From Candidatus Neomarinimicrobiota bacterium (GTDB taxonomy: Bacteria > Fidelibacterota > Marinisomatia > Marinisomatales > S15-B10): a DNA stretch of 46,379 bases. A model generated the notes under the pieces. The model searched no databases. It worked only from the letters and a program-made list of their open reading frames with translations, and was not told where the DNA came from. The position numbers and the translations under genes are program-made. Below are positions 1 to 46,379 of this stretch, piece after piece. The stretch lies in assembly GCA_012964825.1 (NCBI GenBank), contig DTTI01000040.1, positions 1 through 46,379 on the forward strand, in the 5' to 3' direction. The stretch's first letter is position 1. Every line of letters starts with the position of its first letter.

Positions 1-47
1 GTGGTCGTACGGTTGGTGCTGGTGTAGTGACTGAGATTGTGGAGTAG
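1..47 (+). CDS. tuf: Elongation factor Tu, C-terminal fragment
   Basis: Reading from base 3, the edge of the window encodes [14 protein letters not shown] followed by TAG at 45-47. This is the near-invariant carboxyl end of EF-Tu, the GTPase that delivers aminoacyl-tRNA to the ribosome. Only 14 residues are inside the window. tuf directly before rpsJ is a common bacterial arrangement (str operon running into the S10 operon). The stop lies five bases before the proposed rpsJ start, so the two are probably co-transcribed and translationally coupled. Confidence 0.9.
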
Positions 48-51
48 ATGG

Positions 52-360
52 TTGGCGGCCCAGACACTAAGAATCAAACTCAAGGCCTACGATCATAGAC
101 TGATCGACAAGTCTACGGAGAAGATCGTAAAAACGGTTAAACAGACGGGTGCTATTTTAACAGGCCCTATTCCGCTCCCGACGAAAAGAACGATTTACAC
201 AGTTCTCCGCTCGCCGCATGTAAACAAGAAATCAAGAGAACAGTTTCAGACAAAGACCCACAAACGTTTAATCGAAATACTCAATGCGTCACCTAAAACA
301 GTCGATGCACTGATGAAGTTGGACCTCTCAGCGGGAGTTGATATCGAGATTAAGGCCTAA
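52..360 (+). CDS. rpsJ: 30S ribosomal protein S10
   Basis: Small-subunit protein of the 30S head, also NusE in antitermination complexes. The 102-residue product begins [15 protein letters not shown] and ends in VDIEIKA, typical S10 ends and length. I place the start at TTG 52 because GGAG at 41-44 lies seven bases upstream. The frame is open back to a TTG at 37, but that would add residues unlike S10. The GGAG sits inside the last codons of tuf, which suggests translational coupling. First gene of the S10 block. Confidence 0.93.
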
Positions 361-362
361 TC

Positions 363-980
363 ATGACTGGATTGATTGGAAAAAAGATCGGTATGACACG
401 TCTCTTCAGCCAGGATGGGGAAAGCCAAGCCGTTACAGTTCTTGAGGCCGGGCCTTGTACTGTTACTCAAGTCAAAACTGAGGAAAAAGATGGCTATTCA
501 GCGGTCCAAGTCGGCTTTGGTGAAAAAAGTGAAAAGCAGGTAAATCGTCCTGCTGAAGGCCATTTTAAGAAAGCGGGTGTCTCAGCAAAAAGGTGCTTGA
601 TGGAATTTCCAATGGGCCGTGGAAAAAAGCCAGAGCTGGGTGATGAGGTAACAGTTTCAATTTTCGGAGAAGGTGATTTTGTAACAGTCAAGGGCGTGTC
701 TAAAGGTAAAGGTTTTACAGGTGTTGTTAAGCGCCACGGATTTAGCGGTGGTACGAAAACACACGGTCAATCAGACCGGCTCAGAGCGCCGGGCTCTATC
801 GGCCAAGCGTCTGATCCTTCACGGGTTTGGCCTGGAACAAAAATGGCTGGCCAGCACGGGAATCGCAACATTGTTATGCAGAACTTGGAAGTGGTGAAGG
901 TTGATCTTAAAAATCACCATCTCTTTTTAAAAGGCGCGGTACCTGGAGCAAAGAACGGAATTGTAGTGGTGACGAAATAA
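363..980 (+). CDS. rplC: 50S ribosomal protein L3
   Basis: Early-assembly 50S protein whose central loop approaches the peptidyl-transferase centre. The 205-residue product starts MTGLIGKKIGMTRLF and contains the conserved loop GQSDRLRAPGSIGQ and the WPGTKMAGQHG motif around residues 158-168. Length is normal. Two bases separate it from rpsJ and one base from rplD, as expected for a tightly packed S10 operon. Confidence 0.97.
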   Translation: MTGLIGKKIGMTRLFSQDGESQAVTVLEAGPCTVTQVKTEEKDGYSAVQVGFGEKSEKQVNRPAEGHFKKAGVSAKRCLMEFPMGRGKKPELGDEVTVSIFGEGDFVTVKGVSKGKGFTGVVKRHGFSGGTKTHGQSDRLRAPGSIGQASDPSRVWPGTKMAGQHGNRNIVMQNLEVVKVDLKNHHLFLKGAVPGAKNGIVVVTK

Positions 981-981
981 G

Positions 982-1611
982 ATGGATTTACCTGTACACA
1001 ATTTTGAAGGCGAAGTGATCTCAAAGATGAAAGTGAAGGACTCGGTTTTCAAGATTGAGCCGAATACCGACGTTGTGTATCGGGCGGTAGTGTCCGAAAT
1101 GACCAACTCGCGGCAGGGGACACATTCCACTAAAACGCGATCTGAAGTTCGTGGAGGGGGAAGAAAGCCGTGGAGGCAGAAAGGTCGAGGAGTTGCCCGT
1201 GCAGGATCTATCCGCTCTCCGATCTGGAAAGGCGGAGGCGTAACTCACGGTCCCAAGCCGAAGGATTATTTATACAAACTTCCCAAGAAAATGAAGAGGT
1301 TGGCACGTAGGAGCGTTCTCTCTCAGCGGGCCGGTGATAAGGAGATAATGGTAGTGGAAGAGATTTCACTGGCATCACCTAAAACAAAAGATTTTTCTTA
1401 CATTTTGAACAAGTTGGGAATAGATGGGAAAAAGACCACATTTTTCCCGGCAGCCAGTAATAAGAATGTAGCCCTTTCAGTCAGGAACCTACCAAATGTA
1501 ACTATTGTTGAGGCAACGAACGCATCGACCTACGATCTGCTTAATGCGGAGGTCCTGCTTTTTGAAAAAGACGGGCTGAAGAATCTTAATGACCAATTGG
1601 CAGTGAATTAA
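982..1611 (+). CDS. rplD: 50S ribosomal protein L4
   Basis: Lines the nascent-peptide exit tunnel, and in E. coli also represses the S10 operon. The 209-residue product has the classic L4 loop TKTRSEVRGGGRKPWRQKG followed by GRARAGS-like GVARAGSIRSPIW. Normal length. No S10-type regulatory leader can be seen because the operon promoter would lie outside the window, upstream of tuf. The stop is one base from rplW. Confidence 0.97.
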   Translation: MDLPVHNFEGEVISKMKVKDSVFKIEPNTDVVYRAVVSEMTNSRQGTHSTKTRSEVRGGGRKPWRQKGRGVARAGSIRSPIWKGGGVTHGPKPKDYLYKLPKKMKRLARRSVLSQRAGDKEIMVVEEISLASPKTKDFSYILNKLGIDGKKTTFFPAASNKNVALSVRNLPNVTIVEATNASTYDLLNAEVLLFEKDGLKNLNDQLAVN

Positions 1612-1612
1612 C

Positions 1613-1936
1613 ATGTATAAGAAGAGGCAAATATTGTTCCGCCCTATTCTCACTGAGAAGATGAATCAACTTGAGGATTCTCAGAATATGTATGCTTTTC
1701 AAGTCGATCCTCATTCAAATAAGATTGAGATCAAGCGGGCTGTGGAAGAAAAGTTTGATGTGAAAATAACAAAGGTCCGCACAATGAACTTCCTCGGAAA
1801 AAGTAAACAAATGTCTGTCCGAAGCGGCGGCCGTGTTATCAAGACATCAGGCAAGAGATCGAGCTGGAAAAAGGCCGTTGTTACCCTGGATAAAGGTTTC
1901 TCTATTGATCTTTACGATTCAGGAGTTGAAAGCTAA
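1613..1936 (+). CDS. rplW: 50S ribosomal protein L23
   Basis: Exit-tunnel rim protein that docks trigger factor and SRP. The 107 residues include the N-terminal [25 protein letters not shown]-type sequence and the [19 protein letters not shown] segment, followed by the VRTMNFLGK strand, all typical of bacterial L23. Position between rplD and rplB is canonical. Confidence 0.95.
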
Positions 1937-1938
1937 CA

Positions 1939-2766
1939 ATGCCTGTTAAAACAGTTAAACCGACCACTCCCGGCCAACGGCAAAAGTCTGTATCGACTTT
2001 TGAGGAAATTACTAGAAGTAAACCGGAGAAGAGCCTTATCCGTCCACTAAAGAAGAGTGGTGGTCGCAATAATAAAGGACGTATCACAAGCCGACGCCGC
2101 GGCGGCGGGCATAAACGTCAGTACCGCATCATTGATTTCAAACGAAACAAATTTGATATTCCTGCAAAAGTTGCAGCCATCGAGTATGATCCAAACCGTT
2201 CTGCCCGTATTGCTCTCTTACACTATGCTGATGGAGAGAAACGTTACATCCTGGCGCCATACGGAATTAAAGTGGGAGATGAGGTTGTTTCGTCACAGAA
2301 AAAGGCGCCGCTGAAGATTGGTAACTGTTTACCTCTTTCAAAGATTCCGTCAGGGTTTTTTATTCATAATGTTGAGCTTGTACCCGGCAAGGGTGCACAG
2401 ATGGTTCGCAGTGCCGGTGTTGGCGCGCAAATGTTAGCAAAAGACGCCGGTATGGTCACTCTGAAACTTCCATCGGGAGAAGTGAGAATGGTGGACGAAA
2501 AATGTATGGTCACCATCGGAGAAGTGGGCAACAAAAGTCATGAGGCAGTGAAGCTCGGTAAAGCGGGCCGGGCAAGATGGCTTGGCAGGCGGCCGAAAGT
2601 TCGCGGCGTAGCCATGAATCCCGTTGATCACCCTATGGGCGGTGGTGAAGGTAAATCATCAGGTGGACGCCATCCTACTACGCCGTGGGGTAAGCCGACA
2701 AAAGGTTACAAAACCCGGAAGAAGAATAAGGCATCTAACCGTTACATTGCGAAAAGGAGAAAATAA
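1939..2766 (+). CDS. rplB: 50S ribosomal protein L2
   Basis: Primary rRNA-binding 50S protein needed for subunit association. The 275-residue product begins with the [19 protein letters not shown] pattern, has the basic [17 protein letters not shown] segment near residue 50, and the C-terminal [20 protein letters not shown] loop close to the peptidyl-transferase centre. Length is normal. It starts two bases after rplW ends. Confidence 0.97.
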
Positions 2767-2769
2767 TTC

Positions 2770-3036
2770 GTGGCCCGCTCCGTAAAAAAAGGTCCATTCA
2801 TTGATGAGAAGTTGCTCAAGAAAATTTTACAGATGAAGAAAAGCGGTAAAAAGAAGGTCATCAAAACTTGGTCTAGACGTTCCGTCATCACTCCGGAGTT
2901 CGTTGGGTACACATTGGCAATTCACAATGGAAAACAGTTTATTCCGGTATTCATTTCCGAGAATATGGTTGGTCATAAATTAGGAGAATTCTCTCCGACA
3001 CGGATATTTAGAAGGCACGCAGGTGACAGGAAATAG
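2770..3036 (+). CDS. rpsS: 30S ribosomal protein S19
   Basis: 30S head protein contacting the A-site region and the central protuberance. The 88 residues start (GTG) with [18 protein letters not shown] and include [23 protein letters not shown], which is diagnostic. GTG at 2770 is used; AAGGAG at 2754-2759 sits ten bases upstream, inside the end of rplB. Confidence 0.96.
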
Positions 3037-3041
3037 CAGAG

Positions 3042-3386
3042 ATGGAAGCAGTAGCTAAATCGAAGTTTGTTCGCCAATCGGCAAGAAAAGTGAAAAAGAC
3101 ACTTGACCAGATTCGTGGCCGTGATGTGGAGACTGCACTGAACCTTCTTCACTTTGCCCCTCAGAAAGCATCAGTAGTGATTGAGAAGACGATACACTCA
3201 GCTGTGTCCAACTTTCTTCAGTCTGAAGAGACTGCCAGCACAGCCACAGAAGATTTGTTTGTGAAGAAAGCTTTTGTAGATGAAGGACCTACCGTGCGGA
3301 AGTTTCGTCCAGCCTCCATGGGCAGGGCATCACGAATCAGACGGCGCTCCAGTCACCTGACTGTTGTTGTGGCTGAGAAAGATTAA
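3042..3386 (+). CDS. rplV: 50S ribosomal protein L22
   Basis: Exit-tunnel protein; its beta-hairpin reaches the tunnel constriction. The 114 residues show KFVRQSARKVKKTLDQIRGRD at the N-terminus and the hairpin/C-terminal segment FRPASMGRASRIRRRSSHLTVVV. Normal length. The gene runs up against rpsC, whose ribosome-binding site lies just past the rplV stop. Confidence 0.95.
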   Translation: MEAVAKSKFVRQSARKVKKTLDQIRGRDVETALNLLHFAPQKASVVIEKTIHSAVSNFLQSEETASTATEDLFVKKAFVDEGPTVRKFRPASMGRASRIRRRSSHLTVVVAEKD

Positions 3387-3396
3387 AGGAGAAGTT

Positions 3397-4056
3397 TTGG
3401 GACAGAAAACACACCCGACGGGATTTCGACTGGGCATTAACAAACCGTGGTCTTCCAACTGGTTTGGCGGGAAAAACTTTGCCAACTACATTTCTCAGGA
3501 CATTATGCTCAGGCGCTACGTGAATCAGCGTCTTCCCAACGCCGGCATATCTAGTGTAGATATCGATCGGACTTCTAAGAAGATCACAGTGACGATCAAT
3601 ACTTCGCGGCCGGGGATTGTCATCGGCAAGGGTGGTAAGGATGTAGACAAGCTACGGGAAGAGATTAAACAGCTTTCCACAAAAGTCAATCCTGAAACAG
3701 GTAAACCGTACACCCTGGATACACAGGTGAATGTTTCGGAAATCAAAAGGCCTGAGATGGATGCAAAACTGGTAGGAGAGAATATTGCTCATCAACTTGT
3801 AAAGAAAATCAGCTACCGTCGTGCAGTAAAAAAAGCGATTCAGTCTACCATCCGGATGGGAGCGGACGGCATCAGGATTCGTGTGGCAGGCCGTCTTGGG
3901 GGCGCCGATATCGCTCGTCAGGAGACTTTCCGAGAAGGCCGAGTTCCGCTCCAGACATTGAGATCTGACATAGATTTTGCTATTACTGAAGCACGAACCA
4001 CATACGGAATCATTGGGGTTAAGGTCTGGATTTGTAACGGATCAATAGGAACCTAA
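3397..4056 (+). CDS. rpsC: 30S ribosomal protein S3
   Basis: 30S head protein at the mRNA entry pore. From TTG 3397 the product is 219 residues beginning [13 protein letters not shown], the conserved S3 start; GGAG at 3388-3391 is five bases upstream. The KH-domain GxxG loop (IGKGG) is at residues 76-80. The frame is open further upstream to 3364, but that would overlap rplV and precede the conserved N-terminus. The stop shares one base with the rplP ATG. Confidence 0.95.
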
Positions 4057-4478
4057 TGACTCTGGAGCCAAAAAAAGTTAAGTGGCGCAGACAGCATCGT
4101 GGTCGCAGACGGGGGATAGCCACCAAAGGGAGTCATGTGGCATTCGGGAGTTTCGGCATGAAGGCTGTGGAACCCGGATGGGTAACTGCAAGACAGATCG
4201 AATCAGCCCGTGTAGCAATCATTCGGCAGATCAGAAAGCATGGTCGCATGTGGATCAGGGTTTTCCCCGATAAGCCCATTACCAAGAAACCGGCCGAAGT
4301 GAGGATGGGTAAAGGTAAGGGAGCCCCAGACCAGTGGGTGGCGGTGGTGAAGCCTGGAAGAATTCTTTTTGAGGTGGAAGGTGTCGACAAGGATTTAGCT
4401 GCCGAGGCGTTCCGTATTGCCGGACATAAGTTACCCGTTAGAACAATACTAGCTGAGCGAAGAGCATTGACCGGTTGA
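4056..4478 (+). CDS. rplP: 50S ribosomal protein L16
   Basis: 50S protein near the A-site tRNA elbow. The 140-residue product has [38 protein letters not shown] and the [19 protein letters not shown] signature. Its ATG overlaps the last base of the rpsC stop codon (TAATG), indicating translational coupling. Confidence 0.96.
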
Positions 4479-4493
4479 TCCGAATAAAAAAGT

Positions 4494-4703
4494 ATGAAGA
4501 GAGAAAAATTGAAAGAATTATCGGTTGATGAACTGAAATCTCGCTTGATAGATGTCCAGCAAGGGTTGGAAGAACTAAAGTTTCAGAAGGCGCTTCAGCA
4601 GTTGGAGAACCCGCTCCAACTTCGTTATTTGAGAAAAGAGATTGCTCAAATAAAAACAGTACTTAATGAATTTGAACTTGGTATCAGACAGGCGGAAGCA
4701 TAA
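4494..4703 (+). CDS. rpmC: 50S ribosomal protein L29
   Basis: Small helical-hairpin protein at the tunnel exit. The 69 residues have the L29 pattern: KLKELSVDELKSRL near the start, then LRFQ-like LKFQKALQQLENPLQLRYLRKEIAQIKTVL. Fifteen bases follow rplP and five precede rpsQ. Confidence 0.93.
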   Translation: MKREKLKELSVDELKSRLIDVQQGLEELKFQKALQQLENPLQLRYLRKEIAQIKTVLNEFELGIRQAEA

Positions 4704-4708
4704 CGATC

Positions 4709-4972
4709 ATGGCTGAGAGAGGACAAAGACAGATTCTTGATGGGATGGTCGTGAGCGACCGTATGGAAAAAACTGTTCGTGTGGAAGTGAAGCGACGGGT
4801 TCTTCACCCTGTTTACAAAAAGTATATCACTAAAAAGAAAAAATATAGTGCTCACACGGGCCATCATGAATGCAACTCAGGTGATAAGGTGAAGATTATT
4901 TCCGTACGCCCCAAGAGTAAAACAAAGCGGTGGCGGGTGACGGAGATTGTTGAAAAGGGTAGAACCACTTAA
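4709..4972 (+). CDS. rpsQ: 30S ribosomal protein S17
   Basis: Primary 16S-binding OB-fold protein. The 87 residues contain DGMVVSDRMEKTVRVEVKR and HPVYKKYITKKKKYSAHTG, then the conserved CNSGDKVKIISVRPKSKTKRW segment. Normal length for S17. Next gene rplN is 29 bases downstream. Confidence 0.95.
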   Translation: MAERGQRQILDGMVVSDRMEKTVRVEVKRRVLHPVYKKYITKKKKYSAHTGHHECNSGDKVKIISVRPKSKTKRWRVTEIVEKGRTT

Positions 4973-5001
4973 AGTCCGTTTGAGAAAAATAAAGAAGATC
5001 C

Positions 5002-5370
5002 ATGATTCAGTCAGAAACCAGATTAAAAGTTGCAGACAATACGGGCGCGAAGGAAGTACTCTGCATCAAAGTGCTAGGTGGGTCCAAGCGGAGGTACGCC
5101 TCCATTGGTGATATTGTTGTTGTTTCTGTTAAGCAGGCAATCTCAGGTGGTATGGTGAAGAAGGGTGAAATATCTCGTGCGGTGATTGTGAGAACACGAA
5201 AAGAGGTTGGTCGCAAAGATGGGTCCTATGTCCGGTTTGATGATAATGCAGCTGTTTTGCTCACAGACTCAGGTGAACCTACGGGGACAAGAATTTTCGG
5301 GCCTGTGGCCCGCGAACTCCGCGAAAAAGGTTTTATGAAGATCATTTCAATGGCACCGGAGGTGATATAG
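5002..5370 (+). CDS. rplN: 50S ribosomal protein L14
   Basis: 50S protein that forms an intersubunit bridge. The 122 residues begin [19 protein letters not shown] and carry [15 protein letters not shown] and the C-terminal [24 protein letters not shown], all diagnostic; 122 is the standard L14 length. The stop overlaps the rplX GTG by one base. Confidence 0.97.
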
Positions 5371-5678
5371 TGAGAATTCGCATGGGGGACACGGTTGAGG
5401 TGATTTCCGGTGATGACCGGGGGAAAAAGGGTAAAGTGCTCAGTGTGAACCCCAAGTCACAAAGGGTGATTATCGAAGGAATTAATTTTATGAAACGTCA
5501 TTCAAAACCAACACAGAAGAATCAACAAGGGGGAATAATTGAAAGAGAAGCGGCTGTTCATACCTCCAATGTGATGTTGGTTGCTTCAGGAAGCCGAACC
5601 CGTGTTGGTCATCGTTTACTGGATACTGGAAAAAAGGTCAGAGTCGCTCGTAAGACAGGCGAAGACATTGATTCCTAG
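5370..5678 (+). CDS. rplX: 50S ribosomal protein L24
   Basis: Assembly-initiating 50S protein with a KOW motif, visible as [20 protein letters not shown] at residues 7-26. 102 residues is normal. I use GTG 5370, which overlaps the rplN stop (TAGTG) and gives MRIRMGD; ATG 5382 is a possible internal alternative. Confidence 0.93.
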
Positions 5679-5686
5679 GAGAGAAG

Positions 5687-6415
5687 TTGGCTGAAGCAAA
5701 GAAAAAAGAATCTGCAAAAAAAACAAAATCAAAGCCGAAGGTCAAGTCCAAAGTGAAGCCATCGGCAAAGCCCAAGGGCGACGCGAAAAAAACGACTCAA
5801 TTGAATGGTTATCTCCCCAACCTGACTACCCTTTTCAAGGATAATGTCTCTTCTGCGCTTCAGAAACAGCTTGGATTGAAAAATCCGTACCAGGTGCCTA
5901 GGATACTAAAAATTTCTTTGAATATCGGCATCGGCAATGCTCGTGAAGATAAGAACGCTCTGGGACACGCTATTAACGATCTCATAACTATCACCGGCCA
6001 AAAAGCTGTGGTAACTAAGGCCAAGAAAGCCATATCCAATTTCAAGCTTCGTGTGGGGGATCCTGTTGGAACGAGAGTAACACTCCGGCGCTGGCACATG
6101 TACGAATTTTTAGAGCGACTTATTAAAATCGCTCTACCTCGTGTAAGAGACTTTACTGGTCTTTCCGTGAAATCTTTTGATGGTCGTGGTAATTACAGTT
6201 TTGGTGTTCTGGAACAGATTGTGTTCCCGGAAATCGATTACGATAAGATTGATAAAATTCGGGGACTAGACATTACTATCACTACCAGCGCCAGGACAGA
6301 TGAGGAGGCATACCTTCTTTTGAAATCCTTCGGTTTTCCATTCAGGCTGGACAATCGCTTTGAGCGAGCAGCCATGCCTTCTGAAGACGGGGCTGATTTA
6401 ACAGAGGTTAATTAA
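5687..6415 (+). CDS. rplE: 50S ribosomal protein L5 with lysine-rich N-terminal extension
   Basis: L5 binds 5S rRNA in the central protuberance. The core (about residues 43-225) is clear: [15 protein letters not shown], then [19 protein letters not shown], then [24 protein letters not shown]. At 242 residues it is about 60 longer than the usual ~180. Most of the excess is an N-terminal tail (residues 1-40) with 15 lysines plus Ser, Ala and Pro. AGGAGAG at 5678-5684 sits just upstream of TTG 5687, so the tail appears to be translated. A shorter C-terminal extension ([12 protein letters not shown]) is also present. The stop overlaps the next ATG by one base. Confidence 0.95.
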
Positions 6416-6600
6416 TGGCTAAAAAATCACTCATATTCAAGGCAAGTATTAAGCCGAAGTTTCAGGTCCGCAAGTATAACAGATGTGCAAAATGCGGTAG
6501 ATCCCGCGCTTTCCTAAGAAAGTTTGGTCTCTGTCGTCTCTGCTTCCGGGAGCTTGCTTTAAAGGGAGAAATACCTGGCGTCACGAAAGCCAGCTGGTAA
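6415..6600 (+). CDS. rpsZ: 30S ribosomal protein S14, zinc-binding short type
   Basis: 30S head protein. At 61 residues this is the short, zinc-ribbon type: Cys24, Cys27, Cys40 and Cys43 form two CxxC pairs in [21 protein letters not shown]. The ATG overlaps the last base of the rplE stop (TAATG). No zinc-free paralogue occurs in the window. Confidence 0.96.
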
Positions 6601-6619
6601 CAAGGAGAGAAAACAAAAA

Positions 6620-7018
6620 GTGAGTATGACAGACCCAATCGCCGATTTGTTGACGAGAGTTCGCAACGGCTTGCATATGGGCAAGCGTTGGGTGGACATC
6701 CCCGCTTCAAATCTTAAGAAACGCATTCTTTACATCCTTAAGGAAGAACATTATATCAAAGACTTTATTATTGTGGATCACGCGGTTAAGAAAGAGTTGC
6801 GCGTTTTTTTGAAGTATGACAGAAACGGAGAATCTGTCATCCAGCATATCGCAAGAGAAAGCAGGCCTGGCCGGCGTGTTTATGTGGGAGCGGGAGAAAT
6901 TCCAAGAATTCTCGATGGTCTCGGTGTTGCCATATTGACCACGTCGAAAGGTGTGATTTCAAACAAAGTTGCAAAAAAACTGAATATTGGGGGTGAACTG
7001 ATCTGCAGTGTCTGGTAA
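6620..7018 (+). CDS. rpsH: 30S ribosomal protein S8
   Basis: Binds helix 21 of 16S rRNA. The 132 residues begin MSMTDPIADLLTRVRNG and end with the GELICSVW-type C-terminus. GTG 6620 is chosen over ATG 6626 because AAGGAGAG at 6602-6609 is better spaced from it and MSM starts are common in S8. Confidence 0.95.
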   Translation: MSMTDPIADLLTRVRNGLHMGKRWVDIPASNLKKRILYILKEEHYIKDFIIVDHAVKKELRVFLKYDRNGESVIQHIARESRPGRRVYVGAGEIPRILDGLGVAILTTSKGVISNKVAKKLNIGGELICSVW

Positions 7019-7022
7019 GAAC

Positions 7023-7559
7023 ATGTCAAGAATAGGAAAACAACCCATCTCAGTTCCCGAAGGGGTTAAGGTGTCCCAAGATGGCAAGCTTGTATCTATT
7101 ACAGGACCAAAAGGGAACCTTAGCTTTGATGTTCATCCGGATATGGTAGTGAAGCAAGAAAACAGTCATCTTCTGGTAGAACGTCCCAGTGACAATAGGT
7201 CTCACCGCTCGCTTCATGGTACTACCAGAGCTGTTATCGCCAATATGGTGCAAGGCGTTACTGAAGGGTTCACCAAGGAATTGGAGATTAATGGCGTTGG
7301 CTATACGGCAAATCTAGACGGAAAAAGGTTGAAGCTGACACTCGGTTTTTCTCACGATATTTATTTTGAATCACCAGAGGGGATTGAGATTAAAGCTGCA
7401 AAAAATTCCATAACTGTCTCCGGCATAAACAAAGAACTTGTAGGACAGGTTGCCGCCAAGATCAGATCATTCCGCCCACCTGAACCTTACAAAGGCAAGG
7501 GAATCCGTTATTCAGGAGAATATGTCAAGATCAAAAAGGGCAAGACAGTGGGTGAATAA
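7023..7559 (+). CDS. rplF: 50S ribosomal protein L6
   Basis: 50S stalk-base protein with two tandem similar domains. From ATG 7023 the product is 178 residues starting MSRIGKQPISVPEGVKV, the standard L6 N-terminus, and it ends near RPPEPYKGKGIRYSGE...KKGKTVGE. An in-frame GTG at 7008 would overlap rpsH and add five untypical residues. Confidence 0.95.
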   Translation: MSRIGKQPISVPEGVKVSQDGKLVSITGPKGNLSFDVHPDMVVKQENSHLLVERPSDNRSHRSLHGTTRAVIANMVQGVTEGFTKELEINGVGYTANLDGKRLKLTLGFSHDIYFESPEGIEIKAAKNSITVSGINKELVGQVAAKIRSFRPPEPYKGKGIRYSGEYVKIKKGKTVGE

Positions 7560-7562
7560 GCC

Positions 7563-7934
7563 ATGAAAGAACAGTTAAAAAAGGCAGAACGGAGAGAGCG
7601 GAGACGGCGCAGGAGTAAACGCCATGCCTTCGGCACGGAAGCAAGACCGCGGCTTGTGGTCTACCGTAGCTTATCACATATCTACGGCCAGCTGGTGGAC
7701 GATGTTTCTGGTAAGACACTGGTGACAGCTTCATCGACCGAGAAGGCTCTTGCTCCCAAGTCTAAAAAGCCTGTGACTAAAACTGAGCTGAGCTCCATAG
7801 TGGGCAAGGAGCTAGCGATAAGAGCGAAAAAGAAAAATCTCTCTAAAGTTGTTTTTGATCGGAACGGGTTCCTCTATCACGGTCGTGTAAAGGCTGTTGC
7901 AGACGGTGCCCGCGAAGGAGGACTTAAGTTTTGA
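7563..7934 (+). CDS. rplR: 50S ribosomal protein L18
   Basis: 5S rRNA-binding protein of the central protuberance. The 123-residue product has a basic N-terminus (RRERRRRRSKRHAFGT), then RPRLVVYRSLSHIYGQLVDD, and the C-terminal FDRNGFLYHGRVKAVADGAREGGLKF, which is diagnostic. Its last codons hold the rpsE ribosome-binding site. Confidence 0.95.
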   Translation: MKEQLKKAERRERRRRRSKRHAFGTEARPRLVVYRSLSHIYGQLVDDVSGKTLVTASSTEKALAPKSKKPVTKTELSSIVGKELAIRAKKKNLSKVVFDRNGFLYHGRVKAVADGAREGGLKF

Positions 7935-8434
7935 GTAGCATCAACCCTACTGAACTGGAACTGAAGGAAGAAACTGTTATCAAGATTAACAGGACGGCCA
8001 AAGTAGTGGCGGGGGGTCGTCGTTTTCGCTTTAGTTCTCTTGCAGCCATTGGTGACGGAAAAGGCCATGTGGGGCTAGGTTACGGAAAGGCAAACGAGGT
8101 AATATCAGCCATTTCAAAGTCGAAGGAAAACGCCAAGAAAAACATGTTCAGAGTTCCAATTATCAATGGGACAATCCCTCATAAAATTGAAGGAAAGTTT
8201 GGCGCAGCTAAAGTTATGCTTAAACCGGCGTCACCTGGAACGGGTATTATCGCTGGTGGCGCTGTGCGGGCACTTATTGAGCAAGTCGGAATTACTGATG
8301 TGCTCACCAAACGGTACGGTTCTTCAAACATAAATAATACTGTGAGAGCTGTGGAGGTTGCACTGAGGAACTTGCAAGATCCTGTTTCTATCGCTAACAG
8401 GCGTGGAATAACAATTGGTGAAATATTCAGTTAA
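7931..8434 (+). CDS. rpsE: 30S ribosomal protein S5
   Basis: 30S protein near the decoding centre that contributes to accuracy. The 167 residues include VIKINRTAKVVAGGRRFRFS and GHVGLGYGKANEV, then KPASPGTGIIAGGAVRALIE. The start is TTG 7931, overlapping the rplR stop, with AAGGAGG at 7915-7921 about nine bases upstream: one of the best Shine-Dalgarno matches in the window. Confidence 0.95.
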   Translation: MSSINPTELELKEETVIKINRTAKVVAGGRRFRFSSLAAIGDGKGHVGLGYGKANEVISAISKSKENAKKNMFRVPIINGTIPHKIEGKFGAAKVMLKPASPGTGIIAGGAVRALIEQVGITDVLTKRYGSSNINNTVRAVEVALRNLQDPVSIANRRGITIGEIFS

Positions 8435-8443
8435 AGATTAATA

Positions 8444-8638
8444 ATGGTAAAAAAATTACCCAAATCTTTACAAATAACTCAGATTAAGAGCGCAATAGGT
8501 CACAATCTGAAAGCCAAAAAAACACTGCGAGCACTAGGTATTCGCAAGATGCATCAGACTGTCGTTCATGCAGATACGCCGGTGATTAGAGGTATGGTGA
8601 ACAAGGTCAGTTTCCTTCTGAAAATAGATGAAGCGTAA
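8444..8638 (+). CDS. rpmD: 50S ribosomal protein L30
   Basis: Small 50S protein of 64 residues with KSLQITQIKSAIGHNLKAKKTLRALGIRKMHQTV and DTPVIRGMVNKVSFLLKI, matching bacterial L30. Its TAATG stop/start overlap with rplO indicates translational coupling. Confidence 0.92.
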   Translation: MVKKLPKSLQITQIKSAIGHNLKAKKTLRALGIRKMHQTVVHADTPVIRGMVNKVSFLLKIDEA

Positions 8639-9078
8639 TGAAGCTTAGTGAACTGAAAGCACCTGAGAGCCTTTCTAAAGACCGGAAACGGCTTGGTCGC
8701 GGCCAAGCTTCTGGGACCGGGAAAACAGCCGGTCGGGGCCATAAAGGTTATCATTCACGTACCGGCAGCAAGCGAAGAACATGGTTTGAAGGGGGCCAGA
8801 TGCCTCTTCAGAGAAGAGTGCCAAAGCGGGGCTTCACCAATGCCAGGTTTAAAAATGAGTACCAAAATATCAGCCTGTCGGCTATCTCCAAACTTGATGA
8901 TGAGAAAGTTGATATTGCCACAATGCTTGAAAAAGGTGTTATCAAATCTGCTGCCAAACCTGTGAAGGTGCTTGCCAACGGTGATATCGAGAGAGCCGTG
9001 GAGGTTTATGCCAATGCGTTCAGCGTAACTGCAGCTGAAAAGATTGAAAAAGCAGGTGGGAAAGCCATTGTAGCATGA
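8638..9078 (+). CDS. rplO: 50S ribosomal protein L15
   Basis: Late-assembly 50S protein. The 146 residues have the glycine/arginine-rich N-terminal part (RLGRGQASGTGKTAGRGHKG, residues 18-37), FEGGQMPLQRRVPKRGF, and a globular C-terminal half ending AAEKIEKAGGKAIVA. The last four bases overlap secY. Confidence 0.95.
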   Translation: MKLSELKAPESLSKDRKRLGRGQASGTGKTAGRGHKGYHSRTGSKRRTWFEGGQMPLQRRVPKRGFTNARFKNEYQNISLSAISKLDDEKVDIATMLEKGVIKSAAKPVKVLANGDIERAVEVYANAFSVTAAEKIEKAGGKAIVA

Positions 9079-10412
9079 TCGATAAATTCAGAAATATCTT
9101 AGCCATTCCAGAACTTAGACAGCGCATTTTTTTCACCCTTGCGCTGCTGGTTGTGGTGCGGGTCGGTGCACATATTCCTGTGCCAGGCATTAACACAGAT
9201 GCACTCGGTGCCGCCATCCAAAATTTCCAGAACACCCTTTTTGGACTGTACGATCTTTTCGCTGGTGGCGCTTTTCAGAAGGCGACCATTTTTGCTCTGG
9301 GCATCATGCCTTACATTTCAGCGTCCATTATTCTCCAACTCATGGGTGTCGTAGTTCCCTACTTTCAGCGTTTGCAGAAGGAGGGGGATGAAGGAAGAAA
9401 GAAAATAACTCAGATTACCCGTTACAGCACGGTTCTTATTGCATCTTTGCAAGGGTACAGCATCGCAATTTTCCTGGAGAACCTGGAGTCTACGGTGGGT
9501 GGTTTCCAGATGACTGTCGTGCCCGAGCCGGGGCTCAGTTTCAGACTTTTGACAATGATTACTCTTGTGACAGGTGTCATCTTTATCATGTGGCTTGGAG
9601 AGCAGATTACGGAGCGAGGCATTGGTAACGGGATTTCACTGATTATTATGATCGGTATCGTTTCAGGGCTGCCCAACGTCATTGTCAGTGAAGTAGCTCT
9701 TATTCAAGAAGAAGTGAGAGGACCCTTGACTGAAGTTGTATTACTGGGCATCATGTTCATTATTGTGTCATTTGTTGTTCTATTGACACAAGGGACAAGG
9801 AAGATTCCTGTTCAATACGCTAAACGTATTGTGGGCCGCAAGGTTTACGGTGGGCAGTCCACACACATTCCGTTGCGGGTGAACACTGCTGGTGTTATGC
9901 CTATCATTTTTGCACAGTCTATCATGTTCCTGCCCAATACAATTGCAATGTTTTTTCAGGGCAGTGAATTCATGCAGGGTGTAATACGGGTTTTCTCGCC
10001 CCAGCACTGGTTCTACTGGACAGTGTTCGGGCTGACTATCATTTTTTTCACTTACTTTTATACCGCTATCGCTTTCAATCCTCAGGAAGTGGCTGAAAAT
10101 ATGAAGAAGCACGGTGGATTCATCCCAGGCGTCAGGCCCGGAAAGAAAACTTCAGAATTCCTCGATAACATCCTGAGTAAGGTGACGTTACCAGGATCTG
10201 TATTCCTCGCTTTTGTTGCCATTTTTCCCTTCATACTGATGAATACCATGGATGTGGGCTATGATCTTGCCTCATTTTTCGGTGGCACTGGTCTGCTCAT
10301 TATCGTTGGTGTTTCTCTGGATACGCTTCAGCAGGTTGAATCTCACCTCTTAATGCGACACTATGATGGTTTCCTTAAGAAGGGCCGTATTCGCGGCCGG
10401 AAGCGTGCTTAA
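9075..10412 (+). CDS. secY: Protein translocase subunit SecY
   Basis: Central channel of the Sec translocon in the inner membrane, ten transmembrane helices in the family. The 445 residues show the expected hydrophobic segments and the conserved N-terminal GAHIPVPGI, GIMPYISASIILQLM in TM2, and GERITERGIGNG-type sequence (GEQITERGIGNGISLII). The C-terminal cytosolic loop FNPQEVAENMKKHGGFIPGVRPG is also diagnostic. It overlaps rplO by four bases and is followed one base later by map; adk, often found here, is absent. Confidence 0.97.
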   Translation: MIDKFRNILAIPELRQRIFFTLALLVVVRVGAHIPVPGINTDALGAAIQNFQNTLFGLYDLFAGGAFQKATIFALGIMPYISASIILQLMGVVVPYFQRLQKEGDEGRKKITQITRYSTVLIASLQGYSIAIFLENLESTVGGFQMTVVPEPGLSFRLLTMITLVTGVIFIMWLGEQITERGIGNGISLIIMIGIVSGLPNVIVSEVALIQEEVRGPLTEVVLLGIMFIIVSFVVLLTQGTRKIPVQYAKRIVGRKVYGGQSTHIPLRVNTAGVMPIIFAQSIMFLPNTIAMFFQGSEFMQGVIRVFSPQHWFYWTVFGLTIIFFTYFYTAIAFNPQEVAENMKKHGGFIPGVRPGKKTSEFLDNILSKVTLPGSVFLAFVAIFPFILMNTMDVGYDLASFFGGTGLLIIVGVSLDTLQQVESHLLMRHYDGFLKKGRIRGRKRA

Positions 10413-10413
10413 G

Positions 10414-11193
10414 ATGGTAAACATTCGTAGTGAAAGAGAGATCGGGAAAATCCGGGAGAGCGGCCGTATCGTTTATGAAACACTTTCTGCCCTTGCGGAA
10501 AAGATTGTTTTCGGTGTAACCGGAAAGGAACTGGATCAGTTTGCTGAAACCTTTATACGGGATCAGGGTGGGGAGCCCGCTTTCAAAGGATATATGGATT
10601 ACCCGTCCACTCTTTGCATTTCAATCAATGATGAAGTGGTTCACGGTATTCCCGGTGGCCGGGAATTGCAGGATGGCGATATTGTTAGTATCGACTGTGG
10701 CGTTTTGAAGGATGATTATTATGGAGACAGTGCTCGAACATACGCTGTGGGTGACGTGGCTTCAGATGTGCGAGATTTGATGAGGGTAACTGAAGAAGCT
10801 CTCTACATCGGAGTGGAAAAAACGACCCATGGGAATCAAGTGTCTGATATAGGTCACGCCATTCAGTCTCACGTGGAAGAACACGGCTTTTCAGTAGTGA
10901 GAGAACTGGTCGGCCACGGTATCGGCAGAGAGCTTCATGAAGATCCACAGGTTCCGAACTATGGGTCCCCCGGTCAAGGTGTTGAACTGAAGGAAGGGAT
11001 GTGCCTTGCCATAGAACCAATGGTGAATCTCGGTGATAAGGAAATCTTTACGAAGGATGACAGCTGGACAATTTGTACCAGAGATGGTAAGCCGTCGGCA
11101 CATTTTGAACATACAGTTTTGGTGGGGAAAGATGGTGCCCAGATTTTGAGTAACGGAGTTTATCAGGAAGCGGCTGACTACGCGGTTGCCTGA
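10414..11193 (+). CDS. map: Methionine aminopeptidase, type I
   Basis: Removes the initiator methionine from nascent proteins. From ATG 10414 the product is 259 residues beginning [10 protein letters not shown]. The metal-binding residues all sit at family positions: Asp94 (SIDCG), Asp105, His168 (VGHGIG), Glu201 (AIEPM) and Glu232 (FEHT), plus substrate-contact His77 (VVHGIP). No N-terminal zinc-finger extension, so type Ia. The frame opens further upstream into secY, but that sequence is unrelated to the family. It lies between secY and rpmJ, where infA would normally follow. Confidence 0.95.
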
Positions 11194-11201
11194 GATGTGA
11201 T

Positions 11202-11315
11202 ATGAAAGTAAGATCATCGGTCAGAAAAATCTGTGACAAGTGCAAAATCATTCGCCGGAAGGGTGTTGTTAGAGTTATCTGTGCGAACCCAAAGCATAAG
11301 CAAAGACAAGGATAA
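11202..11315 (+). CDS. rpmJ: 50S ribosomal protein L36, zinc-binding type
   Basis: A 37-residue ribosomal protein starting [15 protein letters not shown] and ending KHKQRQG. Cys11, Cys14, Cys27 and His32 give the complete CCCH zinc site of the C+ form of L36. It sits eight bases after map and two bases before rpsM, its usual neighbour. The reading frame is complete and easily overlooked because of its size. Confidence 0.95.
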
Positions 11316-11317
11316 TT

Positions 11318-11704
11318 ATGGCTCGTATTGCTGGTGTTGATTTACCGAGAGATAAGAAAGTAGAATTTTCACTCTGCTCCATTTACGGCATTGGGCGGAC
11401 TTCCGCCCAGAAAGTGCTCGCTGAATCAGGCGTTGACGGTAATATCCGTGTTAAAGATTTGACGGAGGATCAGGTATCGTCCATTCGTGAAGTGGTGGGA
11501 AAGATGAAGGTTGAAGGTGAAATGAGAACCGAGAACACCATGAATATTAAGCGTCTCATAGATATCGGCTCATACAAGGGATTTCGTCACCGCCGCGGTC
11601 TTCCTGTAAATGGTCAGAGAACAAAAACAAATGCGCGTACCCGCAAAGGAAGAAAGCGGACTGTTGGTCTCGGCAAAAAAACAGTAGTAGGCAAGAAAGG
11701 ATAA
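11318..11704 (+). CDS. rpsM: 30S ribosomal protein S13
   Basis: 30S head protein touching the P-site tRNA and the central protuberance. The 128 residues include [18 protein letters not shown] and [17 protein letters not shown], then the C-terminal [18 protein letters not shown]. Standard position between rpmJ and rpsK. Confidence 0.96.
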
Positions 11705-11716
11705 AAGAGGAGATTT

Positions 11717-12100
11717 ATGGCAAAGCCGCAACGTAAGAAGAAGAAAGTTCTCACTTCAGATGAGGGTGTTGCTCATATCAAGGCGACATTCAACAATACA
11801 ATCATAACACTCACTGATTTGCACGGCAATGTGGTCGCCTGGGCCAGTGGCGGTGCCATGGGGTTCAAAGGATCTCGAAAAAGCACACCTTTTGCTGCGG
11901 GGCAGGCCGCCGAGAAAGCTGCCAATATAGCACTCGATATTGGATTGAAACGAGTGAGAGTTGAAGTAAAAGGCCCGGGATCCGGTCGTGAGACGGCCAT
12001 CAGATCACTTGCTGTTGTCGGTCTGGAGGTGACCGCAATTAAGGATGTGACTCCCATTCCGCATAATGGATGCCGCCCGCCCAAGAGGCGCAGGGTGTAA
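11717..12100 (+). CDS. rpsK: 30S ribosomal protein S11
   Basis: 30S platform protein near the E site. The 127 residues have [38 protein letters not shown] and the C-terminal [18 protein letters not shown], which is nearly invariant. AGAGGAG at 11705-11711 is the ribosome-binding site. Confidence 0.97.
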
Positions 12101-12115
12101 GAGAGGAGCGAAGCG

Positions 12116-12733
12116 ATGGCACGTTATATTGGACCAAAAGCAAAGATTGCTCGGAAGTTTGGCGAAAACATATTCGGAAATGCTAAGATTACCAAAATTC
12201 TTGAACGTAAGAATTATTCTCCAGGCCAGCATGGACAGAGCCGCCGCCGGCGGCCTTCCAATTATGGTCTTCAGCTAAAGGAAAAGCAGAAAATCAAATA
12301 TATGTATGGCTTACTTGAGCGGCAGTTTCGAAATTTTTTTCAAAAGGCTGACAAGATGAGCGGTGAGACAGGACTGAATCTGCTTCAAATTCTTGAATGC
12401 CGGCTTGATAATGTCGTCTACAGACTGGGTTTTTCGCCGACACGGGCGGCAGCCAGACAGATGGTAAATCATAAGCACTTTCTTGTAAACGGTAAATCTG
12501 TAAACATTCCTTCTTATTTAGTGAAAGAGAATGATCAGATCGGTGTTCGAAGCAAGAGCAGGAAACTGGCAGTTATTCATGACTCCGTTAAGCAGGTGAG
12601 AGGTGATCTTGATTCAGGTTGGCTGTCTCTTGATAAAGCTTCTCTATCTGGAATGGTAACGAAACTGCCAGAAAAAGAAGATTTTGATGCGACCCTCAAA
12701 GTACAGATGGTCGTGGAACTATATTCCAAGTAG
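12116..12733 (+). CDS. rpsD: 30S ribosomal protein S4
   Basis: Primary 16S-binding assembly protein. The 205 residues show ARYIGPKAKIARKFG, SPGQHGQ, and an S4 RNA-binding domain (LECRLDNVVYRLGFSPTRAAARQMVNHKHFLVNGK, about residues 92-126). The N-terminal domain has no zinc-binding cysteines, so this is the zinc-free form. AGAGGAGCGAAGCG upstream supplies the ribosome-binding site. Confidence 0.96.
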   Translation: MARYIGPKAKIARKFGENIFGNAKITKILERKNYSPGQHGQSRRRRPSNYGLQLKEKQKIKYMYGLLERQFRNFFQKADKMSGETGLNLLQILECRLDNVVYRLGFSPTRAAARQMVNHKHFLVNGKSVNIPSYLVKENDQIGVRSKSRKLAVIHDSVKQVRGDLDSGWLSLDKASLSGMVTKLPEKEDFDATLKVQMVVELYSK

Positions 12734-12754
12734 TATTAAAAAAGGACACTCAAT

Positions 12755-13732
12755 ATGGCATCCAAAAATGGTGAACTAAAGTTCAAAGTTGACAAAAAGT
12801 TGCGCACTGATGAGTTTAGTCGTTTCACTCTAGAACCTCTTGAAAGAGGTACCGGAATTACGGTGGGCAATGCTATGCGCCGGGTCCTCATGACCAGCAT
12901 CCCCGGTTCTGCTATCAATGCGGTAAAAATTGATGGTGTTTTGCATGAATATGCCACGCTCGAAGGTGTTACTGAAGACGTGGCTGACATTATTCAGAAT
13001 CTGAAGCAGGTACGATTCAAATTGACCGATCCCAAACCGGACAAGATCCAGCTCAGTTTCAGCGGTAAGGGTCAGTTTACGGCAAAGGATATCGATGGTG
13101 CTTCACAACAGTACAAAGTGATGAATCCAGATATTTCCATCGCGACCATGAATGATAAAGCAAACTTCACCATCGAGCTTCAGCTTTCTGTGGGAAAAGG
13201 TTATGTCGATGCTGACAGTCACCAGAGAATTGAATCTCCCATCGGGACTATTTACATCGACTCCATTTTTAACCCTGTCACCCAGGTGACCTATGATGTG
13301 GAACCTGTTTCCTCAGCGAAAGACAGTCTTGAGCGCCTTACTATGATCGTTCACACCGACGGGACGATCACGCCCGAGAACTCCGTCAGTTTCGCTGCCC
13401 GCGCTTTGACAGCTTACTTCAATATGTTCAAGATTTCTGATGAGGATCCCATTCTTGAAGTTGCTGAAGAAATTGATGAAGATGCACTCCATATTCGGGA
13501 GGTTCTACAGAGATCAATTGATGAGATGGAACTGTCTGTCCGGAGTCACAACTGTCTGAAGGAAGCGGGTATTGATACAATCATTGATCTCGTTTCAAAA
13601 GAAGAGAACGCAATGCTGAAATATAAAAATTTCGGACGTAAGTCACTCTCTGAATTGATCGAGAAACTGGACGAGATGGAGCTCTCTTTTGGTATGGATG
13701 TGGGAAAATACATGCTGGAAACTGACGGTTAA
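12755..13732 (+). CDS. rpoA: DNA-directed RNA polymerase subunit alpha
   Basis: Alpha dimerises to nucleate RNA polymerase assembly, and its C-terminal domain binds UP elements and regulators. The 325-residue product has the N-terminal assembly domain (FTLEPLERGTGITVGNAMRRVL near residue 25) and a C-terminal domain starting near 250 (MELSVRSHNCLKEAGIDTI..., LLKYKNFGRKSL-like). Length is normal. Between rpsD and rplQ as in most bacteria. Confidence 0.97.
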   Translation: MASKNGELKFKVDKKLRTDEFSRFTLEPLERGTGITVGNAMRRVLMTSIPGSAINAVKIDGVLHEYATLEGVTEDVADIIQNLKQVRFKLTDPKPDKIQLSFSGKGQFTAKDIDGASQQYKVMNPDISIATMNDKANFTIELQLSVGKGYVDADSHQRIESPIGTIYIDSIFNPVTQVTYDVEPVSSAKDSLERLTMIVHTDGTITPENSVSFAARALTAYFNMFKISDEDPILEVAEEIDEDALHIREVLQRSIDEMELSVRSHNCLKEAGIDTIIDLVSKEENAMLKYKNFGRKSLSELIEKLDEMELSFGMDVGKYMLETDG

Positions 13733-13740
13733 GAGTAAAC

Positions 13741-14184
13741 ATGAGACATCAAAAAAGAGTCAAAAAACTTGGCCGAAATGCCAGTCATCGAAAGGCGACA
13801 TTATCCAATCTCGCTTCTTCTCTTATCGAGCACAAACAGATCAAGACAACTCACGCCAAAGCGAAAGCAACTCAGCAATTCATCGAGCCTCTCATCACGA
13901 AAGCCCGAAGGGGTACGCTCCACGACAGGAGAACAGTCCTCAGGCACATCAGGAGGCCTGACATCGTGAAGCTCCTTTTTGATAAAGTTGCACCTCATTA
14001 TGCTGATCGGCCGGGCGGTTATACCAGAGTGACGAAACTCGGTTTCCGCGACAACGACTGTGCCTCCGTTTCCATGCTAGAGTTTGTCGATTTTGCAGGC
14101 ATAGAATCAGAAAGTACAGAAGAAGAGAGCAGAAAGTCCTCAAAGAAGAAGGCGAAGGCTAAAGCGGACCCCACTGAAGATTAG
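13741..14184 (+). CDS. rplQ: 50S ribosomal protein L17 with charged C-terminal tail
   Basis: 50S exit-tunnel-side protein. The core (residues 1-120) is typical: MRHQKRVKKLGRNASHRKA, LASSLIEHKQIKTTHAKAK, and the GGYTRVTKLGFRDND signature. Beyond it is a ~26-residue tail that is first acidic (ESESTEEESR) and then lysine-rich (KSSKKKAKAKA), ending DPTED. Last gene of the alpha operon. I saw no terminator hairpin in the 16 bases before the next gene. Confidence 0.95.
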   Translation: MRHQKRVKKLGRNASHRKATLSNLASSLIEHKQIKTTHAKAKATQQFIEPLITKARRGTLHDRRTVLRHIRRPDIVKLLFDKVAPHYADRPGGYTRVTKLGFRDNDCASVSMLEFVDFAGIESESTEEESRKSSKKKAKAKADPTED

Positions 14185-14200
14185 GAACGGCAAAAAACTG

Positions 14201-15373
14201 ATGCTCAGGATTAAAAAGGCAGCTGTTTTGGTTGCCTTTTTTCTTTTTTGTGCAGGTTTCGTGAAAGGGCAACCTTCCGCTTCCAACCTTGACTTCCGCG
14301 CCATATGGGTTGTCAGGCATTCCATGGTTTCGCCAGAGGAGATTGACCGGGCGCTCCTATTTGCCAAAGTTCATCATTTCAATCATGTTTTCCTTCAGGT
14401 TCGCGGGCGGGGCGATGCCTTTTACAACAGTCAGTTCGTCATCAAATCTCAACTCGTCGCTGATCCGCGGTTCGATCCTCTGAAATATGCGGTTGAAAAA
14501 GGTCACATTCTCGGCCTTAAAGTTCACGCCTGGATTAACGTTCTTCTGGCATGGTCCTCTCACCGTTCCCCGGAAAGTCCCGATCATATCGTTAACAAAT
14601 TTCCGGAGTGGATGGACAGAAGTTCTCTTGGTATAACAACTTCCACTGGTACTCTGTCAGACAGCGAAGAAATGGTTGTTCAGAAATATTTGTCCCCGTC
14701 GCACCCTGGAGTCTTCAATTATCTTGAGAAGGTGGCGGATGAGCTGATTTCAAACTACGATTTGGATGGAATTCATCTTGATTACATTCGTTATGGCGAT
14801 TCTGATTTCGGTTACAACATGGCCGCGAGGATAAACTTCGAACGTCAACACGGTGTTGATCCTCTGAAGTTATTGACCGATAACGGCAACGGATATGTTA
14901 ACAAGGGTAACGATGAGAAACAGCGTTTGTTTAATAAATGGGCGACATTCAGAAGGAAAGCCTTGACAAAACTTGTGAAAAACTTCAGCGGTCTTGTTCT
15001 CAGTAAGAATCCCGAGTGCCTGCTCACTGCAGCTGTAAAGCCAAACCCCTCTATTGCCAGGAGCAGATATTTTCAAGAATGGGACAGATGGCTGGCTGAA
15101 GGACTTGTGGATTATGTGGTGCCCATGAATTATGCTACAGAACTGAGGGAATTTGCTGAAGAAATCGATAACATTTATAAATCAGTGCCACGAAAATACT
15201 GGCCGGGAATTATCATGGGAGTTGCAGCGTTTAATCAGGAGGCACTGGATACAAGGGACAAGATCAAATACAGCCGGGTGACAGGTCTCAGCGGAGTTGC
15301 CGTTTTTTCTTACGATGCCTATAAGTCTGCCATTGAATTTTTTTCTCCTATTGCTGATGAACTTTCCAAGTAA
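14201..15373 (+). CDS. Secreted GHL10-type (DUF187) glycoside hydrolase-like protein
   Basis: The 390-residue product begins with a signal peptide (residues 1-23, KKAAVLVAFFLFCAGFVKG). It then shows hallmarks of the glycosyl hydrolase-like 10 / YngK family: FRAIWVVRHSMVSPEEIDRALLFAKVH, FLQVRGRGDAFYNS, LGLKVHAWINVLL, and YDLDGIHLDYIRY near residue 190, followed by VDYVVPMNYATE. These fit a TIM-barrel envelope protein thought to act on a glycan; the substrate cannot be read from sequence. It follows rplQ by 16 bases and precedes hutU by 30, with no obvious functional link to either. Confidence 0.8.
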   Translation: MLRIKKAAVLVAFFLFCAGFVKGQPSASNLDFRAIWVVRHSMVSPEEIDRALLFAKVHHFNHVFLQVRGRGDAFYNSQFVIKSQLVADPRFDPLKYAVEKGHILGLKVHAWINVLLAWSSHRSPESPDHIVNKFPEWMDRSSLGITTSTGTLSDSEEMVVQKYLSPSHPGVFNYLEKVADELISNYDLDGIHLDYIRYGDSDFGYNMAARINFERQHGVDPLKLLTDNGNGYVNKGNDEKQRLFNKWATFRRKALTKLVKNFSGLVLSKNPECLLTAAVKPNPSIARSRYFQEWDRWLAEGLVDYVVPMNYATELREFAEEIDNIYKSVPRKYWPGIIMGVAAFNQEALDTRDKIKYSRVTGLSGVAVFSYDAYKSAIEFFSPIADELSK

Positions 15374-15403
15374 AAAAGTCAGGCTTTAAATTCTATTTAC
15401 TAC

Positions 15404-17062
15404 GTGACTGAGCAGAGGGAAATACGCGCGCCAAGAGGTACTGAGCTTACCTGTAAAGGGTGGCAGCAAGAGGCCGCCTTCAGGATGATCCAGAACAATC
15501 TCGATCCGGATGTTGCTGAGATTCCTGAAGAATTGGTTGTGTATGGTGGGGCCGGAAAAGCAGCAAGAAACTGGGAATGTTTCGATGCTATTCTCATCGC
15601 GTTGAAAGAGTTAGAAAGTGATGAAACTTTGCTTGTCCAGTCAGGTAAGCCGGCAGCCGTTTTCAAAACACATTCCCACGCACCACGGGTGCTTATATCG
15701 AACTCCATGCTCGTTCCTAACTGGGCTGACTGGGAAACTTTTCGTGAATTGGACAAGCTTGGGCTAATTATGTATGGGCAGATGACGGCGGGGAGCTGGA
15801 TATATATCGGTACTCAAGGGATTTTGCAAGGGACATACGAGACTTTCGCTGCTGCTGCTGATAAACACTTCGGTGGTGATTTGAGCGGGAAGCTCATTTT
15901 GACGGCCGGATTGGGCGGCATGGGGGGTGCTCAACCGCTGGCTGCGACCATGAATGGAGCGGTGATGATTGCTGTTGAGGTAGATAGTAAAAAGATTCAG
16001 AGGCGAGTAGATACGGGCTATATAGATGTAATGGCGGAGAGTCTTGATAAAGCTCTCCAACTGGCAAAGGAAGCTCAAGAGAAAAAAGAGGCCAAGTCAA
16101 TCGGACTCCTCGGCAATGCTGCCGACTTATTTCCGGAATTTTTGGATCGGGAAATTATTCCAGATATGGTGACAGATCAAACGTCGGCTCATGATGAGCT
16201 TTACGGTTATATTCCTAACGAAATTCCGTGGGATGCTGTGGAATCGGTGCGGCAGAACGATCCGGACAAATACATTCATCTTTCTTACCAAGCGATGGCA
16301 AATCACTGCCGGTCAATGGTGGAGATGCAGGCACGGGGCGCAATTGTTTTTGATTACGGGAACAATCTCAGGGGCCAGGCAAAGAAAGGAGGGCTTGAAG
16401 AAGCGTTTGACTATCCCGGATTTGTGCTGGCATATATTCGTCCGCTGTTTTGTGACGGCAAGGGGCCGTTTCGCTGGGTAGCGCTCTCAGGGAATCCTGA
16501 CGATATCGCTAGGACCGATGAAAAAGTTCTTGAGTTATTCCCGCAAGACAAGGCACTCTGCCGCTGGATCGAGATGGCGCACGAAAAAGTTCAATTTCAG
16601 GGGCTCCCCGCAAGGATCTGCTGGCTCGGCTATGGGGACAGGGCAAAGCTGGGCCTGGCCATGAATGAAATGGTCGCTTCCGGTGAAATTTCGGCGCCTA
16701 TTGTCATCGGTCGGGATCATATGGATACCGGTTCGGTGGCGTCACCTTATCGGGAAACTGAAGGAATGAAGGACGGTAGTGATGCCATCGCCGATTGGCC
16801 TATCCTGAACGCGCTTCTCAACACCGCCAGCGGTGCCAGCTGGGTCTCGGTGCATCACGGCGGCGGAGTTGGGATGGGGCTATCAATCCATGCCGGCCAG
16901 GTGATTGTTGCTGACGGGACGCCTGAGATGGCCGGAAGACTGGAGCGTGTCCTGAATAACGATCCGGGCATCGGTATTGTACGCCATGCCGATGCGGGGT
17001 ATGAACGGGCTCAGAAAAATGCACGTGATGCCGTGATCAAAATTCCCATGCTTAAATCGTAG
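15404..17062 (+). CDS. hutU: Urocanate hydratase
   Basis: Second step of histidine degradation: urocanate to imidazolonepropionate, with tightly bound NAD+. The 552-residue product is full length and carries [18 protein letters not shown] (residues 123-140), the dinucleotide-binding [10 protein letters not shown] (169-178), [11 protein letters not shown], and the C-terminal [17 protein letters not shown] 15404 is used; no clear Shine-Dalgarno precedes it. hutI follows 16 bases later. hutH is not in the window. Confidence 0.96.
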
Positions 17063-17078
17063 CCCCACTATTTAAATA

Positions 17079-18290
17079 ATGACACTAAAGGTTGCGAATA
17101 TAGGCGAACTGACCACATACAATTCAGAAAAAAAAGATATTATCCGAAAGACCAGTATGGATATGATTATCGAAGAAGGGCGTATATCAGAGATTGATAA
17201 AAGTCTGCCTGATGCCGATGAAAAAGTGGACGCTTACGGCCGGCTCGTAACACCTGGCTTTGTAGATGCTCATACACACCCCGTTTTTGCCAAAGCACGA
17301 GCCGATGAATTTGGTATGCGTGTTTCTGGAACGAGTTATCAGGAAATTGCAGATCAGGGGGGAGGAATTCGTGCCAGTGTAAATGCATTGCGGGAGATGC
17401 CGGAAGAGAAGCTACTAGAATTGACAAAGCGGCATCTTGAGGATTTTCTTTCCCTGGGGACAACGACCGTTGAGGCAAAGAGCGGCTACGGCTTGTCTAC
17501 CAAATCTGAACTGAAATCATTGGTAGTTTTGTCAGAAGCGGCTGATTCCGTCGCCATCAATGTGGTACCCACCTTTTTGGGTGCTCACGATTTTCCCAAT
17601 GAATTTGCCGACAATAGGAACGGTTATGTTGATCTCATCTGTGATGAGATGATCCCCGCCGTGACGAAACAGGGTATTGCTCAATTCTGTGATGTTTTTT
17701 GTGAAAACGGTTGGTTCGATGTTGACAGTTCACGCCGAATTTTGGAAACGGGCAAAGAACATGGGTTGAAACCACGGCTTCACGCCGATGAGTTTGTTGA
17801 TTCTGGAGCAGCCGAACTGGCGGCGGAAGTGGGTGCCTTCTCAGCTGACCACCTTATGCATGTAAGCGATGAAGGTATTCGCAAGATGGCGGAAGCCGAT
17901 GTGGTGGCAATCCTGCTTCCGGGGACTACCTTTTTTCTTGGAAAGCAAACTTACGCTCCCTCAAGAAAACTGATAGATGCCGGCATTAGCGTAGCACTCG
18001 CCACAGACTTCAATCCTGGCAGCTGTACCATACAATCCATGCCGTTCATTATGAGTCTTGCCTGTCTCTATCTTAGCATGTCGGTGGAGGAGTCGTTTAT
18101 GGCTGCTACACAAATTGCAGCGAAATCTCTGGGACGGGACAAGAGTGTCGGTTCACTCGAAGTCGGAATGGAGGCGGATGTTGTCATTTGGGATGTGGAC
18201 AGACTTGAAAGAATTCCGTATCATGTGGGCGGGAACAAAGTTCATAGAGTATTCAAATCGGGGAAGGAAGTGGTTTATCGAGGAAAGTGA
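17079..18290 (+). CDS. hutI: Imidazolonepropionase
   Basis: Hydrolyses imidazolone-5-propionate to formimino-glutamate, third step of histidine degradation. An amidohydrolase-fold protein of 403 residues with metal ligands visible at His65 and His67 (DAHTHP), His235 (HADEF), His258 (SADHLM) and Asp310 (ALATDFNPGSC). Length is normal. Forms a hutU-hutI unit. The product would be handled by the formiminotransferase at 25016-26698. Confidence 0.95.
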   Translation: MTLKVANIGELTTYNSEKKDIIRKTSMDMIIEEGRISEIDKSLPDADEKVDAYGRLVTPGFVDAHTHPVFAKARADEFGMRVSGTSYQEIADQGGGIRASVNALREMPEEKLLELTKRHLEDFLSLGTTTVEAKSGYGLSTKSELKSLVVLSEAADSVAINVVPTFLGAHDFPNEFADNRNGYVDLICDEMIPAVTKQGIAQFCDVFCENGWFDVDSSRRILETGKEHGLKPRLHADEFVDSGAAELAAEVGAFSADHLMHVSDEGIRKMAEADVVAILLPGTTFFLGKQTYAPSRKLIDAGISVALATDFNPGSCTIQSMPFIMSLACLYLSMSVEESFMAATQIAAKSLGRDKSVGSLEVGMEADVVIWDVDRLERIPYHVGGNKVHRVFKSGKEVVYRGK

Positions 18291-18354
18291 TTTGAATTCA
18301 CGAAGAGCATTTACTAAATTCGCCGGGCCTCAAGTAGATAGCCAGGAGAGATTA

Positions 18355-18759
18355 TTGAAGAAACCGATTATTATAACAGTTTTTTTCATTCTCACTTTTC
18401 AGCCGGTTTTCGGCAATGAAAAATATTTCAGTCAAGTTCAAAAAACTGCGAAGGCTTACCGTGTTGAGACATCCGGGGACAAAATGAAAATTGTTCCTGA
18501 CGAAAAAGGTAAAGACTCTTTCTATATCACATTGGCAAGTAATCGTAACAATTTTGAAATGGTTATGCTTGTGGGCTACATAGCTGCCGGCCAGGCCATG
18601 AAAACAGGTTACGAGCCGGAAACTTTTTTTGTCTCGGTAGATGTGCCTCTCGGTGAAGGCTTCAGGCTGGTGACTACAGCAGCAAAAGTAGATTTGCAAC
18701 AACTGTTATCAGGTAAAATCAATACAGCACAGTTTGTTCGAAAAGTGAAATACCTCTAA
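18355..18759 (+). CDS. Small secreted protein of unknown function
   Basis: A 134-residue product starting at TTG 18355 with AGGAG at 18344-18348 six bases upstream. It has a signal peptide (KKPIIITVFFILTFQPVFG, about residues 2-20) and a mature region of ~114 residues, with no motif I recognise and no cysteines. The frame is open upstream into hutI, but those residues are out-of-frame shadow. It precedes the DUF350-like membrane protein by 20 bases, so the two may be co-expressed. Confidence 0.65.
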   Translation: MKKPIIITVFFILTFQPVFGNEKYFSQVQKTAKAYRVETSGDKMKIVPDEKGKDSFYITLASNRNNFEMVMLVGYIAAGQAMKTGYEPETFFVSVDVPLGEGFRLVTTAAKVDLQQLLSGKINTAQFVRKVKYL

Positions 18760-18779
18760 ACAACCAAAAGGAGAGAACC

Positions 18780-19019
18780 ATGGAATTAGATCCATTTGGA
18801 TGGCAATCTATTATAAATAGCTACTTGCGGGCAATTGGTTGGTCAGTCGTTGCCGCACTGGGTTTTTCCATCGGTATCGGTCTGGCTTTGAAAGTCTTTG
18901 ACTGGATGTCCACTGATATTGAAGAATGGGAAGAGATTAAGAACGGGAACATGGGGGTTTCTCTAATTTTTATTACCTTGATAGCATCAGTTGCATTTCT
19001 GATTCACAAGGTCCTCTAA
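18780..19019 (+). CDS. DUF350-like small membrane protein
   Basis: A 79-residue protein with two predicted transmembrane helices (about 17-36 and 57-77) flanking a short acidic loop and the EIKNGNMGVSLIFITLIASVAF segment, which resembles the DUF350 repeat. DUF350 proteins often have two such units; this has one. GGAGAG at 18770-18775 is the ribosome-binding site. A terminator follows at 19059-19086, closing the transcription unit. Function unknown. Confidence 0.7.
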   Translation: MELDPFGWQSIINSYLRAIGWSVVAALGFSIGIGLALKVFDWMSTDIEEWEEIKNGNMGVSLIFITLIASVAFLIHKVL

Positions 19020-19058
19020 GCTAGCGACTTAGTTTCCAGTAATTCCTATTTCCAAGCT

Positions 19059-19086
19059 AAAGCGGGCTTCAACCCGCTTTTTTTTT
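19059..19086 (+). terminator. Rho-independent terminator after the hut/DUF350 unit
   Basis: AAAGCGGG at 19059-19066 pairs perfectly with CCCGCTTT at 19073-19080 across a six-base loop (CTTCAA), and the stem runs into a T tract through 19086. It lies 40 bases after the DUF350 stop and before efp, so it separates two transcription units. Confidence 0.9.
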
Positions 19087-19190
19087 GAGAGAGAGTAAAT
19101 AAGGCAGAAGATTTGATCCTTCAACAGAACAACCGATTGTATATCCCTATGCAGGGGCGTAAATTTTTCAGCTTTTTAGAGAGAACCTCA

Positions 19191-19760
19191 TTGGCAACAA
19201 CAGCGGATATTCGTACTGGTATGGTGATCGAGCATAAAGGTCACCGGATGAAGATTTTGTCTTTTCTCCACGTGAAGCCGGGTAAAGGGGGCGCTTTTGT
19301 CCGGACAAAGCTGAAGAATATTGTTACGGGGCAGGCAGTGGACGAAACGTTCAGGGCCGGCGAAAAGATTACACCTGTGAGAGTCGAGAATCATCAGATG
19401 CAGTACCTTTACAGCGAAAACGGCTCCTTTGTTTTTATGAATATGGACAGTTACGATCAGGTGTCGATATCTGCTGAACTGGTAACAAATGAAATTATCT
19501 TTATCAAGGAAGGTACTTTGATGGATGTCACGTTCATTGGTGAGGAGGTGATAGGAATAGTACCCCCCATTTTTGTAGAGCTGGAAGTGGCAGAATCTGA
19601 TCCCGGTATTCGCGGCAACACAGCAACGGGTGCCACCAAGCCGGCCACCCTTGAAACCGGACTTAACGTAAACGTACCACTTTTTGTGGAAAAGGGCGAT
19701 AAACTGAAGATTGATACCCGCACGGGTGAATATGTGGAAAGAGTGAAACAGGATGTTTGA
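19191..19760 (+). CDS. efp: Elongation factor P
   Basis: Relieves ribosome stalling at polyproline. From TTG 19191 the product is 189 residues starting [18 protein letters not shown], the expected start. The tip loop reads PGKGGAFVR with Lys32 at the position modified in many bacteria. The frame is open to 19113, but the added residues are not EF-P-like. No epmA/epmB or other modification gene is in the window. The last eight bases overlap accB. Confidence 0.93.
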
Positions 19761-20214
19761 AAGCTGGAAAGCAAGACTGCAGACTATTATCGATATGCTC
19801 GAAGCCAGTGATGTGAACGAGATTGAAGTGAGTTTTTTCGGTCGGAAATACCATGTTACTAAAAGTGCACCTATGGAGAATTCGCCGGTTTCAGTACCAG
19901 CATCTCAGGTGATCCAAATTGCACCACCGGAGGATAATAGACCCTCGGTACCAGAGCCTGCACCGATTTCTACAAATGTGGAGGTCACCTCTCCTATGGT
20001 GGGAACATTTTACAGGGCGCCTTCGCCGGAATCACCGCCCTTTGTGAAAGAAGGGGATCGTGTCACAGCGGGACAGACACTATGCATTATCGAGGCGATG
20101 AAAATCATGAACGAAATCGAGTCAGAGGTGACCGGCCGGATTTCAAAAATTTTGATGGAGAATGCCAAGGCGGTAGAATACGGTCAAGCCCTCTTTGTCA
20201 TTGAACCGGACTGA
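19753..20214 (+). CDS. accB: Biotin carboxyl carrier protein of acetyl-CoA carboxylase
   Basis: Carries biotin between the carboxylase and transferase half-reactions of acetyl-CoA carboxylase. The 153 residues have an N-terminal helix region, a Pro/Ala/Ser-rich linker (about 38-75) and a C-terminal biotinyl domain with the EAMKIMNEI motif; the biotinylated lysine is Lys117. The ATG overlaps the end of efp by eight bases, an arrangement (efp-accB-accC) found in many bacteria. Confidence 0.95.
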
Positions 20215-20267
20215 TCGCTAATCAATTATAAACCTTTCTTCTTTAATCAATCCAGCCATCTTAGCTG

Positions 20268-21617
20268 ATGTTTAAGAAGATTCTCATAGCAAACAGAGGT
20301 GAAATCGCTCTTAGAATAATTCGTGCTTGCCACGAACTGAGTATCGAAACAGTTGCTGTCTATTCTTCCGCCGATGAACTTTCCCTCCATGTCCGGTTCG
20401 CCGATGAGGCTATCTGTATTGGTCCGCCGCCGGGATCCGAAAGTTATATGAACATACCCAGTATTCTAAGTGCAGCTGAACTGACGAATAGCGACGCCAT
20501 CCACCCAGGATACGGATTTCTTGCCGAGAATCCTGAGTTTGCCCAGATCTGTACTGATAATGATTTTGTTTTTATCGGCCCTTCCGCCGATACAATTCTT
20601 GCCATGGGAGAAAAGGCTACTGCTAAAAAGTCAATGAAAGCGGCCGGTGTGCCAGTGATCCCCGGGAGTAATGGTGTAATAAGTTCCGTAGGAGAAGCAC
20701 AAAAGATTGCTTCTGAGATCGGATTTCCTGTTATGCTTAAAGCATCAGCCGGCGGCGGTGGAAGAGGTATGCGGGTCGTTAAGGAAACAGACCAACTTGA
20801 AAGAGCTTTTGTCACCGCTTCTTCTGAAGCACAATCCGCTTTTAACAACGGTGATCTTTATCTGGAAAAATTTGTGGAAAAGTCCCGCCATATCGAAATT
20901 CAAATTCTGGCCGACCGATATGGGAATGTGATCCACTTTGGTGAGAGGGAATGCTCAATTCAAAGACGCCATCAGAAGCTTATTGAAGAATCACCTTCCC
21001 CGATAATTGATGAGGAGCTCAGACAAAAGATGGGATCTGCCGCTGTTCAAGGCACAGAGTCCATCGGCTATGTAGGGCTTGGTACAGTGGAATTCCTTTT
21101 TGATAGCAAATCAAAAGAGTTCTATTTTATGGAAATGAATACCCGAATTCAGGTGGAACATCCTGTGACGGAGGTGGTTATGGGAAAGGACCTGGTGAAA
21201 ATGCAGATTAGGCTGGCAGTTGGGGAGGAGATACCAAGTTATCTTGCCCAGCAGAAACTGAGGGGTCACGCTATGGAGTGCCGTATCAATGCGGAAGATC
21301 CTTCAAATAATTTCATCCCGTCGCCAGGGAAAATTAAGGAGTTTTATGCACCCGGCGGGAACGGCGTCAGGATGGACTCACATGTTTATGCCGGTTATGA
21401 GATCTCGCCGCACTACGATTCCCTCATTGGTAAACTTATCGTCCACTCTGAGGATCGGGATACAACCATCAACAGAATGCAACGCGCGCTGGAAGAAATC
21501 ATCATCGAAGGGCCGAAAACAACCATCCCATTTCATCAGGCTATTATGCAGAATAGTGATTTTCAGGCCGGTAATTTTCATACAGGTTTTCTGGAGACAT
21601 TTGTCTTTGAGGAATAG
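20268..21617 (+). CDS. accC: Biotin carboxylase, acetyl-CoA carboxylase subunit
   Basis: ATP-dependent carboxylation of the biotin on AccB. The 449-residue ATP-grasp protein contains [17 protein letters not shown], the glycine-rich ATP loop [11 protein letters not shown], and the catalytic [18 protein letters not shown]. Length equals classical AccC; no carboxyltransferase domain is fused, and accA/accD are elsewhere. No clear Shine-Dalgarno precedes ATG 20268. Confidence 0.96.
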
Positions 21618-21651
21618 AATCTGAAATTGAGAAGAAAGGGGTTAGACAGAA

Positions 21652-22029
21652 ATGAACATTCCTTCTAATTTGTTCTACAGCGAATCCCATGAGTGGGTTC
21701 TTATAGAGAATGATATTGCTACTATTGGCATCACCGATTACGCGCAAGGTGAATTAGGTGATATTGTTTACTTCGAACTTCCTGAAGAAGGGAGCGTGGC
21801 GGTGAAGGGAGAACCTTTCGGCACCATCGAAGCTGTAAAGACTGTGGTTGATCTCTACGCCCCCATGTCCGGAACAATGGCTGAGGTAAACAGTGCTCTT
21901 TTTGATGAGCCTGAGCTGGCAAACCAGGATCCTTACGGTAAAGGGTGGATCATAAAGATCGGGCTTTCAAGTTCTGTTCAATCTAAGAATTTGTTGTCCG
22001 CTGATGAGTACAGTGATATTGTTGGATAA
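21652..22029 (+). CDS. gcvH: Glycine cleavage system H protein
   Basis: Lipoyl carrier of the glycine cleavage complex. The 125 residues include ESHEWVLIENDIATIGITDYAQ, LGDIVYFELPE and the lipoylation site GTIEAVKTVVDLYAP with Lys63. A purine-rich AGAAAGGGG at 21632-21640 serves as ribosome-binding site. gcvT and gcvP are not in the window, so its link to accC is positional only. Confidence 0.95.
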   Translation: MNIPSNLFYSESHEWVLIENDIATIGITDYAQGELGDIVYFELPEEGSVAVKGEPFGTIEAVKTVVDLYAPMSGTMAEVNSALFDEPELANQDPYGKGWIIKIGLSSSVQSKNLLSADEYSDIVG

Positions 22030-22061
22030 AAATTATTATTAAGGATGTATCTGCTTTTCGT

Positions 22062-22808
22062 ATGAGTACGGTTTATTCACATCTGGAGAAAGTCCGCCAG
22101 GAGAAGGGAGCGGGCTATCTCGTGCTCATAGATCCTGACAAGAAGAATGATGGCAAGCTTGAGAAACTGGTGACGTCAGTGAATCGTTCCGGTGCTGACG
22201 GCATCCTCATTGGGGGGAGTCTCATTATGGACAGCGGTTTCCACGAGCGGGCGGAAAAGATCAAATCAATGGCCGAGGTACCCGTAATTCTCTTTCCCGG
22301 TTCGGTGAATCAGCTGGGTCCTCATTGCGATGCGGTTCTCTTCATGTCTGTCATCAGTGGTCGGAATCCCACTTATCTCATCGGTGAGCAGGTCATCGGC
22401 GCCCCTTTGGTGAAAGATCTTGGTCTGGAACCTATCCCAACGGGCTATATGATTTTTGACGGTGGAGGTCACAGCACTGCCGAATTCATGAGCGGTTCCA
22501 GCCCTTTGCCCATGAATCGACCCGATATTGCCGTGGCTCACGCTTTGGCAGGCCAATATTTGGGTATGAAACTAATTTACTTGGAGGCCGGGAGCGGCGC
22601 TGAATCAGCTGTTCCTGATGAAATAATTTCGGCTGTTGCCAAGAATATTGATATTCCGCTCATAGTAGGAGGCGGGATCCGAAAGCAGGCGGCGGCCGTG
22701 AACAAAGTGAAAGCAGGAGCTTCCTTCATTATTACCGGAACAGCTATCGAATCGGATGAAGGGGAAAATCTTTTAGAATCGTTCGCCGACGCCATCCACG
22801 GAGCCTGA
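22062..22808 (+). CDS. Geranylgeranylglyceryl-phosphate synthase family (PcrB/GGGPS-like)
   Basis: A 248-residue TIM-barrel prenyltransferase of the GGGPS/PcrB family, which joins a prenyl diphosphate to sn-glycerol-1-phosphate, the first ether bond of archaeal-type lipids. Motifs seen: YLVLIDPDKK (residues 19-28), DGILIGGSLIMDS, VPVILFPGSVNQL, IPTGYMIFDGG, LIYLEAGSGA, PLIVGGGIRK and FIITGTAIE. These resemble the bacterial and archaeal group II enzymes more than Bacillus PcrB. Prenyl chain length and product cannot be read here. It is followed after one base by the broken gmhA. Confidence 0.88.
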   Translation: MSTVYSHLEKVRQEKGAGYLVLIDPDKKNDGKLEKLVTSVNRSGADGILIGGSLIMDSGFHERAEKIKSMAEVPVILFPGSVNQLGPHCDAVLFMSVISGRNPTYLIGEQVIGAPLVKDLGLEPIPTGYMIFDGGGHSTAEFMSGSSPLPMNRPDIAVAHALAGQYLGMKLIYLEAGSGAESAVPDEIISAVAKNIDIPLIVGGGIRKQAAAVNKVKAGASFIITGTAIESDEGENLLESFADAIHGA

Positions 22809-22809
22809 T

Positions 22810-23366
22810 ATGCCCCAGAGAAAAGTTATCGAGGATCAACTGAGAGAGCGCCAGCGTTAAGCAGGCTATGGTAGAAAGATGTGGAAAAGAAATTCAGAAA
22901 GCGGCGGAACTGATCACCGAATCCATCAAAAGGGGCGGAAAGGTCATGTGGTGCGGCACAGGCCCAGCACCTTTCCACCGAAATCATAGGAGGCTTAAGA
23001 AGACATGATCTTCCACCACAACCTTCCGTTTCACTTACCAATGACAGCTCGTTAATAACGGCCTGGTCCAATGATGTCAGTTTCGATTTTCATTTTTCAA
23101 GACAGGTGGAGGGTCTTGGCAAGGCAGGCGATGTTCTGGTGGCGCTGAGCACCAGCGGTAATTCCGCAAATGTGGTCCAGGCGGTGGAGAAGGCCAAATC
23201 CATGGGTGTGAATGTGATTGTCCTAAAAGGAAAGAGTGGGGGTAAACTTGCCAGTATGGGTGTTGTGAATATCTGCGTTCCGTCTGATGATACACAGCAC
23301 ATTCAAGAGGGCCACATCACGGCGGGACACATTTTTTGTGAACTGGTGGAACAGGCTTTCGAATAG
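22810..23366 (+). pseudogene. gmhA: Phosphoheptose isomerase-like SIS protein, broken by two frame changes
   Basis: The intact parent would be a SIS-domain sedoheptulose-7-phosphate isomerase of about 190 residues. Three pieces are in different frames. The first is MPQRKVIEDQLRERQR, ending at TAA 22858. The second, from about 22859, is KQAMVERCGKEIQKAAELITESIKRGGKVMWCG. The third, from 22959, is QAQHLSTEIIGGLRRHDLPP... through LVALSTSGNSANVVQAVEKA to the TAG at 23364. The first junction fits loss of 2 bases. The second lacks the GNGGSAAD-type phosphate loop and fits loss of about 17 bases. Both shifts agree with the frames seen. A true pseudogene is likeliest, but assembly error is possible. 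Confidence 0.8.
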
Positions 23367-23405
23367 GGAGAAGGAGAGACGCAAGCTTACGCAGAGCCAT
23401 TTATC

Positions 23406-24260
23406 ATGTACCTTCGTGTCGAGAAGAATCTTGCTCATAACACATTGGATGCTTATAAACGGGATATCTCTCGTTACCTCGATTTCACCAGAAAAGAATC
23501 CGATCCCGACAAAGTGGAAACCGCTCAAATTCAGGCATATATCCGGGGCCTGAGTGCCCATCTGAAGTCTTCCAGTATCCGGAGAAATCTTTCCGTCATC
23601 AGAGCATTCCACACTTATCTGGTGGATGAGGGTGCTGCCGACACAAATCCTTCAGAGCTGGTGGATATGCCTAAAATGCCAAAGTATCTCCCGGAAGTGC
23701 TCTCCGTGGATGAGATTGATAATCTTCTAAGTGTTATTGACACTTCCAAGCCGGCTGGCTTACGGGATCGCGCCATGCTGGAACTGCTCTACTCATCGGG
23801 TCTGCGCGTCTCGGAGATGACTTCTCTTACTATGTTGGATATTTTGGAGGGGAAAAGTTGGCTTAGAGTCACTGGGAAGGGGTCGAAGGAGCGGATTGTC
23901 CCTCTTGGGAGCAAGGCTGTGAAATGGTTAGAGCGATACATTAACGGATCAAGAGAAACATTTATTAAAAAAGGGAAAAACACTGATCACCTTTTTCTCA
24001 ATTACAGGGGGGGCGCCATCAGCAGAAAGGGTGTCTGGATGTTGCTGAAGAGATATGCGGCTGATTCCGACATTGAAAAAAAGTTTTCGCCCCAGACGCT
24101 CCGCCACTCGTTTGCTACACATCTTCTCGAGGGAGGTGCTGATCTGAGAGCGGTACAGCTGATGCTGGGCCATTCTGATATCTCTACCACCCAGATCTAC
24201 ACGCATCTCGACAAAACTTATCTGCAACAAGTCCACAAGGAGTATCATCCACGATGGTAG
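23406..24260 (+). CDS. XerC/XerD-like tyrosine recombinase with altered HxxR motif
   Basis: Xer recombinases resolve chromosome dimers at dif. The product from ATG 23406 is 284 residues. Catalytic candidates are Arg134 (SSGLRVSEM), Lys158 (TGKGSKER), Arg233, His256 (MLGHSDISTTQIYTH) and nucleophile Tyr265. The usual HxxR is SPQTLR here: Gln230 replaces the conserved His (codon CAG). The N-terminus also looks short, because MYLRVEKNLAHNTL aligns with the family about 10 residues in. Upstream codons are open back to the gmhA stop but contain no ATG, GTG or TTG, although GGAGAAGGAGAG lies at 23367-23378. It may be a non-canonical start, a damaged gene or an unusual Xer. Confidence 0.8.
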   Translation: MYLRVEKNLAHNTLDAYKRDISRYLDFTRKESDPDKVETAQIQAYIRGLSAHLKSSSIRRNLSVIRAFHTYLVDEGAADTNPSELVDMPKMPKYLPEVLSVDEIDNLLSVIDTSKPAGLRDRAMLELLYSSGLRVSEMTSLTMLDILEGKSWLRVTGKGSKERIVPLGSKAVKWLERYINGSRETFIKKGKNTDHLFLNYRGGAISRKGVWMLLKRYAADSDIEKKFSPQTLRHSFATHLLEGGADLRAVQLMLGHSDISTTQIYTHLDKTYLQQVHKEYHPRW

Positions 24261-24886
24261 AAAGTTTTCTTCTTCTCGCTCCTCCCATTCTGCTGGCCAT
24301 TACTTTTCACGAATATGCTCATGGATGGACGGCCATGAAGTTCGGTGATCCCACAGCGAAAATGATGGGGCGCTTGACACTAAATCCCATGGTTCACCTC
24401 GATCCTATTGGAACGCTCATGCTGTTTCTGGTTCATTTCGGCTGGGCCAAGCCGGTACCGGTGGATCCGCGCTATTTCTCCGACCCTAAACGACAGATGC
24501 TGTGGGTGGCGCTGGCGGGACCGGTGGCGAATATGATCCTCGCATTTTTCTCAGGTATTCTGATTATCGGTTTTTCCTCCTCAAATTTTATGTTTAACTC
24601 GAATACAGCCATTATCGGGAACATGTTAGTTTACAGTCTTCAGATCAATCTTGCTCTGGCTGTGTTCAACCTGCTGCCTATCCCACCTCTTGATGGTTCG
24701 AAAATTCTCAGAGGGCTTTTACCTTACGAATATGAACATATCGCTGTTCAGATGGAACAATACGGGCCGTGGGTGCTTATGTCCATTATTCTATTCGGTA
24801 TGATGACAGGCGTATCTCTGTTCTGGATCTTCATCGGTCCCTTCGTCAGATTTTTTTCTTCTTTGTTCACTCTTGGAATCATGTAA
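24254..24886 (+). CDS. Site-2 protease family (M50) membrane metalloprotease
   Basis: Intramembrane zinc metalloprotease-like protein of 210 residues with several hydrophobic segments. The zinc motif HEYAH is at 19-23 in the first helix, followed by LTLNPMVHLDPIGTLM and the third-ligand region NLLPIPPLDGSKIL with Asp147. There is no PDZ domain, so it belongs with the short YwhC-like members rather than RseP. Its ATG overlaps the xer stop; its stop overlaps the ATG of a small membrane peptide. Substrate unknown. Confidence 0.88.
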   Translation: MVESFLLLAPPILLAITFHEYAHGWTAMKFGDPTAKMMGRLTLNPMVHLDPIGTLMLFLVHFGWAKPVPVDPRYFSDPKRQMLWVALAGPVANMILAFFSGILIIGFSSSNFMFNSNTAIIGNMLVYSLQINLALAVFNLLPIPPLDGSKILRGLLPYEYEHIAVQMEQYGPWVLMSIILFGMMTGVSLFWIFIGPFVRFFSSLFTLGIM

Positions 24887-25014
24887 TGGGCTATGAAATT
24901 CACTTTAAACGCATCTTTAAATACCGACCCAAGAAAACAGTACTTCTAAAACTACTTGCACTTATGGCTGTAGTGCTGTTTCTTTTGTTCTATCTGAAAG
25001 GTATGGCCGATTGA
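24886..25014 (+). CDS. 42-residue single-span membrane peptide
   Basis: ATG 24886 overlaps the last base of the M50 protease stop (TAATG) and the frame ends at TGA one base before the FTCD gene. The product has a basic amphipathic N-terminus (YEIHFKRIFKYRPKKTVLLK) followed by one hydrophobic helix (LLALMAVVLFLLFYL) and a short GMAD tail. I do not recognise it. The tight overlaps with both neighbours argue that it is translated. Confidence 0.55.
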   Translation: MGYEIHFKRIFKYRPKKTVLLKLLALMAVVLFLLFYLKGMAD

Positions 25015-25015
25015 T

Positions 25016-26698
25016 ATGGACAAACTTGTAGAGTGTGTACCCAACTTTAGTGAAGGCCGCGACCAGAGCGTTCTGGATGCTATCACAGGTGCCATCACAG
25101 CTGTAAAAGATGTAGCTCTTCTTGATGTGGATTCCGGAGAGGCCACCAACAGAACAGTAATGACTTTCGTTGGTTCGCCGAAGGGGGTTACGGAGGCTGC
25201 ATTTCAGGCCATCGCTAGAGCAGCCGAACTTATTGATATGAAAAATCATTTTGGCGAACATGCCCGCATGGGTGCAACAGATGTTTGTCCTTTTGTTCCC
25301 ATTCGTGGCGTCACAATGGAGGAATGTGTAGAGATTGCCAAATTTGTAGGAAAGCGTGTGGGTGATGAACTATCAATCCCGGTCTACCTTTACGAAAATG
25401 CAGCTTCAACGCCCGAGCGCCAGAATCTCGCCAACGTCCGGGCGGGGGAGTACGAAGGCCTTGCTGATAAACTGAAAGATCCTGACTGGAAGCCTGATTT
25501 CGGAAAAGCTCAGTTTAACGCCAAAAGCGGCGCCACGGCTGTTGGGGCGAGACAGTTTCTCATCGCCTACAACGTAAACCTTAACACTCGTGATAGGAAA
25601 ATGGCAACTGACATCGCCTTGGACATCAGAGAGGCGGGTCGGGCAAAGCGGGACGAAGAAGGTCAAATTGTCCGTGACAAGGACGGCAATGCTTTGAAGG
25701 TGCCGGGACTATTGAAAGATTGCAAGGCTGTGGGGTGGGAGATTGAGGAGTACGGAAAGGCTCAAGTGTCCATTAATCTCACTGATTATACCGTTACGCC
25801 GCCCCATTCCGCTTTTGAGGCTGTCCGCGACGGCGCTCGTAAACGGTGGCTCCGGGTCACCGGGAGTGAAATCGTCGGGCTGATCCCGCTAGAGGCGATG
25901 CTCATGGCGGGACGTCATTATCTCACAGCACAGGGAAAGACAACCGCCGTGCCCGAATCGCAGCTCGTGCATGCCGCCGTTGAATCGCTGGGTCTCAATG
26001 ACGTCAGCAAGTTTGATCCCAATGAAAGGATTGTAGAATACCGCCTCAGAGAAAGTGGTGATCTTGTATCTATGACTGTGGATGGGTTTACAGATGAGTT
26101 GTCCATCGATTCACCAGCGCCAGGCGGCGGCTCTGTTTCGGCCCTTATGGGGACACTGGGTGCTGCACTGGTGAGCATGGTTGCCGCACTAACACACGGC
26201 AAGAAAGGGATGGAAGATTCAAGGGAAGAAATGGAGTTTCTTGGTAGTCAAGCTCAGGCGCTGAAAAAGAGATTGACCTCACTGGTGGATGAAGACACTG
26301 CGGCATTTAACGACGTTATGGTTGCTTTCCGGATGAAGAGAAAGACCGATAAGCAGAAAGCTGAACGCGACGCAGCCATCCAATCTGCCACAAAGAATGT
26401 CACACAGATCCCTCTTGTGGTGACCCAGCTCTGCTTTGAAGTACTGGAACTTTCGAAAACCGCCATTGAGAAGGGGAATCCCAACTCCGTCAGCGACGCC
26501 GGCGTGGCGGCAGAGGCGGCCTTGGCTGGGCTGAGAGGAGCACGGCTTAATGTTTTGATCAATCTAGACGATATTGGTGATGGTGATTATTGTGCTGAGA
26601 TGACAGAGAAGGTGGATAATCTATTACAAAAGGGGAAAAGTCTCCACAGTGAGGTTGTGGCGGCTGTGGTTCAAGTTATGGAAGGCGGAAATGGGTAG
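25016..26698 (+). CDS. ftcD: Bifunctional glutamate formimidoyltransferase / formimidoyl-THF cyclodeaminase
   Basis: Passes the formimino group of formiminoglutamate to tetrahydrofolate, then deaminates it to methenyl-THF, the tail of histidine degradation. The 560-residue product is a two-domain fusion: the transferase (residues 1 to ~300, LVECVPNFSEGRD at the start, GEHARMGATDVCPFVP near 80) and the cyclodeaminase (~360-560, SIDSPAPGGGSVSALMGTLGAALV). Many bacteria have these as separate proteins; the fusion resembles the animal FTCD layout. It lies 6.7 kb from hutI on the same strand. Its last eight bases overlap mutL. Confidence 0.93.
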   Translation: MDKLVECVPNFSEGRDQSVLDAITGAITAVKDVALLDVDSGEATNRTVMTFVGSPKGVTEAAFQAIARAAELIDMKNHFGEHARMGATDVCPFVPIRGVTMEECVEIAKFVGKRVGDELSIPVYLYENAASTPERQNLANVRAGEYEGLADKLKDPDWKPDFGKAQFNAKSGATAVGARQFLIAYNVNLNTRDRKMATDIALDIREAGRAKRDEEGQIVRDKDGNALKVPGLLKDCKAVGWEIEEYGKAQVSINLTDYTVTPPHSAFEAVRDGARKRWLRVTGSEIVGLIPLEAMLMAGRHYLTAQGKTTAVPESQLVHAAVESLGLNDVSKFDPNERIVEYRLRESGDLVSMTVDGFTDELSIDSPAPGGGSVSALMGTLGAALVSMVAALTHGKKGMEDSREEMEFLGSQAQALKKRLTSLVDEDTAAFNDVMVAFRMKRKTDKQKAERDAAIQSATKNVTQIPLVVTQLCFEVLELSKTAIEKGNPNSVSDAGVAAEAALAGLRGARLNVLINLDDIGDGDYCAEMTEKVDNLLQKGKSLHSEVVAAVVQVMEGGNG

Positions 26699-28418
26699 GA
26701 TCAAGCTCCTCTCAGATGATTTGAAAAATAAGATCGCCGCTGGTGAAGTGGTGGAGCGACCGGCATCTGTGGTTAAGGAACTGATTGAAAACAGCCTTGA
26801 TGCAGGTGCGACGGAAATTGATGTCATTGTCAGAGGAGGTGGGAACGTATCGATGCAAGTCATTGATAATGGCGCTGGACTGGAGAAAGATGATCTGCTT
26901 ATTGCCTTCTCTCGTCACTCTACCTCCAAGATTGAAACAGTAGAGGATCTTTCTACCATCGATACGCTGGGATTCCGGGGCGAGGCGCTGTCCAGTATTG
27001 CTTCGGTAGCAAAAGTAAAAGCGTTGTCATCTGTCAATGGTGAGGATTCTGGCTACGAAATTTCCGTTTTGGACGGCGAAATTTCCCAGCCTGAACCTGC
27101 GGCACTATCCAAAGGGACAGCCATATCTGTGAGCGATCTTTTCTTTTCAATTCCCGCACGGCGAAAGTTTCTGAAGAGTGCCCAGGTGGAGCTTCGTCAC
27201 ATCATTAGGACGGTCCGCCGTTTTGGTCTCTGTCGACCAGATGTCAAATTCACTCTGACAGCCGATGACAAAGAGGTTATGACACTTGCACCGGTGACTC
27301 TCATTGACCGAATAGCCGCTGTCCATGATCCGTCCTACCGGGAGAATCTGCTGGAGGTAAATCACCAAGCTGGACCCTTTGCCATCACTGGTTATGTGGG
27401 CAATCTGAATCTGGTTCGAAAGCGTTGGGGGGAGCAGAGCCTGTTTCTCAATGGTCGATACATTGTCAATAAATTGCTTAATTCAGCTATCTATTCTGCT
27501 TACCAGTCCCTTGTTTCCCGGGGAGAGTTTCCATTCTTTGTCATCACTCTGGAAGTTCCACTCGATACAGTGGATGTGAATGTTCACCCTATGAAAATAG
27601 AAGTTCGTTTCAGAGATGAATGGCGTGTGTACCATGCGCTTAAAACAGCGGTGACTAAAGCGCTGGGTGATATCCTTTCCACTGTTCCCGATTTCCTCAA
27701 ATCGTCTGAATCGTTTCCCGATTCAAGCAGCCAGACCGGATTTTCTTTTCCAAAATCGACACCTTCTTCCATTTTGTCGCGCCAGTCTGTTGAAAGGGCC
27801 AAATCGTACGTTCAGACTATGGGTGAGACGCGGACGGAGGAAGAGGGTGTTAATCTTGAAAGTATCTGGCAAGTTCACGCTAAGTATATTGTATCGGAGA
27901 TTAAAAGTGGTTTGGTGATCATTGATCAGCACGTGGCTCACGAGAGAGTCCTGTTTGAACAGGCCATGGGTGCCATGGAAGGGCATCCCTTACCGAGCCA
28001 GTCACTTCTTTTCCCTGAAGTGGTAGAGCTCCCAATTGAGGATTTCTCCACACTCCTTGAATTGTTGACCTATCTTGAGAAGATTGGCTTTCGCATGAAA
28101 GAGTTTGGGAAAAACACAGTAATGATTGAAGGTGTTCCCTCTGAACTGGGGTGGGGGAATGAACGGGAAGTTTTAACTGAAATTATTGACACCTTTCGAA
28201 ATCAGCAAAAGGCCCAGCCTTCATTCATGGAAGCTGTAGCTGCATCGTTTGCGTGTAAGGCAGCGGTGAAAGCGGGCGATGCCCTCACTCATGAGGAGAT
28301 GCAGTCGCTGGTGGACAGGCTCTTTGCCACACAACATCCCTACTACTGCCCTCACGGAAGACCCATCATGGTCAACCTTTCCCTTGATGAACTCGACCGG
28401 CGCTTTGAGCGTACCTGA
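26691..28418 (+). CDS. mutL: DNA mismatch repair protein MutL
   Basis: From ATG 26691 the product is 575 residues. The GHKL ATPase motifs are LIENSLDAGAT (Glu30 the likely catalytic base), DNGAGLEKDDL and GFRGEALSSIASVAK. The C-terminal dimerisation domain holds DQHVAHERVLFE at 412-423, a match (Val for Ala) to the DQHA(x)2E(x)4E endonuclease signature, and CPHGRP from about 553. This indicates a nicking MutL, typical of bacteria lacking MutH. ATG 26691 overlaps the ftcD stop; an upstream start would add non-MutL residues. mutS is not in the window. Confidence 0.95.
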   Translation: MGRIKLLSDDLKNKIAAGEVVERPASVVKELIENSLDAGATEIDVIVRGGGNVSMQVIDNGAGLEKDDLLIAFSRHSTSKIETVEDLSTIDTLGFRGEALSSIASVAKVKALSSVNGEDSGYEISVLDGEISQPEPAALSKGTAISVSDLFFSIPARRKFLKSAQVELRHIIRTVRRFGLCRPDVKFTLTADDKEVMTLAPVTLIDRIAAVHDPSYRENLLEVNHQAGPFAITGYVGNLNLVRKRWGEQSLFLNGRYIVNKLLNSAIYSAYQSLVSRGEFPFFVITLEVPLDTVDVNVHPMKIEVRFRDEWRVYHALKTAVTKALGDILSTVPDFLKSSESFPDSSSQTGFSFPKSTPSSILSRQSVERAKSYVQTMGETRTEEEGVNLESIWQVHAKYIVSEIKSGLVIIDQHVAHERVLFEQAMGAMEGHPLPSQSLLFPEVVELPIEDFSTLLELLTYLEKIGFRMKEFGKNTVMIEGVPSELGWGNEREVLTEIIDTFRNQQKAQPSFMEAVAASFACKAAVKAGDALTHEEMQSLVDRLFATQHPYYCPHGRPIMVNLSLDELDRRFERT

Positions 28419-29340
28419 ACCTTCCAATAACCGAGTCTTGACCCTTGTGGGTCCTACGGCTGTGGGGAAGACAGCTGTAGCCGTTGAATTGGCACGCCGG
28501 CTCGACGGTGAAATTATCGGTCTCGATTCGCGGCAGATTTACAAGTATATGGCTGTCGGTACTGTTCAGCCCACCGATGAAGAGAAGGTCCATGTCCGTC
28601 ATCATCTCATTGGAGATAGAGACCCATCAGAGCAGATCTCCGCCGGTGAATACGTTGGGCTGGTAGAGGTAGCCATAGATGATGTGAAAAGTCGCAGCAA
28701 AGTCCCCATCGTTTGTGGTGGTAGTGGTCTCTATTTCAGGGCGGTGACACGGGGTCTTTTTGATGAATCCACCAGCGATCCTAAAGTGCGGGCAGCGCTT
28801 AAGGAACGATTGGAGAATGAAGGGTCTGATACGATGTTGGCCGAGCTTAAAGTTCTCGACCAGGAGTACGGCGAGATCGTTCATCCCAACAACCACAAGC
28901 GGCTTATAAGGGCTTTGGAGATTATCCAAATTACCGGCAAGCCGCCCACAGAACATTTTCGTCATCAGGCTGAAAGTGATTCCCATGACCGATTCTTCAC
29001 CGTTTTTCTGAGAATGGATATTGAAGAGCTGACGCCGCGGATTGAGAGAAGGACAAAAATGACGTTTGAAAACGGATGGATCGATGAAGTGAAAAAACTC
29101 TTGGATCTCGGATTCGACCGGTCCAGTCACCCCATGGACAGCCTCGGTTACCGGGACATTCTGAAATACCTGGATGGAGAGATGGATTTTGAAGAGATGG
29201 TTGAAAGGATAAAAATCGATACGCGCCAGTACGCCCGGAAACAGTTGAAATGGTTTGACAAGGAAAGAATCGATTGTGTGCTGGAAGTTGCGGGAATGAG
29301 TGAAATGGGCGTGGCTGAGAAAGTTATTAATCAATTTTGA
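28387..29340 (+). CDS. miaA: tRNA dimethylallyltransferase
   Basis: Adds a dimethylallyl group to A37 of tRNAs reading UNN codons. From ATG 28387 the product is 317 residues with the P-loop GPTAVGKT (22-29), DSRQIYKYMAVGT, and the C-terminal YGEIVHPNNHKRLIRALE and QYARKQLKWF. The start lies inside the end of mutL; TTG 28405 is an alternative. The order mutL-miaA is widespread. Its stop is followed by the PyrR leader. Confidence 0.92.
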   Translation: MNSTGALSVPEPSNNRVLTLVGPTAVGKTAVAVELARRLDGEIIGLDSRQIYKYMAVGTVQPTDEEKVHVRHHLIGDRDPSEQISAGEYVGLVEVAIDDVKSRSKVPIVCGGSGLYFRAVTRGLFDESTSDPKVRAALKERLENEGSDTMLAELKVLDQEYGEIVHPNNHKRLIRALEIIQITGKPPTEHFRHQAESDSHDRFFTVFLRMDIEELTPRIERRTKMTFENGWIDEVKKLLDLGFDRSSHPMDSLGYRDILKYLDGEMDFEEMVERIKIDTRQYARKQLKWFDKERIDCVLEVAGMSEMGVAEKVINQF

Positions 29341-29377
29341 AGTTGGTTTAATGGTATCTTAAATTCCTGGCGATCGA

Positions 29378-29413
29378 AGCCCTTTAAACCATCCCCGAGA
29401 GGAGGTAAGGGCT
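29378..29413 (+). promoter_or_regulatory. PyrR-binding RNA hairpin (anti-antiterminator)
   Basis: In the transcript upstream of pyrR, AGCCC (29378-29382) pairs with GGGCT (29409-29413). Inside this, ACC (29388-29390) pairs with GGT (29404-29406) and TCC (29392-29394) with GGA (29401-29403), closing a CCGAGA hexaloop. The segment CCCGAGAGG matches the CCNGNGAGG core of known PyrR-binding loops, and an internal bulge is present as in that family. Binding by PyrR plus UMP would stabilise this hairpin and free the terminator downstream. Confidence 0.8.
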
Positions 29414-29436
29414 AAAAAGAAGTCCTCCTCACTCGG
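29395..29436 (+). promoter_or_regulatory. Alternative antiterminator pairing in the pyr leader
   Basis: CCGAGAGGAGG at 29395-29405 can pair with CCTCCT (29424-29429) plus CTCGG (29432-29436), 11 base pairs with a two-base CA bulge. This pairing is incompatible both with the PyrR hairpin and with the terminator stem, as expected of an antiterminator. Confidence 0.75.
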
Positions 29437-29447
29437 GAGGATTTTTT
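29421..29447 (+). terminator. Regulated intrinsic terminator before pyrR
   Basis: TCCTCC (29423-29428) pairs with GGAGGA (29436-29441) across a seven-base loop, followed immediately by six Ts (29442-29447). Weaker pairing extends the base of the stem. It sits 13 bases before the pyrR start codon and shares its 5' arm with the antiterminator, so it is a control switch and may also end miaA transcription. Confidence 0.8.
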
Positions 29448-29460
29448 GTATCAAGAGGTG

Positions 29461-30003
29461 ATGACGGAGAAACGAAAACAGCTCCTTGATAAGAGCGAAA
29501 TAGAACGGTCGCTCACACGTCTCGCTCATGAATTGACCGAGCGGCTACCTTTTATTGATGATATTGTTCTCATAGGCATCCGTACCCGTGGTGAATTCAT
29601 CACCACTCGGCTCGCTAAAGCTCTCAAGAAGATATCCGGCAACGATGTACCGACAGGATTCCTGGACGTCACTTTCTACAGGGATGATTTCCGCGAACGG
29701 CTCATTCAGCCTCAGGTGAAGGGGACGGAGATCTCTTTTTCACTGGACGGTAAGATGGTAATCCTCACAGATGACGTGCTCTTCACCGGAAGAACAATCA
29801 GGGCTGCACTGGATGAAATTATGGACTTTGGCAGGCCAGCAGCTGTGGCTCTAGCTGTTCTGGTGGATCGGGGGCACCGGGAGATGCCTATTAAGGCTGA
29901 TTTTGTGGGCAAGAATATTCCCACCTCTGATACAGAACATGTGCTGGTGCGACTGAAGGAAGTGGACGGCGAAGATGCGGTTTATCTGGTGAAATACGAT
30001 TAA
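29461..30003 (+). CDS. pyrR: Bifunctional pyr operon attenuation protein / uracil phosphoribosyltransferase
   Basis: Binds the pyr leader RNA when UMP/UTP is high and causes termination; many members also convert uracil and PRPP to UMP. From ATG 29461 the product is 180 residues, the usual size. It shows VLIGIRTRGEFITTRLA, DVTFYRDDF and the PRPP loop VILTDDVLFTGRT at about 100-112. A TTG at 29446 lies in the terminator T-tract and is unlikely. First gene of pyrR-pyrB-pyrC, directly after its own attenuator. Confidence 0.95.
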   Translation: MTEKRKQLLDKSEIERSLTRLAHELTERLPFIDDIVLIGIRTRGEFITTRLAKALKKISGNDVPTGFLDVTFYRDDFRERLIQPQVKGTEISFSLDGKMVILTDDVLFTGRTIRAALDEIMDFGRPAAVALAVLVDRGHREMPIKADFVGKNIPTSDTEHVLVRLKEVDGEDAVYLVKYD

Positions 30004-30016
30004 GCAACAGTGAGCC

Positions 30017-30943
30017 ATGGGATTCCTGAGTAACAGACATCTTCTCGGCCTGGCGGGAATGCCAAAGGAAGATATGGAGCTGATTTTTCAGCATGCTTCT
30101 TCTTTCAGAGAGGTGCTTGATCGTCCCATCAAGAAAGTGCCCACACTCCAGGGGAAGACCATCGTTAACCTCTTCTTCGAAGATTCCACTCGGACTCGAA
30201 TCTCCTTCGAGCTGGCACAAAAGAGACTCTCTGCGGACACGGTTAATTTCTCGGCCAGCATCAGCAGTCTCGAGAAAGGTGAAAGTTTTAAGGATACGGC
30301 ACAGAATATTGAAGCCATGAAGATTGATTGTATTGTTATGCGCCACCCCGTGCCCGGTGCGCATATGCACCTTATCAACTATGTGAATTCTGTTGTGGTA
30401 AATGCCGGCGATGGTACCCACGAACACCCCACACAGGGGCTCCTGGATATGATGAGTCTTCTGGAGGCGAAGGGAAAGCTGGACGGTCTGAAGGTGGCCA
30501 TTATCGGTGATATCACACACAGCCGTGTGGCGCGATCCAATATTCACGGTCTTGTGAAGATGGGTGTCCAGGTGACGCTTTGTGGACCTCCCAACCTTAT
30601 GCCGGTGAACATTGAGGAGTTGGGTGTTGCGGTCAATTATGACGTTGATGAAGTATTGGAGTGGGCGGATGCCGTAAACGTCCTGAGAATTCAGCGGGAG
30701 CGACAGGGGGTCAGTTATATTCCATCTGTTAGGGAGTACAGGGAATTGTTTGGTATAACGCGAGAACGGGTTGAGCGGCTGAAAAAACAGATCACAATAA
30801 TGCATCCGGGACCCATGAATCGGGGTGTTGAAATTGACAGTGATGTGGCCGACAGCGAGAACGCCATCATCCTGGATCAGGTGCTTAACGGCGTCGCTAT
30901 TAGGATGGCGGTACTTTACCTTTTGTTGGGAGATCAACCATAG
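30017..30943 (+). CDS. pyrB: Aspartate carbamoyltransferase catalytic subunit
   Basis: Condenses carbamoyl phosphate and aspartate, the committed step of pyrimidine synthesis. The 308 residues carry the carbamoyl-phosphate motif FFEDSTRTRISFE (STRTR at 57-61), the HPVPGA loop and the DGTHEHPTQGLLD motif. No pyrI follows, so allosteric control by PyrI is unlikely from this locus. Fourteen bases separate it from pyrR, five from pyrC. Confidence 0.96.
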   Translation: MGFLSNRHLLGLAGMPKEDMELIFQHASSFREVLDRPIKKVPTLQGKTIVNLFFEDSTRTRISFELAQKRLSADTVNFSASISSLEKGESFKDTAQNIEAMKIDCIVMRHPVPGAHMHLINYVNSVVVNAGDGTHEHPTQGLLDMMSLLEAKGKLDGLKVAIIGDITHSRVARSNIHGLVKMGVQVTLCGPPNLMPVNIEELGVAVNYDVDEVLEWADAVNVLRIQRERQGVSYIPSVREYRELFGITRERVERLKKQITIMHPGPMNRGVEIDSDVADSENAIILDQVLNGVAIRMAVLYLLLGDQP

Positions 30944-30948
30944 GAATC

Positions 30949-32235
30949 ATGAACGATAAAGCATTGCCTAAAAAATTCCTCATTAAGAATGGTGATATCA
31001 TCGATCCCATCAAAGGGGAACGTTTCATCGGCTCCATCCTCATCAACAGCGGCCGTATAAAAAAAGTGGGGAAGCGAATATCAGCCAAAGGTGCCACAGT
31101 TTATGATGCAGGTGGGAAGGTGGTGACACACGGCTTCTGCGACATCCACGTTCATTTTCGTGAACCTGGAAGGGAGGATAAGGAGACACTTGCCACAGGT
31201 GCCGAAGCCGCCATTGCCGGTGGTTTTACCCAGGTATGTGCAATGCCAAATACGGAGCCGCCCTTGGACTCTCCTGAATCGATCCGCTTTATTGTGGAAA
31301 AAGCGGCGGAGCTTCCCGTAAAAATTCATCCTATCGGTGCCATTTCGGTGGGACTGAAAGGGAAAGAGTTGACGGAACTGAGCGCCATGGTGCAGGAAGG
31401 AGCGGTGGCGTTCTCCGATGATGGTATACCTGTCATGGACAGCGGTGTTATGCGAAGAGTGCTGGAATACGCCAGGCCCCTGGGCATGCCGGTTATCAAT
31501 CACGCCGAGGATCTAACACTGAAACTGGACGGACAGATGCACGAAGGGTCTTGGTCTACCCGATTGGGATTGGCAGGTATTCCTGATGTAAGTGAATCGA
31601 TCATGGTGAACCGTGATCTGGAACTGACAGCCATGACAAGAGGACAGCTCCATGTGCCGCACGTCAGCTCAGCCAAATCGGTAGAGTGGATCCGTGGCGC
31701 AAAGGTCGGGGGACTGGCCATCACAGCTGAAGTGACACCCCATCACCTCTTTTTTACTGATAAAGATCTTCACTCTTTTGACACGAATTACAAGGTGGCG
31801 CCCCCCATCCGGACGGAAGATGACAGACAGGCACTCATGAGTGCCGTAAAAGATGGTACCATCGACTGCATTGCCACCGACCATGCTCCTCACACCGTTG
31901 AGGAAAAAGAGGCTCCGTTTGACTGGGCACCGTGTGGCATGATAGGTCTTGAGAGTGCCTTTGGCGCCGTCTGGAAAGTGCTCAGTGGATTGGGCATGGA
32001 TCTGGAGAAGGTGATCCAGTGTCTTACGATTAATCCCCGGCTTGTAATGAATTTTGAAAAAGATCTTTTCTCAGCCGGCACCGAGGCTGAGCTCACGATC
32101 ATTGATCCTGATGAAGAGTGGACTTTTGCCAAAGAGCACATCCACTCCAAGTCCCGAAACACACCTTTTGTAGGAGAATCCCTAAAAGGGTGCATAAAAG
32201 CGACCATAACCGGCGGAAAGCTTTTCGAACTTTAA
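30949..32235 (+). CDS. pyrC: Dihydroorotase
   Basis: Cyclises carbamoyl aspartate to dihydroorotate. The 428-residue amidohydrolase is the long type I form: zinc ligands His67 and His69 (DIHVHFREPG), MPNTEPPLDS, His185 (INHAED), and Asp311 in ATDHAPH. In this context it is an active PyrC rather than an inactive PyrC' partner, because the metal ligands are present. Ends the pyr unit. Confidence 0.95.
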   Translation: MNDKALPKKFLIKNGDIIDPIKGERFIGSILINSGRIKKVGKRISAKGATVYDAGGKVVTHGFCDIHVHFREPGREDKETLATGAEAAIAGGFTQVCAMPNTEPPLDSPESIRFIVEKAAELPVKIHPIGAISVGLKGKELTELSAMVQEGAVAFSDDGIPVMDSGVMRRVLEYARPLGMPVINHAEDLTLKLDGQMHEGSWSTRLGLAGIPDVSESIMVNRDLELTAMTRGQLHVPHVSSAKSVEWIRGAKVGGLAITAEVTPHHLFFTDKDLHSFDTNYKVAPPIRTEDDRQALMSAVKDGTIDCIATDHAPHTVEEKEAPFDWAPCGMIGLESAFGAVWKVLSGLGMDLEKVIQCLTINPRLVMNFEKDLFSAGTEAELTIIDPDEEWTFAKEHIHSKSRNTPFVGESLKGCIKATITGGKLFEL

Positions 32236-32380
32236 ATTTTTCACCCTCAGGTTCTTAAATGTGACCTGTAAAAACCTATCGGTAGATAGGCTAAATAAAG
32301 ACAATTTTACCTCCACACCTAGTGAGGAAAACTCCTTGTCGAGTTAGACAATTCTTGGCTAGCTTTATTAGCTATACTAA
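32236..32380 (+). promoter_or_regulatory. Structured leader upstream of rplM
   Basis: The 145-base gap before rplM contains three compact hairpins: CCTATC/GATAGG with a four-base loop (32275-32290); CCT-CAC/GTG-AGG with one bulged C (32310-32327); and TAGCT/AGCTA with a five-base loop (32360-32374), ending six bases before the ATG. CAGGT and ACCTG (32248-32252, 32264-32268) form a further inverted repeat. No Shine-Dalgarno is evident before ATG 32381. The arrangement fits an autoregulatory ribosomal-protein leader, but this is inferred only from the fold. Confidence 0.45.
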
Positions 32381-32821
32381 ATGGCAAAACAGATGAAAAC
32401 ATATTCGATAAAAGCCGGTGAGATCCAAAAGGATTGGTTTGTTGCTGACGCTGAGAATAAGATTCTGGGGCGTCTTGCATCCGAGGTTGCTCAGGTTCTA
32501 AAGGGTAAGCATAAGCCGACATACACGCCTCATATGGACATGGGTGACTTTGTCGTTGTTGTCAATGCAGAGAAAGTCCGCGTTTCCGGCAAGAAGGAGA
32601 TGCAGAAGACCTATTTTTCCCACAGCGGATATCCGGGAGGGACAAAAGAGCTGGATTTGTATACCCTGCGAAGAAAACATCCTGAGCGGGTGATTCAGAA
32701 TGCCGTGAAAGGGATGCTTCCGCATAACAGCCTTGGCCGTCATATGATGCGTAACCTTAAAATTTACAGTGGACCGGATCATCCCCATTCTGCGCAGGAA
32801 CCAAAAGTGATGGAGTTCTAA
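32381..32821 (+). CDS. rplM: 50S ribosomal protein L13
   Basis: Early 50S assembly protein. The 146 residues include WFVADAENKILGRLAS, KHKPTYTPHMDMGDFVVVVNA, and HPERVIQNAVKGMLPHNSLGR, which is the L13 signature. ATG 32393 is a possible alternative start (MKTYSIKAGE). Pairs with rpsI three bases downstream, as in most bacteria. Confidence 0.95.
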   Translation: MAKQMKTYSIKAGEIQKDWFVADAENKILGRLASEVAQVLKGKHKPTYTPHMDMGDFVVVVNAEKVRVSGKKEMQKTYFSHSGYPGGTKELDLYTLRRKHPERVIQNAVKGMLPHNSLGRHMMRNLKIYSGPDHPHSAQEPKVMEF

Positions 32822-32824
32822 TCT

Positions 32825-33226
32825 ATGGCGACAGCAAAATCTGACGTTGTATATGCAAGAACAGGTAGGCGCAAAACTGCCGTTGCCCGTGTACGGATGT
32901 CACATGGGAAGGGTAACATGACGATTAACGGTAGAGATTATAAGGATTATTTTGGGCGCACCGTTGATCAGAAAATTGTTGAAAAACCTTTTGAAGTACT
33001 TGAATCCAGTGACTATGACATTTTCGCAAGCGTGAACGGGGGCGGTCTCTCAGGTCAGGCCGGTGCTATTCGCCATGGGATCTCCCGAGCGCTGCTTGAA
33101 GCCAATGCAGATTTAAGGCCGGTTTTAAAAAAGGCCGGTCTCCTCACCCGTGATGCCCGTGAAAAAGAGCGGAAGAAATATGGTCTCCGCGGCGCCAGAC
33201 GCGCCTTCCAATTCTCCAAGAGGTAA
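32825..33226 (+). CDS. rpsI: 30S ribosomal protein S9
   Basis: Its basic C-terminal tail reaches the P-site tRNA anticodon. The 133 residues show [35 protein letters not shown], and the C-terminal [17 protein letters not shown], ending in the conserved SKR. Followed by rpsB after nine bases. Confidence 0.96.
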
Positions 33227-33235
33227 GGACACTAT

Positions 33236-34165
33236 ATGGAAGTTACTTTTGATAACCTGCTGAGTACCGGAGCACACTTCGGACACCTTACTAGCAGGTG
33301 GCACCCCAACTACCAACCATATATCCTCATGGAAAGGAACGGTATCCATATCATCAATCTTGAGGAAACTCTTAAAGGGTTGGCCAAGGCTATTGATTTT
33401 CTTACTGACATTGTTGCCGATGGTGGTGAGGTTCTTTTTGTCGGTACTAAAAAGAATGCCAAAGATATTATTCAGCAGGAAGCAGATAAATGCGGAATGT
33501 TCTACGTGGTGGAAAGATGGCTTGGTGGTACACTGACTAACTTTTCCACCATCCGAAAGAGTATCAAGCGCCTTCAGCTTCTTGAAAAGGAATCGAGTCC
33601 ACTCTACGAGAGTGCAACCAAGAAGGAGATCCTTTCTCTGGAGCGTGAGATGATCCGGCTTCAGGACCTTAACCGCGGTATCAAAGACATGAAGCGACTT
33701 CCCAATGCTATTTTTATGGTAGATGCGAACCACGAATCCATTGCCATCAATGAGGCTCGTCGGCTTGAGATTCCTGTGGTTGCCCTGGTGGATACCAATA
33801 CTGATCCAGAGATCATAGATTATCCCATCCCCGCAAATGACGATTCTATCCGTACCATAAAGCTGATCGTGGGTGAAGTTTCCAGAGCCATCTGTGATGC
33901 ATGCTCCATTGCTTATGCTGATGGAGCAGTACCCGTGGAGACGGCCGAGGAAGAAACTGCTGAAGCAGATGTCACTACTGAGAATAGGGAAATGGCTGAG
34001 GATGCTGAATCGAAGGAAGCCGGAAGTGAAAGAATTTCTGTAGAAGAAGAAAAAGAGGCCTTATCAAAAGATGGTGAAGCGCAGGATTTTGATACAGAAA
34101 AGGTGGAGACCGTGGAAGAGGTTCAGGAGCCTGATGATGTCGCGAAAGAAGAGAAGAAAAGTTAA
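33236..34165 (+). CDS. rpsB: 30S ribosomal protein S2 with acidic C-terminal tail
   Basis: 30S protein that recruits S1 and the mRNA. The core (about 1-228) has LLSTGAHFGHLTSRWHPNYQPYI, GTKKNAKDIIQQEA, RWLGGTLTNFSTI and VVALVDTNTDPEIIDYPIPANDD. At 309 residues it is longer than the usual 230-260, because of a tail of about 80 residues dominated by Glu, Asp, Ala, Val and Lys. The tail ends directly before tsf, with no base between them. Confidence 0.95.
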   Translation: MEVTFDNLLSTGAHFGHLTSRWHPNYQPYILMERNGIHIINLEETLKGLAKAIDFLTDIVADGGEVLFVGTKKNAKDIIQQEADKCGMFYVVERWLGGTLTNFSTIRKSIKRLQLLEKESSPLYESATKKEILSLEREMIRLQDLNRGIKDMKRLPNAIFMVDANHESIAINEARRLEIPVVALVDTNTDPEIIDYPIPANDDSIRTIKLIVGEVSRAICDACSIAYADGAVPVETAEEETAEADVTTENREMAEDAESKEAGSERISVEEEKEALSKDGEAQDFDTEKVETVEEVQEPDDVAKEEKKS

Positions 34166-34786
34166 ATGACAATTGATGCAACTATTGTAAAGGACTTAAG
34201 ATGTCGTACTGGTGCCGGTATCATGGACTGTAAAGAGGCACTTCTTGAAAGTGAGGGCAATGTTGAAAAAGCTATTGAATTTCTCCGGAAGAAAGGTATT
34301 GCCAAGGCTGAGAAGAAGGCGGGCCGCCAGGCCAACCAGGGTGTGGTTCTTTCCTATATCCACCCCGGCAACAGGATTGGCGTTTTGGTGGAAGTAAACT
34401 GTGAGACCGATTTCGTAGCCAAAACAGACGAATTTCAGTTGTTTGTAAAAAATATTGCCATGCAAATAGCTGCCACAAATCCCCTTTCCCTAACGCGGGA
34501 TGCTCTAGACAGTGTTTTGGTTGATAAAGAGAAAGAGATCTTTACTGAGCAGGCCAAATTGTCAGGTAAGCCGGACAACGTCCTTGAAAAAATCGTTGAT
34601 GGCAAAATAGAAAAATTTTATCAGGAAAGCTGTCTTCTGGAACAATCCTTTATCAAAGACAGCGACAAATCCGTTAAGGATATTCTGACGGAGACCATCA
34701 CGTCGCTGGGAGAGAACATCTCCATTACCCGCTTCTCACGCTTTGAGGTAGGTGACGCGATCTCTTCAAACGGCCAAGCCGAGTAA
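34166..34786 (+). CDS. tsf: Elongation factor Ts, short form
   Basis: Nucleotide exchange factor for EF-Tu. The 206 residues contain the N-terminal UBA-like region (VKDLRCRTGAGIMDCKEALLESEGNVEKAIEFLRKKG) and the EF-Tu contact VEVNCETDFVAKTDEF. E. coli EF-Ts is 283 residues; this matches the shorter forms with a reduced core domain, known for example from Thermus. It follows rpsB immediately, the standard pairing. Confidence 0.94.
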   Translation: MTIDATIVKDLRCRTGAGIMDCKEALLESEGNVEKAIEFLRKKGIAKAEKKAGRQANQGVVLSYIHPGNRIGVLVEVNCETDFVAKTDEFQLFVKNIAMQIAATNPLSLTRDALDSVLVDKEKEIFTEQAKLSGKPDNVLEKIVDGKIEKFYQESCLLEQSFIKDSDKSVKDILTETITSLGENISITRFSRFEVGDAISSNGQAE

Positions 34787-34799
34787 CTCACACCACTGA

Positions 34800-35519
34800 A
34801 TGTCAAAATCTGTCTACGGTAGGGTTCTGCTCAAACTGAGCGGAGAAATTCTTGCTGGGGAGAGAGGTTTTGGTGTTGATCCAGTCAAAGCAAAGGCGCT
34901 TGCAGATGAAGTCAAGTCAGCCAAGGATCTGGGTGTTGAAGTGGGTGTTGTCATTGGTGGTGGCAATATTATCAGAGGTGAACTGGCTGAAGGGCAGGGG
35001 ATGGACCGAGTCTCAGCAGATTACCTTGGGATGCTCGCTACCATTATCAATGCCATTACTCTTCAGGACGCACTTGAGAAAGATGGTTGCCAGACACGGA
35101 CCCTAACTGCTATCTCAATTTCCCAGCTGGCTGAGCCATACATCCGCCGGCGTGCCATTCGTCATCTTGAAAAGGGAAGGGTTGTCATTCTTGCGGGTGG
35201 CACGGGAAATCCTTATTTTAGCACTGACACGGCAGCGGTATTGCGTGCGACGGAAATTGAAGCTGAATCTATTATGAAAGGGACCAAAGTAGACGGTGTT
35301 TACGACAAAGACCCCATGAAGTTTGATGATGCGGAAAAGTTTGACTCTGTTTCTTACAAGGAAGTGATTGGAAGTGATCTTAAGGTGATGGACATGACAG
35401 CCATTGCCCTGGCGAGAGAAAACGACTTGCCAATTGTGGTGTTCGATGTTAACCGTCCAGGGAACTTCAAGAAGATTCTCAAAGGTGAAAAAATTGGTAC
35501 AATTGTAGGTGCTCTATGA
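34800..35519 (+). CDS. pyrH: Uridylate kinase
   Basis: Phosphorylates UMP to UDP, joining the pyrimidine theme of the pyr operon upstream. The 239-residue amino-acid-kinase-fold protein has VLLKLSGEILAGERGFGVD, GVVIGGGNIIRG, ILAGGTGNPYFSTDTAA and KVDGVYDKDPMKF. Its stop overlaps the frr ATG (ATGA). Confidence 0.96.
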   Translation: MSKSVYGRVLLKLSGEILAGERGFGVDPVKAKALADEVKSAKDLGVEVGVVIGGGNIIRGELAEGQGMDRVSADYLGMLATIINAITLQDALEKDGCQTRTLTAISISQLAEPYIRRRAIRHLEKGRVVILAGGTGNPYFSTDTAAVLRATEIEAESIMKGTKVDGVYDKDPMKFDDAEKFDSVSYKEVIGSDLKVMDMTAIALARENDLPIVVFDVNRPGNFKKILKGEKIGTIVGAL

Positions 35520-36079
35520 GAAGAATTGAACCGCTCACTAAAGATGCTGAGTACAGAATGAGCCAGGCGGTGGAGCACTGCCGGAACGAACTTGCACAGA
35601 TCCGGACTGGCCGGGCTTCTCCCGCACTATTGGAAGGGGTAAAGGTTTCGTACTACGGCTCGCCAACTCCTCTGAATACTCTGGCTACTATCACAGCTCA
35701 GGAGGCACGGCTCCTTGTTGTTCAACCGTTTGACAAGAGTATTATAGTCGAAATTGAAAAAGCTATCCAGATGGCCGACCTTGGTCTCAACCCCAACAAT
35801 GACGGAAATGTAATTAGAATCTCCATTCCGGCATTGACTGAGGAGCGCCGCCACGAACTGGTTAAACATATTCACAACTTAGTTGAAGAAGGTCGTGTGG
35901 CGGTGCGAAATATCCGCAAAGATATCAACAATCAGCTTCGGGAGATGGAGAAATCACACACCCTGTCAAAAGATGAGGGGAGTTACGCCCACGAGGAGAT
36001 TCAGAAGATCACCGACAAACGGATGGAAGAGCTGAACAGTCTTTTGGCCACCAAAGAGAAGGAACTTCTGGAACAGTAA
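35516..36079 (+). CDS. frr: Ribosome recycling factor
   Basis: Splits post-termination ribosomes with EF-G. The 187 residues show the RRF pattern ELAQIRTGRASPALLEGVKVSYYGSPTPLNTLATI and the C-terminal helix ITDKRMEELNSLLATKEKELL. ATG 35516 overlaps the pyrH stop by four bases. Convergent with the glycosylase gene; only two bases separate the stops. Confidence 0.96.
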   Translation: MRRIEPLTKDAEYRMSQAVEHCRNELAQIRTGRASPALLEGVKVSYYGSPTPLNTLATITAQEARLLVVQPFDKSIIVEIEKAIQMADLGLNPNNDGNVIRISIPALTEERRHELVKHIHNLVEEGRVAVRNIRKDINNQLREMEKSHTLSKDEGSYAHEEIQKITDKRMEELNSLLATKEKELLEQ

Positions 36080-36081
36080 AT

Positions 36082-36924
36082 TCAGTCAGGGATTTTTCCA
36101 TCTCTGGCTGCACAAAAAAGAATCTGCTGAGCCAACCCAGCAGCTTCTCCCCAACGATTTCTTCCCCATTCACAGAGATCAACCGGTGACATTTTTGTTA
36201 GAGGAGGCCTAAGACGGGCCAGAGCCCGTCGGACCCATACATCAACAGGAAAAGCGGATAGTCGACTGTAACCGAAAAGCATGGCACATTCAGCTATCTT
36301 TCGCCCCACGCCTGGGAAGTGTGTTAGTGAAGCCAGCAACTCATCGTCGCTCTTTTTTGTCCAAAGTGGTAGGGCGATGTGTTCTTCCACCAGCTTTTTG
36401 CAGGTCAGATAGATGAACCTCGATCGGTACCCAAGACCAATCTGTCTTAGCCTCGTTTCACCGATGCGGACGATATCCTCAGAGTTGGGAAGTGCTTTTT
36501 CATTACTTCCGGCAATTGGTGAGCCTGTTTCCCATCGCAAATTATGGAGGTTTTGCATGATGCGCGGTATATTGGATACTGCCGATGCCATGAATGAAAT
36601 GAGACATTCATAAGGATCCTGTTTCATGATTGTTAGACCCCGGTAGGCGGGGATTAGATTATGTAGGAGATTATCTTTTTTCAGCATTATCATCAGTTGT
36701 TTTCTATCAAAACTTAGTCCGAAAATGGCCTTCAACTGTTCTTTATCCAATGCTTCTCCCATAACTTCAACATCAATCGTGTTGTCATTTATCTGGTATG
36801 CCTTAATTACAGTACGCCTGATTATAATTCTGAAAGTGTCCTCGGCTGTTTCGATCCAGTGAAAAAGTTGTCCGCTCCTAACGGTTAGACCTAAATTGAT
36901 CGGAATGTCAGATATGAGATTCAA
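36082..36924 (-). CDS. OGG-like DNA glycosylase/AP lyase (HhH-GPD)
   Basis: Probable 8-oxoguanine-type base-excision glycosylase. It shows an N-terminal OGG-like part (INLGLTVRSGQLFHW), the DPYECLISFMASAVSNIPRI segment, the helix-hairpin-helix FPGVGRKIAECAMLFG, and AFPVDVWVRR. In the 280-residue product from TTG 36924, the catalytic Lys is Lys209 and the Asp is Asp228, both in family positions. No FeS cysteine cluster, which separates it from MutY/Nth. The frame extends to TTG 36939, inside the nrdJ terminator stem, so the start is uncertain and no Shine-Dalgarno is evident for either. Confidence 0.85.
   Translation of the reverse strand: MNLISDIPINLGLTVRSGQLFHWIETAEDTFRIIIRRTVIKAYQINDNTIDVEVMGEALDKEQLKAIFGLSFDRKQLMIMLKKDNLLHNLIPAYRGLTIMKQDPYECLISFMASAVSNIPRIMQNLHNLRWETGSPIAGSNEKALPNSEDIVRIGETRLRQIGLGYRSRFIYLTCKKLVEEHIALPLWTKKSDDELLASLTHFPGVGRKIAECAMLFGYSRLSAFPVDVWVRRALARLRPPLTKMSPVDLCEWGRNRWGEAAGLAQQILFCAARDGKIPD
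36083..36110. other. Hairpin at the junction of convergent frr and glycosylase genes
   Basis: CAGTCAGGGAT at 36083-36093 pairs with ATCTCTGGCTG at 36100-36110 (11 pairs, two of them G-T wobbles) across a six-base loop. It begins within the glycosylase stop codon and covers its last codons. Neither strand has a clear T tract after it, so it is only a possible convergent transcription end. Confidence 0.4.
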
Positions 36925-36933
36925 GTTATAAAT

Positions 36934-36965
36934 AAACAAGCCCCCAGATTTCTGGGGCCTTGTTT
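36934..36965 (-). terminator. Terminator after nrdJ
   Basis: AAACAAG (36934-36940) pairs with CTTGTTT (36959-36965), and CCCCAGA (36942-36948) with TCTGGGG (36951-36957), with one C-C mismatch and a two-base apex. On the minus strand the stem is followed by TTTATTTAT. It lies 23 bases after the nrdJ stop. The stem is nearly symmetric and could slow polymerases on either strand. Confidence 0.75.
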
Positions 36966-36988
36966 AAGAGGATTATTTAATAAAAGAA

Positions 36989-39409
36989 CTAATCACATTT
37001 TGAGAAGCCGCAGCTTGGACAGGTGACACAACCATTTTCATGGAAGATATCACTACCACAGTCAGGACAGGTGGTCATTGTCCTTGAATTGTAGTTGGGT
37101 GTCTCTTGCGATGGTGAATTGTCCACCATTGTGAAGCGGGTCTTTACCACTTCCTCAGGCGTATCTTCGGCTGTCACCGGCCGCGCAAAGAGGTAAGACT
37201 CCAGTGCTTTTCCGATGGCGTCTGGTGTAGAGAGGATAAGCTGACCATTTTCCCAAGTGGGGTTCGGCCCGCTGATTCCCTTTAGCTGGTTGACCACATC
37301 CTTTGGGTCAATACCCGAACGGAGAGCCAACGATATGAGTCGGCTGATGGCTTCAGACTGAGCGGCGGCATTACCACCGGCTTTACCGATGGTGGTGAAA
37401 ACTTCGCACAGTCCATGTTCGTCTTCATTAATGGTAATATAGAGGGAGCCTTCTCCGGTGCGAATCCTCTTGGTTACACCCTGAGTTTCGCCGGGTCTGA
37501 ACCGGGGACGAAGATCACCGCTTGTTCTGTGAGTTATAGGTTTGGTTTCGTCAGTTTCCTTGGCTTTCTGTTCCTTTGAGATAAGGATCCCTTCCCGGGA
37601 ACTCTCCCGGTAGACGGTAATCCCTTTTAGACCAGCTTTGTAGGCAGTCATATAAATTTCAGCCACAGTTTCCTTGTCAACATCCGCTGCGAGGTTAACA
37701 GTAGAGCTGATGGACGAATCAATATACTTCTGAATGACACCCTGCATTTTTACTCGGAAAAAAGGATCGATGTCATGGGCAGTAACCACATAATCAGGAA
37801 GATTCTTGTCATTTCCGAATAATTCTTTAACACCAGGGTGGTAGACCTTGAATTCCTTAAAGGTGTTACCATGACCTTCATTCTGTTTAACGCGTCGGAA
37901 ATAGGAGGTCTGAAAAACAGGTTCAATACCGGAAGTCACTCTGGCCACAATGGCACCACTTCCAGTGGGTGGAACGGTAAGGAGAGTTGCATTTCTAATC
38001 CCATGTTTGCTGATATTTTCCTGGAGTTCAACACTGAGCTCGGAAACGAATTTACTTTTGGAAAATCCCTTCCACTCAAAATTGGGGAAAGGATCTTTCT
38101 CCCTGGCGACCTGGACAGATGTTTCATAGGCGGTGTCCCGCATAATTTTGCAAATTCTATCAGCCACCTCTAGGGCTTTATCGCTGTCGTAGGAGATGCC
38201 CATTCTAATGAACATATCTCCAAGGCCGAGAAGTCCGATACCAACACGGCGGTCATTCGACGCATTTTCTTTCTGAACATCCAATGCATGCCGGTCGACA
38301 TTATACTCTACCACGTTGTCCATAAAGCGAGTGGCGATAGCGACGGTTTCGCGAAAGGCGTCAGTCATGAACTGGCTATTTTCATCTACAAAGCGGTCCA
38401 GATTGACGGAACCAAGATTACAGCACCCGCCGTCAGGGAGCGGCTGTTCAGCGCAGGGATTCGTTGAGACCAGGGGTGAACAGTACTCTGCATTGTGATA
38501 GTCTGTCATTGTGTCCCAGAAAATGATGCCCGGTTCGGCACTTTCGTGGGCTGATGTAACAATCTCTTCCCACAGATCTCGGGCTCTGACAGTGTCGTAT
38601 TTTTTGTCGCCCCATTTCAGATTGAAATCTGTATCATCCTCAACCGCCTTCATGAATTCATGGGTAAGCAACACGGAGATGTTAGAATATTTTACCATAT
38701 CCACATCACCGCGTTTGATGCTGATAAACTTCCACACATCTGGATGATCCACACGGATGGTCTGCATGTTCGCACCGCGCCTTCCGTGTTGGGCGATGGT
38801 GTTTGTGTTTTCACTGAACAGATTCATAAAGCCGGTAGGTCCGCACGATTCGCCACCGGTCCCGCCGATGGCCGATCCGCTGGGGCGGAGTACGGAAAGA
38901 TCGTGGCCACACCCACCACCATATTTGTAGGTAATAGCCTCATCTTGAATGGCATCATAAATAGCCTTGACCGAATCTTTCTTGATGGCCACAACGTAGC
39001 AATTGTTTAGTGTCGTGGTAATGTCATCCCGTCCGGCACCATGCATAATCCTGCCTCCGGGGACAAATCGAAAATCTTCAAGAATGGTAAAGAATCTCTT
39101 GTACCAAAGATCAACATCTTTCTCTACGGAAGCCATAGCCTTTGCAATTCGCTTCCACATGTCATAAGGATTATTCTCCCATGGTGCGAGGTACTTATTC
39201 TGAAGGACTTCTTGCCCCAGATCGTCTTCCTTATAGTATTCTTCTAAGGTATAGTGCGTAGGGGTAGTTTCGCCTAAAACCTCCGGGAGGTCACTGTTCG
39301 GGCCCTGTTCCGCATTTTTCTTTTTAACATCTATATTCCCAATAATCTTGTCCGAGGATTTCTCCTTGGAGCCAGAGACAGGAAATTCAAATTGCATAGC
39401 ATCTGCCAT
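36989..39409 (-). CDS. nrdJ: Adenosylcobalamin-dependent (class II) ribonucleotide reductase
   Basis: Reduces ribonucleotides to deoxyribonucleotides with a B12-generated radical. The 806 residues include VPGGRIMHGAG near 115, NNCYV, the active-site region NPCAEQPLPDGGCCNLGSVNL, the PPTGSGAIVARVTSGIEPVF loop, and a C-terminal zinc ribbon CPDCGSDI...CPSCGFSKC in the last ~25 residues. No NrdB partner is encoded nearby, as expected for class II. ATG 39409 has GGAG six bases upstream. Expressed from the promoter at 39491-39519 and ended by the hairpin at 36934-36965. No adenosylcobalamin riboswitch was seen in its leader. Confidence 0.95.
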   Translation of the reverse strand: MADAMQFEFPVSGSKEKSSDKIIGNIDVKKKNAEQGPNSDLPEVLGETTPTHYTLEEYYKEDDLGQEVLQNKYLAPWENNPYDMWKRIAKAMASVEKDVDLWYKRFFTILEDFRFVPGGRIMHGAGRDDITTTLNNCYVVAIKKDSVKAIYDAIQDEAITYKYGGGCGHDLSVLRPSGSAIGGTGGESCGPTGFMNLFSENTNTIAQHGRRGANMQTIRVDHPDVWKFISIKRGDVDMVKYSNISVLLTHEFMKAVEDDTDFNLKWGDKKYDTVRARDLWEEIVTSAHESAEPGIIFWDTMTDYHNAEYCSPLVSTNPCAEQPLPDGGCCNLGSVNLDRFVDENSQFMTDAFRETVAIATRFMDNVVEYNVDRHALDVQKENASNDRRVGIGLLGLGDMFIRMGISYDSDKALEVADRICKIMRDTAYETSVQVAREKDPFPNFEWKGFSKSKFVSELSVELQENISKHGIRNATLLTVPPTGSGAIVARVTSGIEPVFQTSYFRRVKQNEGHGNTFKEFKVYHPGVKELFGNDKNLPDYVVTAHDIDPFFRVKMQGVIQKYIDSSISSTVNLAADVDKETVAEIYMTAYKAGLKGITVYRESSREGILISKEQKAKETDETKPITHRTSGDLRPRFRPGETQGVTKRIRTGEGSLYITINEDEHGLCEVFTTIGKAGGNAAAQSEAISRLISLALRSGIDPKDVVNQLKGISGPNPTWENGQLILSTPDAIGKALESYLFARPVTAEDTPEEVVKTRFTMVDNSPSQETPNYNSRTMTTCPDCGSDIFHENGCVTCPSCGFSKCD

Positions 39410-39423
39410 AGACTACTCCAAGT

Positions 39424-39438
39424 TATGTTTACAACATA
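39424..39438. promoter_or_regulatory. Palindrome in the nrdJ leader, possible operator
   Basis: TATGTT at 39424-39429 and AACATA at 39433-39438 form a perfect inverted repeat with a 3-base centre. It sits between the predicted nrdJ transcription start and its ribosome-binding site, where a repressor or an RNA hairpin could act. It does not match the NrdR box consensus as I know it. Confidence 0.35.
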
Positions 39439-39490
39439 GGACCCCACTGGATCAAGAACCGAAGTGGAATGCCCCGCGAGTCGCAGGTAG

Positions 39491-39519
39491 AATATAGATT
39501 TTGTCGTGATTTGTGTCAA
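39491..39519 (-). promoter_or_regulatory. Sigma70-type promoter of nrdJ
   Basis: On the minus strand TTGACA (39519-39514) is followed after exactly 17 bases by TATATT (39496-39491): a perfect -35 and a 5/6 -10. Predicted transcription begins near 39484, leaving a leader of about 75 bases before ATG 39409. Strongest promoter match I noticed in the window. Confidence 0.75.
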
Positions 39520-39570
39520 GCAGAAACCCGGCTATTTTTCTCTTTTTATGATTTATTTTTGCACCTCCCT

Positions 39571-39584
39571 GCTAAATTTCGCTA
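39571..39584 (+). repeat. 14-bp direct repeat, left copy, upstream of tRNA-Gly
   Basis: GCTAAATTTCGCTA here is repeated identically at 39696-39709. The two copies bracket the tRNA-Gly gene: this one ends six bases before the tRNA, the other overlaps the der start codon. Confidence 0.7.
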
Positions 39585-39590
39585 ACTCAT

Positions 39591-39661
39591 GCGCCCGTGA
39601 TGTAAAGGTAACATCCGAGCTTCCCAAGCTCGTCATGAGGGTTCGATTCCCTTCGGGCGCT
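39591..39661 (+). tRNA. tRNA-Gly (anticodon CCC)
   Basis: A complete cloverleaf: acceptor GCGCCCG/CGGGCGC (39591-39597 with 39654-39660), D arm ATGT/ACAT, anticodon stem CGAGC/GCTCG with loop TTCCCAA giving anticodon CCC, T loop TTCGATT, and discriminator T at 39661. CCA is not encoded, so it must be added after transcription. Confidence 0.93.
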
Positions 39662-39695
39662 CAGTTAAACACACCTCTGTTTTTCAGCTTCCACA

Positions 39696-39709
39696 GCTAA
39701 ATTTCGCTA
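39696..39709 (+). repeat. 14-bp direct repeat, right copy, at the der start
   Basis: Identical to 39571-39584. Its last base is the A of the der ATG, so it supplies the upstream bases of der; no Shine-Dalgarno is present there. Confidence 0.7.
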
Positions 39710-41022
39710 TGCCCCAGTTACCTATAGTTGCGATTGTCGGCCGACCCAATGTAGGGAAGTCAACTCTTTTCAACCGATTTGTTCAGAAGCGCCATGCTAT
39801 TGTGGATGAGCTGGCGGGGATTACCCGGGACCGCATCTATAAGACCGTTGAATGGAACGGAAAAAAATTCAGGCTGGTTGACACAGGGGGCTACATCCCT
39901 GAAGAAGCAGATGTTATCGATTCAGCCATTAGAGAACAGGTTGAGCTTGCTTTGCAAGAGGCCACTTTGGTTCTTTTTTTGGTGGATGGCAAAGATGGCA
40001 TTGTGGTGTCTGACAAAATTCTGGCTGATCTGGTGAGAGTTTCCGAAAAGCCGGCTATACTTATTGTAAACAAAATTGACAACAATGAGATGGAATCTCT
40101 CACTGCTGAGTTCTATGGACTTGGCATAGAGACCCTCCACTCCGTTTCGGCATTGGGGGGTAGGAAAATTGGTGATCTGCTAGATATAGTGGTGGAGGGT
40201 CTTGGGACTATCCCGAATATTCAGGATGATGAAGGAAGTATCAGGGTGGCAATTGTGGGGTGCCCCAACGTGGGTAAGTCATCCATCACGAATCGACTGA
40301 TAGGGAAAGACAAATCCATTGTTACAGACATTCCCGGCACGACTCGTGATGCCATCGATTCTGAATTGCGCTACCACGGAAAGAAGTTCATTCTCATAGA
40401 TACAGCTGGGCTCCGAAAAAAGGCTAAAGTCAAAGAAGATGTAGAATATTATTCTACCGTGAGAACGCGACGTGCTCTGGAAAATGCCCATGTAGCGGTG
40501 GTGGTCACGGATGCGGAAAGAGGGTTTTTCAAGCAGGATCAGCAGATCATTGAAGAGGTGATCGGAAAGGGGAAAGGCCTTCTTTTGGCCGTGAATAAGT
40601 GGGATCTTATCGAAAAGAGCACCCAAACTATGAAAGAAACAAAGGAAGAAATAATATATCAGTTTTCATCCCTGAAAGATTATCCTGTTCTATTCATTTC
40701 CGCTAAAACCAAACAGCGGGTCTCCATGCTTCTAGGGGAATGTGAAAAAGTTTACGGAGCTTGGAGAACCAAGCATTCTACCTCAAAAATTAACAGTGTG
40801 TTGAAAAAAGCCGTGGAGCAACTTTCTCCTCCAGCTGTAAGAGGAAAGCATATCCGGATCAAGTATGCCACACAGACCGGTTCACGGCCCCCAAAGATAT
40901 CTCTGTTTTGCAACTTTCACGATCTCATCCCCGCTTCATATCGCAACTATTTGGAGAACCAATTCAGATCGGGACTTGACCTCCACGGTACGCCCCTCAT
41001 ACTCCAATTCAAACGGTCCTGA
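39709..41022 (+). CDS. der: Ribosome assembly GTPase Der (EngA)
   Basis: Essential GTPase for 50S maturation. The 437 residues contain two tandem G domains: first P-loop GRPNVGKST at 11-19 with DTGG and NKID; second GCPNVGKSS from about 184 with DTAGL and NKWDL. A C-terminal KH-like domain follows (about 350-437, KYATQTGSRPPKISLFCN). Length and domain order are standard. Lies between the two tRNA genes. Confidence 0.96.
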   Translation: MPQLPIVAIVGRPNVGKSTLFNRFVQKRHAIVDELAGITRDRIYKTVEWNGKKFRLVDTGGYIPEEADVIDSAIREQVELALQEATLVLFLVDGKDGIVVSDKILADLVRVSEKPAILIVNKIDNNEMESLTAEFYGLGIETLHSVSALGGRKIGDLLDIVVEGLGTIPNIQDDEGSIRVAIVGCPNVGKSSITNRLIGKDKSIVTDIPGTTRDAIDSELRYHGKKFILIDTAGLRKKAKVKEDVEYYSTVRTRRALENAHVAVVVTDAERGFFKQDQQIIEEVIGKGKGLLLAVNKWDLIEKSTQTMKETKEEIIYQFSSLKDYPVLFISAKTKQRVSMLLGECEKVYGAWRTKHSTSKINSVLKKAVEQLSPPAVRGKHIRIKYATQTGSRPPKISLFCNFHDLIPASYRNYLENQFRSGLDLHGTPLILQFKRS

Positions 41023-41039
41023 GGTTCCTTATAGAGGGA

Positions 41040-41068
41040 TTGCCCTGCAGGCTGATTTCGTGTTAAAT
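41040..41068 (+). promoter_or_regulatory. Possible promoter of tRNA-fMet
   Basis: TTGCCC (41040-41045) and TTAAAT (41063-41068) are separated by 17 bases, each matching four of six consensus positions, and lie ten bases before the tRNA 5' end. Suggestive but weak; the tRNA could instead be read from der. Confidence 0.35.
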
Positions 41069-41077
41069 TAAACCGAT

Positions 41078-41151
<74 letters not shown>

Positions 41152-41153
41152 CT

Positions 41154-41194
41154 AAAAAACCCCTTCTAAAGTATTTCTTGAAGGGGTTTTTTTT
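41154..41194 (+). terminator. Terminator after tRNA-fMet
   Basis: CCCCTTC (41160-41166) pairs with GAAGGGG (41180-41186), extended by A(6)/T(6), and the 3' side runs into eight Ts from 41187. Starts only three bases after the tRNA. Confidence 0.9.
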
Positions 41195-41213
41195 GCCTTA
41201 TAGCACCCTATTT

Positions 41214-41262
41214 TTGGACTCGTAATTCGAAGGGTGTAGATTAGAATCCCACCCAGCGGGGC
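41214..41262 (+). pseudogene. Decayed tRNA 3'-half (Thr CGT-like)
   Basis: TTGGA-CTCGTAA-TTCGA has the geometry of an anticodon arm (loop CTCGTAA would give anticodon CGT, Thr), though two of its five pairs are wobbles. A variable-region-like GGGTG and a T-loop-like TTAGAATC follow, but the T stem is broken, and no acceptor or D-arm 5' half is found upstream, where the terminator lies. I read it as a tRNA remnant. It occupies the gap between the terminator and the unknown gene at 41338-41721, which otherwise shows nothing. Confidence 0.4.
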
Positions 41263-41337
41263 TTTTTCACTATATAACAGACAGGAACAGGGAAAGGTCC
41301 TAGGTGATAAAATCCATCCGCTGATCTTAATGCCAGC

Positions 41338-41721
41338 CTATTTCCAGGTATCGAAAATAAGACCCAGGAAGGCGTAAAGCAGGATAATTCCTGTTACGGT
41401 AGCGCAGCACGTTCCCAATCCTGAAAAATTCTTCGCTTCTTCATAGCGTGTCGATTGTTTGTCCCGAAATAGCTGGCCCATGGGAGCATCCACACCTTCC
41501 TGTCTTGCCTGAAGCTTACATCGAACACTCATGGCAAGGAACAGAGGTACCTCTTTCAACTTCAGGGCTGTTAATCCTTCCTGACGGGCTTTGTCCATGA
41601 TAGGGTGCTGGCAACTTACGAGGAATGTTCCCTCTTCAGGTACAGTTTCTTCGGTTTCAACGGCTGCTTCCTGAGCGGGAAGCCCAGCCCAAAGCAGAGC
41701 CACAAGTAATAAAGCTCTCAA
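41338..41721 (-). CDS. Hypothetical membrane-anchored secreted protein
   Basis: A 127-residue product with a signal peptide (RALLLVALLWAGLPA, 2-16), an acidic stretch (EAAVETEETVPEEGT), a central region with three cysteines (Cys37, Cys68 and the CC pair near 104) and a C-terminal membrane helix (TVTGIILLYAFLGLIF). I do not recognise it. It begins three bases after the end of the outer-membrane-like gene on the same strand, so the two are probably co-transcribed. Confidence 0.6.
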   Translation of the reverse strand: MRALLLVALLWAGLPAQEAAVETEETVPEEGTFLVSCQHPIMDKARQEGLTALKLKEVPLFLAMSVRCKLQARQEGVDAPMGQLFRDKQSTRYEEAKNFSGLGTCCATVTGIILLYAFLGLIFDTWK

Positions 41722-41724
41722 GGG

Positions 41725-42396
41725 TTACCATCCCACAACGGCCGCAACTCTCAGAAACGGCTTGGTCATGTTAATGCCGCCGGAGAAATTGGAGCTTCCT
41801 TTCTTGGCCTTCCATTTGTCCCCGAACTTTGAATACATGTAACCAACACTTCCTTCCACCGATACAAAAGAGAACAGGTACATCCGCACCCCGACCCAGC
41901 TGTAGAATCCAAATGCCGAATTTGTAATTTCGGCTGTGGTGGAACTCTCCACGCCCAGGGTTTCATCGCTGGCGGTCAGTTTTTTGTTCATAAAGACGGC
42001 CCGACCGTACATGGGTGAAAAGCCAAAGTTCGCCTCGAACCTTTTCCAGAAAGTGAAATAAGATTCCGCCGTGATTCCCCGGTAAACAATAGGGAGGATG
42101 TAATCTCCGGATGACCGGTTATAGGTGATGAGGCGAGTGGAAAGTTTTTTATACCCCACGCGTAGGGACGGGTAAATATTTACGGAAAGGTCGTAGTTCA
42201 GAGGAAACCAGGCGGAGCCGATCTTGGACAGTTCCTGCTCAACCAGGGAATCGTTGAATTTATCCGGTTTCGTAAACCCAATACCCAATCCAATACGATA
42301 ACCCACCTTGTATTGTGCGGACAGGGGAGATAAAAAAATCACCGTAACTAAAATAATAATAGCAAAATTTTGACTTTTCTCAAGTAAAACTTTCAT
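41725..42396 (-). CDS. Predicted outer-membrane beta-barrel-like protein, unknown
   Basis: A 223-residue product with a signal peptide (about residues 1-27, IIILVTVIFLSPLSAQ) followed by alternating aromatic and polar strands such as YKVGYRIGLGIGF, FEANFGFSPMYG, FYSWVGVRMYLF and SVEGSVGYMYSKFG. These suggest a small barrel with strand periodicity of outer-membrane porin-like proteins. No specific family recognised. Upstream gene of a two-gene minus-strand unit; divergent from the gene at 42539. Confidence 0.6.
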   Translation of the reverse strand: MKVLLEKSQNFAIIILVTVIFLSPLSAQYKVGYRIGLGIGFTKPDKFNDSLVEQELSKIGSAWFPLNYDLSVNIYPSLRVGYKKLSTRLITYNRSSGDYILPIVYRGITAESYFTFWKRFEANFGFSPMYGRAVFMNKKLTASDETLGVESSTTAEITNSAFGFYSWVGVRMYLFSFVSVEGSVGYMYSKFGDKWKAKKGSSNFSGGINMTKPFLRVAAVVGW

Positions 42397-42538
42397 TTTA
42401 GAAAGACAGCAAAAAAACTCTGTTTTTAATTTTCAGGAAACAATTACGGGCTATTTTCACAGTTATGGGTATTGAACAAATGTTGGTCACGAAAAGGTCA
42501 TAACTAGTTTAATTTAGAGTGTGAGGCACCAACAACAA

Positions 42539-43213
42539 ATGAAGTTCTCTCTTTTGGCCATGGTTTTTATCTCCACAGTGGCTACCGGGACTGTACGCCA
42601 CAAGGTGATTCTCCGAGGTGGCGATGTTATTACGGGCTATGTGGCTGAGCTGACTCACGACTCCCTGAAGATCATTCCCGCTTCAGGTGGCCTCAAAACA
42701 TCCATAACGCTTGACTCTGTTCTTTACGTTCACAATTCGAAAGGGAAGCTGTTCTATCTCTCTCCGAAGATTAGACAGTTCTTTGAGAAAGGCCTCGGCC
42801 GAGGTGGCGTCATCACAACTGTTATGGGTGAAACGATACCATATCGCCGTCTCGGGCGGGAGCTGTTCATGTTCGAACCGAAACTGGTCTACCAGACGAA
42901 GGAAGAGCCAAAGCGGCATGAGATTTTGCTTATGAATATCCACAAAGTTCGATTTGATCACACAGTATCGGAATATGCGGTAAAGAAAGGGGCCCTCGCC
43001 GGCGCCGGCTTCACCACTGTCTTGTTCCTTCTCAAGTTTAATGCCATCAAAGAATTCTTCAATTTAAGCAAGCTGTTCAGGACGGGATCTTCTGCTTATA
43101 AAACTGGGACCACCATCACCCCGCTCACTACCATCGGTTGGGTCGCCTACGACTTTTTGCGTGGTGAACGGGAGCTGATCCTCAATCCCCTCAAAGAGTT
43201 AAGAATAAGATGA
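42539..43213 (+). CDS. Hypothetical secreted protein upstream of rlmN
   Basis: From ATG 42539 the product is 224 residues with a signal peptide (KFSLLAMVFISTVATG) and a segment HKVILRGGDVITGYVAELTHDSLKI, which resembles small SH3-like/DUF-type strands seen in Marinimicrobia-like and Bacteroidetes envelope proteins, but I cannot name it. A second hydrophobic stretch at about 150-165 (GALAGAGFTTVLFLL) may be a membrane helix. GTG 42521 is an alternative start. Its stop overlaps the rlmN ATG (ATGA). Confidence 0.6.
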   Translation: MKFSLLAMVFISTVATGTVRHKVILRGGDVITGYVAELTHDSLKIIPASGGLKTSITLDSVLYVHNSKGKLFYLSPKIRQFFEKGLGRGGVITTVMGETIPYRRLGRELFMFEPKLVYQTKEEPKRHEILLMNIHKVRFDHTVSEYAVKKGALAGAGFTTVLFLLKFNAIKEFFNLSKLFRTGSSAYKTGTTITPLTTIGWVAYDFLRGERELILNPLKELRIR

Positions 43214-44277
43214 CCTCTCAAGTTGAACTGATGGGAATGACGCGAAATGAACTTCGGCAATTTGTGTCGGAGTTGGGTGAGCAGCGGTTCCGGGGTGACC
43301 AGCTATTTTCGTGGATTCATGAGCATGCTGCTATCGACCTTGACGAAATGACAAACCTGCCCAATCAATTCAGATTACAACTCCGGTCATCAACTTCAAT
43401 GGATATTCCTGAAATTGTGGATGTGGTTCCTTCCGCCGAAACATCATCACAAAAATTCCTGTTCAAACTCAGGGACGGACTGAAGATAGAAACAGTTTTT
43501 CTTCCTGAAGGGAAAAGAAAGACCGTCTGCCTGTCATCTCAGGTTGGATGTCCTCTGGACTGCAAGTTCTGCGCCACAGCTAAGATGGGACTGCTCCGAA
43601 ATTTGACAGCTGGTGAGATTGTTGGGCAACTCTTGGCGGTGCGGCGGGAGACCGGCGAACGGATTACTAATATCGTGTTCATGGGTATGGGGGAGCCGAT
43701 GTTGAACTACCCGAGTGTCCTTAAAGCAGCTTACATAATACATGATAATAATGGAATGAACATCAGTGCCCGGAAGATCATAATCTCTACAGCGGGCATA
43801 GTCAACAGGATCAGACAATTCACCAAAGAGAGGCACCCTTTCAAGCTTGCCCTCAGCCTGAATGCAACGGATGAAACTCAACGTGCAAACCTTATGCCCA
43901 TTAATAAGAAGTACAGTATAAAGGATTGTCTGGAAGCGCTGAAAGAGTATACGGACAGATCACGTAAACGGGTGACGCTGGAATACGTTCTCATGGGTGA
44001 CACAAATGATACTCCCGCGGACGCCCGCCGGCTCGCGTCCTTTATGAAAAAATTAAACTGCAAACTCAATGTAATTCCGTATAACCCCATTGCCGGGGAA
44101 CCATTCAAAAGACCTACGGCCTACCAGTTGGAAAAATTCACTTCAAATGTCATGGGGGGACGAAGCATGGTGACGGTGCGGTGGAGCCAGGGAAAAGATA
44201 TCAATGCTGCATGTGGACAGCTCTATGCTGATAATGAAAAGAAAACTGTCAGGAACCCGATAGCGGTCTCGGAATAA
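43210..44277 (+). CDS. rlmN: 23S rRNA/tRNA adenine-C2 methyltransferase RlmN
   Basis: Radical-SAM enzyme methylating A2503 of 23S rRNA. The 355 residues carry the radical-SAM cluster motif CPLDCKFC (Cys114, Cys118, Cys121), GMGEPMLNY, and the C-terminal catalytic cysteine region ACGQL near Cys335. SAM-binding GEIVGQ and the ISTAGIV segment also match. Overlaps the preceding gene by four bases. Confidence 0.95.
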   Translation: MTSQVELMGMTRNELRQFVSELGEQRFRGDQLFSWIHEHAAIDLDEMTNLPNQFRLQLRSSTSMDIPEIVDVVPSAETSSQKFLFKLRDGLKIETVFLPEGKRKTVCLSSQVGCPLDCKFCATAKMGLLRNLTAGEIVGQLLAVRRETGERITNIVFMGMGEPMLNYPSVLKAAYIIHDNNGMNISARKIIISTAGIVNRIRQFTKERHPFKLALSLNATDETQRANLMPINKKYSIKDCLEALKEYTDRSRKRVTLEYVLMGDTNDTPADARRLASFMKKLNCKLNVIPYNPIAGEPFKRPTAYQLEKFTSNVMGGRSMVTVRWSQGKDINAACGQLYADNEKKTVRNPIAVSE

Positions 44278-44304
44278 ACATTGTAGATTCTGGTTAATGA
44301 AGTG

Positions 44305-44559
44305 ATGTCAAAAATGAGCGATATCAAAATATATACAACAAACTGGTGCCATTATTGCAAAATGGCGAAACGCTATTTTGATGAGCAGGGTTGGTCGTAT
44401 GAAGAGATCAACATCCAGGAGAAGGGTATGAGCAGAGAAGAAATGAAGAAAATTACAGGTGGTGGAATGAGTGTGCCTCAAATTGTGATTGACGGAAAAG
44501 GAATTGGAGGTTACGACAACCTAATGGCAATGGCTTCAGCGGATGAACTACCTGCATAG
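44305..44559 (+). CDS. Glutaredoxin
   Basis: An 84-residue thioredoxin-fold protein with the redox motif WCHYC (Cys15, Cys18), the cis-proline segment MSVPQIVIDG and the GGYDNLMAM glutathione-binding loop. This is the short glutaredoxin type. ATG 44305 is used; GTG 44302 and ATG 44314 are nearby alternatives. It is convergent with the protease-like gene, the stops being ten bases apart. Confidence 0.92.
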   Translation: MSKMSDIKIYTTNWCHYCKMAKRYFDEQGWSYEEINIQEKGMSREEMKKITGGGMSVPQIVIDGKGIGGYDNLMAMASADELPA

Positions 44560-44568
44560 GTCGCCACT

Positions 44569-46335
44569 TTATTTTATCAGCATCACTTTACTTGCTACCG
44601 TTTCCGTCTCACCATCCAGCTTTATAATGTAAGGGCCGCTGGGGAGCTCTCTCGCTTCCAGCGTAACTTCGTTGTAGCCTGCCTGGACATCATCCAGTCT
44701 TATTCTCTTTACCTCCCGTCCTTTTAGATCCACCACGGACAGCGCCACTTCTTCCCAGGTGGGGAGGAAGAATCGGAGTGTGGTGGTGACATTGAAGGGG
44801 TTGGGGAAGTTTGGCGAAAGTGTAATGACGGTGGGTATGATTACATCAGTGTCCACAGTGAGACTGTAGTGGTACCTTACACTCTCGACCGTATCTGTCA
44901 CAACGGCCACCGTGAACATATCCGTGCTTGCCGGAATGGGGATGATCGTCTGTCCCCGGGCCCGGTAAACGTTAAAGCTTCTCCAGCTTTCCTGGATACC
45001 GTTGATGTTATAGCGTAAACTGTCGTTGTAGCTTTCAAAATTCATTTCTATGGCACCTTCCGGAAAGGTAAAACCGATGTAGTGAGTGGCGTTGTGCATC
45101 AGTTCGCTACCGGTATATTCTACCATGGCACCAGAACCATTCAGTGCCACAGAGCGGTGCAACCTCGGTTCAATTCCGTATTCCCGGTAGGCGTCACCTT
45201 CCTCGTAGCGGTAGTCGCCAGCTTCACTATCTGATGTCATCAAATGGTTGGCAACGGCCATTAGGTTCAGCGCTTCTCTAAATGATGAGCCGCGACGACG
45301 TAATACCTGGTCAATGGTATAGATACTGTTGTCAGACTCATCTTTGGTAACATCTTCAACACTTTGTTCAAACATTTTACGTATGGTGGCAGGTCCGCCA
45401 AGATGCTCGGAAAGGTAACGGAAAAAAATCCAGCTGCCGTACCAGTGAGGTCCCCGTGCATAGTCCAGCGCTACCTGAGGCTGTTTCATCCACAACTCCA
45501 AAAAAAAGTAATTGTCATTCAAGTCATCGTAAACTTCATCCTCCATCCAGACGGCCGTGGCTTCCAGGAACCAAATTTTATCCCAGGCATCATAGCCGAA
45601 CTGGATTGCATGAAAAAATTCGTGAGCGAAAGTGACCTGTACACAGGCAGCTTCTTCGCACGGGAATGAGTTGTAATTGTTGTTCATGACAATAAAGCTT
45701 GATGCGGCGTATTCTTCTTTTACTTCGGAGAATTCGTTATTTCCGGACATGAAATAGGCCAGGTACTCGAACTGAGTATACCCATACAGGAGATCCCCAA
45801 GATCAAGGATATAGATGTCGTAGGCGTCGGTGCCGCCGTTATCGGAGTACCATCTGTCAGAGGGCGGACGTGTGTAGCCGTGCTGTCCGATTTCAACAGC
45901 GAAAGTTTCCTCAGCACTAGCTGCCATCAGCTCAACCATGTCAGGAATGCCGTCACTGTCTGAGTCCGTTGAATCTACCGCATGGTATCCTTCCAGTGTG
46001 TAGTGAATTCTGAAAATGCCAGTATCGTAGTGCCACTCCAAACCTTCCGGTCGGCCAAAACCGGCCATTGATCTCTCAGTGTCGATCCCCAGCTCGCTCA
46101 GCTGTTTTTTGGTTTCGGCATCCAGGGCGGGGGCCGTTTCGGCCAGCTGCTTCAGGACAGGTACGCCGCACTTAATAAAGTTGTGGTGCTTTTTCGCAGC
46201 AGTGGAATGTGTGCGCCAGGTCATTTCCCGTACTGCAGCTATCAACTCTTTTGGTGTCAATTGCTTAGGCGGACTGTCCCCGGGAGAGAATGCGCAAGCA
46301 GTGGAAACCAAAAAGAGAAAAAGAACCCGCTTCAC
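44569..46335 (-). CDS. Secreted metalloprotease-like protein with type IX sorting domain
   Basis: The 588-residue product (GTG start) has a signal peptide (about 1-16), a Ca-binding-like repeat DSTDSDSDGIPD at 121-132, and a protease-like region with DRWYSDNGGTDAYDIYILDLG and the zinc motif HEFFH at 238-242. WFLEATAVWMEDEVYDD near 258 is a candidate third-ligand helix. This resembles the MXAN_6640-type putative metalloproteases. The C-terminus is SPNFPNPFNVTTTLRFFLP and, at the very end, PSGPYIIKLDGETETVASKVMLIK, a typical T9SS type A sorting domain. Activity, substrate and export route are inferred. Confidence 0.85.
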   Translation of the reverse strand: MKRVLFLFLVSTACAFSPGDSPPKQLTPKELIAAVREMTWRTHSTAAKKHHNFIKCGVPVLKQLAETAPALDAETKKQLSELGIDTERSMAGFGRPEGLEWHYDTGIFRIHYTLEGYHAVDSTDSDSDGIPDMVELMAASAEETFAVEIGQHGYTRPPSDRWYSDNGGTDAYDIYILDLGDLLYGYTQFEYLAYFMSGNNEFSEVKEEYAASSFIVMNNNYNSFPCEEAACVQVTFAHEFFHAIQFGYDAWDKIWFLEATAVWMEDEVYDDLNDNYFFLELWMKQPQVALDYARGPHWYGSWIFFRYLSEHLGGPATIRKMFEQSVEDVTKDESDNSIYTIDQVLRRRGSSFREALNLMAVANHLMTSDSEAGDYRYEEGDAYREYGIEPRLHRSVALNGSGAMVEYTGSELMHNATHYIGFTFPEGAIEMNFESYNDSLRYNINGIQESWRSFNVYRARGQTIIPIPASTDMFTVAVVTDTVESVRYHYSLTVDTDVIIPTVITLSPNFPNPFNVTTTLRFFLPTWEEVALSVVDLKGREVKRIRLDDVQAGYNEVTLEARELPSGPYIIKLDGETETVASKVMLIK

Positions 46336-46379
46336 GAATCATCCGCCACATCACGCTCTCTCCGGTGGCTCATGGCATC
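46332..46379 (-). CDS. C-terminal fragment of an upstream gene
   Basis: Minus-strand frame open from the window edge: DAMSHRRERDVADDS followed by TGA at 46334-46332, which overlaps the GTG start of the protease gene (GTGA). Sixteen codons fit the window edge exactly. Too short to name; only the overlap supports it. Confidence 0.35.
   Translation of the reverse strand, partial: DAMSHRRERDVADDS

Follow-up and report, generated by a model that had tools for sequence, protein, structure and literature searches.

A predicted PyrR-dependent transcription attenuator heading pyrRBC in Marinimicrobia

The mechanism of PyrR attenuation has been described for the pyr operon of Bacillus subtilis, in which a hairpin with a CNGNGA loop, an antiterminator and a terminator act together, and three such attenuators are distributed across the ten genes of the operon (PMC7430163). 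The PyrR motif has a moderate distribution over bacterial groups (PMC3766115); thus, its occurrence outside Firmicutes is not new in itself, and a sequence-only reading that had singled out a non-Firmicute PyrR attenuator was supported for Marinimicrobia without identifying a novelty on that count alone. The Rfam PyrR model (RF00515) also finds matches in a Thermus control genome, another non-Firmicute with a PyrR hairpin ahead of its pyr genes. In mycobacteria, a PyrR-binding hairpin ahead of pyrR reportedly blocks translation of this gene, and the mycobacterial leader is not known to have an attenuator terminator. The leader described here, which heads a pyrRBC operon in Marinimicrobia (SAR406), is very probably a PyrR-dependent transcription attenuator, with control of transcription by PyrR and UMP predicted.

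The leader lies in a 46,379-nucleotide stretch of DNA (contig DTTI01000040.1, assembly GCA_012964825.1), hereafter the window. The closest named loci are those of UBA2125 and D37C9, with PyrR proteins 94% identical to that of the window. The features of the locus are as follows:

29337..29366, forward strand: putative promoter, TTGAAG-17-TAAATT(C)
29378..29413, forward strand: predicted PyrR-binding hairpin (anti-antiterminator)
29394..29437, forward strand: antiterminator, 29394-29413 with 29421-29437
29417..29447, forward strand: intrinsic terminator, core 29423-29429/29435-29441, six Ts at 29442-29447
29461..30003, forward strand: pyrR, bifunctional pyr regulator/uracil phosphoribosyltransferase (NF003549, 232.9 bits against a cut-off of 138)
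30017..30943, forward strand: pyrB, aspartate carbamoyltransferase catalytic chain (NF002032, 398.4 bits against a cut-off of 263)
30949..32235, forward strand: pyrC, dihydroorotase (TIGR00857, 416.7 bits against a cut-off of 279)

The proposed pyrR-pyrB-pyrC unit was thus borne out, with pyrR and pyrB exceeding their NCBIfam cut-offs and pyrC that of TIGR00857, and the three genes follow the attenuator in this order. The window PyrR aligns with solved Bacillus and Thermus PyrR proteins (PDB chains) and keeps their LTR.AHE...ER and DRGHRE..I(K)AD..GKN segments, with one Arg replaced by Lys. The LTR.AHE and DRGHRE.PI(R/K)AD..GKN segments carry the residues that B. subtilis mutants have linked to RNA binding. 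Both carB and the best pyrE-like match of the genome are located on other contigs. The sequence-only reading had also pointed to pyrH, 2.6 kb away; the distance is literally correct (34800), but pyrH sits after rpsB-tsf in a standard cluster, so its proximity is coincidental, uninformative on the leader, and was rejected as support.

Three competing structures had been proposed within 70 bases of the leader, and all of them were recovered where they had been placed. The hairpin has a lower stem of 7 bp (29378-29384/29407-29413), a purine-rich 5' internal loop of unpaired UAA (29385-29387) at the position where RF00515 has its internal loop, and an upper stem of 6 bp (29388-29390/29404-29406 and 29392-29394/29401-29403) interrupted by a bulged A29391. 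Its hexaloop, CCGAGA (29395-29400), fits CNGNGA and is closed by the pair C29394-G29401; the predicted folding energy is -16.5 kcal/mol (z -2.8). The antiterminator pairs 29394-29399 with 29432-29437, 29402-29405 with 29427-29430, and 29408-29413 with 29421-29426, and it joins the PyrR loop itself to the terminator loop (CCCGAG with CUCGGG). An 11-bp version of this helix had been drawn (29395-29405 with 29424-29436); the helix is longer than this, with about 16 bp and internal loops over 29394-29437. Segment 29395-29436 has a folding z of -3.9, and the antiterminator is mutually exclusive with both the hairpin and the terminator. The 13-nucleotide spacing between the T tract and the pyrR ATG at 29461 also held, and this start codon lies outside both the hairpin and the antiterminator.

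Folding of a growing transcript placed the hairpin alone up to position 29432, the antiterminator as the best predicted fold for transcripts ending at 29435-29438 (-24.4 versus -16.5 kcal/mol for the hairpin at a transcript end of 29438), and the hairpin together with the terminator from 29441 onward. This is the order needed for a PyrR attenuator: the antiterminator has a short chance to form without PyrR, whereas bound PyrR would keep the hairpin in place and let the terminator form. Transcription would start some 10 nt ahead of the hairpin, and the hairpin would be the first element to fold. For the steps that follow, binding by PyrR, the effect of UMP and termination are inferred from B. 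subtilis. With PyrR unbound, the antiterminator would win as RNA polymerase reaches 29435-29438 and would sequester the 5' arm of the terminator, allowing transcription of pyrRBC. At high UMP/UTP, PyrR-UMP would hold the hairpin, no antiterminator would form, and the terminator would stop transcription near 29447; the UMP dependence of the leader is thus a prediction from homology.

In its overall plan, the leader resembles the attenuators of B. subtilis and Bacillus caldolyticus represented by RF00515, with a CNGNGA hairpin, a purine-rich 5' internal loop, an overlapping antiterminator, an intrinsic terminator and pyrR as the first gene. Unlike these, the window leader is compact, with no additional stem between hairpin and terminator; moreover, it is single and would govern pyrRBC only, unlike the arrangement in B. 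subtilis. The 3' arm of the upper stem is one base shorter than in the RF00515 consensus, leaving the one-base bulge. Marinimicrobia belong to a different phylum from Thermus, and their antiterminators are lineage-specific. The PyrR-binding hairpin ahead of pyrR is shared with the mycobacterial leader. Control of the mycobacterial type would have the hairpin sequester the ribosome-binding region; in the window leader, a terminator and an antiterminator are present, and the region of the start codon is outside both alternative structures.

The putative promoter was read from the sequence and is retained in the leaders L001 and L002. It consists of TAAATTC at 29360-29366 with TTGAAG 17 nt upstream; a sigma-70 scan did not list it. 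Among 136 leaders, TAnnTTY boxes cluster 20-24 nt 5' of the hairpin, far above other distances (61 matches in this bin). With the box of the window in this position, the 5' end of the RNA is probably some 10 nt ahead of the hairpin. The miaA stop codon (29338-29340) falls within the putative -35 element (29337-29342), and the miaA and pyrRBC units therefore abut.

Covariance-model searches located the same element. RF00515 gave the top match of a permissive scan at 29377-29451, exactly at the leader, with 35.3 bits (E 0.0014). This model has a gathering score of 54 bits; thus, scans at the gathering threshold returned no PyrR match at the site, and the window element is no formal RF00515 hit but only a member of the mechanistic class. 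This score was reached in none of 245 Marinimicrobia genomes. Other Rfam matches at the site (mir-133, BSnc120, Phe leader) were far under their own cut-offs and implausible. A second RF00515 match in one relative (G016, C1:292037) proved to be an ordinary terminator behind an hsp20-like gene, and weak RF00515 matches away from pyrR should accordingly be distrusted. A model built from unbulged hairpins only (R1), and hence without the structural class of the window, scored the leader site at 28.2 bits (E 4e-5), with the next match in the window at 11.9 bits. R1 sites were detected in 102 of the 245 genomes, nearly all directly 5' of pyrR and nearly always single. A bulged-class model (R2) gave 54.2 bits at the leader site and 15.4 bits at the next best site in the genome; because a congener is among its training sequences, the gap is informative and the score itself is not. 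This gap indicates one convincing copy, and the R2 search found no second in the window's genome, in agreement with the single attenuator claimed before pyrRBC. Two genomes list two pyrR genes each, G042 (C48:27368-27892 and C205:9538-10047) and G184 (C1:2081564 and C1:2481191); both copies in G042 are preceded by a PyrR hairpin of their own.

Across the phylum, pyrR is present in 151 of the 245 genomes; in the small-genome family f15 (0.4-1.0 Mb), no member listed carries it. Conservation was assessed on 180 distinct pyrR leaders, mostly from Marinimicrobia, the rest mainly from Ignavibacteria with some from Actinobacteria, Chloroflexi and others. The hairpin pattern occurs in 137 of these, against a mean of 0.5 in dinucleotide shuffles. 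Because the search pattern fixes the lower stem, the CNGNGA loop and AAGG, conservation in these columns is partly by construction; both N positions and the upper stem are left free. In the free columns, 14 distinct hairpins of the bulged class contain 12 cells in which both sides have changed, and 24 hairpins of the unbulged class contain 38 compensatory cells; none of 500 shuffles reached as many in either class, although these statistics are inflated by the relatedness of the leaders. Variants of the hairpin also occur in several leaders that the strict pattern misses, and in some of these the lower stem is altered yet paired (e.g., CTCTT/AAGAG). Relatives with pyrR but no hairpin, which had been named beforehand as evidence against the attenuator, do not occur in the window's own and nearest families; in the deeper family f20, the canonical hairpin is missing. 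Leaders without it (L125, L141, L165, L175, L181, L184, L186, L190, L193, L196 and L200, mostly from f20) share a conserved promoter-like TTGTCCTGT...CTAACTTTG stretch, and several of them also contain CCTTGAAGTGAG; their CCTCC/GGAGG terminator is conserved as well. Where the hairpin is present, pyrB lies immediately 3' of pyrR in 135 of 137 cases.

The comparison of relatives, which had been suggested as a check on all three helices, also supported the other two structures. In 12 of the 13 nearest leaders, a strong helix persists that joins the PyrR loop and its 3' arm to the 5' arm and loop of the terminator; in L008, for example, CCUGUGA pairs with UCACAGG. Across these 13 related leaders, pairing is on average stronger with a leader's own partner than with a swapped one (permutation p ~0.001), the own terminator not being the top partner in every case. 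Other members of the order are wired differently: their hairpin has GGGCAG at its 3' base, which can pair with CUGCC just 5' of the terminator 3' arm (52 of 137 leaders). Of 112 Marinimicrobia leaders, 97 have a terminator after the hairpin, compared with 5 of 112 after shuffling. Leaders in which the hairpin lies 30-50 nt from the start codon and the terminator is not recognisable come from genus g20 (L071, L093, L108, L124) and family f16 (L126, L128, L142, L144, L154, L159, L191); these may be under translational control.

Such clades lend some weight to the view that the window hairpin, too, blocks translation of pyrR instead of acting through transcription termination. For the window, this is very unlikely: a strong six-T terminator stands between the hairpin and the start codon, an antiterminator competes with it, and the ATG is left free by both the hairpin and the antiterminator. 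It is less probable still that the structures merely end the miaA unit as a constitutive terminator without any role for PyrR. The gene context would allow it, as miaA stops at 29340 and 84 of the 180 loci have this gene ahead of pyrR; however, the loop fits the PyrR target CNGNGA, the hairpin stems covary, and the antiterminator coevolves. Moreover, the hairpin accompanies pyrR even where miaA is not upstream (in Ignavibacteria and deeper families), which counts against a plain miaA terminator.

Regulation without PyrR, whether by direct nucleotide sensing (a riboswitch) or by a pyrBI-type attenuator with a leader peptide or UTP-dependent pausing, finds nothing in its favor except the location ahead of a pyr operon. 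The stretch between the inferred start and pyrR contains no leader reading frame, the conserved loop has the sequence targeted by PyrR (PMC7430163), and PyrR itself is the product of the first gene; this explanation is as improbable as a bare miaA terminator.

Literature searches returned no report for Marinimicrobia or Ignavibacteria, which is weak evidence of novelty because most subscription journals were outside their coverage. As read from the sequences, what is added to the known distribution is a phylum-wide occurrence missed by the Rfam threshold, a bulged upper stem and lineage-specific antiterminators. A tentative reading, for which the case is nearly balanced, is that Marinimicrobia possess a distinct phylum-wide variant of PyrR control, with a bulged hairpin in many families and several lineage-specific wirings (loop-to-loop and GGGCAG/CUGCC); loss of the terminator together with a hairpin near the start codon in some clades would then suggest that control has shifted from transcription to translation within the phylum.

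With the predicted attenuator, the range of PyrR attenuation would include an uncultured marine phylum and, judging by sequence, Ignavibacteria as well. The Rfam threshold hides the element throughout Marinimicrobia. The single copy in the window's genome predicts that only pyrR, pyrB and pyrC would be under control of a PyrR hairpin. More broadly, the rewired attenuators of this phylum may offer a natural series for studying the evolution of such switches.
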